Below are positions 1 to 48,816 of a DNA stretch of 48,816 nt, in pieces. The first letter of the stretch is position 1; the number at the start of each line of letters is the position of its first letter. The stretch is from NCBI GenBank assembly GCA_949291125.1, contig CASEUJ010000001.1, positions 1 through 48,816 of the forward strand, given 5' to 3'. The notes beneath the pieces were generated by a model that had not been told where the DNA came from, searched no databases, and saw only the letters and a list, made by a program, of their open reading frames with translations. Both the position numbers and the translations under genes were made by a program. Source of the DNA: an uncultured Ruminococcus sp. GTDB lineage: Bacteria; Bacillota; Clostridia; Oscillospirales; Ruminococcaceae.

Positions 1-61
1 ATTCGAACCCACGACCTCTGCCGTGACAGGGCAGCGTTCTAACCAACTGAACTACCAGACC
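1..61 (-). tRNA. tRNA-Asp (GTC), 3' end cut by window edge
   Basis: Read on the minus strand, the gene starts at 61 with acceptor arm GGTCTGG, then a D arm and an anticodon loop CTGTCAC, giving anticodon GTC (Asp). The T arm GGGTTCGAAT reaches the window edge, so the 3' acceptor strand is missing. It lies 3 bases after the tRNA-Val gene and is probably co-transcribed with it. Confidence 0.93.
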
Positions 62-64
62 ATA

Positions 65-140
65 TGGTGGAAACTATAGGGCTCGAACCTATGACCCTCT
101 GCTTGTAAGGCAGATGCTCTCCCAGCTGAGCTAAGCTTCC
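65..140 (-). tRNA. tRNA-Val (TAC)
   Basis: On the minus strand the acceptor stem GGAAGCT (134-140) pairs with AGTTTCC (69-75). The anticodon loop CTTACAA gives TAC (Val). The discriminator A is followed by an encoded CCA (65-67). It is first in the pair with tRNA-Asp, behind a consensus promoter at 205-233. Confidence 0.95.
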
Positions 141-204
141 ATCCATTTTTTCGTCAGCGCCTTCACACTCTCGATGTGAGATATGAACCGCAGCGACATA
201 TATT

Positions 205-233
205 ATTATACGCTATTTTTTCTCGTTTGTCAA
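205..233 (-). promoter_or_regulatory. Sigma-A promoter of the tRNA cluster
   Basis: On the minus strand TTGACA (228-233) and TATAAT (205-210) are separated by exactly 17 bases. Both hexamers are perfect consensus, as expected for stable RNA. Transcription would start near 198, about 58 bases before tRNA-Val. Confidence 0.9.
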
Positions 234-401
234 GGGATTTTTCAAAAAAATTTTCCAGTTGCAAAAATATATTTTTGCGCGTAATTACGTTGCTTTTCAT
301 AGCCCCCTCTATTATTTACAAAAAATTAACATATTGAGTGGAGAAAAAAACAGCGCACATCTGTCCAATCGTCCATTATGTCTTTGTCCATTTTACAAAA
401 C

Positions 402-430
402 TTGACAACTATTCTCCATCGTGATATACT
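402..430 (+). promoter_or_regulatory. Sigma-A promoter of ychF
   Basis: TTGACA (402-407) and TATACT (425-430) with a 17-base spacer. The predicted start is about 57 bases ahead of the ychF ATG, whose ribosome site is AAAGGGTG. Confidence 0.85.
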
Positions 431-493
431 ATTGTTTACAGGTATTATTGTAATACTATAAAATAAAAAACACACGATAAAGGGTGAACGATC

Positions 494-1588
494 ATGAAGT
501 TAGGTATGGTGGGGCTTCCGAATGTCGGAAAAAGTACACTATTTAATGCACTGACAAATGCCGGAGCAGAATCGGCAAACTATCCGTTCTGCACAATTGA
601 AAAAAATCTTGGAATCGTATCTGTACCGGATACAAGGCTCGACAAACTTGCAGAAATGTATCATCCAGACAAGTTTACACCGGCAACACTGGAATTTGTA
701 GACATTGCCGGTCTGGTAAAGGGCGCGTCCAAGGGCGAAGGTCGCGGTAATCAATTTTTGAGCGATATCCGCGATGTTGATGCGATCGTCCATGTGGTAC
801 GCTGTTTCGAAGATGAAAACATCATCCATGTAGACGGACGAATCAACCCGGCAGCCGACATAGAAACGATTAATTTAGAGCTGATCTTCGCCGATATGGA
901 AATGGTATCCCGCCGCATTGAACGCACAAAAAAAGCGCTCAAGGGGGACAAGAAATTACAGCCCCAGCTTGATTTTTTTGAAGCACTCCTAGCGCACCTG
1001 GAAGAGGGCAAGTCGGCACGCAGCTATGACTTCAGTGACGATGAACGCGAATGGATGCATGATCTGCCGCTGTTATCCGCAAAACCGGTGATCTATGCGG
1101 CGAACCTGAGTGAGGACGACTTCCGCAACAACATCGAAAATAACAAAAACTACAAAACTGTCTGTGACATTGCACAGCAAGAGCATGCCGCAGTGCTGCC
1201 GATCTGTGCAAAGATCGAAGAAGAGATCGTCGATATGGATGACGAAGATAAAGCTATGTTCTTGGAAGATCTGGGGCTCGAAGAATCAGGGCTCAACCGC
1301 ATCATCCGCGAGGGCTATGCGTTGCTCGGACTGATCTCCTACTTGACAGCAGGAAAACAGGAAGTTCGTGCATGGACAATCACTAAAGGCACACGTGCGC
1401 CACAGGCGGCTGGCAAGATCCATACAGACTTCGAAAAAGGCTTTATCCGTGCCGAAGTGGTGTCTTATGATGATCTTGTGGCATGTGGTTCTATGTCGGC
1501 GGCAAAGGAAAAGGGACTGGTACGACTCGAGGGCAAGGACTATGTTATGCAAGATGGCGATGTCGTATTATTCCGATTCAATGTATAA
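494..1588 (+). CDS. ychF: Redox-regulated ATPase/GTPase YchF (OLA1/Obg family)
   Basis: A 364-residue P-loop NTPase of the universally conserved YchF/OLA1 family, a cytoplasmic translation- and stress-related factor that prefers ATP. The N-terminus has the G1 motif GLPNVGKST (residues 7-15) and the G3 motif DIAGLVKGAS (about 70-79). The C-terminal TGS domain is visible, with the family-typical KGTRAPQAAGKIH segment and HTDFEKGFIRAEV. Length equals the family norm (about 363-366). It is monocistronic: its own promoter lies upstream and a terminator follows at 1617-1646. The start has the AAAGGGTG ribosome site 6 bases away. Confidence 0.97.
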   Translation: MKLGMVGLPNVGKSTLFNALTNAGAESANYPFCTIEKNLGIVSVPDTRLDKLAEMYHPDKFTPATLEFVDIAGLVKGASKGEGRGNQFLSDIRDVDAIVHVVRCFEDENIIHVDGRINPAADIETINLELIFADMEMVSRRIERTKKALKGDKKLQPQLDFFEALLAHLEEGKSARSYDFSDDEREWMHDLPLLSAKPVIYAANLSEDDFRNNIENNKNYKTVCDIAQQEHAAVLPICAKIEEEIVDMDDEDKAMFLEDLGLEESGLNRIIREGYALLGLISYLTAGKQEVRAWTITKGTRAPQAAGKIHTDFEKGFIRAEVVSYDDLVACGSMSAAKEKGLVRLEGKDYVMQDGDVVLFRFNV

Positions 1589-1616
1589 GCTTACTGAAAA
1601 AATTGAAGATTAATGA

Positions 1617-1646
1617 CGGGGCGGACTGATGTGCCGCCTCGTTTTT
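1617..1646 (+). terminator. Rho-independent terminator after ychF
   Basis: Stem CGGGGCGG (1617-1624) pairs with CCGCCTCG (1634-1641), one G-U pair and a 9-base loop, followed by TTTTT (1642-1646). Confidence 0.8.
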
Positions 1647-1710
1647 CGCGTCATTTGTCCATGACAAGGCGCCCATTACAATCGTGAAAGAAAAAAGGAG
1701 GACTTTCTCT

Positions 1711-3177
1711 ATGAAAGAACAAGCCAAAAAGCAAACTGTTTTTGAAATGGATTCGATCCCACGTGCCGTGGCAACTCTGGCGATCCCATCCATGCTCAGC
1801 ATGCTTGTGACTGTGCTCTATAATATGGTAGACACCGTATTTGTTGGGCAGACCCACGACCCATACCAAATGAATGCCGTATCTCTGGCGACACCGGTGT
1901 TCACAATCCTGATGGCATTCGGCAATCTGTTCGGACTCGGCGCATGTGCCTTTGTTGCACGTTCCCTTGGTGCAAAGGAGACCGATCGCGTCCGCAAAAT
2001 CAGCAGCTTCAGCTTCTGGGGGGCGCTTTGTATCGGTGCGCTGGCAACACTTGTGATGACGCTTGGCGTAAACTGGATTCTGCCGCTTTTGGGTGCAGAT
2101 GCCACATCCAATATCGCTGCGCTGACCCAGACTCCCGGAAGCGACGAATATCTGCGCCAGGTTGAAAACTGCCGCAATCTCGAACAATACACACGTGACT
2201 ACTTATTTTACATCGGTGTGGGTGCGATCCCAACGGTTCTCAGCAGTGCCATGAGCAATATCGTCAAAGGAGAGGGTGCAGCCAAAGCCTCTATGATCGG
2301 TATGACCATCGGCGCAGTGGTGAACATTATTCTTGATCCAATCATGATCTTTTCTATGGGCATGGGTGTCAAGGGTGCTGCAATCGCTACCTCAATCGGA
2401 AACACCATCGCCATGTTATTTTACTTCAGCTATCTGAAATTCGGTAAGACGATTCTGTCTGCAAATCCGCGTTATTTCACGCTGAGCGGTGGTATTTTCA
2501 CCGGCGTATTATCCGTTGGTGTGCCGATGTTTCTGACCAATGTTCTGATGAGTCTGTCCACACTGCTTCTAAACCGGCTTCTCAATAACATTGATGTCCT
2601 CGCCACTGGTGGCATGGGGATCGCCATGAAGGCAAATATGCTCGTGGTCTTTCTGCAGCTCGGTATCGGCATTGGCATCCAGCCGCTCGCTGGCTATTAC
2701 TATGGCGCGCGCAATTTCGACCGCATGAAGCGTGTTATTCGTTTCAGCTCCTGCTGCACCCTTGTCATCGGCACAATCCTGACAGTCGTGTACTTTATCT
2801 TCACTGAACCAATCGTCAGCATCTTTATGACGGCAGGTGCAACCGGTTCCGTCGCAGACGTCGAAGCGCAGCGCAGCTATGCACAGCAAATGTTGCGTGC
2901 CCTAATGCTGTCGGGACCATTTCTCGGCATTATCTTTGTCAACAACAATGCCTTTCAAGGCATGGGACGTGGTCTGGCTTCGCTCATCCTCTCTGTCAGC
3001 CGTCAGGGGCTGATCTTCCTGCCAGTGCTTCTCATCGCCAATGCATTGGTAGGGCTGGATGGTCTGATCTTTGCCCAGCCGATCGCAGATATCTTCTCCG
3101 TCTTTGTTGCACTTGGTATGATGCGATACATCCACAAACGCGATGTAAATAAATTCACGCTTTCTGCACAGGCATAA
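1711..3177 (+). CDS. MATE family efflux transporter
   Basis: A polytopic inner-membrane protein of about 488 residues with about 12 hydrophobic segments. It is a multidrug and toxic-compound extrusion (MATE) exporter, a family that exchanges Na+ or H+ for organic cations. It begins with the typical PRAVATLAIPSMLSMLVTVLYNMVDTVF-like opening, rich in residues that mark MATE helix 1 (AIPSM, NMVDTVFVGQ). An upstream in-frame GTG at 1684 is rejected as start because AAGGAGG (1695-1701) lies inside that extension, 9 bases before the ATG at 1711. It stands alone between terminators; the substrate cannot be read from sequence. Confidence 0.93.
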   Translation: MKEQAKKQTVFEMDSIPRAVATLAIPSMLSMLVTVLYNMVDTVFVGQTHDPYQMNAVSLATPVFTILMAFGNLFGLGACAFVARSLGAKETDRVRKISSFSFWGALCIGALATLVMTLGVNWILPLLGADATSNIAALTQTPGSDEYLRQVENCRNLEQYTRDYLFYIGVGAIPTVLSSAMSNIVKGEGAAKASMIGMTIGAVVNIILDPIMIFSMGMGVKGAAIATSIGNTIAMLFYFSYLKFGKTILSANPRYFTLSGGIFTGVLSVGVPMFLTNVLMSLSTLLLNRLLNNIDVLATGGMGIAMKANMLVVFLQLGIGIGIQPLAGYYYGARNFDRMKRVIRFSSCCTLVIGTILTVVYFIFTEPIVSIFMTAGATGSVADVEAQRSYAQQMLRALMLSGPFLGIIFVNNNAFQGMGRGLASLILSVSRQGLIFLPVLLIANALVGLDGLIFAQPIADIFSVFVALGMMRYIHKRDVNKFTLSAQA

Positions 3178-3249
3178 ACGTACAGGAAAATAGAACAGGA
3201 AAGATTGCAAAAATTTTTTCTGAAAATAGTAGAATTTACAGGGAAAATG

Positions 3250-3258
3250 TGCTATAAT
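3250..3258 (+). promoter_or_regulatory. Extended -10 promoter of the PHP-Lrp-aminotransferase run
   Basis: TGCTATAAT (3250-3258) is an extended -10 element. No good -35 is present at 17 bases. It lies 46 bases ahead of the ATG at 3305. The same TGCTATAAT is used elsewhere in the window. Confidence 0.65.
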
Positions 3259-3304
3259 AAAAAAGTCCTGTTGATAGACGATCACAAGGGGAGGAGGTGT
3301 TGTC

Positions 3305-4156
3305 ATGCTGCTGATGGATTGTCATACCCATACCGGCATTTCTCCGGACGGCACAGGCACAGTGTCACAGCTATGTGCACGCGCCGCTATGATCGGTCTG
3401 CCAGTACTTGCGGTGACCGAACACGTCGAGATGAACCGTTTTTTCTCACAGCCCCACTATGGTGTTCAGCCGCGCAACGAATGGGAAGTCTTTAACCATG
3501 CCGCAGTATTTGAACAAGCACAACAGGCCATTATCAATGAAAAAAATGCAGCGAGTGCAAATGGCGTGACACTGCTTGCTGGAATAGAGATGGGACAGCC
3601 CGGCGCAGACTTCGGACTATCAGAATCGGTGGGAACAGACAAAAGGCTGGACTTTATCATTGCTTCGCTCCACGAGCTGTCAGATCTTCCGGATTTTTTC
3701 TGCCTTGATTATACATCAATACCTGTTCCAGCACTCATGGAGCAGTACTTTGATGAATTGTATGCCATCTGCCGCTGGGGTAAATTTGATGTCTTGGGTC
3801 ATCTCACCTATCCGCTGCGGTATATCGAAGGCGAGACAGGAATCCCAGTCGATCTTACACCATATTTGGAACAAATCCGATCATGTTTCCGAATTCTGAT
3901 CGAAAACGGCTGCGGCATTGAACTGAACACCTCGGGACTGCGGCAAAAGTATGGGAAACCATTCCCAACGCTGGAGTTACTGCGGCTCTACCGGGAACTC
4001 GGTGGCGAGATCATCACATTAGGTTCAGATGCACACTGTGCCGACGATCTCGGGAAAGGCGTGGAAACTGGCGCTTTGCTGCTGAAAGCAGCTGGGTTTC
4101 CCAGTGCATGCTATTTTCAACAGCGTAATCCTGTATTTGTATCACTGGACAATTGA
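3305..4156 (+). CDS. PHP-domain phosphoesterase, histidinol-phosphatase HisJ-like
   Basis: A 283-residue protein of the PHP (polymerase and histidinol phosphatase) family, probably a metal-dependent phosphatase acting on histidinol phosphate. The first metal motif is DCHTHTGISPDG (about residues 5-16), and TEH (about 38-40) fits motif II. The C-terminal GSDAH (about 245-249) is the HisJ signature. The start has GGAGGAGGT 6 bases upstream. It is first in a tight plus-strand run with an Lrp regulator, an aminotransferase and ispE. No other histidine genes are nearby, so the exact substrate is inference. Confidence 0.85.
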   Translation: MLLMDCHTHTGISPDGTGTVSQLCARAAMIGLPVLAVTEHVEMNRFFSQPHYGVQPRNEWEVFNHAAVFEQAQQAIINEKNAASANGVTLLAGIEMGQPGADFGLSESVGTDKRLDFIIASLHELSDLPDFFCLDYTSIPVPALMEQYFDELYAICRWGKFDVLGHLTYPLRYIEGETGIPVDLTPYLEQIRSCFRILIENGCGIELNTSGLRQKYGKPFPTLELLRLYRELGGEIITLGSDAHCADDLGKGVETGALLLKAAGFPSACYFQQRNPVFVSLDN

Positions 4157-4188
4157 AACAATCCAATTTCAGAAAGGAAGGAACTACC

Positions 4189-4671
4189 ATGAGAGAACAG
4201 TTGATCGCATTGTTACAGCAAAATGCACGACTTTCGGATGCCGAACTTGCCGTGATGCTTGGTACCACGGAGGCAGAAGTCGCCGCGCAGATCCAGAAAC
4301 TGGAGGCAGAAGGCGTGATCAAAGGCTATACCGCCATTGTCAATGAAGAGCTAGTCGATAAGGATATGGTGACTGCCGTGATCGAACTGCGTGTTACACC
4401 ACAACGAGACTGCGGCTATGAAGAGATCGCACACACCATCATGCAATACGATGAAGTAGAGAGCATTTCCCTGATGGCAGGCGCATACGACCTTTCTGTT
4501 ACTGTAAAGGGAGCAAATGTTAAAGAGGTTTCGATGTTTGTCTCCCAGCGCCTTGCACCGCTGGCAGGTGTGCTTTCAACTGCGACATATTTTGTGCTGA
4601 AAAAGTACAAAGACAAACATGTCATTATTGAAGGAGAAGAACCAGACGAGCGAGGATATTATTTCCCGTAA
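4189..4671 (+). CDS. Lrp/AsnC family transcriptional regulator
   Basis: A 160-residue regulator with an N-terminal winged helix-turn-helix (about 1-55, LSDAELAVMLGTTEAEVAAQI-like) and a C-terminal RAM/AsnC ligand-binding domain (about 65-145, with the family-typical VITAVIELRVTP-type strand). Such proteins form octamers that sense amino acids. The ATG at 4189 is chosen because AAGGAAGGA (4174-4182) sits 6 bases ahead; an in-frame ATG at 4153 has no ribosome site. It lies 32 bases after the PHP gene and 46 bases before an aminotransferase, its likely regulatory target. Confidence 0.92.
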   Translation: MREQLIALLQQNARLSDAELAVMLGTTEAEVAAQIQKLEAEGVIKGYTAIVNEELVDKDMVTAVIELRVTPQRDCGYEEIAHTIMQYDEVESISLMAGAYDLSVTVKGANVKEVSMFVSQRLAPLAGVLSTATYFVLKKYKDKHVIIEGEEPDERGYYFP

Positions 4672-4717
4672 TTACGAGGTGATACTGCAATTATATATGA
4701 GGAAGGAGAGAGAAATC

Positions 4718-5893
4718 GTGCTGCAATACGACACACTTCTTTCAGACCAAGTCAAACGCATGAAACCATCCGGCATCCGAAAATTCTTTGACCTTGCCGC
4801 AACCATGGAAGGCGTCATCAGTCTCGGCGTTGGTGAGCCGGATTTTCAAACGCCTTGGGCAGTGCGCCAAGCGGCAATCGATAGCTTAGAACGCCGGCGC
4901 ATGATTTATACCGCAAATTCCGGTATGGCAGAGTTACGTCAGGAAATCAGCCAATATACCAAGCGAAAATATCAAGTGGAATACGACCCCGAACACGAGG
5001 TCTTGGTCACGGTCGGCGGCTCTGAGGCAATTGATCTTGCCATTCGTGCAGTAGTAAACCCCGGCGACGAGGTGTTGATCGTCGAGCCGTCATTTGTCTG
5101 CTATAAACCAATTGTAGAATTAATGCACGGTGTAGCCGTACCGATTCCGACAAAGCTCGAAAATCGCTTCAAACTGACACCGCAGGAACTGCGCGACCAT
5201 ATCACCGACCGCACAAAGATGCTGATCCTGCCGTTCCCGAACAATCCAACCGGCGGCATTATGACAAGAGAAGACCTAGAGGCAATCGCAGAGGTGCTGC
5301 GCGATACTAATATTCTGGTATTGAGCGACGAAATCTATTCTGAGCTGACCTATGGCAGAAAGCATGTTTCAATTGCATCGATTGACGGCATGTGGGAACG
5401 CACCATTTATGTCAACGGCTTTTCCAAAGCGTTCGCCATGACAGGCTGGAGACTTGGCTATGTCTGTGCGCCGGAGCCGATCGAAGAACAAATTTTGAAA
5501 ATCCACCAGTATGCCATCATGAGCGCACCGACCTTGAGTCAATATGCAGCAATCGTTGCCATGCGCGACTGTGACCAGGAAGTACAGAAAATGGTAGAGG
5601 AATATGACATGCGCCGCCGCATGCTGGTGGATGGATTCAACCGCATTGGTCTTTCATGCTTTAATCCAGAAGGCGCATTCTACATTTTCCCCTGCATTCG
5701 CAGCACCGGTATGTCCAGCGAAGAATTTTGTGAAATACTGTTACAGGAAGAAAAGGTTGCAGTTGTCCCCGGCAACGCATTTGGCGACAGCGGCGAAGGC
5801 TTTGTCCGCGTTTCCTATGCATACTCCCTCAAGCACCTCAAAGAGGCACTGCGCCGCATTGAGCGCTTTGTCAATCGACACAAAGGATCATAA
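4718..5893 (+). CDS. Class I/II pyridoxal-phosphate aminotransferase
   Basis: A 391-residue aspartate-aminotransferase-fold enzyme that transfers amino groups between amino acids and 2-oxoacids. Visible are the N-terminal SLGVGEPDFQTP, the substrate-phosphate region SGMAELRQ, FPNNPTGG (Asn and Pro contacts), the DEIYSEL strand carrying the PLP-contacting Asp and Tyr, and the lysine motif NGFSKAFAMTGWRLGY with the Schiff-base Lys. The start is probably the GTG at 4718, 7 bases behind GGAAGGAGAG (4701-4710). Longer in-frame starts place that site inside the gene. The pairing with an Lrp regulator is a common Clostridia arrangement, often annotated patA/alaT; the exact substrate is unknown. Confidence 0.93.
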   Translation: MLQYDTLLSDQVKRMKPSGIRKFFDLAATMEGVISLGVGEPDFQTPWAVRQAAIDSLERRRMIYTANSGMAELRQEISQYTKRKYQVEYDPEHEVLVTVGGSEAIDLAIRAVVNPGDEVLIVEPSFVCYKPIVELMHGVAVPIPTKLENRFKLTPQELRDHITDRTKMLILPFPNNPTGGIMTREDLEAIAEVLRDTNILVLSDEIYSELTYGRKHVSIASIDGMWERTIYVNGFSKAFAMTGWRLGYVCAPEPIEEQILKIHQYAIMSAPTLSQYAAIVAMRDCDQEVQKMVEEYDMRRRMLVDGFNRIGLSCFNPEGAFYIFPCIRSTGMSSEEFCEILLQEEKVAVVPGNAFGDSGEGFVRVSYAYSLKHLKEALRRIERFVNRHKGS

Positions 5894-5897
5894 TCAC

Positions 5898-6752
5898 ATG
5901 AAAACATACACCCTATCTGCACCAGCAAAACTCAACTTAGCACTCGATGTCACAGGTACGAGAACAGACGGCTATCACTTTCTTGAAACCGTATTCCAGA
6001 CGATCTCGATTTATGATCGCGTCACAGTGCGGCTGACAGACACGCCGGGAATCGTGATGCACTGTACACAGCGGTTTGTGCCATGCAATCCCAAAAACAT
6101 CGCATGGAAGGCGGCAGAGAGATTTTGTGAAAAAGCCGGCTATTCCGGCGGTATTGATATCACACTCGAAAAGCACATCCCCACGCAAGCGGGCATGGGC
6201 GGCGGCAGTACCGATGCGGCGGCAACGCTTTTGGCACTCCAAAAGCTGACGAATGAACCGCTTTCACAGCAACAGCTTGCAGAAATCGCCGTGACACTTG
6301 GTGCAGACGTACCTTTCTTTCTCTATGGCGGCACGGCATACGCTGCTGGTATTGGCGAACAGTTAGAGCCGCTTGTGCCATTTCGCGCAAAACACATTGT
6401 TGTTGCCAAAGGGAAAAAAGGCGTCTCTACAGCAGAGGCATACCGGAAAATCGATGCGCTCGAAAACCCGGTACATCCGCCGGTACAGCAATTGCGACAG
6501 GCAATTACAGAAAAAAAGCCGCTTGCGGAAATTGCACCACTCTGCGGCAATCTGTTTGAATCCGTCGTATCTCTGCCGGAAATCACACAGATCCGCCAGA
6601 TAATGTTGGAACACGGCGCACTTTGCAGCGTTATGACCGGCAGCGGCGCGGCGGTCTTCGGATTATTTAAGACACAAACGCAGGCACAGGATGCACAGAA
6701 GCGGCTGTCGGGAACCGTACCCTTTGTGACGCTATGTGAAACGATTGAATAG
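5898..6752 (+). CDS. ispE: 4-diphosphocytidyl-2-C-methyl-D-erythritol kinase
   Basis: A 284-residue GHMP kinase of the MEP isoprenoid pathway, phosphorylating CDP-methylerythritol with ATP. The N-terminal APAKLNLALDV holds the catalytic Lys. The ATP-binding GHMP motif PTQAGMGGGSTDAA (about residues 95-108) and the C-terminal MTGSGAAVFGLF (about 246-257) are both clear. The ATG at 5898 is 4 bases after the aminotransferase stop, so translation is probably coupled, with only a weak AAAGGA ahead. It ends the operon; a bidirectional terminator follows at 6771-6809. Confidence 0.95.
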   Translation: MKTYTLSAPAKLNLALDVTGTRTDGYHFLETVFQTISIYDRVTVRLTDTPGIVMHCTQRFVPCNPKNIAWKAAERFCEKAGYSGGIDITLEKHIPTQAGMGGGSTDAAATLLALQKLTNEPLSQQQLAEIAVTLGADVPFFLYGGTAYAAGIGEQLEPLVPFRAKHIVVAKGKKGVSTAEAYRKIDALENPVHPPVQQLRQAITEKKPLAEIAPLCGNLFESVVSLPEITQIRQIMLEHGALCSVMTGSGAAVFGLFKTQTQAQDAQKRLSGTVPFVTLCETIE

Positions 6753-6770
6753 TCAAATAATATAAAAAAG

Positions 6771-6809
6771 CGAATCCATTTATCATGTAACATGAATGGA
6801 TTCGTTTTT
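6771..6809. terminator. Bidirectional terminator between ispE and MFS gene
   Basis: CGAATCCATT (6771-6780) pairs with AATGGATTCG (6795-6804), with CATGtaaCATG inside the loop. TTTTT follows on the plus strand and an A-run precedes it (T-run for the minus strand). It serves both convergent genes. Confidence 0.85.
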
Positions 6810-6828
6810 CATTTTCTGATCTTATCCT

Positions 6829-8028
6829 TTAAGCTCCCTCTTCATACGGCTTTGTCCTCCTCCGCATGATCACATATAACAGGAAAAACAACACCGCTGA
6901 CAGCGGCAGGATCTTGATGCTGATGGCAAAGCCCAATCGTTCCACCAGCGTGCCAAATCCAGCGTTAAAGGCAATATCAAAAAGCGTCGCAATAGCCGTA
7001 ATAAATCCCACAGCAATGCCGTTTTGTTCTCTCGGATAATACGTCCCGATGATCAGGACGATTGTCGGCCACAGAATCGAGAATGCCAATCCAGACAACA
7101 AAAGCGGCACAATTCCCGAACGTTCCAGCAGGATTCCGACCAGATAGAGTGATGCCCCAACGCCGGCAAAAATGGCAATGCTTTTCCCTGGTTTCAGCTT
7201 TTGCACCAGCGGCGCAAAGACAAGCCGTCCAAGTGTGATGCTGCCAAAGAAAATGGAGAGGTACAGCGCCGCACGTTCTCTGGTAAAGCCCAAATATTCA
7301 TTGCCGTATGTCACCATCCAGTTTTGCAGCCCATGCTCTGCCACATAGTAAAAGCCGCAAATGCAGATGAGATATTTACATGCCGGATTTTTGAGGATTC
7401 CTCTGTAAGAGTCGAGCGTGCTACGGATGCCATGACTTGCGGTGATCTCTTGTTCTGGGAAAGGAATACGGCTGAGAAAAAAGAGTCCAATGATTCCCAA
7501 AATCAATAGCACCAGATTGATCAGATGCCACGACTGCATACGATCAGCAATCTGACCGCCAATATTTTGTGCAGCAAAGATACCTGCGCCGTTTGTGAAA
7601 TTGAACACATTGATGTAGAGTGCCGGTGCTGCAAAGAGGAGAGGGGTTATTACGTTCAGGGATGTCGAGAGCATGGTGGATGCACCCAAGCTGAACACCA
7701 TGGCGATCAACAACACTGGATAACTTTCCGTCAAAATGTAACACAACAGTGCTGCCATCCAGAGGAAGGTCACCGTACACAAAAAGCGTTTTTTTGACAT
7801 CCGGTCGAGAAAATAGCCGCCGATGAACAAAAACAACAGATTTCCCACATAGCTGCACATGATGATCATCGAAGACTGCGTTTTCGTCAGCGTAAACGTA
7901 TCCTCAAACAGCGGCAGAAATACGCCGCGTAGTCCGTCGCTGGCACCAAGCAGGATCATCATGAGGATGTAGTAGATAAGGATGAAAACCCTGCCAGATT
8001 TTGTGGTCGTCAAGGTGGTTTTGGTCAT
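6829..8028 (-). CDS. MFS transporter
   Basis: A 399-residue polytopic membrane protein of the major facilitator superfamily. Two sets of six hydrophobic segments are visible, with the loop 2-3 motif GYFLDRMSKKRFL (about residues 63-75), a variant of the MFS motif A GxLaDrxGrkr. The start is taken at 8028, where AAAAGGAGTG lies 5 bases upstream; an upstream in-frame ATG at 8100 lacks a site. It resembles the sugar/nitrate-type MFS proteins found alone in Clostridia. Substrate is unknown. It is convergent with ispE and divergent from the small ORF at 8125. Confidence 0.9.
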   Translation of the reverse strand: MTKTTLTTTKSGRVFILIYYILMMILLGASDGLRGVFLPLFEDTFTLTKTQSSMIIMCSYVGNLLFLFIGGYFLDRMSKKRFLCTVTFLWMAALLCYILTESYPVLLIAMVFSLGASTMLSTSLNVITPLLFAAPALYINVFNFTNGAGIFAAQNIGGQIADRMQSWHLINLVLLILGIIGLFFLSRIPFPEQEITASHGIRSTLDSYRGILKNPACKYLICICGFYYVAEHGLQNWMVTYGNEYLGFTRERAALYLSIFFGSITLGRLVFAPLVQKLKPGKSIAIFAGVGASLYLVGILLERSGIVPLLLSGLAFSILWPTIVLIIGTYYPREQNGIAVGFITAIATLFDIAFNAGFGTLVERLGFAISIKILPLSAVLFFLLYVIMRRRTKPYEEGA

Positions 8029-8124
8029 ATAAACACTCCTTTTGGTCGATCGAAAACTGGTATAAAACACAGGCAGAATCCCCTTACCCATATCAAACAT
8101 ATCATAAAACAGGGAGGGAATTCT

Positions 8125-8325
8125 ATGAAAAAGCGTCTTTTACGTCTGCTGTGTGTCAAAAGCATTGTCACAATCATTCTGACCCTGACATTTACGCTGC
8201 TCTGCATCACCGGTTCGATCGATGGCGGACAATTCGTCACCGTTTTCACCACAGTAATCGCTTTTTACTTTGGCACGCAACACGAACGCATGACAGAAAA
8301 ATCTGATACAGAACAGACGGAATAA
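8125..8325 (+). CDS. Small membrane protein of unknown function
   Basis: A 66-residue protein behind a good ribosome site GGGAGGG, 6 bases before ATG. It has a positively charged N-terminus (MKKRLLRLL), one clear transmembrane helix (about 12-30), a second hydrophobic stretch (about 36-50, VTVFTTVIAFYFG) and an acidic tail. A small holin-like or phage-associated fold is possible, but no lysin lies next to it. The strong ribosome site and the following terminator support it as real. I do not recognise a named family. Confidence 0.7.
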   Translation: MKKRLLRLLCVKSIVTIILTLTFTLLCITGSIDGGQFVTVFTTVIAFYFGTQHERMTEKSDTEQTE

Positions 8326-8331
8326 CCCGAA

Positions 8332-8367
8332 AAATCGCTCTGCACCAAATCTGGCTCAGAGCGATTT
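8332..8367. terminator. Bidirectional hairpin between small ORF and phosphoglucomutase
   Basis: AAATCGCTCTG (8332-8342) pairs perfectly with CAGAGCGATTT (8357-8367), an 11-bp stem with a 14-base loop. The T-run is short. It lies between convergent genes and likely ends both transcripts. Confidence 0.7.
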
Positions 8368-8396
8368 CTAAATATTAGTCAAAAAGCAATGCAAAC

Positions 8397-10112
8397 TTAG
8401 CCCAGAATCATGGCACTGAACGCCATATCCAGCGACTTCTGCTTTGCCTCAGCCTCGGCATTCGTATCTGCCTTTGTAGTGTAGTATGCCTTGATCTTCG
8501 GCTCGGTGCCGGAAGGACGGATGATCACCTTTGCGTTGTCCTCCAGTGTAAATGCCAGAACGTTCGACTTCGGCAATGTAATCTTGCTCACTTCACCCGT
8601 CACCAGATTCTTGGAGGTGCTGACCTGGTAGTCATCAAACTGTAACACCTTCAGTCCATCGATCTCAGTCGGATGTTCTTCACGAAGTTTTGTCATAATG
8701 TTCTGCATTTCGATCATGCCACTTTCGCCCTCGAACGTAAAGCTGTGCTGGCTGTGAACATAAGCGCCATATTTGGCATACATCTGCTTGCGCGCTTCGA
8801 TCATAGTAATACCCTTAGTGCGATAATACGCCGCCATTTCGCAGATGAGCATCGATGCTACCACTGCATCCTTATCACGAACATAGGTGCCTGCCAAATA
8901 GCCATAGCTTTCCTCAAAGCCAAAGAGATAGCGATCTTCTTCGCCCTTTGCTTCCAAAAAACCGATCTGTTCGCCGATAAATTTAAATCCTGTCAGAACT
9001 TCAATTACTTCTACGCCATATGCCTTAGCAATCTCATTGACGATATCGGTGGTAACGATTGTTTTGACAGCGATCGGATTTTTCGGCATCGTACCCTTTT
9101 CGATACGCTGCTGGCAGATATAATCGAGCAGCATTGCGCCGACTTCATTGCCGGTGAAAAGCGCATAGTCATCGCCATCCGGCACCGCGATACCCACACG
9201 GTCTGCGTCCGGGTCAGTTGCAAGCAATAGATCCGGCTTTACTTCCCGACAGAGCTTTAAGCCGCATTCCAGCGCCTCGCGGATCTCCGGATTCGGATAG
9301 GGACAAGTAGTAAAATTGCCATCCGGATTCTCCTGTTCCGGTACAACAGTGACATCGGTGATCCCGATTGCCGCAAGAATGTGGCGTACCGGCTTATTGC
9401 CTGTACCGTTGAGTGGCGTATACACGATTTTCAGACCACTCTTTGCACAAAGTTCCGGATTCAGACTCTGCTTCAATACATCCTGATAATAGGCATCGAT
9501 TACCGACTGGGGAGTATAGGAAATCACGCCATCCGCCATGGCCTGATCAAAACCGGTATGCTTGACATCCCGGAACATATCCAACGAGTTGATCTGCTCC
9601 AATACTGCATCCGCAGCATCGATCGTCATCTGACAGCCATCGCTGCCATATACTTTATATCCATTGTACTTTGCCGGATTATGACTCGCTGTCACCATAA
9701 TGCCGGCACTGCACTTTTGTGCACGCACCGCATAGGACAGCATCGGGGTCGGCATGAGTTCCGCGTAAATATAAACACGAATGCCGTTTGCCGCAAGTAC
9801 CTCTGCCGCAGCCTTTGCAAACGCATCGGACTTGATACGACTGTCATAGGAAATGGCAACACTGGGGTTCTCGAACGCAGCGTTTACATAGTTCGCCAAA
9901 CCCTGTGTCGCACGACGGATGGTGTAAATATTCATCCGGTTCGTTCCAGCACCAAGCACACCGCGCAAACCGCCGGTGCCAAACTCTAAGTCACGATAAA
10001 AGCGGTCGCTGATCGCCACTTCATCGCTAGCAATTTCTTTCAATTCATTTTGCAGATCCACATCTTCTGTAGCATTTTCCAGCCACTGTTGATACAATTC
10101 CTTTTCCGTCAT
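8397..10112 (-). CDS. pgcA: Phospho-sugar mutase (alpha-phosphoglucomutase/phosphomannomutase)
   Basis: A 571-residue alpha-D-phosphohexomutase that interconverts glucose-1-phosphate and glucose-6-phosphate, feeding glycogen, cell-wall precursors and glycolysis. The active-site phosphoserine loop is TASHNPAKYNGYKVY (Ser about residue 146), the metal-binding loop DPDADRVGIAV (about 304-314), the sugar-binding loop GFEESYGY, and the phosphate-binding loop RPSGTEPKIKAY near the C-terminus. Length matches B. subtilis PgcA. The start at 10112 is set by GGAGG (10121-10125), 8 bases away. An upstream in-frame ATG at 10127 would overlap that site. Confidence 0.95.
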   Translation of the reverse strand: MTEKELYQQWLENATEDVDLQNELKEIASDEVAISDRFYRDLEFGTGGLRGVLGAGTNRMNIYTIRRATQGLANYVNAAFENPSVAISYDSRIKSDAFAKAAAEVLAANGIRVYIYAELMPTPMLSYAVRAQKCSAGIMVTASHNPAKYNGYKVYGSDGCQMTIDAADAVLEQINSLDMFRDVKHTGFDQAMADGVISYTPQSVIDAYYQDVLKQSLNPELCAKSGLKIVYTPLNGTGNKPVRHILAAIGITDVTVVPEQENPDGNFTTCPYPNPEIREALECGLKLCREVKPDLLLATDPDADRVGIAVPDGDDYALFTGNEVGAMLLDYICQQRIEKGTMPKNPIAVKTIVTTDIVNEIAKAYGVEVIEVLTGFKFIGEQIGFLEAKGEEDRYLFGFEESYGYLAGTYVRDKDAVVASMLICEMAAYYRTKGITMIEARKQMYAKYGAYVHSQHSFTFEGESGMIEMQNIMTKLREEHPTEIDGLKVLQFDDYQVSTSKNLVTGEVSKITLPKSNVLAFTLEDNAKVIIRPSGTEPKIKAYYTTKADTNAEAEAKQKSLDMAFSAMILG

Positions 10113-10447
10113 CACGATAACCTCCATAACATGTATAATGTGGAATAGCGAGGATCAGCGATCCCCTTGATATGCTGCCAAAGCGAGCGTAACTTTCTTT
10201 GATCCCATGGAAAAGTATTCATCAAAGATTATATTTATTATACCACACCATGCAGAAAAATGCAATGGTTTTTTATTGGGCTTTGTGAATTTTTTATGGC
10301 AATACCGTATCTGTGCGATTCTAAAATAGATCTGTCTTATCGCCACTAAAGACTAAACGAAAATACACGGTCAGGTCTAACCTTCCGCTTGTCTGCATAG
10401 GATAGAACAAACGAACGCCGCCACAAGGCGAAAAGGAGGAGTTCTAT
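10113..10447. other. Divergent intergenic region pgcA / sipL
   Basis: It holds the pgcA promoter (10237-10265, minus) and the sipL ribosome site AAAGGAGGA. A 63-codon open frame on the minus strand (10155-10346) has no ribosome site and crosses the promoter, so I do not call it. No convincing vegetative promoter for sipL was found, as expected if a mother-cell sigma factor is used. Confidence 0.6.
10237..10265 (-). promoter_or_regulatory. Extended -10 promoter of pgcA
   Basis: On the minus strand TGGTATAAT (-10 at 10237-10242) has a weak -35 TTGCAT (10260-10265) at 17 bases. It implies a leader of about 115 bases before the pgcA start; only a short GGATC-gct-GATCC hairpin is visible in that leader. 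Confidence 0.65.
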
Positions 10448-12004
10448 ATGGACTTAAAAATCAACCGTGAGATGATCCCCGTCACCGAAACGATATTGGA
10501 TGATATGCAGGAGCAGAGTGTGGAACTGGATTATGTTTTGCCAGACTATGATCCAGACATTTTTCGCATCATCAGCTGTGAAATCTGGCCCACTATTACC
10601 CACCAGACAACCGGCACCGACCGCATCAGCTATGAACTACACGCAGATATCCGCGTGTTATACTGTGCTTCCGGTAGCGCTCTATTACAATGTGTTACAC
10701 AGCAAATGACATTTTCGAAAAATATTGAATTACCGCGCGCAGTTGAAAATCCCCACGTAATATTACGCCCTAAAACCTCTTACGCCAACTGTCGCGCGAT
10801 CAGTCCGCGCCGGCTTGAAGTACGTGGTGCCATTTCGATTCAGATTCGTGTTACCGGTGACCGCAAGCAAGAAGTGATCCGGGATGTTTTCGGGATGCAT
10901 GTACAGCTACGGAAAATACCAATAGAATATGCTGCGCAAAAACGAAGCGCAACAAAATATGTAGTGCTTTCTGAAGAGATCGAATTAAATGATGCAAAAC
11001 CAGCGCTGCGCAGTATTATCCGAAGCGATGTCAAACTCGCTCACCAAGAACAATCTATCCTGGCTGGAAAACTTGTGGCGAAGGGCGAAGCACAGATCCA
11101 GCTACTTTATACATGGCAGGCGGAAAACGACACTTGCGGCGCAGAGCCAATGCAATTCACGCTCCCTTACAGCCAGATCGTGGATATGGAACAAATTGAC
11201 GACAGCTTTCAGGGCAATGTTGAAGTCACCGTCATTCGCTGTGAATTGAAACCAAATGCAGGAAAAGACGGCAGCATGCGGCGAGTGCAATGTGAGATCG
11301 AGCTACAATTGAATTGTACAGCAGTCAAAACTGCTTCCATCCAGCTTGTCACCGATGCGTTTTCGACCCGTTATCCCTGTGTACAGACAACAGTCCCGTT
11401 ACAGATCGATATGGCACCTCGACCAATAGATGCCGTCATGCAGTGTGGGGCAACCATCCAACCGGGAGATACTGCTGTAGAATGCATCTATGATCTGCGC
11501 TGTCAGGTACGTAATATCAACATGCAAATGCTCTCTGATACCAACCGTATTCGAATCAGCGGCATGCTCTGTTGTAACCTATTGGCAAAGGACAATGAGG
11601 GGATGCCAGTGTTGTTGGAAAAAGAAGAGGCGTTTGAAGTCTACACCGATCCCGGCACCGCCGTGGAAAATGCAACGCTTCAGGCACAGGTCGAGCCGGC
11701 AGATTGTACATATCACTTGGCGTCTGACGGAACGATCTCAGTTAGTGCAACGCTTTCGCTGCATGGCATGCTCTGTCCCTCAGCACGACATGTCTGCCTG
11801 TCAGATCTCACAGTAGACGGTGAGAACAAGCTAATACGCGACGGTGACTATGCGCTAAAGCTCTATTATGGCGTAGAAAATGAAAACGTCTGGGATATTG
11901 CAAAGCGCTGTCACACCAGCGTAGATGCCATCATGGAGGAAAACGACCTGACCGATGAACAGTTGACCACACCGGGCATGCTCTTTATCCCCATCGTACA
12001 CTGA
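10448..12004 (+). CDS. sipL: SpoIVA-interacting protein SipL (DUF3794, LysM)
   Basis: A 518-residue protein matching the clostridial spore-coat morphogen SipL. N-terminus: VELDYVLPDYDPDIFRI-type segment followed by DUF3794 repeats (about 30-140, 180-290 and 320-440). C-terminus: a LysM-like domain (about 468-516), with VWDIAKRCHTSVDAIMEEN and a final PGMLFIPI. In Clostridioides difficile the SipL LysM domain binds SpoIVA to build the coat basement layer on the forespore. Here the gene is 17 bases ahead of spoIVA, a direct operon. The start has AAAGGAGGA 8 bases upstream. Expected to be made in the mother cell. Confidence 0.88.
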   Translation: MDLKINREMIPVTETILDDMQEQSVELDYVLPDYDPDIFRIISCEIWPTITHQTTGTDRISYELHADIRVLYCASGSALLQCVTQQMTFSKNIELPRAVENPHVILRPKTSYANCRAISPRRLEVRGAISIQIRVTGDRKQEVIRDVFGMHVQLRKIPIEYAAQKRSATKYVVLSEEIELNDAKPALRSIIRSDVKLAHQEQSILAGKLVAKGEAQIQLLYTWQAENDTCGAEPMQFTLPYSQIVDMEQIDDSFQGNVEVTVIRCELKPNAGKDGSMRRVQCEIELQLNCTAVKTASIQLVTDAFSTRYPCVQTTVPLQIDMAPRPIDAVMQCGATIQPGDTAVECIYDLRCQVRNINMQMLSDTNRIRISGMLCCNLLAKDNEGMPVLLEKEEAFEVYTDPGTAVENATLQAQVEPADCTYHLASDGTISVSATLSLHGMLCPSARHVCLSDLTVDGENKLIRDGDYALKLYYGVENENVWDIAKRCHTSVDAIMEENDLTDEQLTTPGMLFIPIVH

Positions 12005-12021
12005 CAGGAGGCAAAAAGAAT

Positions 12022-13494
12022 ATGGCAAATATTTATGCGGATATTGCCCAGCGCACAAACGGCGATATTTATGTGGGCGTGGTCGGACCGGTGCGTTCCG
12101 GAAAATCCACCTTTATCAAGCGATTTATGGAGCAGCTGGTGATCCCAAACATTGAAAACGAGTCCTGGCGTCAACGCGCCACAGATGAGCTACCACAATC
12201 TGCCGGTGGAAAAACCATCATGACCACCGAGCCAAAATTCATACCGGAAGATGCCGTAGAACTCAACTTAGATGATGCGGCACATATGCGTGTGCGAATG
12301 ATCGACTGTGTCGGCTATATTATTCCGAGTGCCCTCGGCTATATTGAAAATGAACAGCCGCGTATGGTACACACACCATGGTTCGAGCAAGAAGTCCCCT
12401 TTAATATGGCGGCAGAAGTCGGCACGCGAAAAGTAATCGCAGAGCACTCCACAATCGGACTTGTCGTCACAACTGACGGCAGTATAACGGATCTTCCGCG
12501 CACTGAATATGCTGCATGTGAACAGCGCGTCATTGAAGAGCTGCGAGAACTCGGTAAGCCCTTTGCAGTACTACTCAACTGTCTTGATCCACACAGCAAA
12601 GATGCAAAGGCGCTGGCACAATCTCTACAGGAGCAATACCAGACACCGGTAATTCCAGTCAGCTGTCCGGATCTGAATGAAGACGACATCCGTATGATCC
12701 TGACCCAGTTGCTGCGTGTCTTTCCCGTACGCGAGATCAACATATGCATGCCAAATTGGATCACCGAACTGGATAAGACACATTGGCTCAGAGAAGCTGT
12801 GTTTTCTTGTATTCGCCAGGCTGCAGAGGAAATTCATACTATCCGTGATACCGACACTTTTGCACAGGCCGTTATGTCCTGCCCCTATGTGACGCAGGCA
12901 CAAATCCAAAATATTGACATGGGCACCGGCTGCGTGACCGTTCAGATTGCCTTAGATCCGCAGCTGTTTTTCCGAGTATTGGGAGAAGCCACCGGACTGG
13001 AGATCCACGGTGAGAACGACCTGCTCCCTATCTTAACAAAGCTCAGCCAGATTCAGAAGGAATACGCCAAGATCAAACCAGCTCTCCGCGAGGTAGAGGC
13101 CACTGGCTATGGCATTGTCATGCCGGAACAATCGGAAATGACACTCGAAGAGCCAGAGATCATCAAACAGGGCGGACGCTATGGCGTGCGGCTGCGTGCT
13201 TCGGCACCATCGATTCACATGATGCGTGCGGATATCCGTACCACGGTAAGCCCGATCGTCGGAACAGAGCGACAGAGCGAAGAACTGGTAATGTACCTCT
13301 TAGAAGGATTTGAGGAAAATCCCACAAAAATTTGGTCATCCAACATCTTCGGTAAGTCGTTGCATGAACTTGTGGGAGAAGGACTACACAACAAACTTTC
13401 AAAAATGCCAATCGAAGCGCGGCTCAAATTGCAGGAAACACTCCAACGGATCATCAACGAAGGATGCAGCGGACTCATTTGTTTTATCCTCTAA
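12022..13494 (+). CDS. spoIVA: Stage IV sporulation protein A
   Basis: A 490-residue cytoskeletal ATPase of the mother cell that polymerises around the forespore and anchors the spore coat. The Walker A motif GPVRSGKS (residues 22-29) opens the TRAFAC-type ATPase domain, followed by the Walker-B-like MIDCVGYIIP and TTDGSITDLPR. A central domain and C-terminal region (about 350-490) end in the hydrophobic SGLICFIL tail typical of SpoIVA. Length matches the family (492 in B. subtilis). The ribosome site CAGGAGG is 11 bases ahead. It ends the sipL-spoIVA operon; a terminator follows. Confidence 0.97.
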   Translation: MANIYADIAQRTNGDIYVGVVGPVRSGKSTFIKRFMEQLVIPNIENESWRQRATDELPQSAGGKTIMTTEPKFIPEDAVELNLDDAAHMRVRMIDCVGYIIPSALGYIENEQPRMVHTPWFEQEVPFNMAAEVGTRKVIAEHSTIGLVVTTDGSITDLPRTEYAACEQRVIEELRELGKPFAVLLNCLDPHSKDAKALAQSLQEQYQTPVIPVSCPDLNEDDIRMILTQLLRVFPVREINICMPNWITELDKTHWLREAVFSCIRQAAEEIHTIRDTDTFAQAVMSCPYVTQAQIQNIDMGTGCVTVQIALDPQLFFRVLGEATGLEIHGENDLLPILTKLSQIQKEYAKIKPALREVEATGYGIVMPEQSEMTLEEPEIIKQGGRYGVRLRASAPSIHMMRADIRTTVSPIVGTERQSEELVMYLLEGFEENPTKIWSSNIFGKSLHELVGEGLHNKLSKMPIEARLKLQETLQRIINEGCSGLICFIL

Positions 13495-13500
13495 GCATAC

Positions 13501-13542
13501 AAAAAGACGATGGTGGCATACTAGCTCACGCATCGTCTTTTT
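13501..13542. terminator. Bidirectional terminator after spoIVA
   Basis: AAAAAGACGATG (13501-13512) pairs perfectly with CATCGTCTTTTT (13531-13542). The A/T flanks make it work in both directions, ending spoIVA and the redox operon on the other strand. Confidence 0.9.
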
Positions 13543-13576
13543 GCGTTATCTATTCTAAATCTGAGGGTGGAAAAAC

Positions 13577-14113
13577 TTACACATTTCTGCCCATCTCATA
13601 CGCCTCAGCAAACGCCGGCGTATTCTGGACTTCGCCGACCTTCCAGACACCTGTAGCACAGAGGACACCGCATTCCTTTGCGCCATCCAGACACTCCTCA
13701 GTGAAGCCCCGAATGGATTCAATCGTGCGGGTAAAATTTTTCTTTTCCGTATCTGCTGCCGTCAGCAGGAAATAGAATTCCTTATTGGTGATCTCTGTAT
13801 ATCGAGGCACCGTGCGGTCAATAAAAGTCTTCAGCTGGCCGTCCATGGTATAGAAATACACCGGCGTTGCAAAGACAATGACATCTGCAGCGATCATCTT
13901 CTCCAGCAGCCCAGCCATATCGTCCTTCTGGACACAGGTGTGGGTAGTATTGCAGACGCCACAGCCCCGACAATAACTGATCTTCTGATCTGCCAAGAAA
14001 ATAGACTCCACCTGGTTGCCGCTCTCCTGAGCGCCCTTGGCAAACTGCTGACATAGTGCATTGGAGTTTCCATTTCTTCTGGGACTCGCGGAAATGATCA
14101 GTACCTGTTTCAT
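13577..14113 (-). CDS. Iron-sulfur flavoprotein / NADPH-dependent FMN reductase family
   Basis: A 178-residue flavodoxin-fold protein. The N-terminal SASPRRNGNSN is the FMN phosphate loop. It is followed by CRGCGVCNTTHTC (residues about 48-60), a CX2CX2CX5C pattern that matches the compact 4Fe-4S motif of Isf-type iron-sulfur flavoproteins. TPVYFYTMDGQLK is the conserved flavin-contact loop. Likely an electron carrier or quinone/flavin reductase. Start at 14113 has AAGGGAAG ahead; this site overlaps the end of the acetyltransferase gene, whose stop lies at 14121. It is the last gene of the seven-gene redox operon. Confidence 0.87.
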   Translation of the reverse strand: MKQVLIISASPRRNGNSNALCQQFAKGAQESGNQVESIFLADQKISYCRGCGVCNTTHTCVQKDDMAGLLEKMIAADVIVFATPVYFYTMDGQLKTFIDRTVPRYTEITNKEFYFLLTAADTEKKNFTRTIESIRGFTEECLDGAKECGVLCATGVWKVGEVQNTPAFAEAYEMGRNV

Positions 14114-14120
14114 ATCGATA

Positions 14121-14696
14121 TTACTTCCCTTCTTCAATCATGCGAACAACCTTTGCCGGTGTTCCCACAGCAATGGCATTCGCCGGAATATCTTTTGTGA
14201 CAACGGCACCAGCACCAATGATGGCGTTATCGCCGATGGTCACGCCCGGCAATACCGTGACGTTTGCACCGATCCAGACATTTTTGCCAATATGAATAGG
14301 CGATGGAATCATACCCTGACGCTTGGAAGGCTCGATCATATGATTTAGCGTAGCAAGTACTGTGCCATGTCCGATGAGTGCACCATCGTCAATGGTAATG
14401 CCGCCCTGATCTTGAAACTTGCAGCCGGCATTGATAAATACGTTTTTGCCAATATGTATATTTTTACCGCAATCGGTGAAAAACGGCGGAAAGAGTGTGA
14501 ATGTTTCATCCACCTCTGCTCCAATCAGTTCTGACATCAGCTTTCGTACCTGAGTGGGTTCATGATATGTGTTATTCAGCTGCATCGTTATGCGCAGTGC
14601 TTCCTGACTAAGCTGATGCATCATCTGGTGAATTTCTGAATAGCCTTCAATCGGCTGACCGCTGTCCATCACTGCGCGGAATTCTGGAATCGTCAT
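14121..14696 (-). CDS. Sugar O-acetyltransferase (maltose/galactoside acetyltransferase family)
   Basis: A 191-residue left-handed beta-helix enzyme of the LacA/Maa/NodL type that transfers acetyl from acetyl-CoA to a sugar hydroxyl. The C-terminal half has hexapeptide repeats (IHIGKNVWIGANVTVLPGV, IGDNAIIGAGAVVTKDI), and the catalytic His is in ATLNHMIEP (about residue 120). The N-terminal Mac domain is diverged. Start is the ATG at 14696; a TTG at 14699 is equally possible, with GGAGAG 9 bases before it. It sits 2-5 bases after the alcohol dehydrogenase stop. Why an acetyltransferase belongs to a redox operon is unclear; detoxification is a guess. Confidence 0.88.
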   Translation of the reverse strand: MTIPEFRAVMDSGQPIEGYSEIHQMMHQLSQEALRITMQLNNTYHEPTQVRKLMSELIGAEVDETFTLFPPFFTDCGKNIHIGKNVFINAGCKFQDQGGITIDDGALIGHGTVLATLNHMIEPSKRQGMIPSPIHIGKNVWIGANVTVLPGVTIGDNAIIGAGAVVTKDIPANAIAVGTPAKVVRMIEEGK

Positions 14697-14701
14697 CAAG
14701 C

Positions 14702-15868
14702 TTACATACTCTCCTTCAGAATTTCCACGATCTCTTCGTGTGTCAATACTTTATAGCCACCGGTCATGATAAACGAACCGTCTGCAATGCCCTCCAACAT
14801 ATCCTCTGTTACACCGAGCTCGCCGATGCGCATGACAAGGCCGATCTCCCGCATCCATGCTTCCATGGCATTCAGACCCGCCGATGCAATCTCTTCATCG
14901 GTCTTACCGGTCGGGTCGATGTCCCACACTTGGATGGCAAAGCGCTTGAACTTTGCCAGACCATAAGGCATAATATGACGATAATATGCCATGGACACTG
15001 CCGACAGCGTCATGCCATGGGTTGCATCGGTATACGCACCAACAGATTGGCCGATCATATGTACCATCCAGTCGGTAGTTTTGCCCTTTGCCACCATAGT
15101 GTTCAGCGCCCATGTGGCGATCCACATGATGTTGCTGCGTGCCTCGTAATCCTCCGGATTCTTCACGGCGATTCGTGCGCTATGGATCAGTGACCGCATC
15201 AGCCCCTCCATCACATAGTCGGAAGTACAGTCGTCCGTACCAGAGAAATACTGTTCCGTGATGTGGTTGAGGATATCATAAAATCCTGCCACCATTTGAT
15301 ATTTCGGCAGTGTAAAGGTATAGACTGGGTTTAAGATCGAAAACTTCGGGAATACATTTTCCCCAAAGACATGACCGATCTTCTGCTTGGTATCGTGATT
15401 GGTGATAACGGCACCACCGTTCATCTCCGAACCAGTGCCGACCATAGTCAAAATACAGCCAACCGGAATGATTGCATTATCTACATCTTCCATTCGCAGA
15501 TAATACTTCTCCCAAGGATCTTCTTCACAATATGCCGATACGGAAAGTGCCTTTGCATAGTCACAGACAGAGCCGCCGCCCACCGCAAGGATGAGGTCGA
15601 TCTTTTGCTCTCTGGCGAGCTTACAGCCCTCATAGAGTTTTTCCACCGTAGGGTTCGGCATCACACCGGGCAGTTCGGTAACATGCTTGCCGCAGTCCTG
15701 CAAGATCTGCATCACATCGTCATAGAGTCCGGATTTCTTGATCGAACCGCCCCCATACGTCAACAGCACATTTTCGCCGTACAGCTTCAGCTCCTCTGCC
15801 AGATGTTCAAGCGCGTCATCGCCAAAGTGCAGACGCGTCGGGTTGCAATAGGTGAAATTTCCTAACAT
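14702..15868 (-). CDS. Iron-containing alcohol dehydrogenase (YqhD/BDH type)
   Basis: A 388-residue group III dehydrogenase that reduces aldehydes to alcohols with NAD(P)H. The N-terminal FTYCNPTRLHFGD and TYGGGSIKKSG are typical of the YqhD/butanol dehydrogenase clade. The dinucleotide motif is GGGSVCDYAK (about 94-103), then GTGSEMNGGAVIT (about 143-155). Metal ligands are likely D194-region, HITEQYF, MIGQSVGAYTDATHG (His in the VGAYTDATHG segment). The start at 15868 has GGAGG 8 bases upstream. It lies between the CMD gene and the acetyltransferase. Confidence 0.94.
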   Translation of the reverse strand: MLGNFTYCNPTRLHFGDDALEHLAEELKLYGENVLLTYGGGSIKKSGLYDDVMQILQDCGKHVTELPGVMPNPTVEKLYEGCKLAREQKIDLILAVGGGSVCDYAKALSVSAYCEEDPWEKYYLRMEDVDNAIIPVGCILTMVGTGSEMNGGAVITNHDTKQKIGHVFGENVFPKFSILNPVYTFTLPKYQMVAGFYDILNHITEQYFSGTDDCTSDYVMEGLMRSLIHSARIAVKNPEDYEARSNIMWIATWALNTMVAKGKTTDWMVHMIGQSVGAYTDATHGMTLSAVSMAYYRHIMPYGLAKFKRFAIQVWDIDPTGKTDEEIASAGLNAMEAWMREIGLVMRIGELGVTEDMLEGIADGSFIMTGGYKVLTHEEIVEILKESM

Positions 15869-15894
15869 GATGTATCCTCCTCGTGTTACGCATC

Positions 15895-16215
15895 TTAATC
15901 TGCGTAAACTTCTTTTGCCATTCGAAATGCCGCCCATGCCTTCGGCCAGCCGGCATAAAACGCAGCATGCGTCAGAATCTCGGCCATTTCCTGTGCAGTG
16001 ACGCCGTGGTTCTTGGCGTTCTGGATGTGGAATTGCAGTGAACTATCCAGCACGCCGCTTGCCATCAACGACACAACGGTCACGATACTACGATCTCTGG
16101 CAGAGAGTTCATTCTCTCTTGTCCAGACTTCGCCAAATAAAACGTCATCATTTAATTGCGCAAACTTCGGTGCGAATGTACCAAGCTCGTCACGTCCTGC
16201 GGTTACTTTTGCCAT
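15895..16215 (-). CDS. Carboxymuconolactone decarboxylase (CMD) family protein
   Basis: A 106-residue all-helical protein of the CMD/AhpD-like fold. The conserved helix HIQNAKNHGVTAQEMAEILTHAAFYAGWPKAWAA (residues about 62-96) is clear, with the single His 62. The CxxC pair of AhpD peroxidase relatives is absent, so a thiol peroxidase role is unlikely. The ribosome site GGAGGAAG is 6 bases before the ATG. These proteins are often encoded with aldo/keto reductases and cupins in LysR-controlled stress operons, as here. Confidence 0.93.
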   Translation of the reverse strand: MAKVTAGRDELGTFAPKFAQLNDDVLFGEVWTRENELSARDRSIVTVVSLMASGVLDSSLQFHIQNAKNHGVTAQEMAEILTHAAFYAGWPKAWAAFRMAKEVYAD

Positions 16216-16240
16216 GTGAATCTTCCTCCTATCACTGAAC

Positions 16241-16651
16241 TTATTTCAATTTTCTGTAATCTTCATCTGATACCGGTTCTAGCCATTCGTTGCGACAATT
16301 TTCGCCGGGTACTTCAATTGCAAGATGCTGGAACCAGCTATCCGGTGCGGCGCCGTGCCAGTGCTTGACACCAGCCGGGATATTCACCACATCCCCGGGG
16401 TGAAGCTCCTGCGCTTCTTTGCCCCATTCCTGATAATACCCTCTTCCGGCAGTTACCAAAAGGATCTGTCCGCCGCCTTTGTCAGCATGATGAATGTGCC
16501 AGTTGTTGCGGCAGCCCGGCTCAAAAGTAACATTGCCGACTGAAACTTGCTGTGTCGAGAGCATATTCAGATAACTCTGACCTACAAAAAATTGTGCAAA
16601 TGCGTCATTCGGTGCGCCTGTTGCAAAAACGCTTAGATGTTTTTGTTCCAT
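16241..16651 (-). CDS. Cupin-domain protein
   Basis: A 136-residue single-domain cupin. Motif 1 is seen as NNWHIHHADKGGGQILLV (His 52, 54-55 and nearby Gln/Glu as metal ligands), motif 2 as HPGDVVNIPAGVKHWHGA (about residues 83-100). Small cupins of this type (YgiW/quercetinase-like) follow CMD genes in bacterial redox operons; their substrate is not known. Start at 16651 has GGCGGAG 6 bases ahead. Confidence 0.92.
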   Translation of the reverse strand: MEQKHLSVFATGAPNDAFAQFFVGQSYLNMLSTQQVSVGNVTFEPGCRNNWHIHHADKGGGQILLVTAGRGYYQEWGKEAQELHPGDVVNIPAGVKHWHGAAPDSWFQHLAIEVPGENCRNEWLEPVSDEDYRKLK

Positions 16652-16678
16652 AATTGACTCCGCCTTTCTGAATTTGTT

Positions 16679-17641
16679 TTATAATGCACCCACGATCCGA
16701 TGCGGCTGGTAGCATGCTTCAAGTTCCGCCACATCTTCGGACGAAAGTTTCAGATCCAATGCACCTACAGCATCTTCGAAATACTTTGGCTTCGTCGCAC
16801 CGATAATCGGCGCAGCAACACCCTTGGCAAAGAGCCATGCCAGTGCAATCTGGGTCATAGTCACGCCATGCTTTTCAGCAAGAGATGCAACACGTGCCAC
16901 AATCGGTGCATCGATCTCTTGCGTGCTGTCGTACTTTTCAACTGCGGTACGGTCAGTACGGCTGCGTGCTGTGTCTGCGCTCCATGTGGATCGCGAAAGC
17001 CGACCGGCAGCCAGTGGGCTGTACGGCGTCAGAGATACGCCATACTGCTTGCAAACCGGAATCAGTTCCCGCTCATCTTCGCGATAGAGCAGGTTGTAGT
17101 GATTCTGCATCGACGAGAATTTCGTCCAACCGTTCTGCTCTGCCACAATCTGCATATTATGAAACTGATAGCCATACATGGCCGATGCGCCTAATGCACG
17201 CACCTTTCCGGCTTTTACAAGGCTATCAAGTGCTTCCATCGTTTCCTCTATGGGCGTATCGTAGTCAAAGCGGTGGATGATATACAGATCCACATAATCT
17301 GTGCCCAGACGTTTCAGCGATCCATCGATCTCTCGCAGAATGGCATCCTTGGAGAGATGACCTTCGTTAAAGTAGACCTTTGTTGCAATCACAACTTGAT
17401 CACGCGGCACAAGATGACGCAGCGCATTGCCCAAATATTCCTCACTCGTCCCATGAGAATAGGTATTTGCCGTATCAAAAAAGTTGATACCAAGATCCAG
17501 TGCTTGTTTCACAACTGCTTCCGTTTGCTGCGGGTTCAGCGTCCATTGATGAAAGTCCGCAGAAGGCTTTCCGAAACTCATACATCCCACACAAAGTCGG
17601 GATACATGTAATGGTGAAGCTCCAAGCTGTACATATTCCAT
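16679..17641 (-). CDS. Aldo/keto reductase
   Basis: A 320-residue TIM-barrel NADPH-dependent oxidoreductase of the AKR superfamily. The catalytic tetrad is visible: Asp in FFDTANTYSHG (D about 53, Y about 58), Lys in VIATKVYF (about 89) and His in YIIHRFD (about 125). The C-terminal IGATKPKYFEDAVGAL is the cofactor-binding region. Start is placed at 17641, 7 bases after AGGAG; the ATG at 17647 is only one base from that site. It likely reduces reactive aldehydes alongside the Fe-dependent dehydrogenase. Confidence 0.95.
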   Translation of the reverse strand: MEYVQLGASPLHVSRLCVGCMSFGKPSADFHQWTLNPQQTEAVVKQALDLGINFFDTANTYSHGTSEEYLGNALRHLVPRDQVVIATKVYFNEGHLSKDAILREIDGSLKRLGTDYVDLYIIHRFDYDTPIEETMEALDSLVKAGKVRALGASAMYGYQFHNMQIVAEQNGWTKFSSMQNHYNLLYREDERELIPVCKQYGVSLTPYSPLAAGRLSRSTWSADTARSRTDRTAVEKYDSTQEIDAPIVARVASLAEKHGVTMTQIALAWLFAKGVAAPIIGATKPKYFEDAVGALDLKLSSEDVAELEACYQPHRIVGAL

Positions 17642-17656
17642 ATCCATGCTCCTTTC

Positions 17657-18160
17657 TCAAACCCACTTTGCAATATCATCCTGCGCAGACGCAACGCCGC
17701 CACCGCGGATCGCAAGCCCTTTCTCCACAGTCGCACCCGGACAGAGCCGCTGGATATCTGCAATGCTGCCGCCCATGCCGCTGCCTTCATGCGTACAAAA
17801 GGGTTTGATAATCTTCCCACTGAAATCAAAGTGTTCCAAAAATGTGAACATTGCCATTGGCATCGTCCCCCAATAATTCGGATATCCGAGATAAATGGTC
17901 GTATATGGCGCGATTGTTTCCGGATATGATTTCAGTGCCGGACGTGCATTCCGCCGTTGGTCATCTTGTGCCTGTGCAATGCACTCGTTATAACCCTTTG
18001 CGTAAGGGTGTGCCTGCTCCACTTCAAAAAGATCAGCGCCCGTAATTTTTGCGATCATCTCCGCAGCGACTTTCGTGTTTCCCACGTTCAGTGTCTTAAT
18101 CATGCCGCTCACATAATTCTCATCCGCTCTAGAATAAAACGCTACAAGTTTTTCTGACAT
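17657..18160 (-). CDS. Flavodoxin
   Basis: A 167-residue flavodoxin-fold protein and the first gene of the operon. It begins LVAFYSRADENYVSG, a strand-loop variant of the FMN phosphate loop, and has GNTKVAAEMIAKITGADLFEV, then YLGYPNYWGTMPMAM (about 93-107) as the aromatic flavin loop. Proteins of this kind (flavodoxin_4) move electrons at low potential. The start at 18160 has GGAGGG 7 bases upstream. The promoter at 18222-18227 faces the LysR gene. Confidence 0.9.
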   Translation of the reverse strand: MSEKLVAFYSRADENYVSGMIKTLNVGNTKVAAEMIAKITGADLFEVEQAHPYAKGYNECIAQAQDDQRRNARPALKSYPETIAPYTTIYLGYPNYWGTMPMAMFTFLEHFDFSGKIIKPFCTHEGSGMGGSIADIQRLCPGATVEKGLAIRGGGVASAQDDIAKWV

Positions 18161-18221
18161 AACTGATCCCTCCATTGTCTGAATCGACTCTGCCGATCGC
18201 ATCACTTTATCCTGTGCTTTA

Positions 18222-18227
18222 ATTATA
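18222..18227 (-). promoter_or_regulatory. Extended -10 of the redox operon promoter
   Basis: On the minus strand TGGTATAAT provides an extended -10 (hexamer 18222-18227). The base sequence at the -35 position is poor (TTCCGT), which fits a promoter that needs an activator. It overlaps the divergent LysR promoter region, so one LysR protein could control both directions. Confidence 0.6.
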
Positions 18228-18239
18228 CCACAGATTTTC

Positions 18240-18268
18240 TTGACACGGAATCTCCGATATGTTATAAT
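18240..18268 (+). promoter_or_regulatory. Consensus promoter of the divergent lysR gene
   Basis: TTGACA (18240-18245) and TATAAT (18263-18268) with a 17-base spacer, both perfect. Confidence 0.88.
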
Positions 18269-18270
18269 AG

Positions 18271-18289
18271 TTTCAACCAAAAGTTGATA
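18271..18289. promoter_or_regulatory. Candidate LysR operator
   Basis: Imperfect palindrome TTTCAAC-CAAAA-GTTGATA directly downstream of the lysR -10, over the predicted start of transcription. It is the best dyad in the divergent region and fits autorepression. It does not match the classical T-N11-A spacing exactly. Confidence 0.45.
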
Positions 18290-18304
18290 CGGAGGTGGCA
18301 GGCT

Positions 18305-19186
18305 TTGTATAACCCCATGCTGGATACATTCCTTACCGTTGCAGACTGCGGCAGTTTTACCAAAGCGGCACAGCAACTGTTTCTCTCGCCCACTGCGGTT
18401 ATGAAACAAATGAACACATTAGAACAACAGATGGAAGTCACGCTCTTGAAGCGAACCTCTGCCGGGATCCGACTCACAGATGCCGGTGCCGCAATTTATC
18501 AAGACTCCAAATTTTTGATCGACTATTCTAAAAAGTCGATCGCACATGCAAAAACGATCCAGAGCGCTGAAGATACTACGTTTTGTGTCGGGACATCGCT
18601 TCTAAATCCGGCAAAGCCTTTTATGGATCTCTGGTATCGGATGAGCCAATACTTCCCGGGATATAAGCTGCATCTTGTGCCATTCGAGGACAACCACGAT
18701 GGGATCCTATCAGAGATCGAAAATCTCGGTGTAAAATTTGACTTTTTAATCGGCGTATGTGATTCAAAAGCATGGCTCTCACGCTGTCGGTTTTTAGAGC
18801 TTGGTAAATACCGCAAAATGGTGGCAGTCCCCCGGTTTCATCGACTTGCAAACAAAAATCTAATTCATGTTGAAGATCTGCACGGGGAAACTCTGATGAT
18901 GGTCAAGGCAGGCGACTCAGGTGTCAATGACTTTATCCGCAACGACCTGACACGCCATCATCCTGAGATCCAAATTGAAGATACATCGCAGTTTTACGAT
19001 CTGGATGTTTTTAACCACTGTGCAGAATCAAACAAAGTGCTACTTACCATCGAATGCTGGCAAGAGGTACACCCAGGACTTGTGACGATTCCGGTCGCAT
19101 GGGAGTATGACATTCCCTATGGTCTGTTATACAGTCCGGATGCACCGGCAGATGTGCTGCGGTTTGTAGAACTGGTATATACATGA
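18305..19186 (+). CDS. LysR family transcriptional regulator (redox operon)
   Basis: A 293-residue LysR-type regulator. The N-terminal winged helix-turn-helix (about 3-62) reads FTKAAQQLFLSPTAVMKQMNTLEQQMEVTLLKRT, followed by a periplasmic-binding-like effector domain (about 90-290). The start is taken as TTG at 18305, 9 bases behind GGAGG (18291-18295); ATG at 18284 lies upstream of that site, and ATG at 18317 is 21 bases away. Its divergent position makes it the likely regulator of the seven-gene operon at 13577-18160. The effector is unknown; aldehydes or quinones are possible by analogy with YqhC (an AraC protein). Confidence 0.9.
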   Translation: MYNPMLDTFLTVADCGSFTKAAQQLFLSPTAVMKQMNTLEQQMEVTLLKRTSAGIRLTDAGAAIYQDSKFLIDYSKKSIAHAKTIQSAEDTTFCVGTSLLNPAKPFMDLWYRMSQYFPGYKLHLVPFEDNHDGILSEIENLGVKFDFLIGVCDSKAWLSRCRFLELGKYRKMVAVPRFHRLANKNLIHVEDLHGETLMMVKAGDSGVNDFIRNDLTRHHPEIQIEDTSQFYDLDVFNHCAESNKVLLTIECWQEVHPGLVTIPVAWEYDIPYGLLYSPDAPADVLRFVELVYT

Positions 19187-19236
19187 ACTTCTTTACATAG
19201 TATGGCATCATAACCAAATAAATGAAGTTCAAAAGG

Positions 19237-19279
19237 ACAAGGAGCTGTTGCGCGCAAAAAGTGTGCAACAGCTCCTTGT
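19237..19279. repeat. Long 19-bp inverted repeat / hairpin
   Basis: ACAAGGAGCTGTTGC (19237-19251) pairs perfectly with GCAACAGCTCCTTGT (19265-19279). GCGC and GTGT extend the stem by four pairs with two G-U, leaving an AAAAA loop. No T-run follows on the plus strand, and only CCTTTT on the minus strand. It may end lysR, or be a repeat element. Confidence 0.6.
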
Positions 19280-19363
19280 TGATATATGTGTAATCCGTCT
19301 TTGTATCCCTGACTTATCCGCAATACAATCACGCAAAAGATCCGTATCTATTTCTCGTATCGG

Positions 19364-19399
19364 AAAAACCTTAGGCAATACCGCACAAAGATTGCCTAA
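19364..19399 (-). terminator. Terminator downstream of second lysR gene
   Basis: On the minus strand TTAGGCAAT (19391-19399) pairs with ATTGCCTAA (19371-19379), 9 bp with an 11-base loop, followed by GG and TTTTT (19364-19368). It lies 170 bases after the stop of the second lysR gene. Confidence 0.65.
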
Positions 19400-19567
19400 C
19401 GGCTTTATACGCATCTACTCGCATATTTCCCGTCATACTTTTGCTCGCATGAGTAATTTACTAGAATACTCGCAAATACAAAAAGAATTCACTCCGTTTT
19501 TTATTTTATCTGACGAAGTTTATGCTTGTAGAGTTCATCTGATGCACAATCTCTTACGGTATTACCC

Positions 19568-20464
19568 TTATTTTTCGATTTCTTGGTGCGGCTTCAGGTG
19601 CTCCTGCAACATGGTAAGCTCCTGTTGTTCCGCTCGACTGCGCATGGTAACAAAATAAACCGTACAAAATGCAGAATTCGTTTCAAGATAAACACGTTCC
19701 AGCTTATGCGCTTTCAGTTCGCGTTGAATCGTAGACTCCATGAATACCGCTACTCCTTGTCCTTGCCGCAGCAATTCGATCACTACATCATAGGAATTTA
19801 CATTCCACACGCGCTTGAAATCATGAAAATCCAAGCCACGGCTGCGCAGTCGTTTCTGCAGTATCGTACGCAATCCACTTCCCGGATCGGGCAACAGCAA
19901 GGGTTGCCGTATCATCTGCTGCCATGTACACCCATAGAGCTGTCTAGCAAGCTGTGGATTCGCCGCGATGATCAGGCGTTCCTGATACAACGGATGCGCC
20001 TCGATCTGCGTATCACAAAACGCATCTCCTTCCAACACCGCTGCATCCAGCTGACATTCCTGCAGCTGTGACATCTGCGTCGCTGTGTTCGAAACGGACA
20101 GATTGACCGCAATCGGCGCATCCTTTCGCACACATCCGCACAGCGACTCGATTAGCGGTGTACGTGCAACTGTTGGCGTAATTCCGATCCGAAGCGGCAA
20201 TTCTTCATATAATCCACGCAGCCGGCTCTGAATCTCCATTTCCTGCACACGCAAAGCTCTCGTTTTATCGTAAAGATACTTCCCGGCTTTTGTCATCTCC
20301 GTTTGCCGTCCATCGTAATGAAACAGTTCACATTGATAAAACTGCTCCAAATATTTGATATGCTGGGTCACAGAAGGCTGCGTCAAGTGAAGTTTCTTTG
20401 CAGTTTTCGTATAGCTCTTAGTTTCACAAAGGGACAAAAACGTTTCCATACGATAATCAAGCAC
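19568..20464 (-). CDS. LysR family transcriptional regulator
   Basis: A 298-residue LysR protein. The N-terminal helix-turn-helix reads YTKTAKKLHLTQPSVTQHIKYLEQ (about 17-40); the effector domain covers about 88-290, with a CysB/CysL-like GITPTVARTPL opening. The start is GTG at 20464, with GGAGGT 8 bases ahead. It lies 31 bases after gpsA in the same direction, so it could be read from the yceD-gpsA operon. No divergent target is next to it; its role is unknown. Confidence 0.9.
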   Translation of the reverse strand: MLDYRMETFLSLCETKSYTKTAKKLHLTQPSVTQHIKYLEQFYQCELFHYDGRQTEMTKAGKYLYDKTRALRVQEMEIQSRLRGLYEELPLRIGITPTVARTPLIESLCGCVRKDAPIAVNLSVSNTATQMSQLQECQLDAAVLEGDAFCDTQIEAHPLYQERLIIAANPQLARQLYGCTWQQMIRQPLLLPDPGSGLRTILQKRLRSRGLDFHDFKRVWNVNSYDVVIELLRQGQGVAVFMESTIQRELKAHKLERVYLETNSAFCTVYFVTMRSRAEQQELTMLQEHLKPHQEIEK

Positions 20465-20495
20465 TGCGTTTCACCTCCGAGCTTGATGCGCGAGA

Positions 20496-21500
20496 TTATT
20501 CATTCCGATACGTTTCATATTCCTCTTTTTTGGGACGGCGCATAAGATTCACAAGCGCATCGCTTGCATTACCGCCCTCAAATAAAACTTTGTAAAGCTG
20601 TTCGGTAATGGGCATGCTGACGCCATATTTCTGTGCCAGTTCCCAGGCGGCGTGACAGCAATAATAGCCCTCGACAGTACCCACCTGTGCCACCGCCTCT
20701 TCCGGCGACATGCCTTCCCCAATCAAAATTCCGGCGCGACGGTTGCGGCTGTGCATGCTGCAACAGGTAACGATCAGGTCACCGATGCCGGACAGCCCGC
20801 TAAACGTTTCAGCCTTTCCACCAAGTCTGACGCCCAGATTGGTAATCTCATGCAAGCCCCGGGTCATCAGCGCAGCCTTGGTATTGTCACCACACTTTAA
20901 GCCATCGCAGATGCCAGCAGCCAGTGCAATAATATTCTTCAACGCACCGCCTACTTCACATCCAACTGGGTCGCTGTTGCGGTAGATGCGCAGCGTTTCG
21001 CTGGACAGGGCATCCTGTACCCAGGCAGAAGCTCCGGCGTTTTCCGACGCCGCTACAATAGAAGTAGGCACACATCTACCCACTTCTTCCGCATGGGACG
21101 GTCCTGTCAACGCACAGACCGGATTATCCGGATATTCTGACTGTAAAATCTGGCTCATGGTTAGGAATGTTCCCTCCTCCAGACCTTTGCTGGCACTGAC
21201 CAGAATGGTCTGGGGATGGATATAATCGTGCAAGCTGCGTGCAGCATCCCGGGTAAAGCGGGATGGCACCACGAAAATAATACAGTCACTATCCAAGATT
21301 GCATTCTTATCACAGGTAAAGAGGATCTCTCGTGGAATCTTGACGCCGGGCAGCTTCACGCGATTTTCTCCGTCCCGTATGATCTCATCCACGACCACCT
21401 GTGCATTGTCCCAGACAACAGTCTGGTGATGATTGCGGTATGCCGTGATTGCAAGACAAATTCCAAAGCCGCCTGCACCGATAATTGTTATTTTTGCCAT
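20496..21500 (-). CDS. gpsA: NAD(P)H-dependent glycerol-3-phosphate dehydrogenase
   Basis: A 334-residue cytoplasmic enzyme that reduces dihydroxyacetone phosphate to sn-glycerol-3-phosphate, the backbone of phospholipids. N-terminal Rossmann motif GAGGFGICLA (residues 8-17), VVPSRF and SKGLEEGT segments, and the family signature VGGALKNIIALAAGICDGLKCGDNTKAAL broken over residues about 186-214, with the catalytic Lys at about 192. Start has AAAAGGAG 8 bases before the ATG. It is downstream of plsY, which uses its product. Confidence 0.97.
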   Translation of the reverse strand: MAKITIIGAGGFGICLAITAYRNHHQTVVWDNAQVVVDEIIRDGENRVKLPGVKIPREILFTCDKNAILDSDCIIFVVPSRFTRDAARSLHDYIHPQTILVSASKGLEEGTFLTMSQILQSEYPDNPVCALTGPSHAEEVGRCVPTSIVAASENAGASAWVQDALSSETLRIYRNSDPVGCEVGGALKNIIALAAGICDGLKCGDNTKAALMTRGLHEITNLGVRLGGKAETFSGLSGIGDLIVTCCSMHSRNRRAGILIGEGMSPEEAVAQVGTVEGYYCCHAAWELAQKYGVSMPITEQLYKVLFEGGNASDALVNLMRRPKKEEYETYRNE

Positions 21501-21518
21501 AATACGCGCTCCTTTTGG

Positions 21519-22205
21519 TTATGCGTCAAATTTTGAGTTGGAAGAATGAAATGAAAATTTATTTTCGCTACCAGCTCTCAAACGCTGGATATTGCTGCGA
21601 TGCATCCAAATGACCCACAGCGCCATCAGCGCCGCTAACCCAGTGTTGAGCCAAAGATACCATAAGGGCAGATCTCCTCGCTGAAGATATTGCAGCAAAA
21701 ACGTCAGCGGCGGACAGCACGCCGATGCGACGATCGAGCCCAGAGAAACATACTTCGAGATCACCAGCACTATGGCGAAGATCACGATCAGACAGAGAAA
21801 CACCTTCCAATCGATGCCCAGAAAGACGGAAACACCCACTAATACGCCCTTGCCGCCTTTGAAGTGATAATACAAAGGGAACACATGCCCCAAGATCGCG
21901 AAAATGCCGGCGATATAGCCAATAAAATGCACATCGTTCTGCGCTGTTAGACCGGTGTCCAACAGCATGCAGATACCACGGCTCAAAAACACCGCAAGGA
22001 TTCCCTTGCCCATATCGCCTAGCAACGTCAGTGCCGCACATCCCTTACCAAAACAGCGCAATGTGTTCGTAAGTCCGGCATTATGACTGCCATAATCGCG
22101 CACATCCTTGTGTTTGAGCAGCCGCACGACTAAAATGGCGCTGTTAAAACTGCCCAACAAATAAGAAAACACTGCCGAGAGCAGGATCGCAAGTACTACC
22201 ATCAT
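21519..22205 (-). CDS. plsY: Acyl-phosphate glycerol-3-phosphate acyltransferase
   Basis: A 228-residue integral membrane enzyme that moves an acyl group from acyl-phosphate to glycerol-3-phosphate, the first step of phosphatidic acid synthesis. The three PlsY motifs are present: GSFNSAILVVRL (motif 1, about 17-28), GSHNAGLTNTLR (about 39-50) and the glycine-rich FKGGKGVLVGVSVFLG (about 108-123). Five to seven membrane helices are visible. Start has AGGAGGTACAGCAT ahead of ATG. The gene order der-plsY-gpsA is common in Clostridia. Confidence 0.96.
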   Translation of the reverse strand: MMVVLAILLSAVFSYLLGSFNSAILVVRLLKHKDVRDYGSHNAGLTNTLRCFGKGCAALTLLGDMGKGILAVFLSRGICMLLDTGLTAQNDVHFIGYIAGIFAILGHVFPLYYHFKGGKGVLVGVSVFLGIDWKVFLCLIVIFAIVLVISKYVSLGSIVASACCPPLTFLLQYLQRGDLPLWYLWLNTGLAALMALWVIWMHRSNIQRLRAGSENKFSFHSSNSKFDA

Positions 22206-22220
22206 ATGCTGTACCTCCTG

Positions 22221-23549
22221 TCACTTTTCATCCCGTGCACGTTCTCTTACCACAAACCGCACCGGCGTTCCCGTCAGACCAAAGGTAGCACGGATCTGGT
22301 TCTCGATATATCTTTGATAGGAGAAGTGAAACAGATCTGCACGGTTGACGAAAATGACAAATGTCGGCGGCTTGGTGCTAGCCTGGGTCATATAATAGAT
22401 CTTCAGACGGCGTCCCTTGTCCGACGGTGGCTGAACACGGGTGGTGGCATAGGCCAATACATCGTTGAGCATACCGGTGGAAATGCGCATGGCATTCTGG
22501 GCATGCACCTCTTGAATCATCTCAAATAGCTTACTCACCCGCTGACCGGTCTTTGCCGAAATAAAGAGAAACGGCGCATAGGACATAAAGCTGAAGTCGT
22601 TTTTCAGCTTATCTTCGTACTCCTTCATGGTTTTGCTGTCCTTCTCAATCAAATCCCACTTGTTAACCACAATAATGGACGCCTTGCCCTGTTCATGGGC
22701 ATAGCCAGCGACCTTGGAATCCTGCTCGGTAAAGCCCTCTGCCGCATCGATAACAATCAGGCATACATCCGCCCGATCCACCGCCATATAAGCACGAAGC
22801 ACGCTGTAATGCTCAATACGTTCAGTAACTTTGGATTTTTTGCGGATGCCGGCGGTGTCAATGAGGATAAACTTGCCGGCTTTATTCTCGATCTCCGTGT
22901 CGATGGCATCCCGGGTAGTGCCTGCCACGTTGGAGACAATAACCCGTTCTTCTCCGGCAATACGATTGACCAATGAAGACTTACCTACATTGGGCTTTCC
23001 GATGATGGCAACACGCACGGCATCCTCATCCTCATTTTCTGCCGGTTCTTCCGGAAGCATTTCATACACCGCATCCAACAAGTCGCCAGTGCCGTGACCG
23101 TGGGCGGCAGAAATGGGCATAGGATCACCAATCCCCAGATTATAAAACTCATATAATTCCATAGGCGGCTCACCGATAGAATCACATTTATTGACTGCCA
23201 ATATCACTGGCTTACCGCTTTTTTGCAGCATACTTGCCACAGCACTGTCGTCCGCCGTGACACCGCAGCGCACATCTGTCACGAGAATAATTACATCCGC
23301 ACGCTCGATAGCAAGCTCTGCCTGACGGCGCATCTGTTGTAAGATAGGGTCGTCTGTGACCGATTCAATACCGCCTGTATCCACCACCATAAATGGGCGA
23401 TTGCGCCATTCACCTTTTGCATAGATCCGGTCACGCGTCACACCCGGCGTATCTTCGACGATCGAGAGCCGCTGACCGATTAGTTTATTGAACAGCGTCG
23501 ACTTTCCCACATTCGGACGGCCGACCACAGCGATTACGGGTAATGCCAT
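22221..23549 (-). CDS. der: Ribosome biogenesis GTPase Der (EngA)
   Basis: A 442-residue essential GTPase with two tandem G domains, needed for 50S subunit assembly. The G1 motifs are GRPNVGKST (residues 8-16) and GKPNVGKSS (about 184-192). G3 motifs read DTGG and DTAG, and G4 motifs NKCD and NKWD. A C-terminal KH-like domain (about 355-440) follows. The start MALPVIAVVG at 23549 is 12 bases behind AGGAG; an in-frame ATG at 23561 directly abuts that site and is less likely. A terminator lies between rpmF and der, so der also needs its own promoter or read-through. Confidence 0.96.
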   Translation of the reverse strand: MALPVIAVVGRPNVGKSTLFNKLIGQRLSIVEDTPGVTRDRIYAKGEWRNRPFMVVDTGGIESVTDDPILQQMRRQAELAIERADVIILVTDVRCGVTADDSAVASMLQKSGKPVILAVNKCDSIGEPPMELYEFYNLGIGDPMPISAAHGHGTGDLLDAVYEMLPEEPAENEDEDAVRVAIIGKPNVGKSSLVNRIAGEERVIVSNVAGTTRDAIDTEIENKAGKFILIDTAGIRKKSKVTERIEHYSVLRAYMAVDRADVCLIVIDAAEGFTEQDSKVAGYAHEQGKASIIVVNKWDLIEKDSKTMKEYEDKLKNDFSFMSYAPFLFISAKTGQRVSKLFEMIQEVHAQNAMRISTGMLNDVLAYATTRVQPPSDKGRRLKIYYMTQASTKPPTFVIFVNRADLFHFSYQRYIENQIRATFGLTGTPVRFVVRERARDEK

Positions 23550-23586
23550 TTCAGACTTCATCTCCTTTATCTTCTTTTGCAAGGAA

Positions 23587-23620
23587 ATAAAAAGGAGAGA
23601 CGACACGAGCCGCCTCTCCT
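23587..23620 (-). terminator. Terminator between rpmF and der
   Basis: On the minus strand AGGAGAG (23614-23620) pairs with CTCTCCT (23593-23599), with an inner GCG/CGT extension, and a T-run follows (23587-23592). Upstream of it, AAGCATG-tgta-CATGCTT (23643-23660) forms a second hairpin at the rpmF stop. Confidence 0.75.
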
Positions 23621-23658
23621 CCTCGTACAAAATCTCGTACTAAAGCATGTACACATGC

Positions 23659-23847
23659 TTATTCTGCGTCCTTCATCTTCAGAACTGCAACGCCCTTATA
23701 GTATCCGCAGTTCTTGCAAACCTTATGCGGCGCTTTGAACGCACCACAGTTGTCACATACAGACATTGCCGGTGCATCCAGCTTCCAAACAGCAGAACGT
23801 CTTTTGTCACGTCTTGCCTTGGAGACCTTATTCTTTGGTACAGCCAT
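23659..23847 (-). CDS. rpmF: 50S ribosomal protein L32
   Basis: A 62-residue ribosomal protein. It has the typical MAVPKNKVSKARRDKRR N-terminus and two zinc-binding CxxC pairs (CDNCG and CKNCG, about residues 31-34 and 44-47), so it is the zinc-containing (C+) form. The ribosome site AAGGAGGT is 9 bases before the ATG. It follows the yceD gene by 16 bases, the classical pair. Confidence 0.98.
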   Translation of the reverse strand: MAVPKNKVSKARRDKRRSAVWKLDAPAMSVCDNCGAFKAPHKVCKNCGYYKGVAVLKMKDAE

Positions 23848-23863
23848 CGTTTGGCACCTCCTT

Positions 23864-24319
23864 CTATTTTCGACAGTCGCAAGTGCCCTCGTTCAGATCG
23901 CACCCACAGATATCACACAGACCACGACAATCGTCCTGACAAAGCATCTTTGTCGGCAACATCAAAAGCAGGTCTGAGATCGCTGTCTCATTCATATCTA
24001 AGCTATCATGTTCTGCAACTAAATAAGTGTCAAACACATCGCCCTCACTTTGCAACGACGGCACCACTGTATGCGTAAAATCATAGGAATAATCCCGTTT
24101 CAGCGACTTTAAGCATCGGTCACAGACCACATCCAGCGTACAGGAAACGATGTATCGCAGCGTCACGATCCCGGCACGATTCGAAAACTCACCGGACACA
24201 GAAACAGGTGCACCAAAGGTATACCCATGAATATGCGAGAGCTCTTCCATCGGAATTTCAAATTCTACCGGCAGATGTTTTCCCTCGATCTGAAAAATTT
24301 CACGCAGCTGTACTTTCAT
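23864..24319 (-). CDS. yceD: DUF177 protein YceD
   Basis: A 151-residue DUF177 protein, the usual partner encoded before rpmF; it is implicated in 23S rRNA handling. A CDRCL motif lies at about residues 74-78. The C-terminus ends with CQDDCRGLCDICGCDLNEGTC, the conserved cysteine-rich tail (about 126-146) that probably binds zinc. The ATG at 24319 is chosen over 24361 because GGAAGG lies between them. It heads the yceD-rpmF-der-plsY-gpsA run behind a promoter at 24378-24407. Confidence 0.92.
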   Translation of the reverse strand: MKVQLREIFQIEGKHLPVEFEIPMEELSHIHGYTFGAPVSVSGEFSNRAGIVTLRYIVSCTLDVVCDRCLKSLKRDYSYDFTHTVVPSLQSEGDVFDTYLVAEHDSLDMNETAISDLLLMLPTKMLCQDDCRGLCDICGCDLNEGTCDCRK

Positions 24320-24377
24320 CCTTGTTTCCTTCCAAAAATCAACATGTCGATTTCCGAACACAACGCTGACTTTTTTT

Positions 24378-24407
24378 ATTATAGCAAATTTTAAAGGGAT
24401 TTGTCAA
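24378..24407 (-). promoter_or_regulatory. Sigma-A promoter of yceD-rpmF
   Basis: On the minus strand TTGACA (24402-24407) and TGC-TATAAT (24378-24383) with an 18-base spacer. Confidence 0.85.
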
Positions 24408-24442
24408 GCCCTTTTTGAAAAAAATCGTGTTTTTGACAAAGC

Positions 24443-24850
24443 TTAGTCGGCAAACTTCATTACCGATGCAGGCAACTCTGCAGAATCTGCCGAAACCGTA
24501 AATGTTACCGAAGAATCTTCACCGGTCAGCTTGTCCACCTTTTCCAACATACGACCCAGTGCTTCAAAATCAGCGCCAGCGATCTTCAGAATACCGTCTA
24601 CATAGATCTCCTTGATGTCATAGTTACCAGCCAACATCCCTGCGATAAAGCCATAGAATGCATCAAAGCTATCAATACTGAACTGATCCGAATCACACCA
24701 TCTTACCTTATAGCTGATGGAACGGCGCAATGTCTCGCCTTTTTCGATGCAGACTAAACAGCCGTTTGTGTCCTTCACTGCCGCATTGATCTTGTCGATC
24801 ATGATCTTCGTCTTGCCGCTTCCCTTCTTACCAATTACCAGTTGAACCAT
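24443..24850 (-). CDS. Small P-loop ATP-binding protein, function unknown
   Basis: A 135-residue protein with a Walker A motif GKKGSGKT at residues 7-14 and a possible Walker-B strand IKEIYVDGI (about 79-87). The rest resembles a minimal RecA/ABC-like core with no added domain. The ribosome site GAAAGGAG is 7 bases ahead. It follows pgi by 88 bases that hold a three-tier RNA hairpin. I know similar short ATP-binding proteins in Clostridia only as hypothetical; no function is assigned. Confidence 0.82.
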   Translation of the reverse strand: MVQLVIGKKGSGKTKIMIDKINAAVKDTNGCLVCIEKGETLRRSISYKVRWCDSDQFSIDSFDAFYGFIAGMLAGNYDIKEIYVDGILKIAGADFEALGRMLEKVDKLTGEDSSVTFTVSADSAELPASVMKFAD

Positions 24851-24875
24851 AATATATACTCCTTTCAGATTTGAT

Positions 24876-24925
24876 CCTCAGCCGCCCTGCAAGCCATGCA
24901 GGTTAATGCACGCGCGGATCTGAGG
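24876..24925 (-). ncRNA. Structured RNA element between pgi and P-loop gene
   Basis: Three nested stems: CCTCAG/CTGAGG (24876-24881 with 24920-24925), CCGC/GCGG (24882-24885 with 24914-24917) and CCTGCA/TGCAGG (24886-24891 with 24897-24902). No T-run follows, so it is not a standard terminator. It may be a processing site or translational control element. Confidence 0.45.
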
Positions 24926-24938
24926 CATTTGCGTCATT

Positions 24939-26276
24939 TTACTTTGCCAGAAGTGCTTCGAGTGCAGCCTTCTGATCCTCATAGCCCGGCTTTCCGAGCA
25001 GCGCGAACATATTACGCTTATAGCTTTCTACGCCCGGCTGGTTAAACGGATTGACACCCAGCAGATAGCCAGAAATTGCACACGCCTTTTCAAAGAAATA
25101 GATCAGATAGCCTAGGCTCTTTTCCGAAACATCCTCGACCTCAAGGATCATATTCGGTACGCCGCCGTCTGTGTGCGCTAGTACCACGCCCTCCAGCGCC
25201 TTGCGGTTGACAACCGACATATTCTGCCCAGTCAGGAAATTCAGACCATCCAGATTTTCTGCATCCGGCTCTAAATAGAAGTCCTGCTTCGGCTTTTGGA
25301 TATCCACAACTGTTTCAAAGAGAATGCGGCTGCCTTCTTGGATATACTGACCCATCGAGTGTAGATCTGTTGAGAATACACCAGCCGACGGAAATATACC
25401 CTTATTGTCTTTGCCTTCACTTTCGCCAAAGAGTTGCTTATACCACTCAGACATCATCACAAAGCTCGGCTCATAGGAAACGAGCATTTCCACAGTCTTG
25501 CCCTTGCGGTAAAGAATATTACGCAGAGCCGCATATTTATAGCAGTCGTTGTGCTCAAAGTCCGCCATAAAATCCTTTTGAGCCTGTGCCGCGCCTGCCA
25601 TCAGTGCCTCAATGTTACAGCCAGCAACTGCGATCGGCAGAAGCCCAACTGCCGTCAGTACCGAGAATCTGCCGCCAACATCATCCGGAACCACGAATGT
25701 TTCATAGCCTTCCGTATCCGACAATTCTTTCAGCGTGCCCTTTGCCTTATCGGTGGTTGCAAAGATGTGATCCTTTGCGCCGTCCTTACCGTATTTCTTC
25801 TCCACCAGCTGTTTGAACACTCGGAATGCCAAAGCCGGTTCTGTTGTGGTACCAGACTTAGAAATGACGTTAACTGAGAAGTCCTTTCCTTCACACAGCG
25901 AGATGATTTCGTTAAGGTAAGTCGGGTTGATGTTGTTGCCAACATAGTAGATGTCTGGCGTATCCTTCTTCAGATTGTTATACATCGGCGACTTTAAGAA
26001 TTCAATCGCCGCACGTGCACCCAGATATGAGCCGCCAATGCCGATAACGATCAACACATCCGAGTTGTCCTGGATCTTCTTGGCAGCCACCTGAATGCGT
26101 GCGAATTCTTCCTTATCATAATCGGTCGGCAGGGTCAGCCAGCCCAGAAAATCGCTGCCGAGCCCACACTTTTTATGTAACATTTCCGCAGATGCCTCTA
26201 CCTGATGGCAGATGCCGGCAAGTTCATCCTGCCCCACGAAATTTTCTAAATACTTTGTATTCAATTTCACTGACAT
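24939..26276 (-). CDS. pgi: Glucose-6-phosphate isomerase
   Basis: A 445-residue glycolytic enzyme interconverting glucose-6-phosphate and fructose-6-phosphate. It has the short Firmicute length. Signature segments are [16 protein letters not shown] (about 80-95), the SIS phosphate loop [13 protein letters not shown] (about 139-151), the catalytic Glu in [19 protein letters not shown] (His about 308 region), and C-terminal [16 protein letters not shown] with the catalytic Lys (about 420). The ribosome site GGAGGAATT precedes the ATG. Its promoter is at 26370-26398. Confidence 0.98.
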
Positions 26277-26369
26277 AATACCAATTCCTCCATTTTTCTA
26301 ACCAGCACTGCATATCATGCACCATGTCCGAACAAGTACTAGGCATGATCCAGCTACCTTATCATATTT

Positions 26370-26398
26370 ATCATACTATATTCTGCGTCGAATTGCAA
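26370..26398 (-). promoter_or_regulatory. Sigma-A promoter of pgi
   Basis: On the minus strand TTGCAA (26393-26398) and TATGAT (26370-26375) with a 17-base spacer, about 85 bases before the pgi start. Confidence 0.75.
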
Positions 26399-26439
26399 GA
26401 GGATTCCAGATTCTTGTTTGATATACACAATTTTCAACA

Positions 26440-27588
26440 TTATAATTCATGCAATTCCACAAGTATTTCTTCCCACGCATCCCAAAAATTACGTTTCCGC
26501 ACATCCTGTGCCGCAACCACAGTAGTTTCGTAGAGCTGAGTATCCCCTTGATAAAACGCGACCGTCCCCACGATCTGGCCTTTTCGAACAGGTGCAGTGA
26601 TAAATTCCGGCAATACAAGCACTGTTTCCAACTCAGCGCACGTACTCGGAACAACAAGATTTTTCAGATTCCCCGGCTCGATCAATACTGCCCGATCCAC
26701 ACCACCGCGCACTCTGACCGGATACAAAAACTCTGCAGAAAATCCAGGCTGAACGACCTTCCATCCGGCAAATCCGCGACGTAAAAGTGACTTTGCCACC
26801 GCAAAGCGCTCGTCATCCGTTTCACAGCCCAGCGCAATCGCAACACATGTCATGCCTTGACGCGATGCACCGGCGGCAATGCTCCAGCCATCCTTCTCAG
26901 TATGGCACGCCTTAAAGCCAATGCTGGTTTCATCGGTACGTGCAAGGATATTTTCGTTTACCAACTCGGTCGCATCACCGCGCAGATAATCATGCCATGT
27001 CTGGAAATATGGGATTAATACCGACATTTTGGCAAGCGTACAGCACAACAACCCCAGATCATGTGCCGTGGTATACTGGGCATCGGAGTTGTCGCCCTGC
27101 GGACTGGAAAAGCGAGTATCGCGCATTCCCAACTCAAACGCACGGGCATTCATATCCATAACAAATGCATCCGTACTACCGCTGATGTTCTCCGCCAAAA
27201 CAAGCGCCGCATCATTGGCGTTGCCCACGATCAGCCCTTTCAGCAAATCCTCGACTGTCATTGTCTCACCCGGTGTAAGCCAGATCACCGCACCCTGTGT
27301 GCCGCTGACAACATCTCCCACTGTCAATTCGGTTTCGGTGGTCCAATCTCCAGATCCGAGCTTTTCTGCTGTCAGAAGTGCAGTCATCAGTTTCGCCATC
27401 ATCCCACATGAGACCTGTTTCTCTGGTGCAGAGGAAAGTAGCACAGTTCCAGTCTCGGCCTCCATCAGTACATAAGCCGACGCTGCTATTTCTGTCGTTT
27501 CTTCGGCCTGCGCTATAAATCCTGTCATGCGCAGACACATCAAAACAAGCACTATCGCCAACCACATTGCCGCCCATCGTTTCCACAT
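26440..27588 (-). CDS. DacF-like D-alanyl-D-alanine carboxypeptidase homologue, predicted inactive
   Basis: A 382-residue exported protein with an N-terminal signal or anchor (about 5-27), a serine D,D-peptidase S11 domain (about 30-260) and a C-terminal PBP5-type beta domain. All three active-site motifs are altered: the SxxK serine is Met (MMAK, residues 63-66), the SxN serine is Asn (NAN, 123-125), and KTG is KAC (226-228). The surrounding family sequence is well kept (LMTALL, LLKGL, NDAALVLAE), so the fold is probably intact. The gene has no frameshift and a good GGAGGTG site. It likely binds rather than cuts peptidoglycan; this is inference. Confidence 0.85.
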   Translation of the reverse strand: MWKRWAAMWLAIVLVLMCLRMTGFIAQAEETTEIAASAYVLMEAETGTVLLSSAPEKQVSCGMMAKLMTALLTAEKLGSGDWTTETELTVGDVVSGTQGAVIWLTPGETMTVEDLLKGLIVGNANDAALVLAENISGSTDAFVMDMNARAFELGMRDTRFSSPQGDNSDAQYTTAHDLGLLCCTLAKMSVLIPYFQTWHDYLRGDATELVNENILARTDETSIGFKACHTEKDGWSIAAGASRQGMTCVAIALGCETDDERFAVAKSLLRRGFAGWKVVQPGFSAEFLYPVRVRGGVDRAVLIEPGNLKNLVVPSTCAELETVLVLPEFITAPVRKGQIVGTVAFYQGDTQLYETTVVAAQDVRKRNFWDAWEEILVELHEL

Positions 27589-27638
27589 ACGCCCACCTCC
27601 TGCAGTCTATTCTATGCAACAAAAGGTGGAATTAGAAA

Positions 27639-27821
27639 TTATCTCTGCGCTTCCGGCAGGTAATGCAGTAAATATTCCGCATTACGCCGAAGTTCATATA
27701 GCGTGTGGATATATGCATCCTGACGATGCAGCTCAAGTTGTACCGAAACCGGAAGAGAAAGCAGATATCGCCGGGAAGAACTACTTGCTGCAATCAAATC
27801 ACGTAAATTTGGATATGCCAT
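27639..27821 (-). CDS. Small conserved-looking protein, unknown function
   Basis: A 60-residue protein. The start at 27821 is set by GAGGTGAATTTGAA ahead of ATG; a longer in-frame extension to 27968 crosses the upstream terminator hairpin and is rejected. It is predicted helical, with an amphipathic C-terminal helix (HTLYELRRNAEYLLHYL, about 39-55) and a SLPVSVQLELHRQ segment. No signal peptide. It sits between the cytidylate-kinase-like gene and the inactive DacF homologue, 50 bases ahead of the latter. I do not recognise a family. Confidence 0.7.
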   Translation of the reverse strand: MAYPNLRDLIAASSSSRRYLLSLPVSVQLELHRQDAYIHTLYELRRNAEYLLHYLPEAQR

Positions 27822-27885
27822 TTCAAATTCACCTCTTGAATAGCTTGTGCCGATCCGGGTGAAATATATGGTATGCATTCTGACA

Positions 27886-27920
27886 AAAATCCGCACCGGA
27901 AAAACACCGGCACGGATTTT
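27886..27920 (-). terminator. Terminator after cytidylate-kinase-like gene
   Basis: AAAATCCG (27886-27893) and CCGG (27896-27899) pair with CGGATTTT (27913-27920) and CCGG (27907-27910), with a 2x2 internal mismatch. T-runs flank both sides. Confidence 0.8.
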
Positions 27921-27960
27921 CTCTGATCTTTTGATACGATTGATTTTTGCAATCGGCTGC

Positions 27961-28575
27961 TTATGCATAGATCGTACGCTTTACAGTTTCCACCACGATA
28001 TCTGCGCAAAGATCAATCCCAAGCGCACCACTATTGAGACACATATGATAGTTGTCCTTATCATACCAGTTCCCTCCAGTGTTAATGCTATAAAACGTCT
28101 CACGACGCTTGTCGATCTTACGCAGCATCGCTTCTACACGGCGTTCATCGACATGATACTGATTGATTGCGCGTTCAGATCGTGACTTTTGATCCGCATA
28201 GATAAAAACATTAAACAGATGCTCCATTTCGCGGAGAATATAGCTTGCGCACCGTCCGACGATCACGCAGTCTCCCTTCTTCGCCAGTTCGCGGATGATG
28301 TTTGTTTCAATGATGTAGACCTTGTCAGAAAGCGGCAAATTTTCTTCAATCGTCCGTGTCGGACTTGAAGTCAGCATCAAGGTATAGAGAAAACTTTTGG
28401 GGGCAGCTTCCTCCGCCGTTTCCAGATATTCCATGGAAACGTTACAGCGCTCCGATGCCATTTGCAGAATCTCACGATTATAACATGGGATGCCAAGACG
28501 CTGTGCGATTTGTTCGCCTACTTCACGTCCACCACTTGCATATTCTCTTTCGATTGTAATAATTCGATGACTCAT
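27961..28575 (-). CDS. Cytidylate kinase-like family protein
   Basis: A 204-residue P-loop protein of the cytidylate-kinase-2 (PF13189) group. It opens with IITIEREYASGGREVGEQIAQ, whose EYASGGREVG (residues 9-18) replaces the classical Walker A. CYNREIL (about 31-37), VIVGRCASYIL (about 104-114), and an R-rich lid region RIDKRRETFYSINTG-like segment (about 152-166) with the typical W-Y-D follow. Members are widespread in Clostridia as single-gene nucleotide kinases of unclear substrate. Start has GGAGGT 10 bases before ATG. Confidence 0.92.
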   Translation of the reverse strand: MSHRIITIEREYASGGREVGEQIAQRLGIPCYNREILQMASERCNVSMEYLETAEEAAPKSFLYTLMLTSSPTRTIEENLPLSDKVYIIETNIIRELAKKGDCVIVGRCASYILREMEHLFNVFIYADQKSRSERAINQYHVDERRVEAMLRKIDKRRETFYSINTGGNWYDKDNYHMCLNSGALGIDLCADIVVETVKRTIYA

Positions 28576-28653
28576 ATTTTATTACCTCCTGTTGCTCGTT
28601 TTTTCAAAACTCCGGCATGCTGCACAACATGCAGATACCGGGTGATTTCTTTT

Positions 28654-28659
28654 ATTATA
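28654..28659 (-). promoter_or_regulatory. Extended -10 promoter of cytidylate-kinase-like gene
   Basis: TGC-TATAAT on the minus strand; -35 at 17 bases is weak (GTGCAA). The leader of about 75 bases can form CTGCA-tgttg-TGCAG. Confidence 0.6.
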
Positions 28660-28788
28660 GCATATTTTATAAAAAATTGCACGTGTTGTTTGCATTTTCT
28701 TTTTTCATTGGTGAAAATCTACCTTTTTAACATCTTTATATTTACTGTTTTGTGCACTTTGTATAGTCACACATGTATTACCAGAGAG

Positions 28789-30948
28789 TCAATCTGCTGC
28801 GTCCATGATCGATTCTACAATTTCCGGATAAAACCATGTGCAATTTTCGCGATTCAACAGTCCGAAACCGGATGAATCTGTCGTGCCATTATCCCAGACG
28901 AAACACTTGATTCCATAAGATTTTGCAGTACTGATGTAATAGTGATACCATGCCGCACGATCTGAGGTATTGTTTTTATTCACCGCACCAAATTCGTCGA
29001 TAATCACCGGTATGCCCTTATTGACAAAAGTATCGGCAAGGAACTGGAAGTTTGCGTCCAGTTCTGCGCGGTCTGCATCAGTTCCCCAATCGGCATCATC
29101 ATTTTCATCGCCACAAAAATCCCATGGTGCATAGCTGTGAATCGAAACGATAATATGATCATCGTCCGGCACCACAACGGCATTCACTGCATCCTTTTCG
29201 ATCGACTGTGCATACGAGCTGACAATCAGAGTTCGTCCTTCATTCTGTCCGCCCGCCGCTCTGACTGTATCCACAAACGCCTGGAACAGCCGATTGATCA
29301 CATCACGCGACTCCTGCGTACCACCGGTCCATTCCTCCGCAGAACCAACAACACGCGGCTCATTCATACCCTCAAAGATCAGGCGGTGATCATATTCTGC
29401 AAACTCTGCTGCAATTTGTTCCCAAATATGTGTCAGGATCGCACGGTCGCTTTCATAATCCGCATTTGTGGGTGTAAGCCAGATATAGTCATCATGGTGC
29501 ACATTCAAGATCACATATAAGCCGCAGTCATAAGCATAATCCACAACTTCTTTGACACGCGCCATCCAGTCAGCTTCGATTGTACCGTCGTCGGACATAT
29601 GTTCGCCCCATGTAACCGGAATACGCACTGCATTAAAGCCGGCGTCCTGTACAGCCTCAATCATTGCTCTTGTCGTTTTGGGATTGCCCCAGCCGGTTTC
29701 TGTATCGCTTGTACCTGTATCATAGCTATCCAAAGAATTGCCCAGATTCCAGCCCACACGGATATCTTCTACAATCTCTGCGGAAGTCATGGCATTCACT
29801 TCTTCGCTTGATGGCATATCCACATCTACCGATGCTACTGCACCAGACCCCGACGCATCATCGTCCCTATCATTGGTATCGGCTTCAGTTTGAGTTGTAG
29901 TACCAGTACTGTTGCTATAGCGTACACTGACAGAATCGAGCGTAATGCTGTCCTGATCGCTCCACCAGAACCCCAACATCAGATCGCCGCTCTGATTGAT
30001 CTCGTCTTTGACATCATCTGGAATGATCCAAGTCAGTGTCAGATTCGAGGAATCCGTGATCACGCAGACATTTTGTGTCTGATACCAGCCCTCATCTGTA
30101 GCACAGTCCGCATCTTCATCTACCGACACGCCGAATGCTCCGGTAAATTTCCCGAGCGATCCGCCGGAACTAATCTCATAGGTCACCGTCTGCGGTATAT
30201 CCGCTTCGCCGATGAAATCAGAAAGCGGCAGGTTCGACGTCTTATCCGAATCGCTCTGGTGACGCAATGTTACGCCAGGATTTGTGGAATTTGTACCATC
30301 AACCGGCACTTCTCTGGTGCGGCTGAAAGTGCAGACAATGCTCGCGAGCCGAACCGTCTGGACACCGCTCCACCAGTGGCCGAACATCACTTCACCGCCA
30401 AGATCGATCTCCGACTGGATTTCACCTGGCACATTCCAAGTAAATTCCGCATAAGCGCTGTTGACATATTGTTCAAAGTCTTCCGACTGATACCATCCCT
30501 CATCTGTGGCACTCGCGCAATCCTCTGACACCGACACACCATAGCCGCCCTTATAGTTCCCAAGCGGCGAAGAGCCATCTTCAGAATAAACCACAAATGT
30601 GAACGATTGGATTACATCACCCTCTTCAAGTCCGAAATCTTGGAGAGACGCATTATAAGTATTGGTAGCATCGCGATTCAGCATTGCGTCGATCTCAGAG
30701 ATCTCCATGCCAAGCGTGGAAGATACTGTTTCCACCGGACTGACATGCACCGTTGTTGCAACCGTTGTTTCTTCCGTTTCGGACGTTTCAGTTTCTGCAA
30801 CCGCTGTAGTCCCTGTTGCTGTTTCCACCGCAGAAAGATCCTTGTTTGCTATGCCGCTTCCACCCTGTGATGCGCCGCAGCCGGTCAGACAAGATGCCGC
30901 CATCACTGCAGAAAGCAGGAGCGCCGCAAATTGTTTCTGATGTTTCAT
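28789..30948 (-). CDS. Lipoprotein GH5 endoglucanase with two beta-sandwich modules
   Basis: A 719-residue secreted cellulase. A type II signal peptide ends in LTGC (Cys 24), so it is probably a membrane-anchored lipoprotein. A Thr/Glu-rich linker (about 35-75) follows. Two homologous modules (about 110-215 and 240-350), each with GxFGVSV/GYGVSV, CATDEGWYQ and FWWS/HWWS, look like carbohydrate-binding modules of ruminococcal type. The GH5 domain (about 385-719) has acid/base Glu 530 (NEP) and nucleophile Glu 652 (DEFG), the WGNPKT and RIPVTW motifs. There is no dockerin. It cuts beta-1,4-glucan; xyloglucan or xylan activity is possible for GH5_4 relatives. Confidence 0.93.
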   Translation of the reverse strand: MKHQKQFAALLLSAVMAASCLTGCGASQGGSGIANKDLSAVETATGTTAVAETETSETEETTVATTVHVSPVETVSSTLGMEISEIDAMLNRDATNTYNASLQDFGLEEGDVIQSFTFVVYSEDGSSPLGNYKGGYGVSVSEDCASATDEGWYQSEDFEQYVNSAYAEFTWNVPGEIQSEIDLGGEVMFGHWWSGVQTVRLASIVCTFSRTREVPVDGTNSTNPGVTLRHQSDSDKTSNLPLSDFIGEADIPQTVTYEISSGGSLGKFTGAFGVSVDEDADCATDEGWYQTQNVCVITDSSNLTLTWIIPDDVKDEINQSGDLMLGFWWSDQDSITLDSVSVRYSNSTGTTTQTEADTNDRDDDASGSGAVASVDVDMPSSEEVNAMTSAEIVEDIRVGWNLGNSLDSYDTGTSDTETGWGNPKTTRAMIEAVQDAGFNAVRIPVTWGEHMSDDGTIEADWMARVKEVVDYAYDCGLYVILNVHHDDYIWLTPTNADYESDRAILTHIWEQIAAEFAEYDHRLIFEGMNEPRVVGSAEEWTGGTQESRDVINRLFQAFVDTVRAAGGQNEGRTLIVSSYAQSIEKDAVNAVVVPDDDHIIVSIHSYAPWDFCGDENDDADWGTDADRAELDANFQFLADTFVNKGIPVIIDEFGAVNKNNTSDRAAWYHYYISTAKSYGIKCFVWDNGTTDSSGFGLLNRENCTWFYPEIVESIMDAAD

Positions 30949-30994
30949 ACTCTCAAATTCCTTCCTTTCTCTTTGCCAACATCTAATCGTATAG

Positions 30995-31046
30995 AAAAAC
31001 TGCCGTCAGAAACGTTCGGTTCTATACGCATCCCCACGGCAGTTTT
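30995..31046 (-). terminator. Terminator after pduL
   Basis: AAAACTGCCGT (30996-31006) pairs with ACGGCAGTTTT (31036-31046), an 11-bp perfect stem with flanking T-runs. It separates pduL from the cellulase gene. Confidence 0.85.
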
Positions 31047-31071
31047 ATTACGTTCTTTCAAAACAGGTAAA

Positions 31072-31653
31072 TCAGTCCACCTGTACGATCTCGCCCATCA
31101 GATCACGCGGTGCGCTGATCGCATTGGATTCATCTGTATCGATATGCATCGCAGTCGCATAATTCGGGGAAACGCGGCATACAACATCGCCCAGAATTGC
31201 CTTTCTGCCATCTGTGTCTACGCGAACCCAGACAATATCCTTGTCCTTGACGCCAAACTTTTCCGCATCTTCCGGCGTAAAATGGATATGACGCTTTGCT
31301 ACGATCACGCCCTCTGAGATCTCCAATTCCCCTGCAGGACCGACCAGCTTACATGCACCGGAACCAGCCACATCGCCGGATTCGCGGATCGGAGCCGCAA
31401 TGCCGATCGAACGTGCATCCGTCGCAGAAAGCTCTACTTGGTTTGCGCCACGAAAAGGACCTAAGATCGAAACATTTTTCAGTTCTTTCTTCGGACCAAC
31501 TACAGTGATGCGTTCTTCACACGCAAACTGCCCCGGCTGTGACAACATTTTCTTTACCGTCAGCTCTTTTCCCTCGCCAAACAGCACAGCGAATGCCTCT
31601 GCCGTCAGATGTACATGTCTTGCAGAAGTCTCTACAATGAATTTTTCAGCCAT
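31072..31653 (-). CDS. pduL: Phosphate propanoyltransferase / phosphotransacylase PduL
   Basis: A 193-residue zinc enzyme that converts acetyl- or propionyl-CoA to the acyl phosphate, unrelated in sequence to Pta. The two PF06130 repeats are seen, with metal His motifs ARHVHLT (His 13, 15) and KRHIHFTPEDA (about 121-131). No encapsulation peptide is obvious at the N-terminus, so it is probably cytosolic and used for acetate formation and ATP gain with an acetate kinase. No other microcompartment genes lie nearby. Start has GGAGGTAATGG. A candidate attenuator lies in its leader. Confidence 0.93.
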   Translation of the reverse strand: MAEKFIVETSARHVHLTAEAFAVLFGEGKELTVKKMLSQPGQFACEERITVVGPKKELKNVSILGPFRGANQVELSATDARSIGIAAPIRESGDVAGSGACKLVGPAGELEISEGVIVAKRHIHFTPEDAEKFGVKDKDIVWVRVDTDGRKAILGDVVCRVSPNYATAMHIDTDESNAISAPRDLMGEIVQVD

Positions 31654-31692
31654 TTTCCATTACCTCCAAATCTATGCACCCGGTATTTCCGG

Positions 31693-31730
31693 AAAAAACA
31701 GCGCCGCCGAATCGCTGAAAAAATGCAGCG
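31693..31730 (-). promoter_or_regulatory. Candidate transcription attenuator in the pduL leader
   Basis: In the leader RNA, CAGCG (31713-31717) can pair with CGCTG (31699-31703), followed by TTTTTT (31693-31698), a terminator shape. The same CAGCG can instead pair with an earlier CGCTG (31726-31730), which would prevent it. It lies between the pduL promoter and start. Stems are short, so the call is cautious. Confidence 0.45.
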
Positions 31731-31747
31731 CTATTTTGTTCCATCTT

Positions 31748-31776
31748 ATTGTACTACTTTTTCCGGATTTCGTCAA
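31748..31776 (-). promoter_or_regulatory. Sigma-A promoter of pduL
   Basis: On the minus strand TTGACG (31771-31776) and TACAAT (31748-31753) with a 17-base spacer, giving a leader of about 88 bases. Confidence 0.75.
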
Positions 31777-31819
31777 GGGAATTTCAGGAGTTTTTCCCAT
31801 CATAAAACCTGTCTATCCA

Positions 31820-32953
31820 TCACGAAACAAGCATTACTACCGTCATCAATCCGATTTGTACTGCAATCGCAATAAGAAGCCATGGCGATGAGCAAAAGAT
31901 TCGGTTTCGTGCCACCTGTTTCTGGGTCGGATAGGGAAGCGGCTGGGGGCGTTCCTTCCAAAACCAGAAGATAATGCCAACAATCGCAACGCCATAATAG
32001 AAAAGGGACACAAGGGCTGTCAGCAACGATGTATCTCCCCATTCACTGACAAGCGACAATACCATTGACATGGTATTAATCCCCATGTGAACCAAGATCG
32101 AGGGTGCAAGAGAATTATGACGCGTAACAATTTTCCCGAGAAACAGCCCGACCAGAAAGCCCAGCAAAAATTGACTCACATTTCCATGCGCCAACCCGAA
32201 CATCAATGCACTCACTACAATGCCAAACCGCACACTGACACAGGAAAGCGTTTTTAACAGAAAACCGCGGTATAACAATTCTTCTGTCACCGGTGCCAAA
32301 ACACAAGTATACATAAATGTAGCAATTAGAGATTTCTGACTCTCAAAAAAGGAAAAGTCTGCTTCACTGAGTTCCACGCCGTTTTGTGCAAAAAGCTGTT
32401 CTACGATCAGATACACAATTGCAGCAACAAATTGCAGCCCGATCCCGGTGACAATATAGCGCAGCATTGTCGGGACTTTCAGACGCCGCGCAGAAAAGAG
32501 GCTTCTTGGCTTGATCTTTGCGCTATAGCAGCCCAGTAATGCTGCCGCCGTATTGATCACAGCGAATAGTAGACCATTGAGTGCGATCAGGATCGAGGAT
32601 TCACTGATATAAAACTCAGCATCCACCGCGCCAGTATCCCGAAGCGAAGAAAAAGAAACGCCCATCAGCGCCAATATGATCAGTTCTGCTACAATAAACA
32701 GAATCTGAGGTGCAAGCGTACCGAGCAACATCCAGAATCCAGCAATATTCATACGCTTGCGGATTGCCCTGCGTTCATCACGTTCCGGAAAAAGTGGGAT
32801 CCGAAATCCTGGCAAAAGGATCTGTGGCAGGATGCGGCGATAGTCTGTACGATATTCCGAATTTTCCATGGAATTTTCAAAAGGATTTTGCGGATCAATG
32901 CGCCGCTGTTCATTTGTTTCCGGGATCGGATCATGCCATTTGGTTTCGTTCAT
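31820..32953 (-). CDS. CPBP family intramembrane metalloprotease
   Basis: A 377-residue polytopic membrane protein of the CAAX-protease and bacteriocin-processing (CPBP/Abi) family. The motif 1 VTEELLYRGFLL (about 232-243) holds the paired Glu and Arg, motif 2 is ALMFGLAHGN with His (about 265-274), and motif 3 is HMGINTM (about 304-310). Seven to nine membrane helices are visible. Such proteins serve in prenyl-protein processing, bacteriocin self-immunity or signalling; no bacteriocin gene is nearby. Start has AAGGAGG 10 bases before the ATG. Promoter at 32994-33022. Confidence 0.92.
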   Translation of the reverse strand: MNETKWHDPIPETNEQRRIDPQNPFENSMENSEYRTDYRRILPQILLPGFRIPLFPERDERRAIRKRMNIAGFWMLLGTLAPQILFIVAELIILALMGVSFSSLRDTGAVDAEFYISESSILIALNGLLFAVINTAAALLGCYSAKIKPRSLFSARRLKVPTMLRYIVTGIGLQFVAAIVYLIVEQLFAQNGVELSEADFSFFESQKSLIATFMYTCVLAPVTEELLYRGFLLKTLSCVSVRFGIVVSALMFGLAHGNVSQFLLGFLVGLFLGKIVTRHNSLAPSILVHMGINTMSMVLSLVSEWGDTSLLTALVSLFYYGVAIVGIIFWFWKERPQPLPYPTQKQVARNRIFCSSPWLLIAIAVQIGLMTVVMLVS

Positions 32954-32993
32954 TTCATGTTGACCTCCTTAAAGCAAAATGACTGTCTATCGT

Positions 32994-33022
32994 ATTATAG
33001 CATATTTTTTTCATTTCGTAAA
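32994..33022 (-). promoter_or_regulatory. Promoter of the CPBP protease gene
   Basis: On the minus strand TTTACG (33017-33022), 17-base spacer, and TGC-TATAAT (32994-32999). Confidence 0.7.
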
Positions 33023-33126
33023 CCATTTTTAGATTTTTTTATGAAATTGACGCCGGCTTCAAACCAATGCATCTATGCTCGCCGCAGGCGATTTCCTGAT
33101 CTTCCACGAAATACACAAAAAAGCTA

Positions 33127-33155
33127 TGGACAAATTTCAGAAAATATGCTATAAT
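33127..33155 (+). promoter_or_regulatory. Promoter of the Nudix gene
   Basis: TGGACA (33127-33132), 17-base spacer, TGC-TATAAT (33150-33155). The start is about 36 bases before the ATG at 33198. Confidence 0.78.
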
Positions 33156-33197
33156 AGATCCAACAAATCATCTCACGAAAAGGAGTGCGCATACCCT

Positions 33198-33614
33198 ATG
33201 CAGCATGAAAAATCATGCGGTGCGATCGTATACCGCAAATCACACGGCAATACTGAGATCCTGCTGATCAAACACGTCAACAGCGGTCACTGGTCTTTTC
33301 CGAAAGGTCACATGGAAGAAGGCGAAACGGAAATCGAAACGGCAATCCGTGAGATCAAAGAGGAAACTGCCATTGATGTAATGCTTGATCCGACCTTTCG
33401 CGAAACTGTTTCCTACTTTCCGAAGCGAGATACACAAAAAACAGTCGTCTATTTTATTGCACGTGCCAAAAATTATGATTTTGCCCCACAGGAAGAGGAA
33501 ATTGCGGAGATTCGATGGGTGGATATCGGTTATGCTTCAAGTATCCTCACTTATGAAAATGATAAGTGTATTGTGAACAAAGCAAAATCTGCCATTACTG
33601 GAAGTATGCACTGA
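33198..33614 (+). CDS. Nudix hydrolase (asymmetric Ap4A hydrolase-like)
   Basis: A 138-residue single-domain Nudix enzyme. The Nudix box GHMEEGETEIETAIREIKEE (residues about 36-55) follows the GX5EX7REUXEE pattern, with Ala in place of the last conserved Gly. The CGAIVYRK start and SFPKGH resemble bis(5'-nucleosyl)-tetraphosphatases, which clear Ap4A; other nucleotide substrates are possible. The start at 33198 has AGGAG 12 bases ahead, and a longer in-frame reading to 33075 overlaps the promoter. It ends at a bidirectional terminator. Confidence 0.92.
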   Translation: MQHEKSCGAIVYRKSHGNTEILLIKHVNSGHWSFPKGHMEEGETEIETAIREIKEETAIDVMLDPTFRETVSYFPKRDTQKTVVYFIARAKNYDFAPQEEEIAEIRWVDIGYASSILTYENDKCIVNKAKSAITGSMH

Positions 33615-33618
33615 CTGC

Positions 33619-33672
33619 AAAAAAATACGGATACGCTGACAGCTGGAAAGGCTGTGCGTGTCCGTATTTTTT
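33619..33672. terminator. Bidirectional terminator between Nudix and DUF4363 genes
   Basis: AAAAAATACGGA (33621 region) pairs with TCCGTATTTTTT (33661-33672), extended inward by TACGC / GCGTG. Long A and T flanks serve both strands. Confidence 0.9.
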
Positions 33673-34048
33673 ACACAATATTCCAGAAGATCGGCAATTC
33701 GCTTCGTCCCAAACGCTCTATCCACATGCGCGTTTCCGCAAGTTCGGAGCCCAGCTCATCGCAATCCGCAAGCAACATCGGCGTTAGATGGGACACTGCG
33801 ATATCGATCTGTAACACTTTATCGCGCCACACCATCAGGTTCAGAATTTTTTCTGAACGTTCCCACTGCATCTGAAAAGACTGGAACGCTGCCTGTGTCT
33901 GCTCAGATGTACCGGTCTGTGTCAACAACTCCAAATGATCCAGTTCTGACAAAAGCCGATTCGTTTCACTTCGTACATACCACGCTGTCCCAATGCTCAG
34001 CACTAATAAAGCCAGCAAAATTGCCGCACCCAAACGTACCCGATTCAC
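33671..34048 (-). CDS. DUF4363 family protein
   Basis: A 125-residue protein with one N-terminal membrane helix (about 6-25) and a helical extracytoplasmic part. It fits DUF4363, usually encoded just after DUF421 proteins. The start is taken as GTG at 34048: it overlaps the DUF421 stop as GTGA, with GGGGGG just upstream, a coupled pair. ATGs further up would lie inside the DUF421 gene. Function is unknown; a link to spore or envelope biology through DUF421 is inference. Confidence 0.8.
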   Translation of the reverse strand: MNRVRLGAAILLALLVLSIGTAWYVRSETNRLLSELDHLELLTQTGTSEQTQAAFQSFQMQWERSEKILNLMVWRDKVLQIDIAVSHLTPMLLADCDELGSELAETRMWIERLGRSELPIFWNIV

Positions 34049-34728
34049 GCTTTGTCCCCCCATTTCTTTGGAATAATCGTACATTCGCCGTTCTCATCGC
34101 CAATCATTAACAGCACCTGATCTTCTGTTAATCGATGCTCCGCCAACTTTTGTTTGAGCCACACCGCATTCTTTCCGATCATGGCAAGCGACTTATTCAT
34201 CACACAGCCATCCTGAATAATGGCGATCGGCGGATTTATTGCCTTCTGTTTCAAATGGATATCACCTTGTGTCAGCGGCTGAAACTCCGGCTTCAGGTAA
34301 ACTGAAATGCTGCCGGTCGTTTCCATAATGGCATACTGCACCTGGCTAATATCAAATACGTCATTTTGACGCAGCGACATCATGACATCGTCTACCGAAA
34401 GACGCAGATCGCGAATGGTCGCCTGTTCCAATTTTCCGTCACGAATGATAATCTTTGGCCGACCGGAAACAATCCTACGAATACGAATAGATTTAAGCGT
34501 GATCCATGACATCACCGCTTCAAAGCAAACCAGCGCCAGGATCGGTAAAATTCCAAGTACTAACGGTATACTCGTATCCTCCAGCGGCAGTGTAGCAATA
34601 TTCGAAATCAGAATGGTGATCACAAGCTCTGAGGGTTGTAATTCTCCAAGCTGACGCTTTCCCATTAGACGCACGCCAAAAATCACCACAATGTACAAGA
34701 TCAATGACCGGATCAAGACTACACTCAT
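34045..34728 (-). CDS. DUF421 family membrane protein (YetF-like)
   Basis: A 227-residue protein with three N-terminal membrane helices (about 5-80) and two cytoplasmic DUF421 alpha/beta units. Typical text is RLMGKRQLGELQPSELVITILISNIA (residues about 20-45, in parts) and the IIRDGKL / VIQDGCVMNKSL repeats. In spore-formers YetF-type proteins influence germination (Fernandez and Setlow's SpoVAEa-side partner 5AF/YetF role). Start has AAGGAGG 9 bases upstream, inside a terminator hairpin, which could limit translation. It is coupled to the DUF4363 gene. Confidence 0.9.
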   Translation of the reverse strand: MSVVLIRSLILYIVVIFGVRLMGKRQLGELQPSELVITILISNIATLPLEDTSIPLVLGILPILALVCFEAVMSWITLKSIRIRRIVSGRPKIIIRDGKLEQATIRDLRLSVDDVMMSLRQNDVFDISQVQYAIMETTGSISVYLKPEFQPLTQGDIHLKQKAINPPIAIIQDGCVMNKSLAMIGKNAVWLKQKLAEHRLTEDQVLLMIGDENGECTIIPKKWGDKA

Positions 34729-34730
34729 CT

Positions 34731-34772
34731 AAAAATGCCTCCTTCCATACCGGTAGTATGGACAGAGGCATT
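34731..34772 (-). terminator. Terminator after gtrA-like gene, overlapping the DUF421 ribosome site
   Basis: On the minus strand AATGCCTC (34765-34772) pairs with GAGGCATT (34734-34741), with CCATAC (34756-34761) on GTATGG (34745-34750) inside, then TTTTT. The GGAGG of the DUF421 gene (34738-34742) is part of the 3' stem. Confidence 0.8.
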
Positions 34773-34777
34773 GGTAA

Positions 34778-35311
34778 TTATGCGTTTTTGGTTTGATTTT
34801 GTGCTGCAGGTTTCGCATCCTTTTTCTTGAAGATCACAAGCTTGCTGAAAATATAATTGAGCGTCAGGATCACCACCTGTGCAACAATCTTCACGATGAA
34901 CGAACGCCATGTCACGATCGTACCATCCACCGTTGCGAAGAAATGATTACCGATCTCCATGATCGCAAGTTCCAGAAAATAGGTGACAAAGCGCGCGCTG
35001 TAAAACATAAAAAATTCGCGCCAGAACGCCGCCATAGTATCAGTATGGCTCTTGAACACATAGCGTTTGTTGGTAAAAAAAGCAAACGTCACCGAAACGA
35101 TCCACGAGATCGTCGTCGACAGGAATGTATTGAGCCAACCTGCCATATGCATGCCATTGAAAATTTCAGTGGGAACCACCTGTGAAATCAGTGACACCAA
35201 GGTCGTAAGTCCGCCAACGAGAATATACATCCAGACCGATTCATGATCATACCAGAGCTTTTGCAGTGGCTTCGGCAGTTTGCCGATGATCCACGCAATC
35301 AACTTTTCCAT
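34778..35311 (-). CDS. GtrA family protein
   Basis: A 177-residue polytopic protein of the GtrA/DPMS family with four membrane helices (about 30-50, 60-85, 98-120, 133-155). The NKRYVFKS motif (about 85-92) is typical. GtrA proteins help flip undecaprenyl-phosphate sugars across the membrane for envelope glycosylation. A Lys/Ala-rich tail follows. Start at 35311 has AAAGGA 12 bases away; a GTG at 35347 overlapping the corA stop is a possible alternative. Confidence 0.87.
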   Translation of the reverse strand: MEKLIAWIIGKLPKPLQKLWYDHESVWMYILVGGLTTLVSLISQVVPTEIFNGMHMAGWLNTFLSTTISWIVSVTFAFFTNKRYVFKSHTDTMAAFWREFFMFYSARFVTYFLELAIMEIGNHFFATVDGTIVTWRSFIVKIVAQVVILTLNYIFSKLVIFKKKDAKPAAQNQTKNA

Positions 35312-35346
35312 ATGTGTTTCAGATCCTTTCTCATCAATTCTTTGCA

Positions 35347-36276
35347 CTATTTTTTCTTATATTTGAACAAAATCAGCGCCACCAGCATCGTCAATGCGAC
35401 TGCAATCACCGTCGGAAACCACGTGTGTTCCGCACCGGGCAAATCCGACGTATTCATGCCATAAAAGCTGAATACCATTGTCGGGATCGCCAAAATGATC
35501 GTGACCATTGTCAGGCGCCACATGACGATATTGAGATTATTTGAGATTGCAGAACCAAACGCCTCGACAACGCTCGACAAAATGCTGGAGTAAATGCTCG
35601 CCATTTCTTGCGCCTGTTTCAATTCGATCAGTACATCTTCAAGCAGATCCTGATCCTCTTCATAAAGTTTGAGCACTCGTCCGCGCAGGATCTTATTCAT
35701 CGTCACATCATTAGACTTTAGTGAAGTGGAAAAGTAAATCAGGGATTTTTCCAGCTCAAGCATTTGGCTCAGCTCATGGTTTTTCATCGCGCCCTGTAAT
35801 TTTCGCTGGAGGGCGCTTGAACTCTTATCGATCTGTTTCAGATAAACCAGAAAAGACGAAGTAATGTTCATCATCAGCCGCAGTACAAACTGCGTACGGA
35901 AGTTCGTCTGGATATTACGCACTCTACCGCTTATTACATCGTCGATTACCTTATTTTCACGCAAAGAAATCGTGAATACATGATGATTGGTCAGAATAAT
36001 TCCAAGCGGCATGGTATAAAAAATCAGCGTATCATCTTTCTGCACTTCTGATACTGCCGTATCGACAATGATCAGTGTCTGTTCTTCCTCCTGTTCCACA
36101 CGGGATGATTCTTCTTCATCGAGAGAGGACTTCAAAAAATCGCTGTCCAGCCCGTACTCTTCTATCAGCATTTTCCGTTCCTGCGCTGTAGGGTCAACAA
36201 CGGATACCCAACATCCGGGTACGAGCGAACTGATCTCAATCAAACGATTGGCAACAGTTTTATAATATGAGATCAA
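35347..36276 (-). CDS. corA: CorA-type magnesium transporter
   Basis: A 309-residue CorA-family channel. A cytoplasmic domain (about 1-245) is rich in acidic and helical segments, with two C-terminal membrane helices (about 250-272 and 282-303) and the signature YGMN (in FSFYGMN). It carries Mg2+, also Co2+/Ni2+, down its gradient. The start is taken as TTG at 36276, 8 bases after AAGGTGG. The LISYYKTVANRLIEI opening matches the family start. A longer in-frame ATG at 36330 would cross the leader hairpin. Translation is probably controlled by the leader peptide at 36335-36382. Confidence 0.92.
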   Translation of the reverse strand: MISYYKTVANRLIEISSLVPGCWVSVVDPTAQERKMLIEEYGLDSDFLKSSLDEEESSRVEQEEEQTLIIVDTAVSEVQKDDTLIFYTMPLGIILTNHHVFTISLRENKVIDDVISGRVRNIQTNFRTQFVLRLMMNITSSFLVYLKQIDKSSSALQRKLQGAMKNHELSQMLELEKSLIYFSTSLKSNDVTMNKILRGRVLKLYEEDQDLLEDVLIELKQAQEMASIYSSILSSVVEAFGSAISNNLNIVMWRLTMVTIILAIPTMVFSFYGMNTSDLPGAEHTWFPTVIAVALTMLVALILFKYKKK

Positions 36277-36278
36277 GT

Positions 36279-36336
36279 CATATACCACCTTTCCACAGAA
36301 GGCGGCTACAACTGTTGCAGCGAAAGCCAACCTTCT
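36279..36336 (-). promoter_or_regulatory. Two mutually exclusive hairpins ahead of corA
   Basis: Sequestor: CCGCCTT (36299-36305) pairs with AAGGTGG (36285-36291), the corA ribosome site, with one G-U and a 7-base loop. Anti-sequestor: AGAAGG (36331-36336) pairs with CCTTCT (36297-36302), with an inner GCTGCAA/TTGTAGC stem (36305-36321). Both need the same CCTT bases. AGAAGG overlaps the leader-peptide stop codon, so a ribosome there blocks the anti-sequestor. Confidence 0.65.
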
Positions 36337-36382
36337 ATATCATTTTTACGTTCATCCATAAGGGATATGGGTCAGCGTTCAT
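36335..36382 (-). CDS. corA leader peptide (MgtL-like)
   Basis: A 15-codon frame, MNADPYPLWMNVKMI, behind a strong ribosome site AGGAGGTG (36387-36394) 6 bases from the ATG. It lies in the corA leader, 58 bases ahead of the corA start. The Asp-Pro-Tyr-Pro segment near the N-terminus recalls the EPDP-type stretch of enterobacterial MgtL, where acidic/proline residues destabilise ribosomes at low Mg2+. Its stop TAG abuts the anti-sequestor hairpin. No other sense for this frame is evident. Confidence 0.7.
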   Translation of the reverse strand: MNADPYPLWMNVKMI

Positions 36383-36458
36383 GCTGCACCTCCTAATTGT
36401 AAATTGAAACGACGCACATTCTGACAATCATACATCGGCACAAACATTCCTATTTTAT

Positions 36459-36487
36459 ATTATAACAAAATAATTTTTGTTTTGCAA
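36459..36487 (-). promoter_or_regulatory. Sigma-A promoter of corA
   Basis: On the minus strand TTGCAA (36482-36487) and TATAAT (36459-36464) with a 17-base spacer. The leader to corA is about 175 bases long. Confidence 0.82.
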
Positions 36488-36536
36488 GTCATTTTTTAAT
36501 CCTTCGCCAAAAGATATTTTTCAAAGGATGTACTGC

Positions 36537-36572
36537 AAAAAACAAGACAGCCATCCGAAAAGACAGCTGCCC
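36537..36572 (-). terminator. Probable terminator after sufB
   Basis: On the minus strand GGGCAGC (36566-36572) can pair with GCTGTCT (36545-36551) using G-U pairs, followed by TTG and TTTTTT (36537-36542). Confidence 0.5.
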
Positions 36573-36631
36573 ATTTAAAGTTTATTTGCATTGTTATTGT
36601 AATATCAGGCTGATGATCGATCATTTCCTAC

Positions 36632-37549
36632 TTATTTTAAGAATCCGGCAATAATGCGTTCTTCCGCCTCCTGCTCAGTCAAACCGAGCGTACAGAGTTT
36701 CAGGATCTGTTCGCCTGCAATTTTACCGATCGCCGCCTCATGAATCAGGGCAGCATCAACATTTGATGCCTCCAACGCTGGTGCAGCTGTGACAGAGCCT
36801 TCGTCCGCCAGAATCGCATCGCATTCAGAATGTCCGGTGCAGCGTGTCAGGCCATGCAGCTCTGATACAAAATGCTGTTTGGAATGTCCTCTTGCAACGG
36901 AACGCGAGATCAGATCGACGCCCGAATCCTCACCACGCAGAACAACGGAAAATTCAGAGTCTGCCTGTTCGTCGCCGTCAGTAAGAATACGCTCCTGAAT
37001 CAGGATTTTTGCACGTGCCTCCAGCTCCGCCTTTGTTTTGCGGCGTGAATGATCAACACCCCCAAGCTGAACCGTATCCATTTCAAGTACCGCATCCTCT
37101 TCAAGATATGCTTCTGTCACCGGATCGATGACGCGATTGGCCTTTTGTGCACCGGTTCCGATATGCTTTTCCTGATAAAGGACATGAGAATTTTTTCCCA
37201 TAAAAAAGCGGTGAATGCCATTGTGCATCGTTTCTGCACCGTGTTCCGCATGAATGCCGCATCCTGCAACGATTGTCACATCTGCGCCCTCACCCACATG
37301 AAAATCATTATAAACCAAATCATGATAACCCGACTGCGTGACACAAGCAGGAATAAACACCTTTTCGCCCTTTGTCCTCGGGTCAATGAAGATATCCAGT
37401 CCGGGCTGATCTGTCTTAGAAACAATGCGGATATGCTCAGTAGAATTACGCTCGGCACACTGTCCATTTGAACGAATATTATATGCGCCGTCATATTTCC
37501 CATCATAGTCTGAAACCAGTTTTAACAATTCCTTCAGTTTTGATTCCAT
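36632..37549 (-). CDS. sufB: SufB/SufD-type Fe-S scaffold protein (short, minimal type)
   Basis: A 305-residue protein with the SufB/SufD beta-helix core, shorter than classical SufB (about 465). Visible are the helix-rich N-terminus, VIVAGCGIHAEHG-like beta region with Cys about 97, H-rich GIHAEHGAETMHNGIHRF, and the C-terminal TRCTGHSECDAIL and ASNVDAALIHEAAIGKI segments where SufB ligands (Glu/His) lie. Together with sufC it fits the two-gene SMS (SufCB minimal) system known from archaea and anaerobes. Its ATG overlaps the sufC stop (TAATG). Confidence 0.9.
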   Translation of the reverse strand: MESKLKELLKLVSDYDGKYDGAYNIRSNGQCAERNSTEHIRIVSKTDQPGLDIFIDPRTKGEKVFIPACVTQSGYHDLVYNDFHVGEGADVTIVAGCGIHAEHGAETMHNGIHRFFMGKNSHVLYQEKHIGTGAQKANRVIDPVTEAYLEEDAVLEMDTVQLGGVDHSRRKTKAELEARAKILIQERILTDGDEQADSEFSVVLRGEDSGVDLISRSVARGHSKQHFVSELHGLTRCTGHSECDAILADEGSVTAAPALEASNVDAALIHEAAIGKIAGEQILKLCTLGLTEQEAEERIIAGFLK

Positions 37550-38271
37550 TATCGACGCTCCTCCTTTCCAAGCGGGCAGCGTGCACTGCGTTCATCCGCA
37601 AGCAGTGTCGGTAAAATTTCTTCACGGCTGCCGGTCGTACGGATCTTACCATTTGCAACCACAACAATTTCATCCGCGATCGACAAAATGCGCTCCTGAT
37701 GAGAAATGATCAGAAGCGTATGAGAATCGCTCTGCATTTCGCGGAACGTATCCACAAGACGTGTAAAACTCCACAAGTCAATGCCAGCTTCCGGCTCATC
37801 GAAGATAATAAACTTTCCTCCATGCGCCAATACGCTTGCAATTTCAATTCGCTTCATTTCACCGCCGGAAAGACCGGTATTGATCTCACGGTCTGCATAT
37901 TCTTCCGCACACAGCCCAACTTTTCCAAGCAGTGTGCAAAGCATTTCCGTTGTCATGGAAGCGCCACCGGCAAGTTCCATCATATCTTTCACAGTCATGC
38001 CCTTAAAGCGCACAGGCTGCTGAAAAGCATAGGAGATTCCTTTTCTGGCGCGATCCGTAACACTACATTCGGTAATATCTTCGCCATCCAACAAGATCTT
38101 CCCGGATGACGGCGTCAGAATACCCGCAATCAGTTTGGCCAGCGTCGTCTTTCCACCGCCATTCGGTCCAGTAATAACGATCATTTTTTTATCGGGGATT
38201 GTTAGGTCGATCCCCTGAATTAAAGGAGTGCCATCTGGCAGATCCCATTTCACTTGTTCCAATTGCAGCAT
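37549..38271 (-). CDS. sufC: Fe-S cluster assembly ATPase SufC
   Basis: A 240-residue ABC ATPase that drives the SufB scaffold. Walker A is GPNGGGKT (residues 35-42), signature LSGGEMKR (about 143-150), Walker B FIIFDEPEAGID (about 164-175), and the H-loop ISHQ. The start at 38271 has GGAGGAG 6 bases before the ATG. sufC is first in the pair with sufB. No cysteine desulfurase (sufS) or sufU is near, so sulfur must come from elsewhere or from sulfide. Confidence 0.95.
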   Translation of the reverse strand: MLQLEQVKWDLPDGTPLIQGIDLTIPDKKMIVITGPNGGGKTTLAKLIAGILTPSSGKILLDGEDITECSVTDRARKGISYAFQQPVRFKGMTVKDMMELAGGASMTTEMLCTLLGKVGLCAEEYADREINTGLSGGEMKRIEIASVLAHGGKFIIFDEPEAGIDLWSFTRLVDTFREMQSDSHTLLIISHQERILSIADEIVVVANGKIRTTGSREEILPTLLADERSARCPLGKEERR

Positions 38272-38381
38272 GTGTTCTCCTCCGATCATTATGTGCAGTT
38301 TTGTCACAAAAGGACATGATATCCGCCGATACAGGATGCTTGTCCGGCCAGCATCTTCCTTCACGATGTGACTTCATTCTT

Positions 38382-38387
38382 ATTATA
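38382..38387 (-). promoter_or_regulatory. Extended -10 promoter of sufCB
   Basis: TGG-TATAAT on the minus strand; no good -35 at 17 bases. About 105 bases ahead of sufC. Confidence 0.6.
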
Positions 38388-38459
38388 CCATATATCTTAT
38401 CAAAATGGTAGTCTTTTTTATGAATTTTTTTGGAATGCAAAAACGCCTCCGGATACAGC

Positions 38460-38491
38460 AAAAGCGACAGAATGTATCCTCTGCCGCTTTT
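38460..38491 (-). terminator. Terminator after spo0A
   Basis: AAAAGCGACAGA (38460-38471) pairs with TCTGCCGCTTTT (38480-38491), one A-C mismatch, with T-runs at the stem ends. Confidence 0.75.
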
Positions 38492-38516
38492 TGCAAATTA
38501 TACAATATATAAGCAA

Positions 38517-39260
38517 TTACTTCATAATGCTCTTTGTCCGGAAATCATCCACAAGCATTGCAATCAGTTCTGAATTCGTTGGCTTACGACGCATCCTGTT
38601 AGTCGAACAGCAGAAATAAGATGCAATGGCATCTGGATTCCCCTGCGTCCACATAACCTCAATGGCATGTCGGATTGAACGTTCGACATGCGCCGCGGTA
38701 GAATTATGTTTTTCTGCCACAATAGGATAAAGGCGCTTGGTCACCGAACTCAGCAGAGACAGATCATCAATCGCCAACAACACCGCAGTTCTCAGATAGT
38801 GATATCCCGACAAACGTGCCGGCATGCCGAATTCACGGATTTTATTTGTAATAACAGTGATCAGCTGCGTTTCGTCTTTCTCTGCTTTTTTAGAAGTCAG
38901 GCTCAGAATGCGGTTGGCGAGTGTTGAAACTTCAAATGGCTTGAGCATAAAATAAGCAGCACCATGTTTCATAACCTGACATTGCAAAAATGAACTTTCG
39001 TAAGATGAAGTGACAATAAACAACGGTCGATTCTGTAAATGTTCTGTCTTTTTCAGTACTTCGATTGCATCCAGATTCGACATCACAGCATCCATCACCA
39101 CAACATCCGGATGCTCTTTTTCGATCGAATCGAGGACAACGCGTCCATCCTGTCGTCGTGTAAACACATAAAAATGTTCTGTGCGCAGTTTATTTGCGCA
39201 TATCACTCCATATTCCATACTATCTTCTGCAATCAATACTTTAATCTTGTTTTGCTGCAT
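38517..39260 (-). CDS. spo0A: Sporulation master regulator Spo0A
   Basis: A 247-residue response regulator. Receiver domain: acidic pair Glu 12-Asp 13, phospho-acceptor Asp 57 (VVMDAVM), switch Thr 84 and Lys 107 (LKPFE). The acceptor loop reads MSNLDA, where B. subtilis has MPHLDG, an unusual change. The C-terminal Spo0A DNA-binding domain (about 140-247) is clear: GYHYLRTAVLL, SVTKRLYPIVAEKHN, VERSIRHAIEVMW, KPTNSELIAML. It switches on sporulation and often solventogenic genes. Start at 39260 has GGAG 8 bases upstream; the ATG at 39281 lies ahead of that site. Confidence 0.97.
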   Translation of the reverse strand: MQQNKIKVLIAEDSMEYGVICANKLRTEHFYVFTRRQDGRVVLDSIEKEHPDVVVMDAVMSNLDAIEVLKKTEHLQNRPLFIVTSSYESSFLQCQVMKHGAAYFMLKPFEVSTLANRILSLTSKKAEKDETQLITVITNKIREFGMPARLSGYHYLRTAVLLAIDDLSLLSSVTKRLYPIVAEKHNSTAAHVERSIRHAIEVMWTQGNPDAIASYFCCSTNRMRRKPTNSELIAMLVDDFRTKSIMK

Positions 39261-39345
39261 GCTATGTCTCCTTCCACTCACCTTGGTGCAATTGTAAATC
39301 TATGCATCGCCGCAAAGTGAGAATAACTATTTCCTACGAACCGTA

Positions 39346-39359
39346 CATATGTACATATG
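39346..39359. promoter_or_regulatory. Perfect 14-bp palindrome in spo0A leader
   Basis: CATATGTACATATG is its own reverse complement; GTACATATGTAC (39343-39354) overlaps it as a second palindrome. It lies about 30 bases after the spo0A -10 and may bind a regulator. Confidence 0.5.
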
Positions 39360-39386
39360 ATATCATAAGAAACACCTTTTTAACAT

Positions 39387-39415
39387 ATTATAGCATATCA
39401 GACGAAAAAACGCAA
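39387..39415 (-). promoter_or_regulatory. Promoter of spo0A
   Basis: On the minus strand TTGCGT (39410-39415), a 17-base spacer, and TGC-TATAAT (39387-39392). It lies about 127 bases ahead of the ATG. Confidence 0.72.
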
Positions 39416-39422
39416 TATTGAT

Positions 39423-39431
39423 TTTGTCGAA
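39423..39431 (+). promoter_or_regulatory. Candidate 0A box (Spo0A binding site)
   Basis: TTTGTCGAA matches the 0A box core TGTCGAA exactly. It starts 8 bases upstream of the spo0A -35, a position suited to activation or autoregulation by Spo0A~P. Confidence 0.6.
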
Positions 39432-39541
39432 ATTTGACGTCATGAAAAAAAGTTTGATATTTTCCATGAAAGAGAGAATTTGGTATCAAAATGAAACAAT
39501 ATTATCTCAAAAAACATGAAAAAATAACTTGAGAGCCGCAA

Positions 39542-39730
39542 TCACTCTTCCATCATCTGCCGTAGCTGTGCAAGATCAATGCCATTGACTACGCCATCGG
39601 CATTGAGATTGGCGAGGATGTATTGGGTTTCGGTGAAGGTGGTTTCGCCGAGGAGGTAGGATTGAAAGAGAGTGAGATCAGCTGCGGTGAGGGCACAGAT
39701 TTTCAAATCAGATCTCGTCACATCTGACAC
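39542..39730 (-). pseudogene. Dockerin fragment (remnant)
   Basis: About 62 residues with the end of a type I dockerin. The second calcium repeat is clear, NLNADGVVNGIDLAQLRQMM, but the first keeps only the helix (LTLFQSYLLG) without the DxNxDG loop. The reading frame opens without an ATG or a ribosome site; only GTG at 39730 could start it. It is in a different frame from the NlpC/P60 fragment just before it. Best read as the tail of a lost cellulosomal gene. It shows that the lineage has or had a cellulosome. Confidence 0.8.
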
Positions 39731-39975
39731 ACTAACGCATAGGAAACTAGAGAAAAACAGTCATAGTTCGGCCCATTTCGATTCGCCTGACTATAACCAT
39801 GTGCATCATCATTCGCAATGCTGATCGCCCATTACACAGCAGATTCCATATGCGCAGATATTGCCTGCACATTGAATTCTGCAACTCTGTGCCAATTTAA
39901 AGTGAAGCAAATCACAATCACCACTGCCACCATTGCAGCAATCCATTTTTGCAACATAATTCCACTTTGTTTCAT
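39718..39975 (-). pseudogene. Broken NlpC/P60-type peptidase gene
   Basis: From the ATG at 39975 (AGGGAG ahead) a membrane/signal helix (about 9-26) is followed by ISAHMESAV, then an in-frame TAA at 39832-39834. Past the stop the same frame reads WAISIANDDAHGYSQANRNG and PNYDCFSLVSYAL, matching the catalytic-cysteine region of NlpC/P60 amidases (usually DCSSLV). It ends at TGA 39718-39720. The rest of the peptidase is missing, and a dockerin tail follows in another frame. So it has a nonsense mutation and a deletion. Confidence 0.75.
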
Positions 39976-40005
39976 AATAATCAACTCCCTACATCGTTTT
40001 AAATG

Positions 40006-40021
40006 TACAACAAACGTTGTA
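40006..40021. promoter_or_regulatory. Operator-like inverted repeat
   Basis: TACAAC-AAAC-GTTGTA, a perfect 6-bp dyad, 10 bases after the -10 of the minus-strand promoter. It is a plausible site for the divergent XRE regulator. Confidence 0.5.
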
Positions 40022-40031
40022 TTTATAGAAA

Positions 40032-40060
40032 ATAATACCATATTTATTGTATTTTGTCAA
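40032..40060 (-). promoter_or_regulatory. Strong promoter of the broken peptidase gene
   Basis: TTGACA (40055-40060), a 17-base spacer, TGG-TATTAT (40032-40037) on the minus strand. Still near consensus although the gene it serves has decayed. Confidence 0.75.
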
Positions 40061-40077
40061 GAAGTCTACATGATTTG

Positions 40078-40086
40078 TGGTATAAT
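40078..40086 (+). promoter_or_regulatory. Extended -10 promoter of the XRE regulator
   Basis: TGGTATAAT (40078-40086), about 36 bases before the ATG at 40122. No good -35. Confidence 0.6.
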
Positions 40087-40121
40087 TTCGTTGGATTACA
40101 AAAAATAGGAGCGATCTAATT

Positions 40122-40484
40122 ATGCAACATTACCAGAGAATCCGGGATTTAAGAGAAGATAATGATCTAACCCAAGAGGCGCTTTGCAAAAAGTTGTATA
40201 TGCACAAGACCACTTATACCAACTATGAACAGGGGAAGCACACCGTGCCGTTGGATTTTGCCGTTCTCCTCGCCGACTTCTACAACGTCAGTCTTGACTA
40301 TATCGCCGGACGCACCAATTTCCCAAAGGGCAGCGCAGACGCCGCATTACAAGACGATGTCCGCCAGATCATCGAAAAATACACTTCCCTCACCGAACGC
40401 AACAAAGGCAGGCTAGAACAATTCCTCGACACGCTTTGCGAACAACAGTGTGAGGATTTATACCAAAAAAGAGAAGCACCCTGA
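40122..40484 (+). CDS. XRE family (Cro/CI-like) transcriptional regulator
   Basis: A 120-residue regulator with an N-terminal helix-turn-helix_3 domain (about 4-62): IRDLREDNDLTQEAL, YMHKTTYTNYEQGK and the family-typical YNVSLDYIAGRTN. The C-terminal half (about 70-120) is helical and charged, probably for dimerisation. The ribosome site AGGAG is 10 bases ahead. It diverges from the broken NlpC/P60 locus and could repress it through the dyad at 40006-40021. Such regulators often come from phage or plasmid modules. Confidence 0.92.
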   Translation: MQHYQRIRDLREDNDLTQEALCKKLYMHKTTYTNYEQGKHTVPLDFAVLLADFYNVSLDYIAGRTNFPKGSADAALQDDVRQIIEKYTSLTERNKGRLEQFLDTLCEQQCEDLYQKREAP

Positions 40485-40528
40485 CATTTTGGCGAACCCG
40501 AATCCGCCAAGGTCAGCGTGCTTTTTTT
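40475..40528. terminator. Terminator after the XRE gene
   Basis: AGCAC, CTGAC and TTGGCG (from 40475) pair in order with CGCCAA, GTCAG and GTGCT, then TTTTTTT (40522-40528). The stem includes the XRE stop codon and also faces the convergent DUF1624 gene. Confidence 0.88.
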
Positions 40529-41312
40529 ATCCCAGCGAAAACAACCAGAGCACCACCCAAAGCATGCCGTAGATCACCGGCTGGTGAACCAGATAGATCA
40601 CAAAGGTATGACGTCCTAGCATGCAAAGGGGTGCAAGCCATCGACACGCCGTCTTCGTTTGGTATAGCTGTGGCTGTACCAAACGATAGAGCCAATAGCC
40701 CGTCGAAAACAGAAAAAACCATGGCAATAAGGGGAAATAATCTGTCGAATGTATTTCCGGATTGCGAAATCCCAACAGCATCATCCCATAGCCACCGCTT
40801 CGGAGCGATTCGGGCAACGCAATCAGATCCCAGCTTTCAAACCCGAGTGTACCGCGTTTCGGAATATTACGTGTCAACACAAACAATGCCGCACTCAGGG
40901 GCAAGCCACACCACACTGGCACGCACCGCAATAGCTTTTCCAACGGGATCATCAGCAACATGCATAGCCCAATACACGTCAAAATACCAAACACCACGCG
41001 GCTCTCCGGTGTGGCGAAAAATGTCACAAGCATAATCAACATACCCCCACCCGAGATCAACAATCCCCGCTGCAACGGATGATGTCCCAGTGAAAAGCAA
41101 AAGCCGGAAATCAAAAGAAAAGTCCAGCAGATCGCCTGCTGCCAGATGTACGAGATCGTCGTACCAAACCACGGAATCGCCACTCCAAACAGATGAGTCA
41201 GATCCCAGAGCATGTGATAGACGACCATATGAAATAAAGTAAAGCCGCGAAGGGCGTCGATCCATTCGAATCGCACTCGCGGCTTACTCAAATTTTCTTG
41301 CTGACGTACCAC
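40527..41312 (-). CDS. DUF1624 (heparan-alpha-glucosaminide N-acetyltransferase-like) membrane protein
   Basis: A 261-residue polytopic protein with about seven to eight membrane helices. The N-terminal RFEWIDALRGFTLFHMVVYH (about residues 14-33) is the DUF1624/acyltransferase_3-like signature with catalytic-type His. The C-terminal GRHTFVIYLVHQPVIYG also fits. Predicted to acetylate envelope sugars at the membrane. The start is GTG at 41312, with GGAG 9 bases ahead, 4 bases after the pfk stop, so both genes are coupled. A longer reading would overlap pfk. Confidence 0.87.
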   Translation of the reverse strand: MVRQQENLSKPRVRFEWIDALRGFTLFHMVVYHMLWDLTHLFGVAIPWFGTTISYIWQQAICWTFLLISGFCFSLGHHPLQRGLLISGGGMLIMLVTFFATPESRVVFGILTCIGLCMLLMIPLEKLLRCVPVWCGLPLSAALFVLTRNIPKRGTLGFESWDLIALPESLRSGGYGMMLLGFRNPEIHSTDYFPLLPWFFLFSTGYWLYRLVQPQLYQTKTACRWLAPLCMLGRHTFVIYLVHQPVIYGMLWVVLWLFSLG

Positions 41313-41316
41313 AGGC

Positions 41317-42399
41317 TCAGTCTCCGAACGAAACGCCCAGATTTCGGGCAGTCTGAACCAGCTGATCTTCAGGCTGGACAAACTTGGTCTTGCCGGCAAC
41401 GTCATCCAGCTTGTTGGCAGTGATCTCGCCGCCGACCTTGGCAACTGTCATGCCATAACACTGTTTCTGAATCAGCTGTGCCGCATAGACACCGAACTGT
41501 GTCGCCAAAATGCGATCATAGGCACTGGGGCTTCCGCCGCGAAGCATATGTCCGGGTACACAGACACGTGCTTCCAAACCGGTCATCTGGTTAATTTGGG
41601 CGGCAATGCGGTTGGTGGCGGTGGTGATACCCGCCTCCGCACGACGCTTTGCACGCTCTTTCTTCTTAAGCTTTGCCTCGTCCTTATCGAAACAGCCTTC
41701 TGCTACGGCAATGATAGAGAAGTTCTTGCCGCTTTCATTACGTTTAAGCACAGACTTACATACTTTTTCAATATCATAGGGAATTTCAGGAATGAGGATA
41801 ATATCCGCACCGCCAGCAATTCCGGCGTTCAGAGTGAGCCAGCCCGCCTTATTGCCCATGATCTCGCAGAGCAGAATTCGCGAATGACTACTAGCGGTAG
41901 TGTGAAGACGATCGAGCGCGTCGGTGGCGATATCCACCGCCGTATGAAAGCCGAAGGTCACATCTGTGCCGTAAATATCGTTATCGATGGTCTTGGGCAG
42001 ACCAATGACATTGAGCCCTTCATCAGCCAAAAGCTTTGAAGTCTTGTGGGTACCGTTGCCACCAAGCGTCAGAAGGCAGTCAAGCTTTTGCGCCTGATAG
42101 GTCTTTTTCATATTCTTGACCTTGTCCACATTATCGTCGCCAATGACCTTCATCATCTTAAACGGCTGGCGCTTGGTGCCGAGGATTGTGCCTCCACGAG
42201 TCAGAATGCCAGAAAAATCATCAAGCTTCATCTCTTTGCAGATATTATGGATCAGGCCGTAATAGCCGTCAGACACGCCGACGATCTCAACATTCTCTGT
42301 GCCAAGCATTTCATAACACGCCTTCGCCACGCCGCGTATGGTGGCATTGAGCCCAGGGCAGTCGCCGCCGCTGGTGAGTATTCCGATTCTGTGTTTCAT
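41317..42399 (-). CDS. pfkA: 6-phosphofructokinase (unusual active-site combination)
   Basis: A 360-residue PFK making fructose-1,6-bisphosphate. N-terminal TSGGDCPGLNATIRG (9-23), GTKR (74-77), substrate loop PKTIDNDI (135-142), MGNKAGWLTL and PGHMLRGGSPSAYDR. The phosphate-donor loop reads GGNGT (113-117), where E. coli has GGDGS, and Lys 136 replaces the Gly 124 of ATP enzymes. Lys there marks PPi-dependent PFKs, while Gly 116 fits ATP enzymes, so the donor is uncertain. Start at 42399 has GGAGG 9 bases ahead. Own promoter at 42591-42619. Confidence 0.93.
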   Translation of the reverse strand: MKHRIGILTSGGDCPGLNATIRGVAKACYEMLGTENVEIVGVSDGYYGLIHNICKEMKLDDFSGILTRGGTILGTKRQPFKMMKVIGDDNVDKVKNMKKTYQAQKLDCLLTLGGNGTHKTSKLLADEGLNVIGLPKTIDNDIYGTDVTFGFHTAVDIATDALDRLHTTASSHSRILLCEIMGNKAGWLTLNAGIAGGADIILIPEIPYDIEKVCKSVLKRNESGKNFSIIAVAEGCFDKDEAKLKKKERAKRRAEAGITTATNRIAAQINQMTGLEARVCVPGHMLRGGSPSAYDRILATQFGVYAAQLIQKQCYGMTVAKVGGEITANKLDDVAGKTKFVQPEDQLVQTARNLGVSFGD

Positions 42400-42590
42400 T
42401 TGGATCATCCTCCATCATATCAGGTTTTCTGCGGTATCTGCCACAGATTGTTCGTCCAATAAAACCGTACAAATAGCATGCCCTCAGCCGGGCAGATCAT
42501 ACGCATCTGTCGAAAGTGATGCGATGTCGTATGGAATAGTTTTAGACGACACCACACAAAAAATTGTGTTATGTTACCTCTATTTTCTTT

Positions 42591-42619
42591 ATTATATCAT
42601 TCCAGAACGGCGCTGTCAA
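42591..42619 (-). promoter_or_regulatory. Consensus promoter of pfk
   Basis: TTGACA (42614-42619), a 17-base spacer, TATAAT (42591-42596) on the minus strand. Confidence 0.88.
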
Positions 42620-42745
42620 GCATTCTGATACGACAGATTTCAGAAATTCTTAAGATCTGTAGTTCGAAGTGTCAAAAACATCTTTCAAGCAACCCTAATA
42701 CAAAGCAATCATTTGAAATTTCAGATTATTCAAAAGCAAAGCACA

Positions 42746-42785
42746 AAAAGGTCGCTTTCTGCCCAAAGCAGCCAAACGACCTTTT
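42746..42785 (-). terminator. Terminator after pflA
   Basis: AAAAGGTCG (42746-42754) pairs perfectly with CGACCTTTT (42777-42785); T-run on the minus strand. Confidence 0.82.
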
Positions 42786-42818
42786 ATGTTAAAAATTCAC
42801 GAATATCGATTAATTACT

Positions 42819-43571
42819 TTACTTATTCATATCGTCGCGAATACGTGCCTTCAGCCCCTCCATGATGATCCCTTTTGCTTCAATCGCCTGTTCCTTTGTT
42901 GCCGGCTCAATGCCATGCAGCGGATAAGGGATCCCTAAGTTTTCATACTTCACTTCACCCATGGTGTGGTAAGGCAATACATCAAGTGCTTTCAGATTAT
43001 CGAGCCCGCCAATGAAATAGCCGAGCTCATACAGATACTTTTCATTCAAAGTAATCCCCGGCACAACTACATGGCGAATCCAGACGTCGATCTTCTTTTC
43101 CTTCAGATATTCTGCAAAGGCAAGAATCTGTGTATTCGGCTGTTTAGTTAATTTCAGATGCTCATCCGGATCAATATGCTTAATATCCAGCATTACAAGA
43201 TCTGTTGATTCCATCAGCCGGTCAAATGCCGCACGGTTTTCCTCCCGAAATGTAATTCCGGATGTATCAAGACAGGTATGAATCCCACGCTTTTTTGCTT
43301 TCTCAAAGAGTTCAGTCAGAAACTCCATTTGTAACAACGGCTCACCACCCGTTGCTGTAATGCCGCCACCATGTAAAAACGACTTGACGCCCTCATATTC
43401 CTTCAGCAACGACTCTACAGTTCTGAGATTATTGATACCACCCGGTTCCCACGTATCCGGATTGTGGCAATACAAGCATCGCATCGGACATCCCTGAAAA
43501 AAAATCACAAAGCGAATACCGGGTCCATCGACAGTGCCAAAACTTTCGGTCGAGTGAATATGTCCTTCCAT
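42819..43571 (-). CDS. pflA: Pyruvate formate-lyase activating enzyme
   Basis: A 250-residue radical SAM enzyme that installs the glycyl radical on PFL. The cluster motif is CPMRCLYC (Cys 28, 32, 35), preceded by FGTVDGPGIRFVIF, and the SAM motif is TGGEPLLQ (about 72-79). Length equals the family norm (246). The ribosome site AAAAGGAGGAAG is right before ATG at 43571. It ends the pfl cluster; its target Gly is on the separate 79-residue subunit at 43689-43928, 117 bases upstream. Confidence 0.97.
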   Translation of the reverse strand: MEGHIHSTESFGTVDGPGIRFVIFFQGCPMRCLYCHNPDTWEPGGINNLRTVESLLKEYEGVKSFLHGGGITATGGEPLLQMEFLTELFEKAKKRGIHTCLDTSGITFREENRAAFDRLMESTDLVMLDIKHIDPDEHLKLTKQPNTQILAFAEYLKEKKIDVWIRHVVVPGITLNEKYLYELGYFIGGLDNLKALDVLPYHTMGEVKYENLGIPYPLHGIEPATKEQAIEAKGIIMEGLKARIRDDMNK

Positions 43572-43602
43572 AGCTTCCTCCTTTTGAATTTCAGATACAA
43601 CA

Positions 43603-43629
43603 ATGGGCGCACAACCTCTGTACGCCCAT
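43603..43629 (-). terminator. Weak hairpin between grcA and pflA
   Basis: ATGGGCG (43603-43609) pairs with CGCCCAT (43623-43629) around a 13-base loop. The downstream TGTTGT is not a full T-run, so it may only attenuate pflA transcription. Confidence 0.5.
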
Positions 43630-43688
43630 CGTAAATACATGACTTTTTCATGTGCACCGGCAAAATTCTACCGGACACTCTGCACGAC

Positions 43689-43928
43689 TTAGAGTGCGCC
43701 GTGGAATGTTCTGCTGATAACGTCATCCTGCTGTTCTTTCGTCAGCTTGATGAAGTTTACAGCATAGCCGCTGACACGGATTGTCAGCTGCGGATACTTT
43801 TCCGGGTGCTGCTGTGCATCCAGCAGTGTATCACGGTTCAGAACGTTTACATTCAGGTGGTGACCGCCTTTTTCAGCATAGCCATCAAGCAGTCCAACCA
43901 GATTTTCAATTTGCTTTTCGTTTGCCAT
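43689..43928 (-). CDS. grcA: Stand-alone glycyl-radical domain of pyruvate formate-lyase
   Basis: A 79-residue protein made only of the PFL C-terminal domain. It begins near [10 protein letters not shown], has [25 protein letters not shown] and the radical motif RVSGYAVNF, with Gly 54 as the radical site, and ends [12 protein letters not shown]. coli YfiD/GrcA (127 residues) is a spare part for damaged PFL; here the main PFL lacks this domain, so this is an obligate subunit. Start at 43928 has GGAGGAATT 5 bases ahead. It is not produced by a frameshift: it has its own ribosome site. Confidence 0.94.
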
Positions 43929-43976
43929 AATCAATTCCTCCTGTTAATTTTGGTGTGCGTTTGAGCAATTTTATGA

Positions 43977-44186
43977 TTATTCCTCATCCATCAGTTCAGT
44001 CGGCTGACAGCATGCCATGTTTCCCTTTGAGCAGTCCATACTGCGAAAGGTTTTGACATTCATGCCGTCCCCCATCAAGTCATCTTCTGAGATTGTCAGA
44101 TGACCACTGCCACTTTCCATAAGCTTTTCGATCATATCTACCAGCTCATCGGACTTGTCGTGTTCTTTGAGTTCGTGCTGTGCCAT
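43977..44186 (-). CDS. Unknown 69-residue protein inside the pfl cluster
   Basis: A 69-residue acidic protein between the PFL core and radical subunit. The ribosome site AAAGGGGG is 9 bases before ATG, so it is expressed. Residues 14-32 (ELVDMIEKLMESGSGHLTI) resemble the start of the radical domain ([19 protein letters not shown]): Leu, Val, Glu, Gly, His and Leu line up. The C-terminus differs, with Cys 52, 59, 60 and no RVSGY motif. It might dock on the core as a placeholder or regulator. No family recognised. Confidence 0.75.
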   Translation of the reverse strand: MAQHELKEHDKSDELVDMIEKLMESGSGHLTISEDDLMGDGMNVKTFRSMDCSKGNMACCQPTELMDEE

Positions 44187-44239
44187 GACGTGCGCCCCCT
44201 TTCTGAAATGCTGTGAGATCTGAAATAACGAAACCGTAA

Positions 44240-46327
44240 TTATTCCTTCTCCATTGCCTCACGGATGGATGCAATGTCAATATCGCCTGCGAATACAGCC
44301 GAATCCTTGCCAAGAGCATCCGGAATAATTGTGAAGGTATTGGAGATACCATCCTGTGCGTTCTTCCATGGCAGCTTTGCAACCGAGGCCAAGGATGCAG
44401 CAGCACCGTGTGTATCACGACCATGCATCGGGTTTGCGCCCGGAGCCAACGGCTGACCCTTCTTTCTGCCGTCCGGAGTGTTACCGGTCTTCTTACCATA
44501 TACAACGTTCGAAGTAATGGTCAGAATCGATGTAGTCGGAACACCACCTCTGTAGCAGTAGTTGCTGCGGATCATATCCATGAACTTATCCAGGATCTCA
44601 ACAGCGATCTTATCCACTCTGTCGTCGTTGTTACCATATTTCGGGAAGTCGCCTTCAACCTCAAAATCGGTTACAACACCATATTCATCACGAACACACT
44701 TTACCTTGGCATACTTGATCGCCGACAGGGAGTCTGCCACAACAGACATACCAGCGATACCGGTTGCGAAGTAACGCTTTACATCTCTGTCGTGCAGAGC
44801 CATCTGAAGTGCTTCGTAGCAGTACTTATCGTGCATGTAATGGATGCAATTGAGGGTATCTACATACAGCTTTGCCAGCCATGCCATCATGTCAGTATAC
44901 TTTTCCATGACATCATCATAATCGAGATAGTCGCCCTCTACCTTGCGGTACTTCGGACCCACCTGATTGTGCTTGCCGGTCTTCGGGTCGATTCTTTCAT
45001 CGACACCGCCGTTGATTGCATACAGCAGGCACTTTGCCAGGTTTGCACGTGCACCGAAGAACTGCATTTCCTTACCAACGCGCATCGAAGATACACAGCA
45101 AGCAATTGCATAGTCATCACCGTGTGTCACGCGCATCAGATCGTCGTTCTCATACTGGAACGAAGAAGTGTTAATAGACAGCTTTGCACAGTAGTGCTTA
45201 AATGCACTCGGCAGACGCTTCGACCACAGAACAGTCAGGTTCGGTTCCGGAGCTGTGCCGAGGTTCTCAAGAGTATGCAGATAACGGAAACTGTTCTTAG
45301 TAACAAGCGTTCTGCCATCAATGCCCATACCACCGATGGATTCCGTTACCCACTGCGGATCACCGGAGAACAGGGAGTTATACTCCGGCGTTCTTGCAAA
45401 CTTCACCATACGCAACTTCATAATGAAGTGGTCGATATATTCCTGTGCCTGTTCTTCTGTCAGAGTACCATTGTCGAGGTCACGCTGGATATAAATATCA
45501 AGGAAGGTGGAAGTACGACCTAAGCTCATTGCTGCGCCATTCTGATCCTTAACCGCGCCAAGGTATGCAAAATAAGTCCACTGAATTGCTTCGTGTGCGT
45601 TTGTTGCCGGTCCAGAAATATCATAGCCATACTTTGCAGCCATGTTCTTCAGAGCCTTCAACGCCTTAATTTGATCTGCCAGTTCTTCACGCAGACGGAT
45701 CTTTTCTTCCGTCATAGTACCACAGGTCACAGCCTTCTGGTAATTCTTATCTTCGATCAGGCGATCTACGCCATACAGTGCAACACGACGATAGTCACCA
45801 ATGATACGACCACGACCATAAGCATCCGGCAGACCGGTGATGATGGCGTTGTGACGAGCCGCACGCATTTCCGGTGTATATACATCGAATACGCCCTCGT
45901 TGTGTGTTTTTCTGTAGTGCTTGAAGATATAGCTGATCTCCGGATCTACTTTATAGCCATAGGATTCACATGCTGTTTCAGCCATGCGGATACCGCCGAA
46001 CGGCTGGAGAGAACGCTTGAGCGGCTTGTCGGTCTGTAAGCCTACGATTTTTTCAAGTTCCTTGTGGATATAGCCCGCGTCATGCGAGTCAACTGTAGAA
46101 ACAATTTTGGTATCCATATCCAGAACGCCGCCGTTTTCGCGCTCTTTCTGGAACAGATCCATCACTTCGCTCCAAAGTGTCTTTGTTGCTTCTGTCGGTT
46201 CTGCCAAGAAGCTTTCGTCACCCTCATACGGCGTGTAGTTCTTCTGGATGAAGTCGCGGACATCGATGGATGTTTCCCATGCGCCGCCGACGAAACCTTC
46301 CCATGCATTTACCATAGTCTCTGCCAT
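44240..46327 (-). CDS. pflB: Pyruvate formate-lyase core subunit lacking the glycyl-radical domain
   Basis: A 695-residue formate acetyltransferase core that splits pyruvate with CoA into acetyl-CoA and formate. The catalytic Cys pair is Cys 410-411 (IACCVSSM), followed by [11 protein letters not shown]. Late regions [20 protein letters not shown] and [11 protein letters not shown] are present, up to [16 protein letters not shown]. There it stops (EAMEKE), exactly where the glycyl-radical domain of the 760-residue E. coli enzyme begins. The missing part is at 43689-43928. Start at 46327 has AAAGGGGAG 8 bases ahead. Consensus promoter at 46470-46498. Confidence 0.96.
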
Positions 46328-46345
46328 TTTAAAGATCTCCCCTTT

Positions 46346-46389
46346 GCTGGATGATCCAGCGGAATTAAAAATTAGATTTGTCACAAATC
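46346..46389. promoter_or_regulatory. Paired palindromes in the pflB leader
   Basis: GCTGGATGATCCAGC (46346-46360) and GATTTGTCACAAATC (46375-46389) are perfect dyads with one central base. They lie just upstream of the pflB ribosome site; they could be operators or small RNA hairpins. Confidence 0.5.
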
Positions 46390-46437
46390 ACAGCTATGTC
46401 TACCGCAAAAAATTCGTCATTTTTTCATAGGTGTCCT

Positions 46438-46451
46438 GCTGTTTTCACAGC
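46438..46451. promoter_or_regulatory. Operator-like palindrome after the pflB promoter
   Basis: GCTGT-TTTC-ACAGC, about 19 bases after the -10. It is placed where a repressor could block pflB transcription. The regulator is unknown. Confidence 0.45.
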
Positions 46452-46469
46452 TGTATTTGACCTGTCTTA

Positions 46470-46498
46470 ATAATAACATATCTCAACAAGTATGTCAA
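46470..46498 (-). promoter_or_regulatory. Consensus promoter of the pfl cluster
   Basis: TTGACA (46493-46498), 17-base spacer, TATTAT (46470-46475) on the minus strand. Leader about 135 bases. Confidence 0.86.
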
Positions 46499-46645
46499 TA
46501 GCTTTCGCAAAATTTCCCGAAAAATTTTTTTGGTTTTGCTTTGCTTTCAATGGTAATCTGCATAGTTTTCATTGCATTCTTAAAAAATAAAGGATATATC
46601 ATTCTTTTATTTGATTTTTAAAAAGAAAAGGGCATATAAGGCATC

Positions 46646-46674
46646 TTGACCGTTAAAAAAAATCATGCTATACT
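46646..46674 (+). promoter_or_regulatory. Promoter of the LD-carboxypeptidase gene
   Basis: TTGACC (46646-46651), 17-base spacer, TGC-TATACT (46669-46674). Confidence 0.8.
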
Positions 46675-46721
46675 GTTTTCATCGATCATCTACATCCCAT
46701 CACTGAAAGGATGTTTTTCAA

Positions 46722-47585
46722 ATGCCCGAGAATTTCATTCGCTGCGCATACCTCTGTGGCTGTTCCGATGGCATTTCTCCGGAAAATCAAATGCCTAAAA
46801 CCGTACAAAACTTTCTGCAAAAGCAATTCGGCATAACATCAACCATTGCTTCTACGCTTTATTGTTCTCATGACGGCAAAACAACACTGCCGCAGGCACG
46901 TGCCGAAACGCTGCATAAGGCATTTTCCGACCCGGAGGTCGACGCCATCTTTGACCTTTCCGGCGGAGATGCAGCAAATGCGGTACTGGAACATCTTGAC
47001 TTCAATTTAATCTGCCACAATCCAAAGGCTTTTTTTGGATATAGTGACCTCTCAGTACTGCTTAATCCCCTCGCAGACGCCGGGTGTCCGGTCTTTTACT
47101 TTCAAGCGCGGTTTCTGGCGGAGAGCCATGCAAGTCGAATACATCTGAATGCTGTCCTGACTCAAAAAGCGGTCTGTCCGCTCACAGACTATCGTTTTTT
47201 ACAGGGCAACAAGTTACACGGCAAGCTTGTCGGGGGTAACATCCGCTGCACCCTAAAGCTTGTGGGTACGCCATGGCAGCCAGACTTCCGGGATAAAATT
47301 ATATTTTTAGAGAGCTTTTCCGGTGGACTCTCCCGCATGGAAACCATGTTATGGCAATACCGACATATTGGTGCCTTTCGTCAATGCCGGGGGATTTTAT
47401 TGGGGAATTTTACGGAGTTATCACAAAAACAGCAACTGGAGGAGCTATACCGGATGGTTCAGAAAATCGTCAGTGATCCGGCACTCCCTATCGCTGCTAC
47501 GACTCAAGTCGGACATCAGCCAGACTCCATTTGTCTGGCGTATCATGTGCCGCTATCTCTGCACCGAGAGGAGACAAACAGATGA
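46722..47585 (+). CDS. LD-carboxypeptidase (S66 family, MccF-like)
   Basis: A 287-residue serine peptidase of family S66, which trims murein tetrapeptides (LdcA) or inactivates microcin-like antibiotics (MccF). The nucleophile motif is FFGYSDLSVLL (Ser about 107), the catalytic Glu is in IIFLESFSGG (about 196) and the His in TQVGHQPDS (about 265). The ribosome site GAAAGGATG is 10 bases ahead. Its last codons overlap the next gene (ATGA). There is no signal peptide, so it acts in the cytoplasm, for muropeptide recycling or immunity. Confidence 0.92.
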   Translation: MPENFIRCAYLCGCSDGISPENQMPKTVQNFLQKQFGITSTIASTLYCSHDGKTTLPQARAETLHKAFSDPEVDAIFDLSGGDAANAVLEHLDFNLICHNPKAFFGYSDLSVLLNPLADAGCPVFYFQARFLAESHASRIHLNAVLTQKAVCPLTDYRFLQGNKLHGKLVGGNIRCTLKLVGTPWQPDFRDKIIFLESFSGGLSRMETMLWQYRHIGAFRQCRGILLGNFTELSQKQQLEELYRMVQKIVSDPALPIAATTQVGHQPDSICLAYHVPLSLHREETNR

Positions 47586-48118
47586 AACAGTGCTGTTTTC
47601 AGCTGAGCCGCGGCGTCTTTTTTATCACGCTGTGCGGACTCATCGGGTGGTGTTATGAGACGATTCTGACATCTATTTTATGGGAGCGATTCTGTGGCTT
47701 CTTTGCACGGGGATTTTTGCATGTGCCGGTCTGTCCCATCTATGGCTTTTTCGCGCTGATGCTCCTTGCAATTTTCCAGATCCCATTTCTTCGACGGCTG
47801 CGCAGCTGGAAATATGCTGCCGCTGTGTTCCTGATCGGGACAACCGTCAGCACGGTACTGGAATTGATCTCCAGCTATCTGCTGGAGTGGATACTCGGCG
47901 TATCCCTCTGGAGCTATGCCGATTGGTGGCTGAACTTTGAAGGGCGCATTTCTCTTTTCAGCAGCCTTTTGTTCGGCGGATTGGCGTTAGCGTTATTTTT
48001 CGGTGTACTACCATTATTTTTCTGGATGGAAAAGAAACTTTCCCTAGAATGGCGGTTTGTGATCGGGTTTAGCTGCGGTGCAGTGCTGATTATCGATCTC
48101 ATCCTTACCCTGATATAA
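47582..48118 (+). CDS. Putative ABC-transporter-type IV membrane protein (PF06541)
   Basis: A 178-residue polytopic protein with about five membrane helices. GLIGWCYETI (about 19-28) and the later FFARGFLHVPVCPIYGFFAL stretch (in parts, about 40-59) match PF06541, in which the GWxxE and RGFL..P..PIYG motifs are fixed. The start at 47582 overlaps the previous stop as ATGA, with GAGGAG ahead, so the two are translationally coupled. Function is unknown despite the family name; no ATPase is near. Confidence 0.9.
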   Translation: MKQCCFQLSRGVFFITLCGLIGWCYETILTSILWERFCGFFARGFLHVPVCPIYGFFALMLLAIFQIPFLRRLRSWKYAAAVFLIGTTVSTVLELISSYLLEWILGVSLWSYADWWLNFEGRISLFSSLLFGGLALALFFGVLPLFFWMEKKLSLEWRFVIGFSCGAVLIIDLILTLI

Positions 48119-48119
48119 C

Positions 48120-48170
48120 AAAAAGACTGCTCAAGCCTTGGCGATCACACCTAGGTGCAGCGGTCTTTTT
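48120..48170. terminator. Bidirectional terminator between PF06541 and anion transporter genes
   Basis: AAAAAGACTGCT (48120-48131) pairs with AGCGGTCTTTTT (48159-48170), 12 bp with one G-U. A and T flanks act in both directions. Confidence 0.88.
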
Positions 48171-48816
48171 CACGAGATCGCCATACCGCTTGCCGCCAAC
48201 AACAATAACGCCAGCAACCCGAAGTTCACCAAGGAAAATACTGCTAAATAGTACCTATTCACAGACAAATGTGATTTGCTATAAAACTGATAGGAAATCA
48301 GACTCGCCAAAGAGGCAATGGGTGTACCCATACCCCCAATATTGACTCCGAGCAACAATGCTCGCGCCTGATCGGTAAAGCCGGCAAGCATGACAGCCGC
48401 CGGGACATTGCTGATACACTGGGACACAAGCGCAGAGATAACCATTTCCTGTCCTGCTATAATACTTTGCAAAAAGTCCCGGATGACATCGATTCGTGCC
48501 AAGTTGCCGACAAATATAAAAAAGCAGACAAAGGTCGCAAGAAGCGCATAGTCCACCTTTCCGAACAACTTACGATTGAGCACCAGCGCCATTCCCACGA
48601 TCATAAGCAAACACGCCCAGTCCGGTATCCACCGGAACACTGTGGCAAGACAACACAAAAACATCACACCATATCCCAGCACATGGCCTTTCGGTATTGT
48701 CACCGAATTAGTCAGATTCGCTCGACAAAGCTCCTTCGGCAGCACCAGACAAAGTACTGCCAGACAGACAAAACTAATCAGCCCTACAGGCAAAAGCGTC
48801 TGAAGGAAAGTGCCGG
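48170..48816 (-). CDS. ArsB/NhaD-type anion or cation transporter, C-terminal part (cut by window edge)
   Basis: The C-terminal 215 or so residues of a polytopic transporter of the ion transporter (IT) superfamily (ArsB/CitM/SLC13-like). The frame stays open to the window edge; the TTG at 48793 is not a start. Hallmarks are the hairpin loop SQCISNVPAAVMLAGF (the conserved SNxPA motif), and GVNIGGMGTPIASLASLISYQFY, which matches the second conserved region. Six hydrophobic segments are seen. The substrate is not clear; members export arsenite or import dicarboxylates. It ends at the terminator shared with the PF06541 gene. Confidence 0.85.
   Translation of the reverse strand, partial: GTFLQTLLPVGLISFVCLAVLCLVLPKELCRANLTNSVTIPKGHVLGYGVMFLCCLATVFRWIPDWACLLMIVGMALVLNRKLFGKVDYALLATFVCFFIFVGNLARIDVIRDFLQSIIAGQEMVISALVSQCISNVPAAVMLAGFTDQARALLLGVNIGGMGTPIASLASLISYQFYSKSHLSVNRYYLAVFSLVNFGLLALLLLAASGMAIS

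Follow-up and report, generated by a model that had tools for sequence, protein, structure and literature searches.

The gene of a CorA-like magnesium transporter in a gut Ruminococcus is preceded by a tiny peptide gene, a leader that is conserved at the level of its peptide and that is linked to Mg2+ transporter genes in related bacteria. RNA folding predicts two mutually exclusive pairings between leader and transporter gene, and a switch between them, in the genus of the window (the whole stretch of DNA analyzed, 48,816 nucleotides). We consider it probable that the arrangement is a cis-acting leader-peptide switch for Mg2+ uptake, in which the ribosome itself senses Mg2+.

Organization of the leader and corA

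The locus lies on the minus strand, and its features are listed in the order of transcription, in window coordinates.

36545–36572, minus strand: terminator-like hairpin (intrinsic) of the preceding transcription unit, with a 12-pair stem and the tail TGTTTTTTGC
36459–36487, minus strand: sigma-A-type promoter-like site TTGCAA-17-TATAAT with a TG before the -10 element, 10 of 12 matches
36387–36394, minus strand: leader ribosome site AGGAGGTG, read from the sequence
36335–36382, minus strand: leader ORF MNADPYPLWMNVKMI, 15 codons, from ATG at 36382 to the TAG stop at 36337–36335
36368–36373, minus strand: conserved Asp4-Pro5 codons (GAC CCA), from the codon comparison of 48 leaders
36330–36339, minus strand: S1, UAUAGAAGGU, which holds the leader stop codon and pairs with S2 (predicted fold)
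36299–36313, minus strand: 5' arm of the sequestering hairpin, AGUUGUAGCCGCCUU, with bases in common with S2 (predicted fold)
36294–36303, minus strand: S2, GCCUUCUGUG, partner of S1 (predicted fold)
36285–36292, minus strand: corA ribosome site AAAGGTGG, read from the sequence
36276–36291, minus strand: S3, which forms the 3' arm of the sequestering hairpin and spans the corA ribosome site plus the first base of the start codon (predicted fold)
35347–36276, minus strand: corA, 309 amino acids, TTG start at 36276, matched by PF01544, GMN signature read by eye

The original prediction started from a 15-codon frame with a ribosome site and Asp-Pro-Tyr-Pro near its start, and this frame is present (minus strand, 36394–36335), with D4-P5-Y6-P7 at 36373–36362 (minus strand). 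Positions 2 and 3 are Asn and Ala, the only acidic residue near the start is at codon 4, and prolines occur at codons 5 and 7 only. The transporter scores 166.7 bits against PF01544 (cut-off 27) and 114.7 bits against TIGR00383, under the curated cut-off of 200.75, and the safe name is therefore CorA-like Mg2+ transporter.

The sole terminator-like site of the window region (one found, 0.2 expected in shuffles) lies upstream of the promoter-like site, next to a preceding unit whose gene at 36632–37549 we take to be sufB. Promoter-like sites number three in the region, against 1.5 expected in shuffles. A genus-wide scan, run without a shuffle control, looked for the best promoter-like site no more than 150 nt from the leader ATG: 14 of 15 members reach 10 or 11 of the 12 matches, and L012 reaches 8. 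The promoter-like site suggests that leader and corA have a transcript of their own.

An ORF at 34778–35347 (minus strand), presumably for a GtrA-family membrane protein, begins where corA ends and may be cotranscribed with it. Two tRNA matches, one of them incomplete, lie at the window edge (1–140, minus strand). A programmed frameshift was considered for the leader, which is overlapped by an ORF in another frame, MDERKNDIEGWLSLQQL; it was rejected, as the relatives compared show no similar ORF in other frames.

Predicted alternative RNA structures at the corA ribosome site

The leader stop codon sits inside S1, and a ribosome terminating on the leader must therefore cover S1. AGAAGG (36336–36331, minus strand) overlaps the stop and had been proposed to pair with CCTTCT (36302–36297, minus strand); the fold of 36340–36270 indeed gives the S1:S2 hairpin, with 10 pairs at −23.4 kcal/mol (z −2.58; matched by 5 of 200 shuffles). 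The further proposal that the CCTT bases can pair with the corA ribosome site instead is reproduced when S1 is removed. The fold of 36323–36270 is then a 15-pair hairpin of −15.1 kcal/mol that includes the corA site, extends to the start codon and leaves the site closed; by energy alone it is unremarkable (z −1.17; matched by 26 of 200 shuffles). The predicted cost of opening the corA site is 3.9 kcal/mol with S1 free and 7.8 kcal/mol with a ribosome on the leader stop, the direction that had been foreseen; when the upstream part was shuffled, the site became as easy to open in 1 case of 60.

The window leader matches no Rfam family at the gathering score, and at ten genus loci Rfam gave no leader match with E up to 1. 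The M-box (ykoK) riboswitch (RF00380) is an RNA aptamer that places Gram-positive transporter genes under Mg2+ control; it was found neither in the window nor in any of the 16 genus genomes, seven of which are at least 90% complete.

Conservation in the genus

A corA match is found in 16 of 16 genus genomes and the leader in 15, beginning with MNADPYP in 14 of them and with MRADPYP in one (L017). The leaderless genome has the most diverged CorA of the genus (59% identity). After codon 7 or 8 the peptides diverge, with lengths from 13 to 82 codons, and none has two consecutive prolines in codons 1–9. By eye, S1 coincides with the final codons of the leader or directly follows the stop, which lies 31–70 nt from the corA start; even the 82-codon leader of L012 ends with its stop adjoining S1.

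A ribosome on the leader stop is predicted to make the corA site costlier to open in 13 of 15 genus members, the exceptions being L014 (opposite direction) and L023 (neutral). With footprints of 6–14 nt, 12 or 13 of the 15 fit, at Wilcoxon p-values of 3e-5 to 6e-4 that are optimistic, the species being related. In L019 the corA site remains closed in the free fold if the last stretch alone is folded, and its switch would therefore need a longer stretch or a particular folding order.

Both hairpins recur in these genomes. In L017, S1 and S2 differ in sequence while their pairing and the alternative hairpin are retained. Pairing was counted in the seven closest members: each of the nine S1:S2 pairs is kept in all seven, as are 14 of the 15 S2:S3 pairs. 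Only a few of the pairs show any variation, and because these members are almost invariant they say little on covariation. The pair counts cover these seven only, since the alignment of 15 genus regions placed S1 wrongly in diverged members, as judged by eye.

Asp-Pro leaders upstream of corA beyond the genus

Upstream regions of corA were compared at 101 loci, 16 from the genus, 49 from the rest of the family, 18 from the rest of the order and 18 from the rest of the class. A leader was defined as an ORF of at most 90 codons with Asp-Pro at codons 4–5 and a ribosome-site match of at least 4 nt, within 330 nt of the gene. Such a leader is present in 61 of the 101 regions (15/16 genus, 30/49 family, 9/18 order and 7/18 class) and, by the same criterion, absent from 40; these counts come from related genomes and are uncorrected for kinship. 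Two regions with Asp-Pro at codons 3–4 (L074, L122) are excluded from the 61, the gene start is approximate in seven regions (L086, L161, L162, L165, L167, L168 and L170), and G068, G094, one of two G056 fragments and a partial match (L171) were left out. The expectation of a conserved DPxP peptide thus stands within the genus, at 15 of 16 genomes, and has to be narrowed beyond it: Tyr6-Pro7 is not general, and the core found in 61 of 101 regions is Asp4-Pro5. With a DPYP pattern, matched in 5 of 297 family genomes, the leader had appeared confined to the genus, and a Ser/Asn-Pro-Asp-Pro pattern was matched in 3 of 348 phylum genomes; direct reading upstream of corA showed that both patterns were too narrow.

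Short ORFs and hairpins are common, and the bare pattern of ribosome site, start, two codons and GACCC is unspecific genome-wide: summed over the 90 family genomes, it is matched 67 times and its reverse 142 times. Both facts would fit a chance ORF followed by chance hairpins. Against this, 19 of the 67 matches directly precede corA, and in the remainder of these stretches and in mgtE loci the leader criterion gave 4 matches over 852,020 bases with both strands counted (0.0015 per region), compared with 61 in 101 corA regions. None of 1355 control ORFs with a ribosome site in front has Asp-Pro at codons 4–5, which puts the leader beyond chance. The control counts refute chance for the leader, and we assign a negligible probability to coincidence as an account of leader and hairpins together. 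A scan of named genomes returned 22 stretches: 14 genus contigs, L042 (described below) and seven other ORFs, short or long, that by eye do not precede corA. L133 presumably lies inside a valyl-tRNA synthetase gene.

Among 48 Asp4-Pro5 leaders, 45 use GAC for Asp and three use GAT, and all four Pro codons (CCA, CCG, CCT and CCC) occur. Translation starts at ATG, GTG or TTG, and the third residue may be Pro, Ala, Gly, Thr or Ser. We read the variable third base of Pro and the variable start as selection on the peptide. The near-constant GAC would also suit a conserved part that works as RNA, as a small hairpin or a metal-binding fold with an incidental peptide, and by eye a CCC-NNNN-GGG hairpin is possible over codons 5–8 in several family leaders (L054, L055, L059 and L062). 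Such a role is very improbable: the hairpin is absent from the genus of the window, the Rfam searches described above found no known family, and Asp and Pro stay constant while the Pro third base and the start codon vary, in leaders that were chosen for Asp-Pro.

The predicted switch outside the genus

In the first test set, 26 of 38 leaders behave as the model predicts, a figure that, like its p-value, is carried by the genus; outside it, 23 leaders were testable, of which 13 agree with the model and 9 go in the opposite direction. Of ten further leaders, nine before corA plus the mgtE leader of L042, 8 agree, 1 disagrees and 1 is neutral, and of seven more, three were testable (2 for, 1 neutral). 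On these predictions the hairpin switch is not general outside the genus, where the test is mixed. The expectation that both hairpins would be found in relatives held in the genus, L017 with its differing arms included, and holds for part of the leaders beyond it.

In 12 of 50 leaders of the first set and 4 of 7 of the last, a ribosome at the stop reaches the ribosome site of the transporter gene, or the leader overlaps the gene; the output must therefore differ at those leaders, by direct cover, overlap or coupling. At 12 of the 61 leader-bearing corA loci, leader and corA overlap or stand no more than 21 nt apart, counted from the leader stop to the corA start. At L070, L072, L076, L079 and L080 (11–16 nt) and at L075, L098 and L108 (overlap), the stop is at or beyond the corA ribosome site, and the readout must for this reason differ from S1/S2/S3.

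These short distances make coupling plausible, and they lend some weight to the opposite sign of control, in which leader translation activates corA by coupling, by reinitiation or through a ribosome that melts the corA hairpin. The 9 of 23 leaders outside the genus whose corA site is easier to open with a ribosome at the stop point the same way. In the genus, by contrast, the gap is 31–70 nt, S1 is at or near the leader stop, and the corA site is predicted to be closed in 13 of 15 members; we judge activation by leader translation improbable.

A crude scan found a terminator-like element between leader and gene at 2 of 65 loci (L078 and L109). Its absence from the other 63 suggests control at the translational level, and Rho is also possible.

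Leaders upstream of mgtE and their co-occurrence with the M-box

The mgtE genes encode a family of Mg2+ transporters unrelated to CorA. One Asp-Pro leader, MDADPYPAEHIYLYH, precedes mgtE in Clostridia bacterium RGIG3096 (L042; TIGR00400, 477.5 bits, cut-off 232.75); it was found via the leader pattern and is biased as a count. In a sample of 70 of 78 mgtE places, the strict Asp4-Pro5 leader occurs at 3 of 70 loci, and a short ORF led by a ribosome site and with Asp or Glu at codon 2 precedes 33 of the 70 genes. Asp or Glu is at codon 2 in 34 of 74 such ribosome-site-led short ORFs before mgtE and in 72 of 1316 control ORFs, a feature picked after viewing the list of mgtE leaders. Examples are MDYDPLP, MDSDPLP, MDYPDPLP, MDSGPLP and MDAYPGR. 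The mgtE regions as a whole (L172–L241) hold diverse Met-Asp leaders that extend far past Asp4-Pro5, MDAYPGR, MDADSSR, MDAGSSS and MDNIPGR among them.

Of the 70 mgtE loci, 51 were scanned with Rfam, and ten have an M-box. In six of these ten (L188, L193, L195, L197, L210 and L235) the stretch from the M-box to mgtE contains the start of a leader whose second codon is Asp, so that an M-box stands upstream of a related leader and two layers of Mg2+ control are possible. The mgtE leaders, six of them behind an M-box, support Mg2+ as the subject of the control. Relatives of the L193 mgtE were found in its own genome only, the order holding a single genome.

Proposed mechanism and comparison with known systems

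The leader would be translated from its strong ribosome site on the transcript of corA itself. When Mg2+ is sufficient, ribosomes would clear Asp4-Pro5, reach the stop and cover S1, upon which S2 would pair with S3 and the corA ribosome site would be hidden. At low Mg2+, a ribosome with a short Asp-Pro nascent chain would be unstable and would drop off, or lag, near codon 5; S1 would then be free, the S1:S2 hairpin would form and corA would be translated. Mg2+ as the signal, drop-off as the event and the sign of control are what we infer, and what leads from the Asp-Pro core to Mg2+-dependent drop-off is analogy with the precedent of MgtL.

The locus has the sequence features of leader-peptide translational attenuators: a conserved leader ORF, predicted exclusive hairpins of which one hides the downstream ribosome site, and no terminator. 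In erm-type translational attenuators, the position of the leader ribosome selects a hairpin that hides the downstream ribosome site; there the event is drug-induced stalling, and signal and target differ from those of the window leader.

MgtL of enterobacterial mgtA resembles the window leader in being a short leader before a Mg2+ transporter gene, with Asp4-Pro5 at the same codons, and in having exclusive RNA structures and a target that is on if leader elongation fails, as predicted here. Low Mg2+ favors ribosome dissociation at the EPDP residues of MgtL, and replacement of Glu2 and Asp4 by Gln and Asn made expression of a downstream mgtA fusion undetectable, according to the available part of PMC11282234. 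In the accessible accounts, MgtL has Glu2-Pro3-Asp4-Pro5 and prolines at 3, 5, 7 and 9, whereas the window leader, with Asn2-Ala3 and prolines at 5 and 7, has a weaker motif; MgtL works by Rho-dependent termination and its target is the P-type ATPase gene mgtA, and the window leader is predicted to act through a ribosome-site-hiding hairpin on corA (PF01544). A subclade of the corA leaders carries a second acidic residue at codon 2 (MDGDP, VEGDP), a likeness to MgtL that we count in favor of the analogy.

The same RNA switch could also respond to a pause instead of drop-off, if the leader sensed slow decoding or peptide-bond formation at Asp-Pro, through EF-P, charged tRNA-Pro or other translation stress. 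A ribosome held at codons 5–7 of the window leader would free S1 as drop-off would, and loss of EF-P raises mgtA mRNA via the Pro codons of mgtL, by the account in the accessible part of PMC6460261. However, the leaders precede genes of two families of Mg2+ transporters, some of them stand behind M-box riboswitches, and the genus leaders lack consecutive prolines in codons 1–9. We regard pausing as unlikely, with a limited but real chance, and retain Mg2+-dependent drop-off as the probable event.

In mgtQ, the leader of Salmonella mgtB, acidic codons reduce translation of the leader and increase expression of the target, and alternative stem-loops mask or free the ribosome site of the transporter gene, as is predicted for the window (PMC8092293, available part). 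As described there, mgtQ is intergenic and has 8 codons with acidic residues at 2 and 5, compared with 15 codons, an acidic residue at codon 4 only and an own promoter-like site in the window; loss of the mgtQ start codon lowers mgtB, whereas our model predicts that loss of the leader start would raise corA. The window leader would work like MgtL and mgtQ and is a member of neither. The corL leader of E. coli and Salmonella likewise precedes corA, and its translation is inversely related to corA expression; it has a UUG start and Rho-dependent termination, and is set beside the window leader by its description in the accessible part of PMC11552253, not by its peptide. Mg2+-related RNA control with a small uORF and a translational platform is also described for the M. 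tuberculosis M-box, where the conserved uORF is the regulated part and its peptide is, by the portion available of PMC12810186, specific to mycobacteria.

In the accessible literature, including the motif surveys PMC11109978 and PMC8632094 and with most subscription papers outside the search, we found no Asp-Pro leader before corA or mgtE in Gram-positive bacteria. This mode of control is known already; what looks new is the host group, the targets, the peptide core and the output.

We lean slightly towards a wider reading. Clostridia would have an old, class-wide family of Asp/Pro leaders that sense Mg2+ through the Mg2+ dependence of the ribosome and act on corA as well as mgtE. Their outputs would be interchangeable (a hairpin at the ribosome site, direct cover by the terminating ribosome, or overlap), the leaders would in places be stacked behind an M-box, and MgtL would be one case, independent or very distantly related, of a device found in bacteria generally. 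Leader peptides through which the ribosome senses Mg2+ are documented from enterobacteria; if an Asp-Pro device of this logic governs both genes across Clostridia, it would amount to a general regulatory principle, and it would provide Mg2+ control in genomes without a detected M-box, such as those of the genus of the window. The genus has a named carrier strain, Ruminococcus callidus ATCC 27760, which makes the device directly testable.
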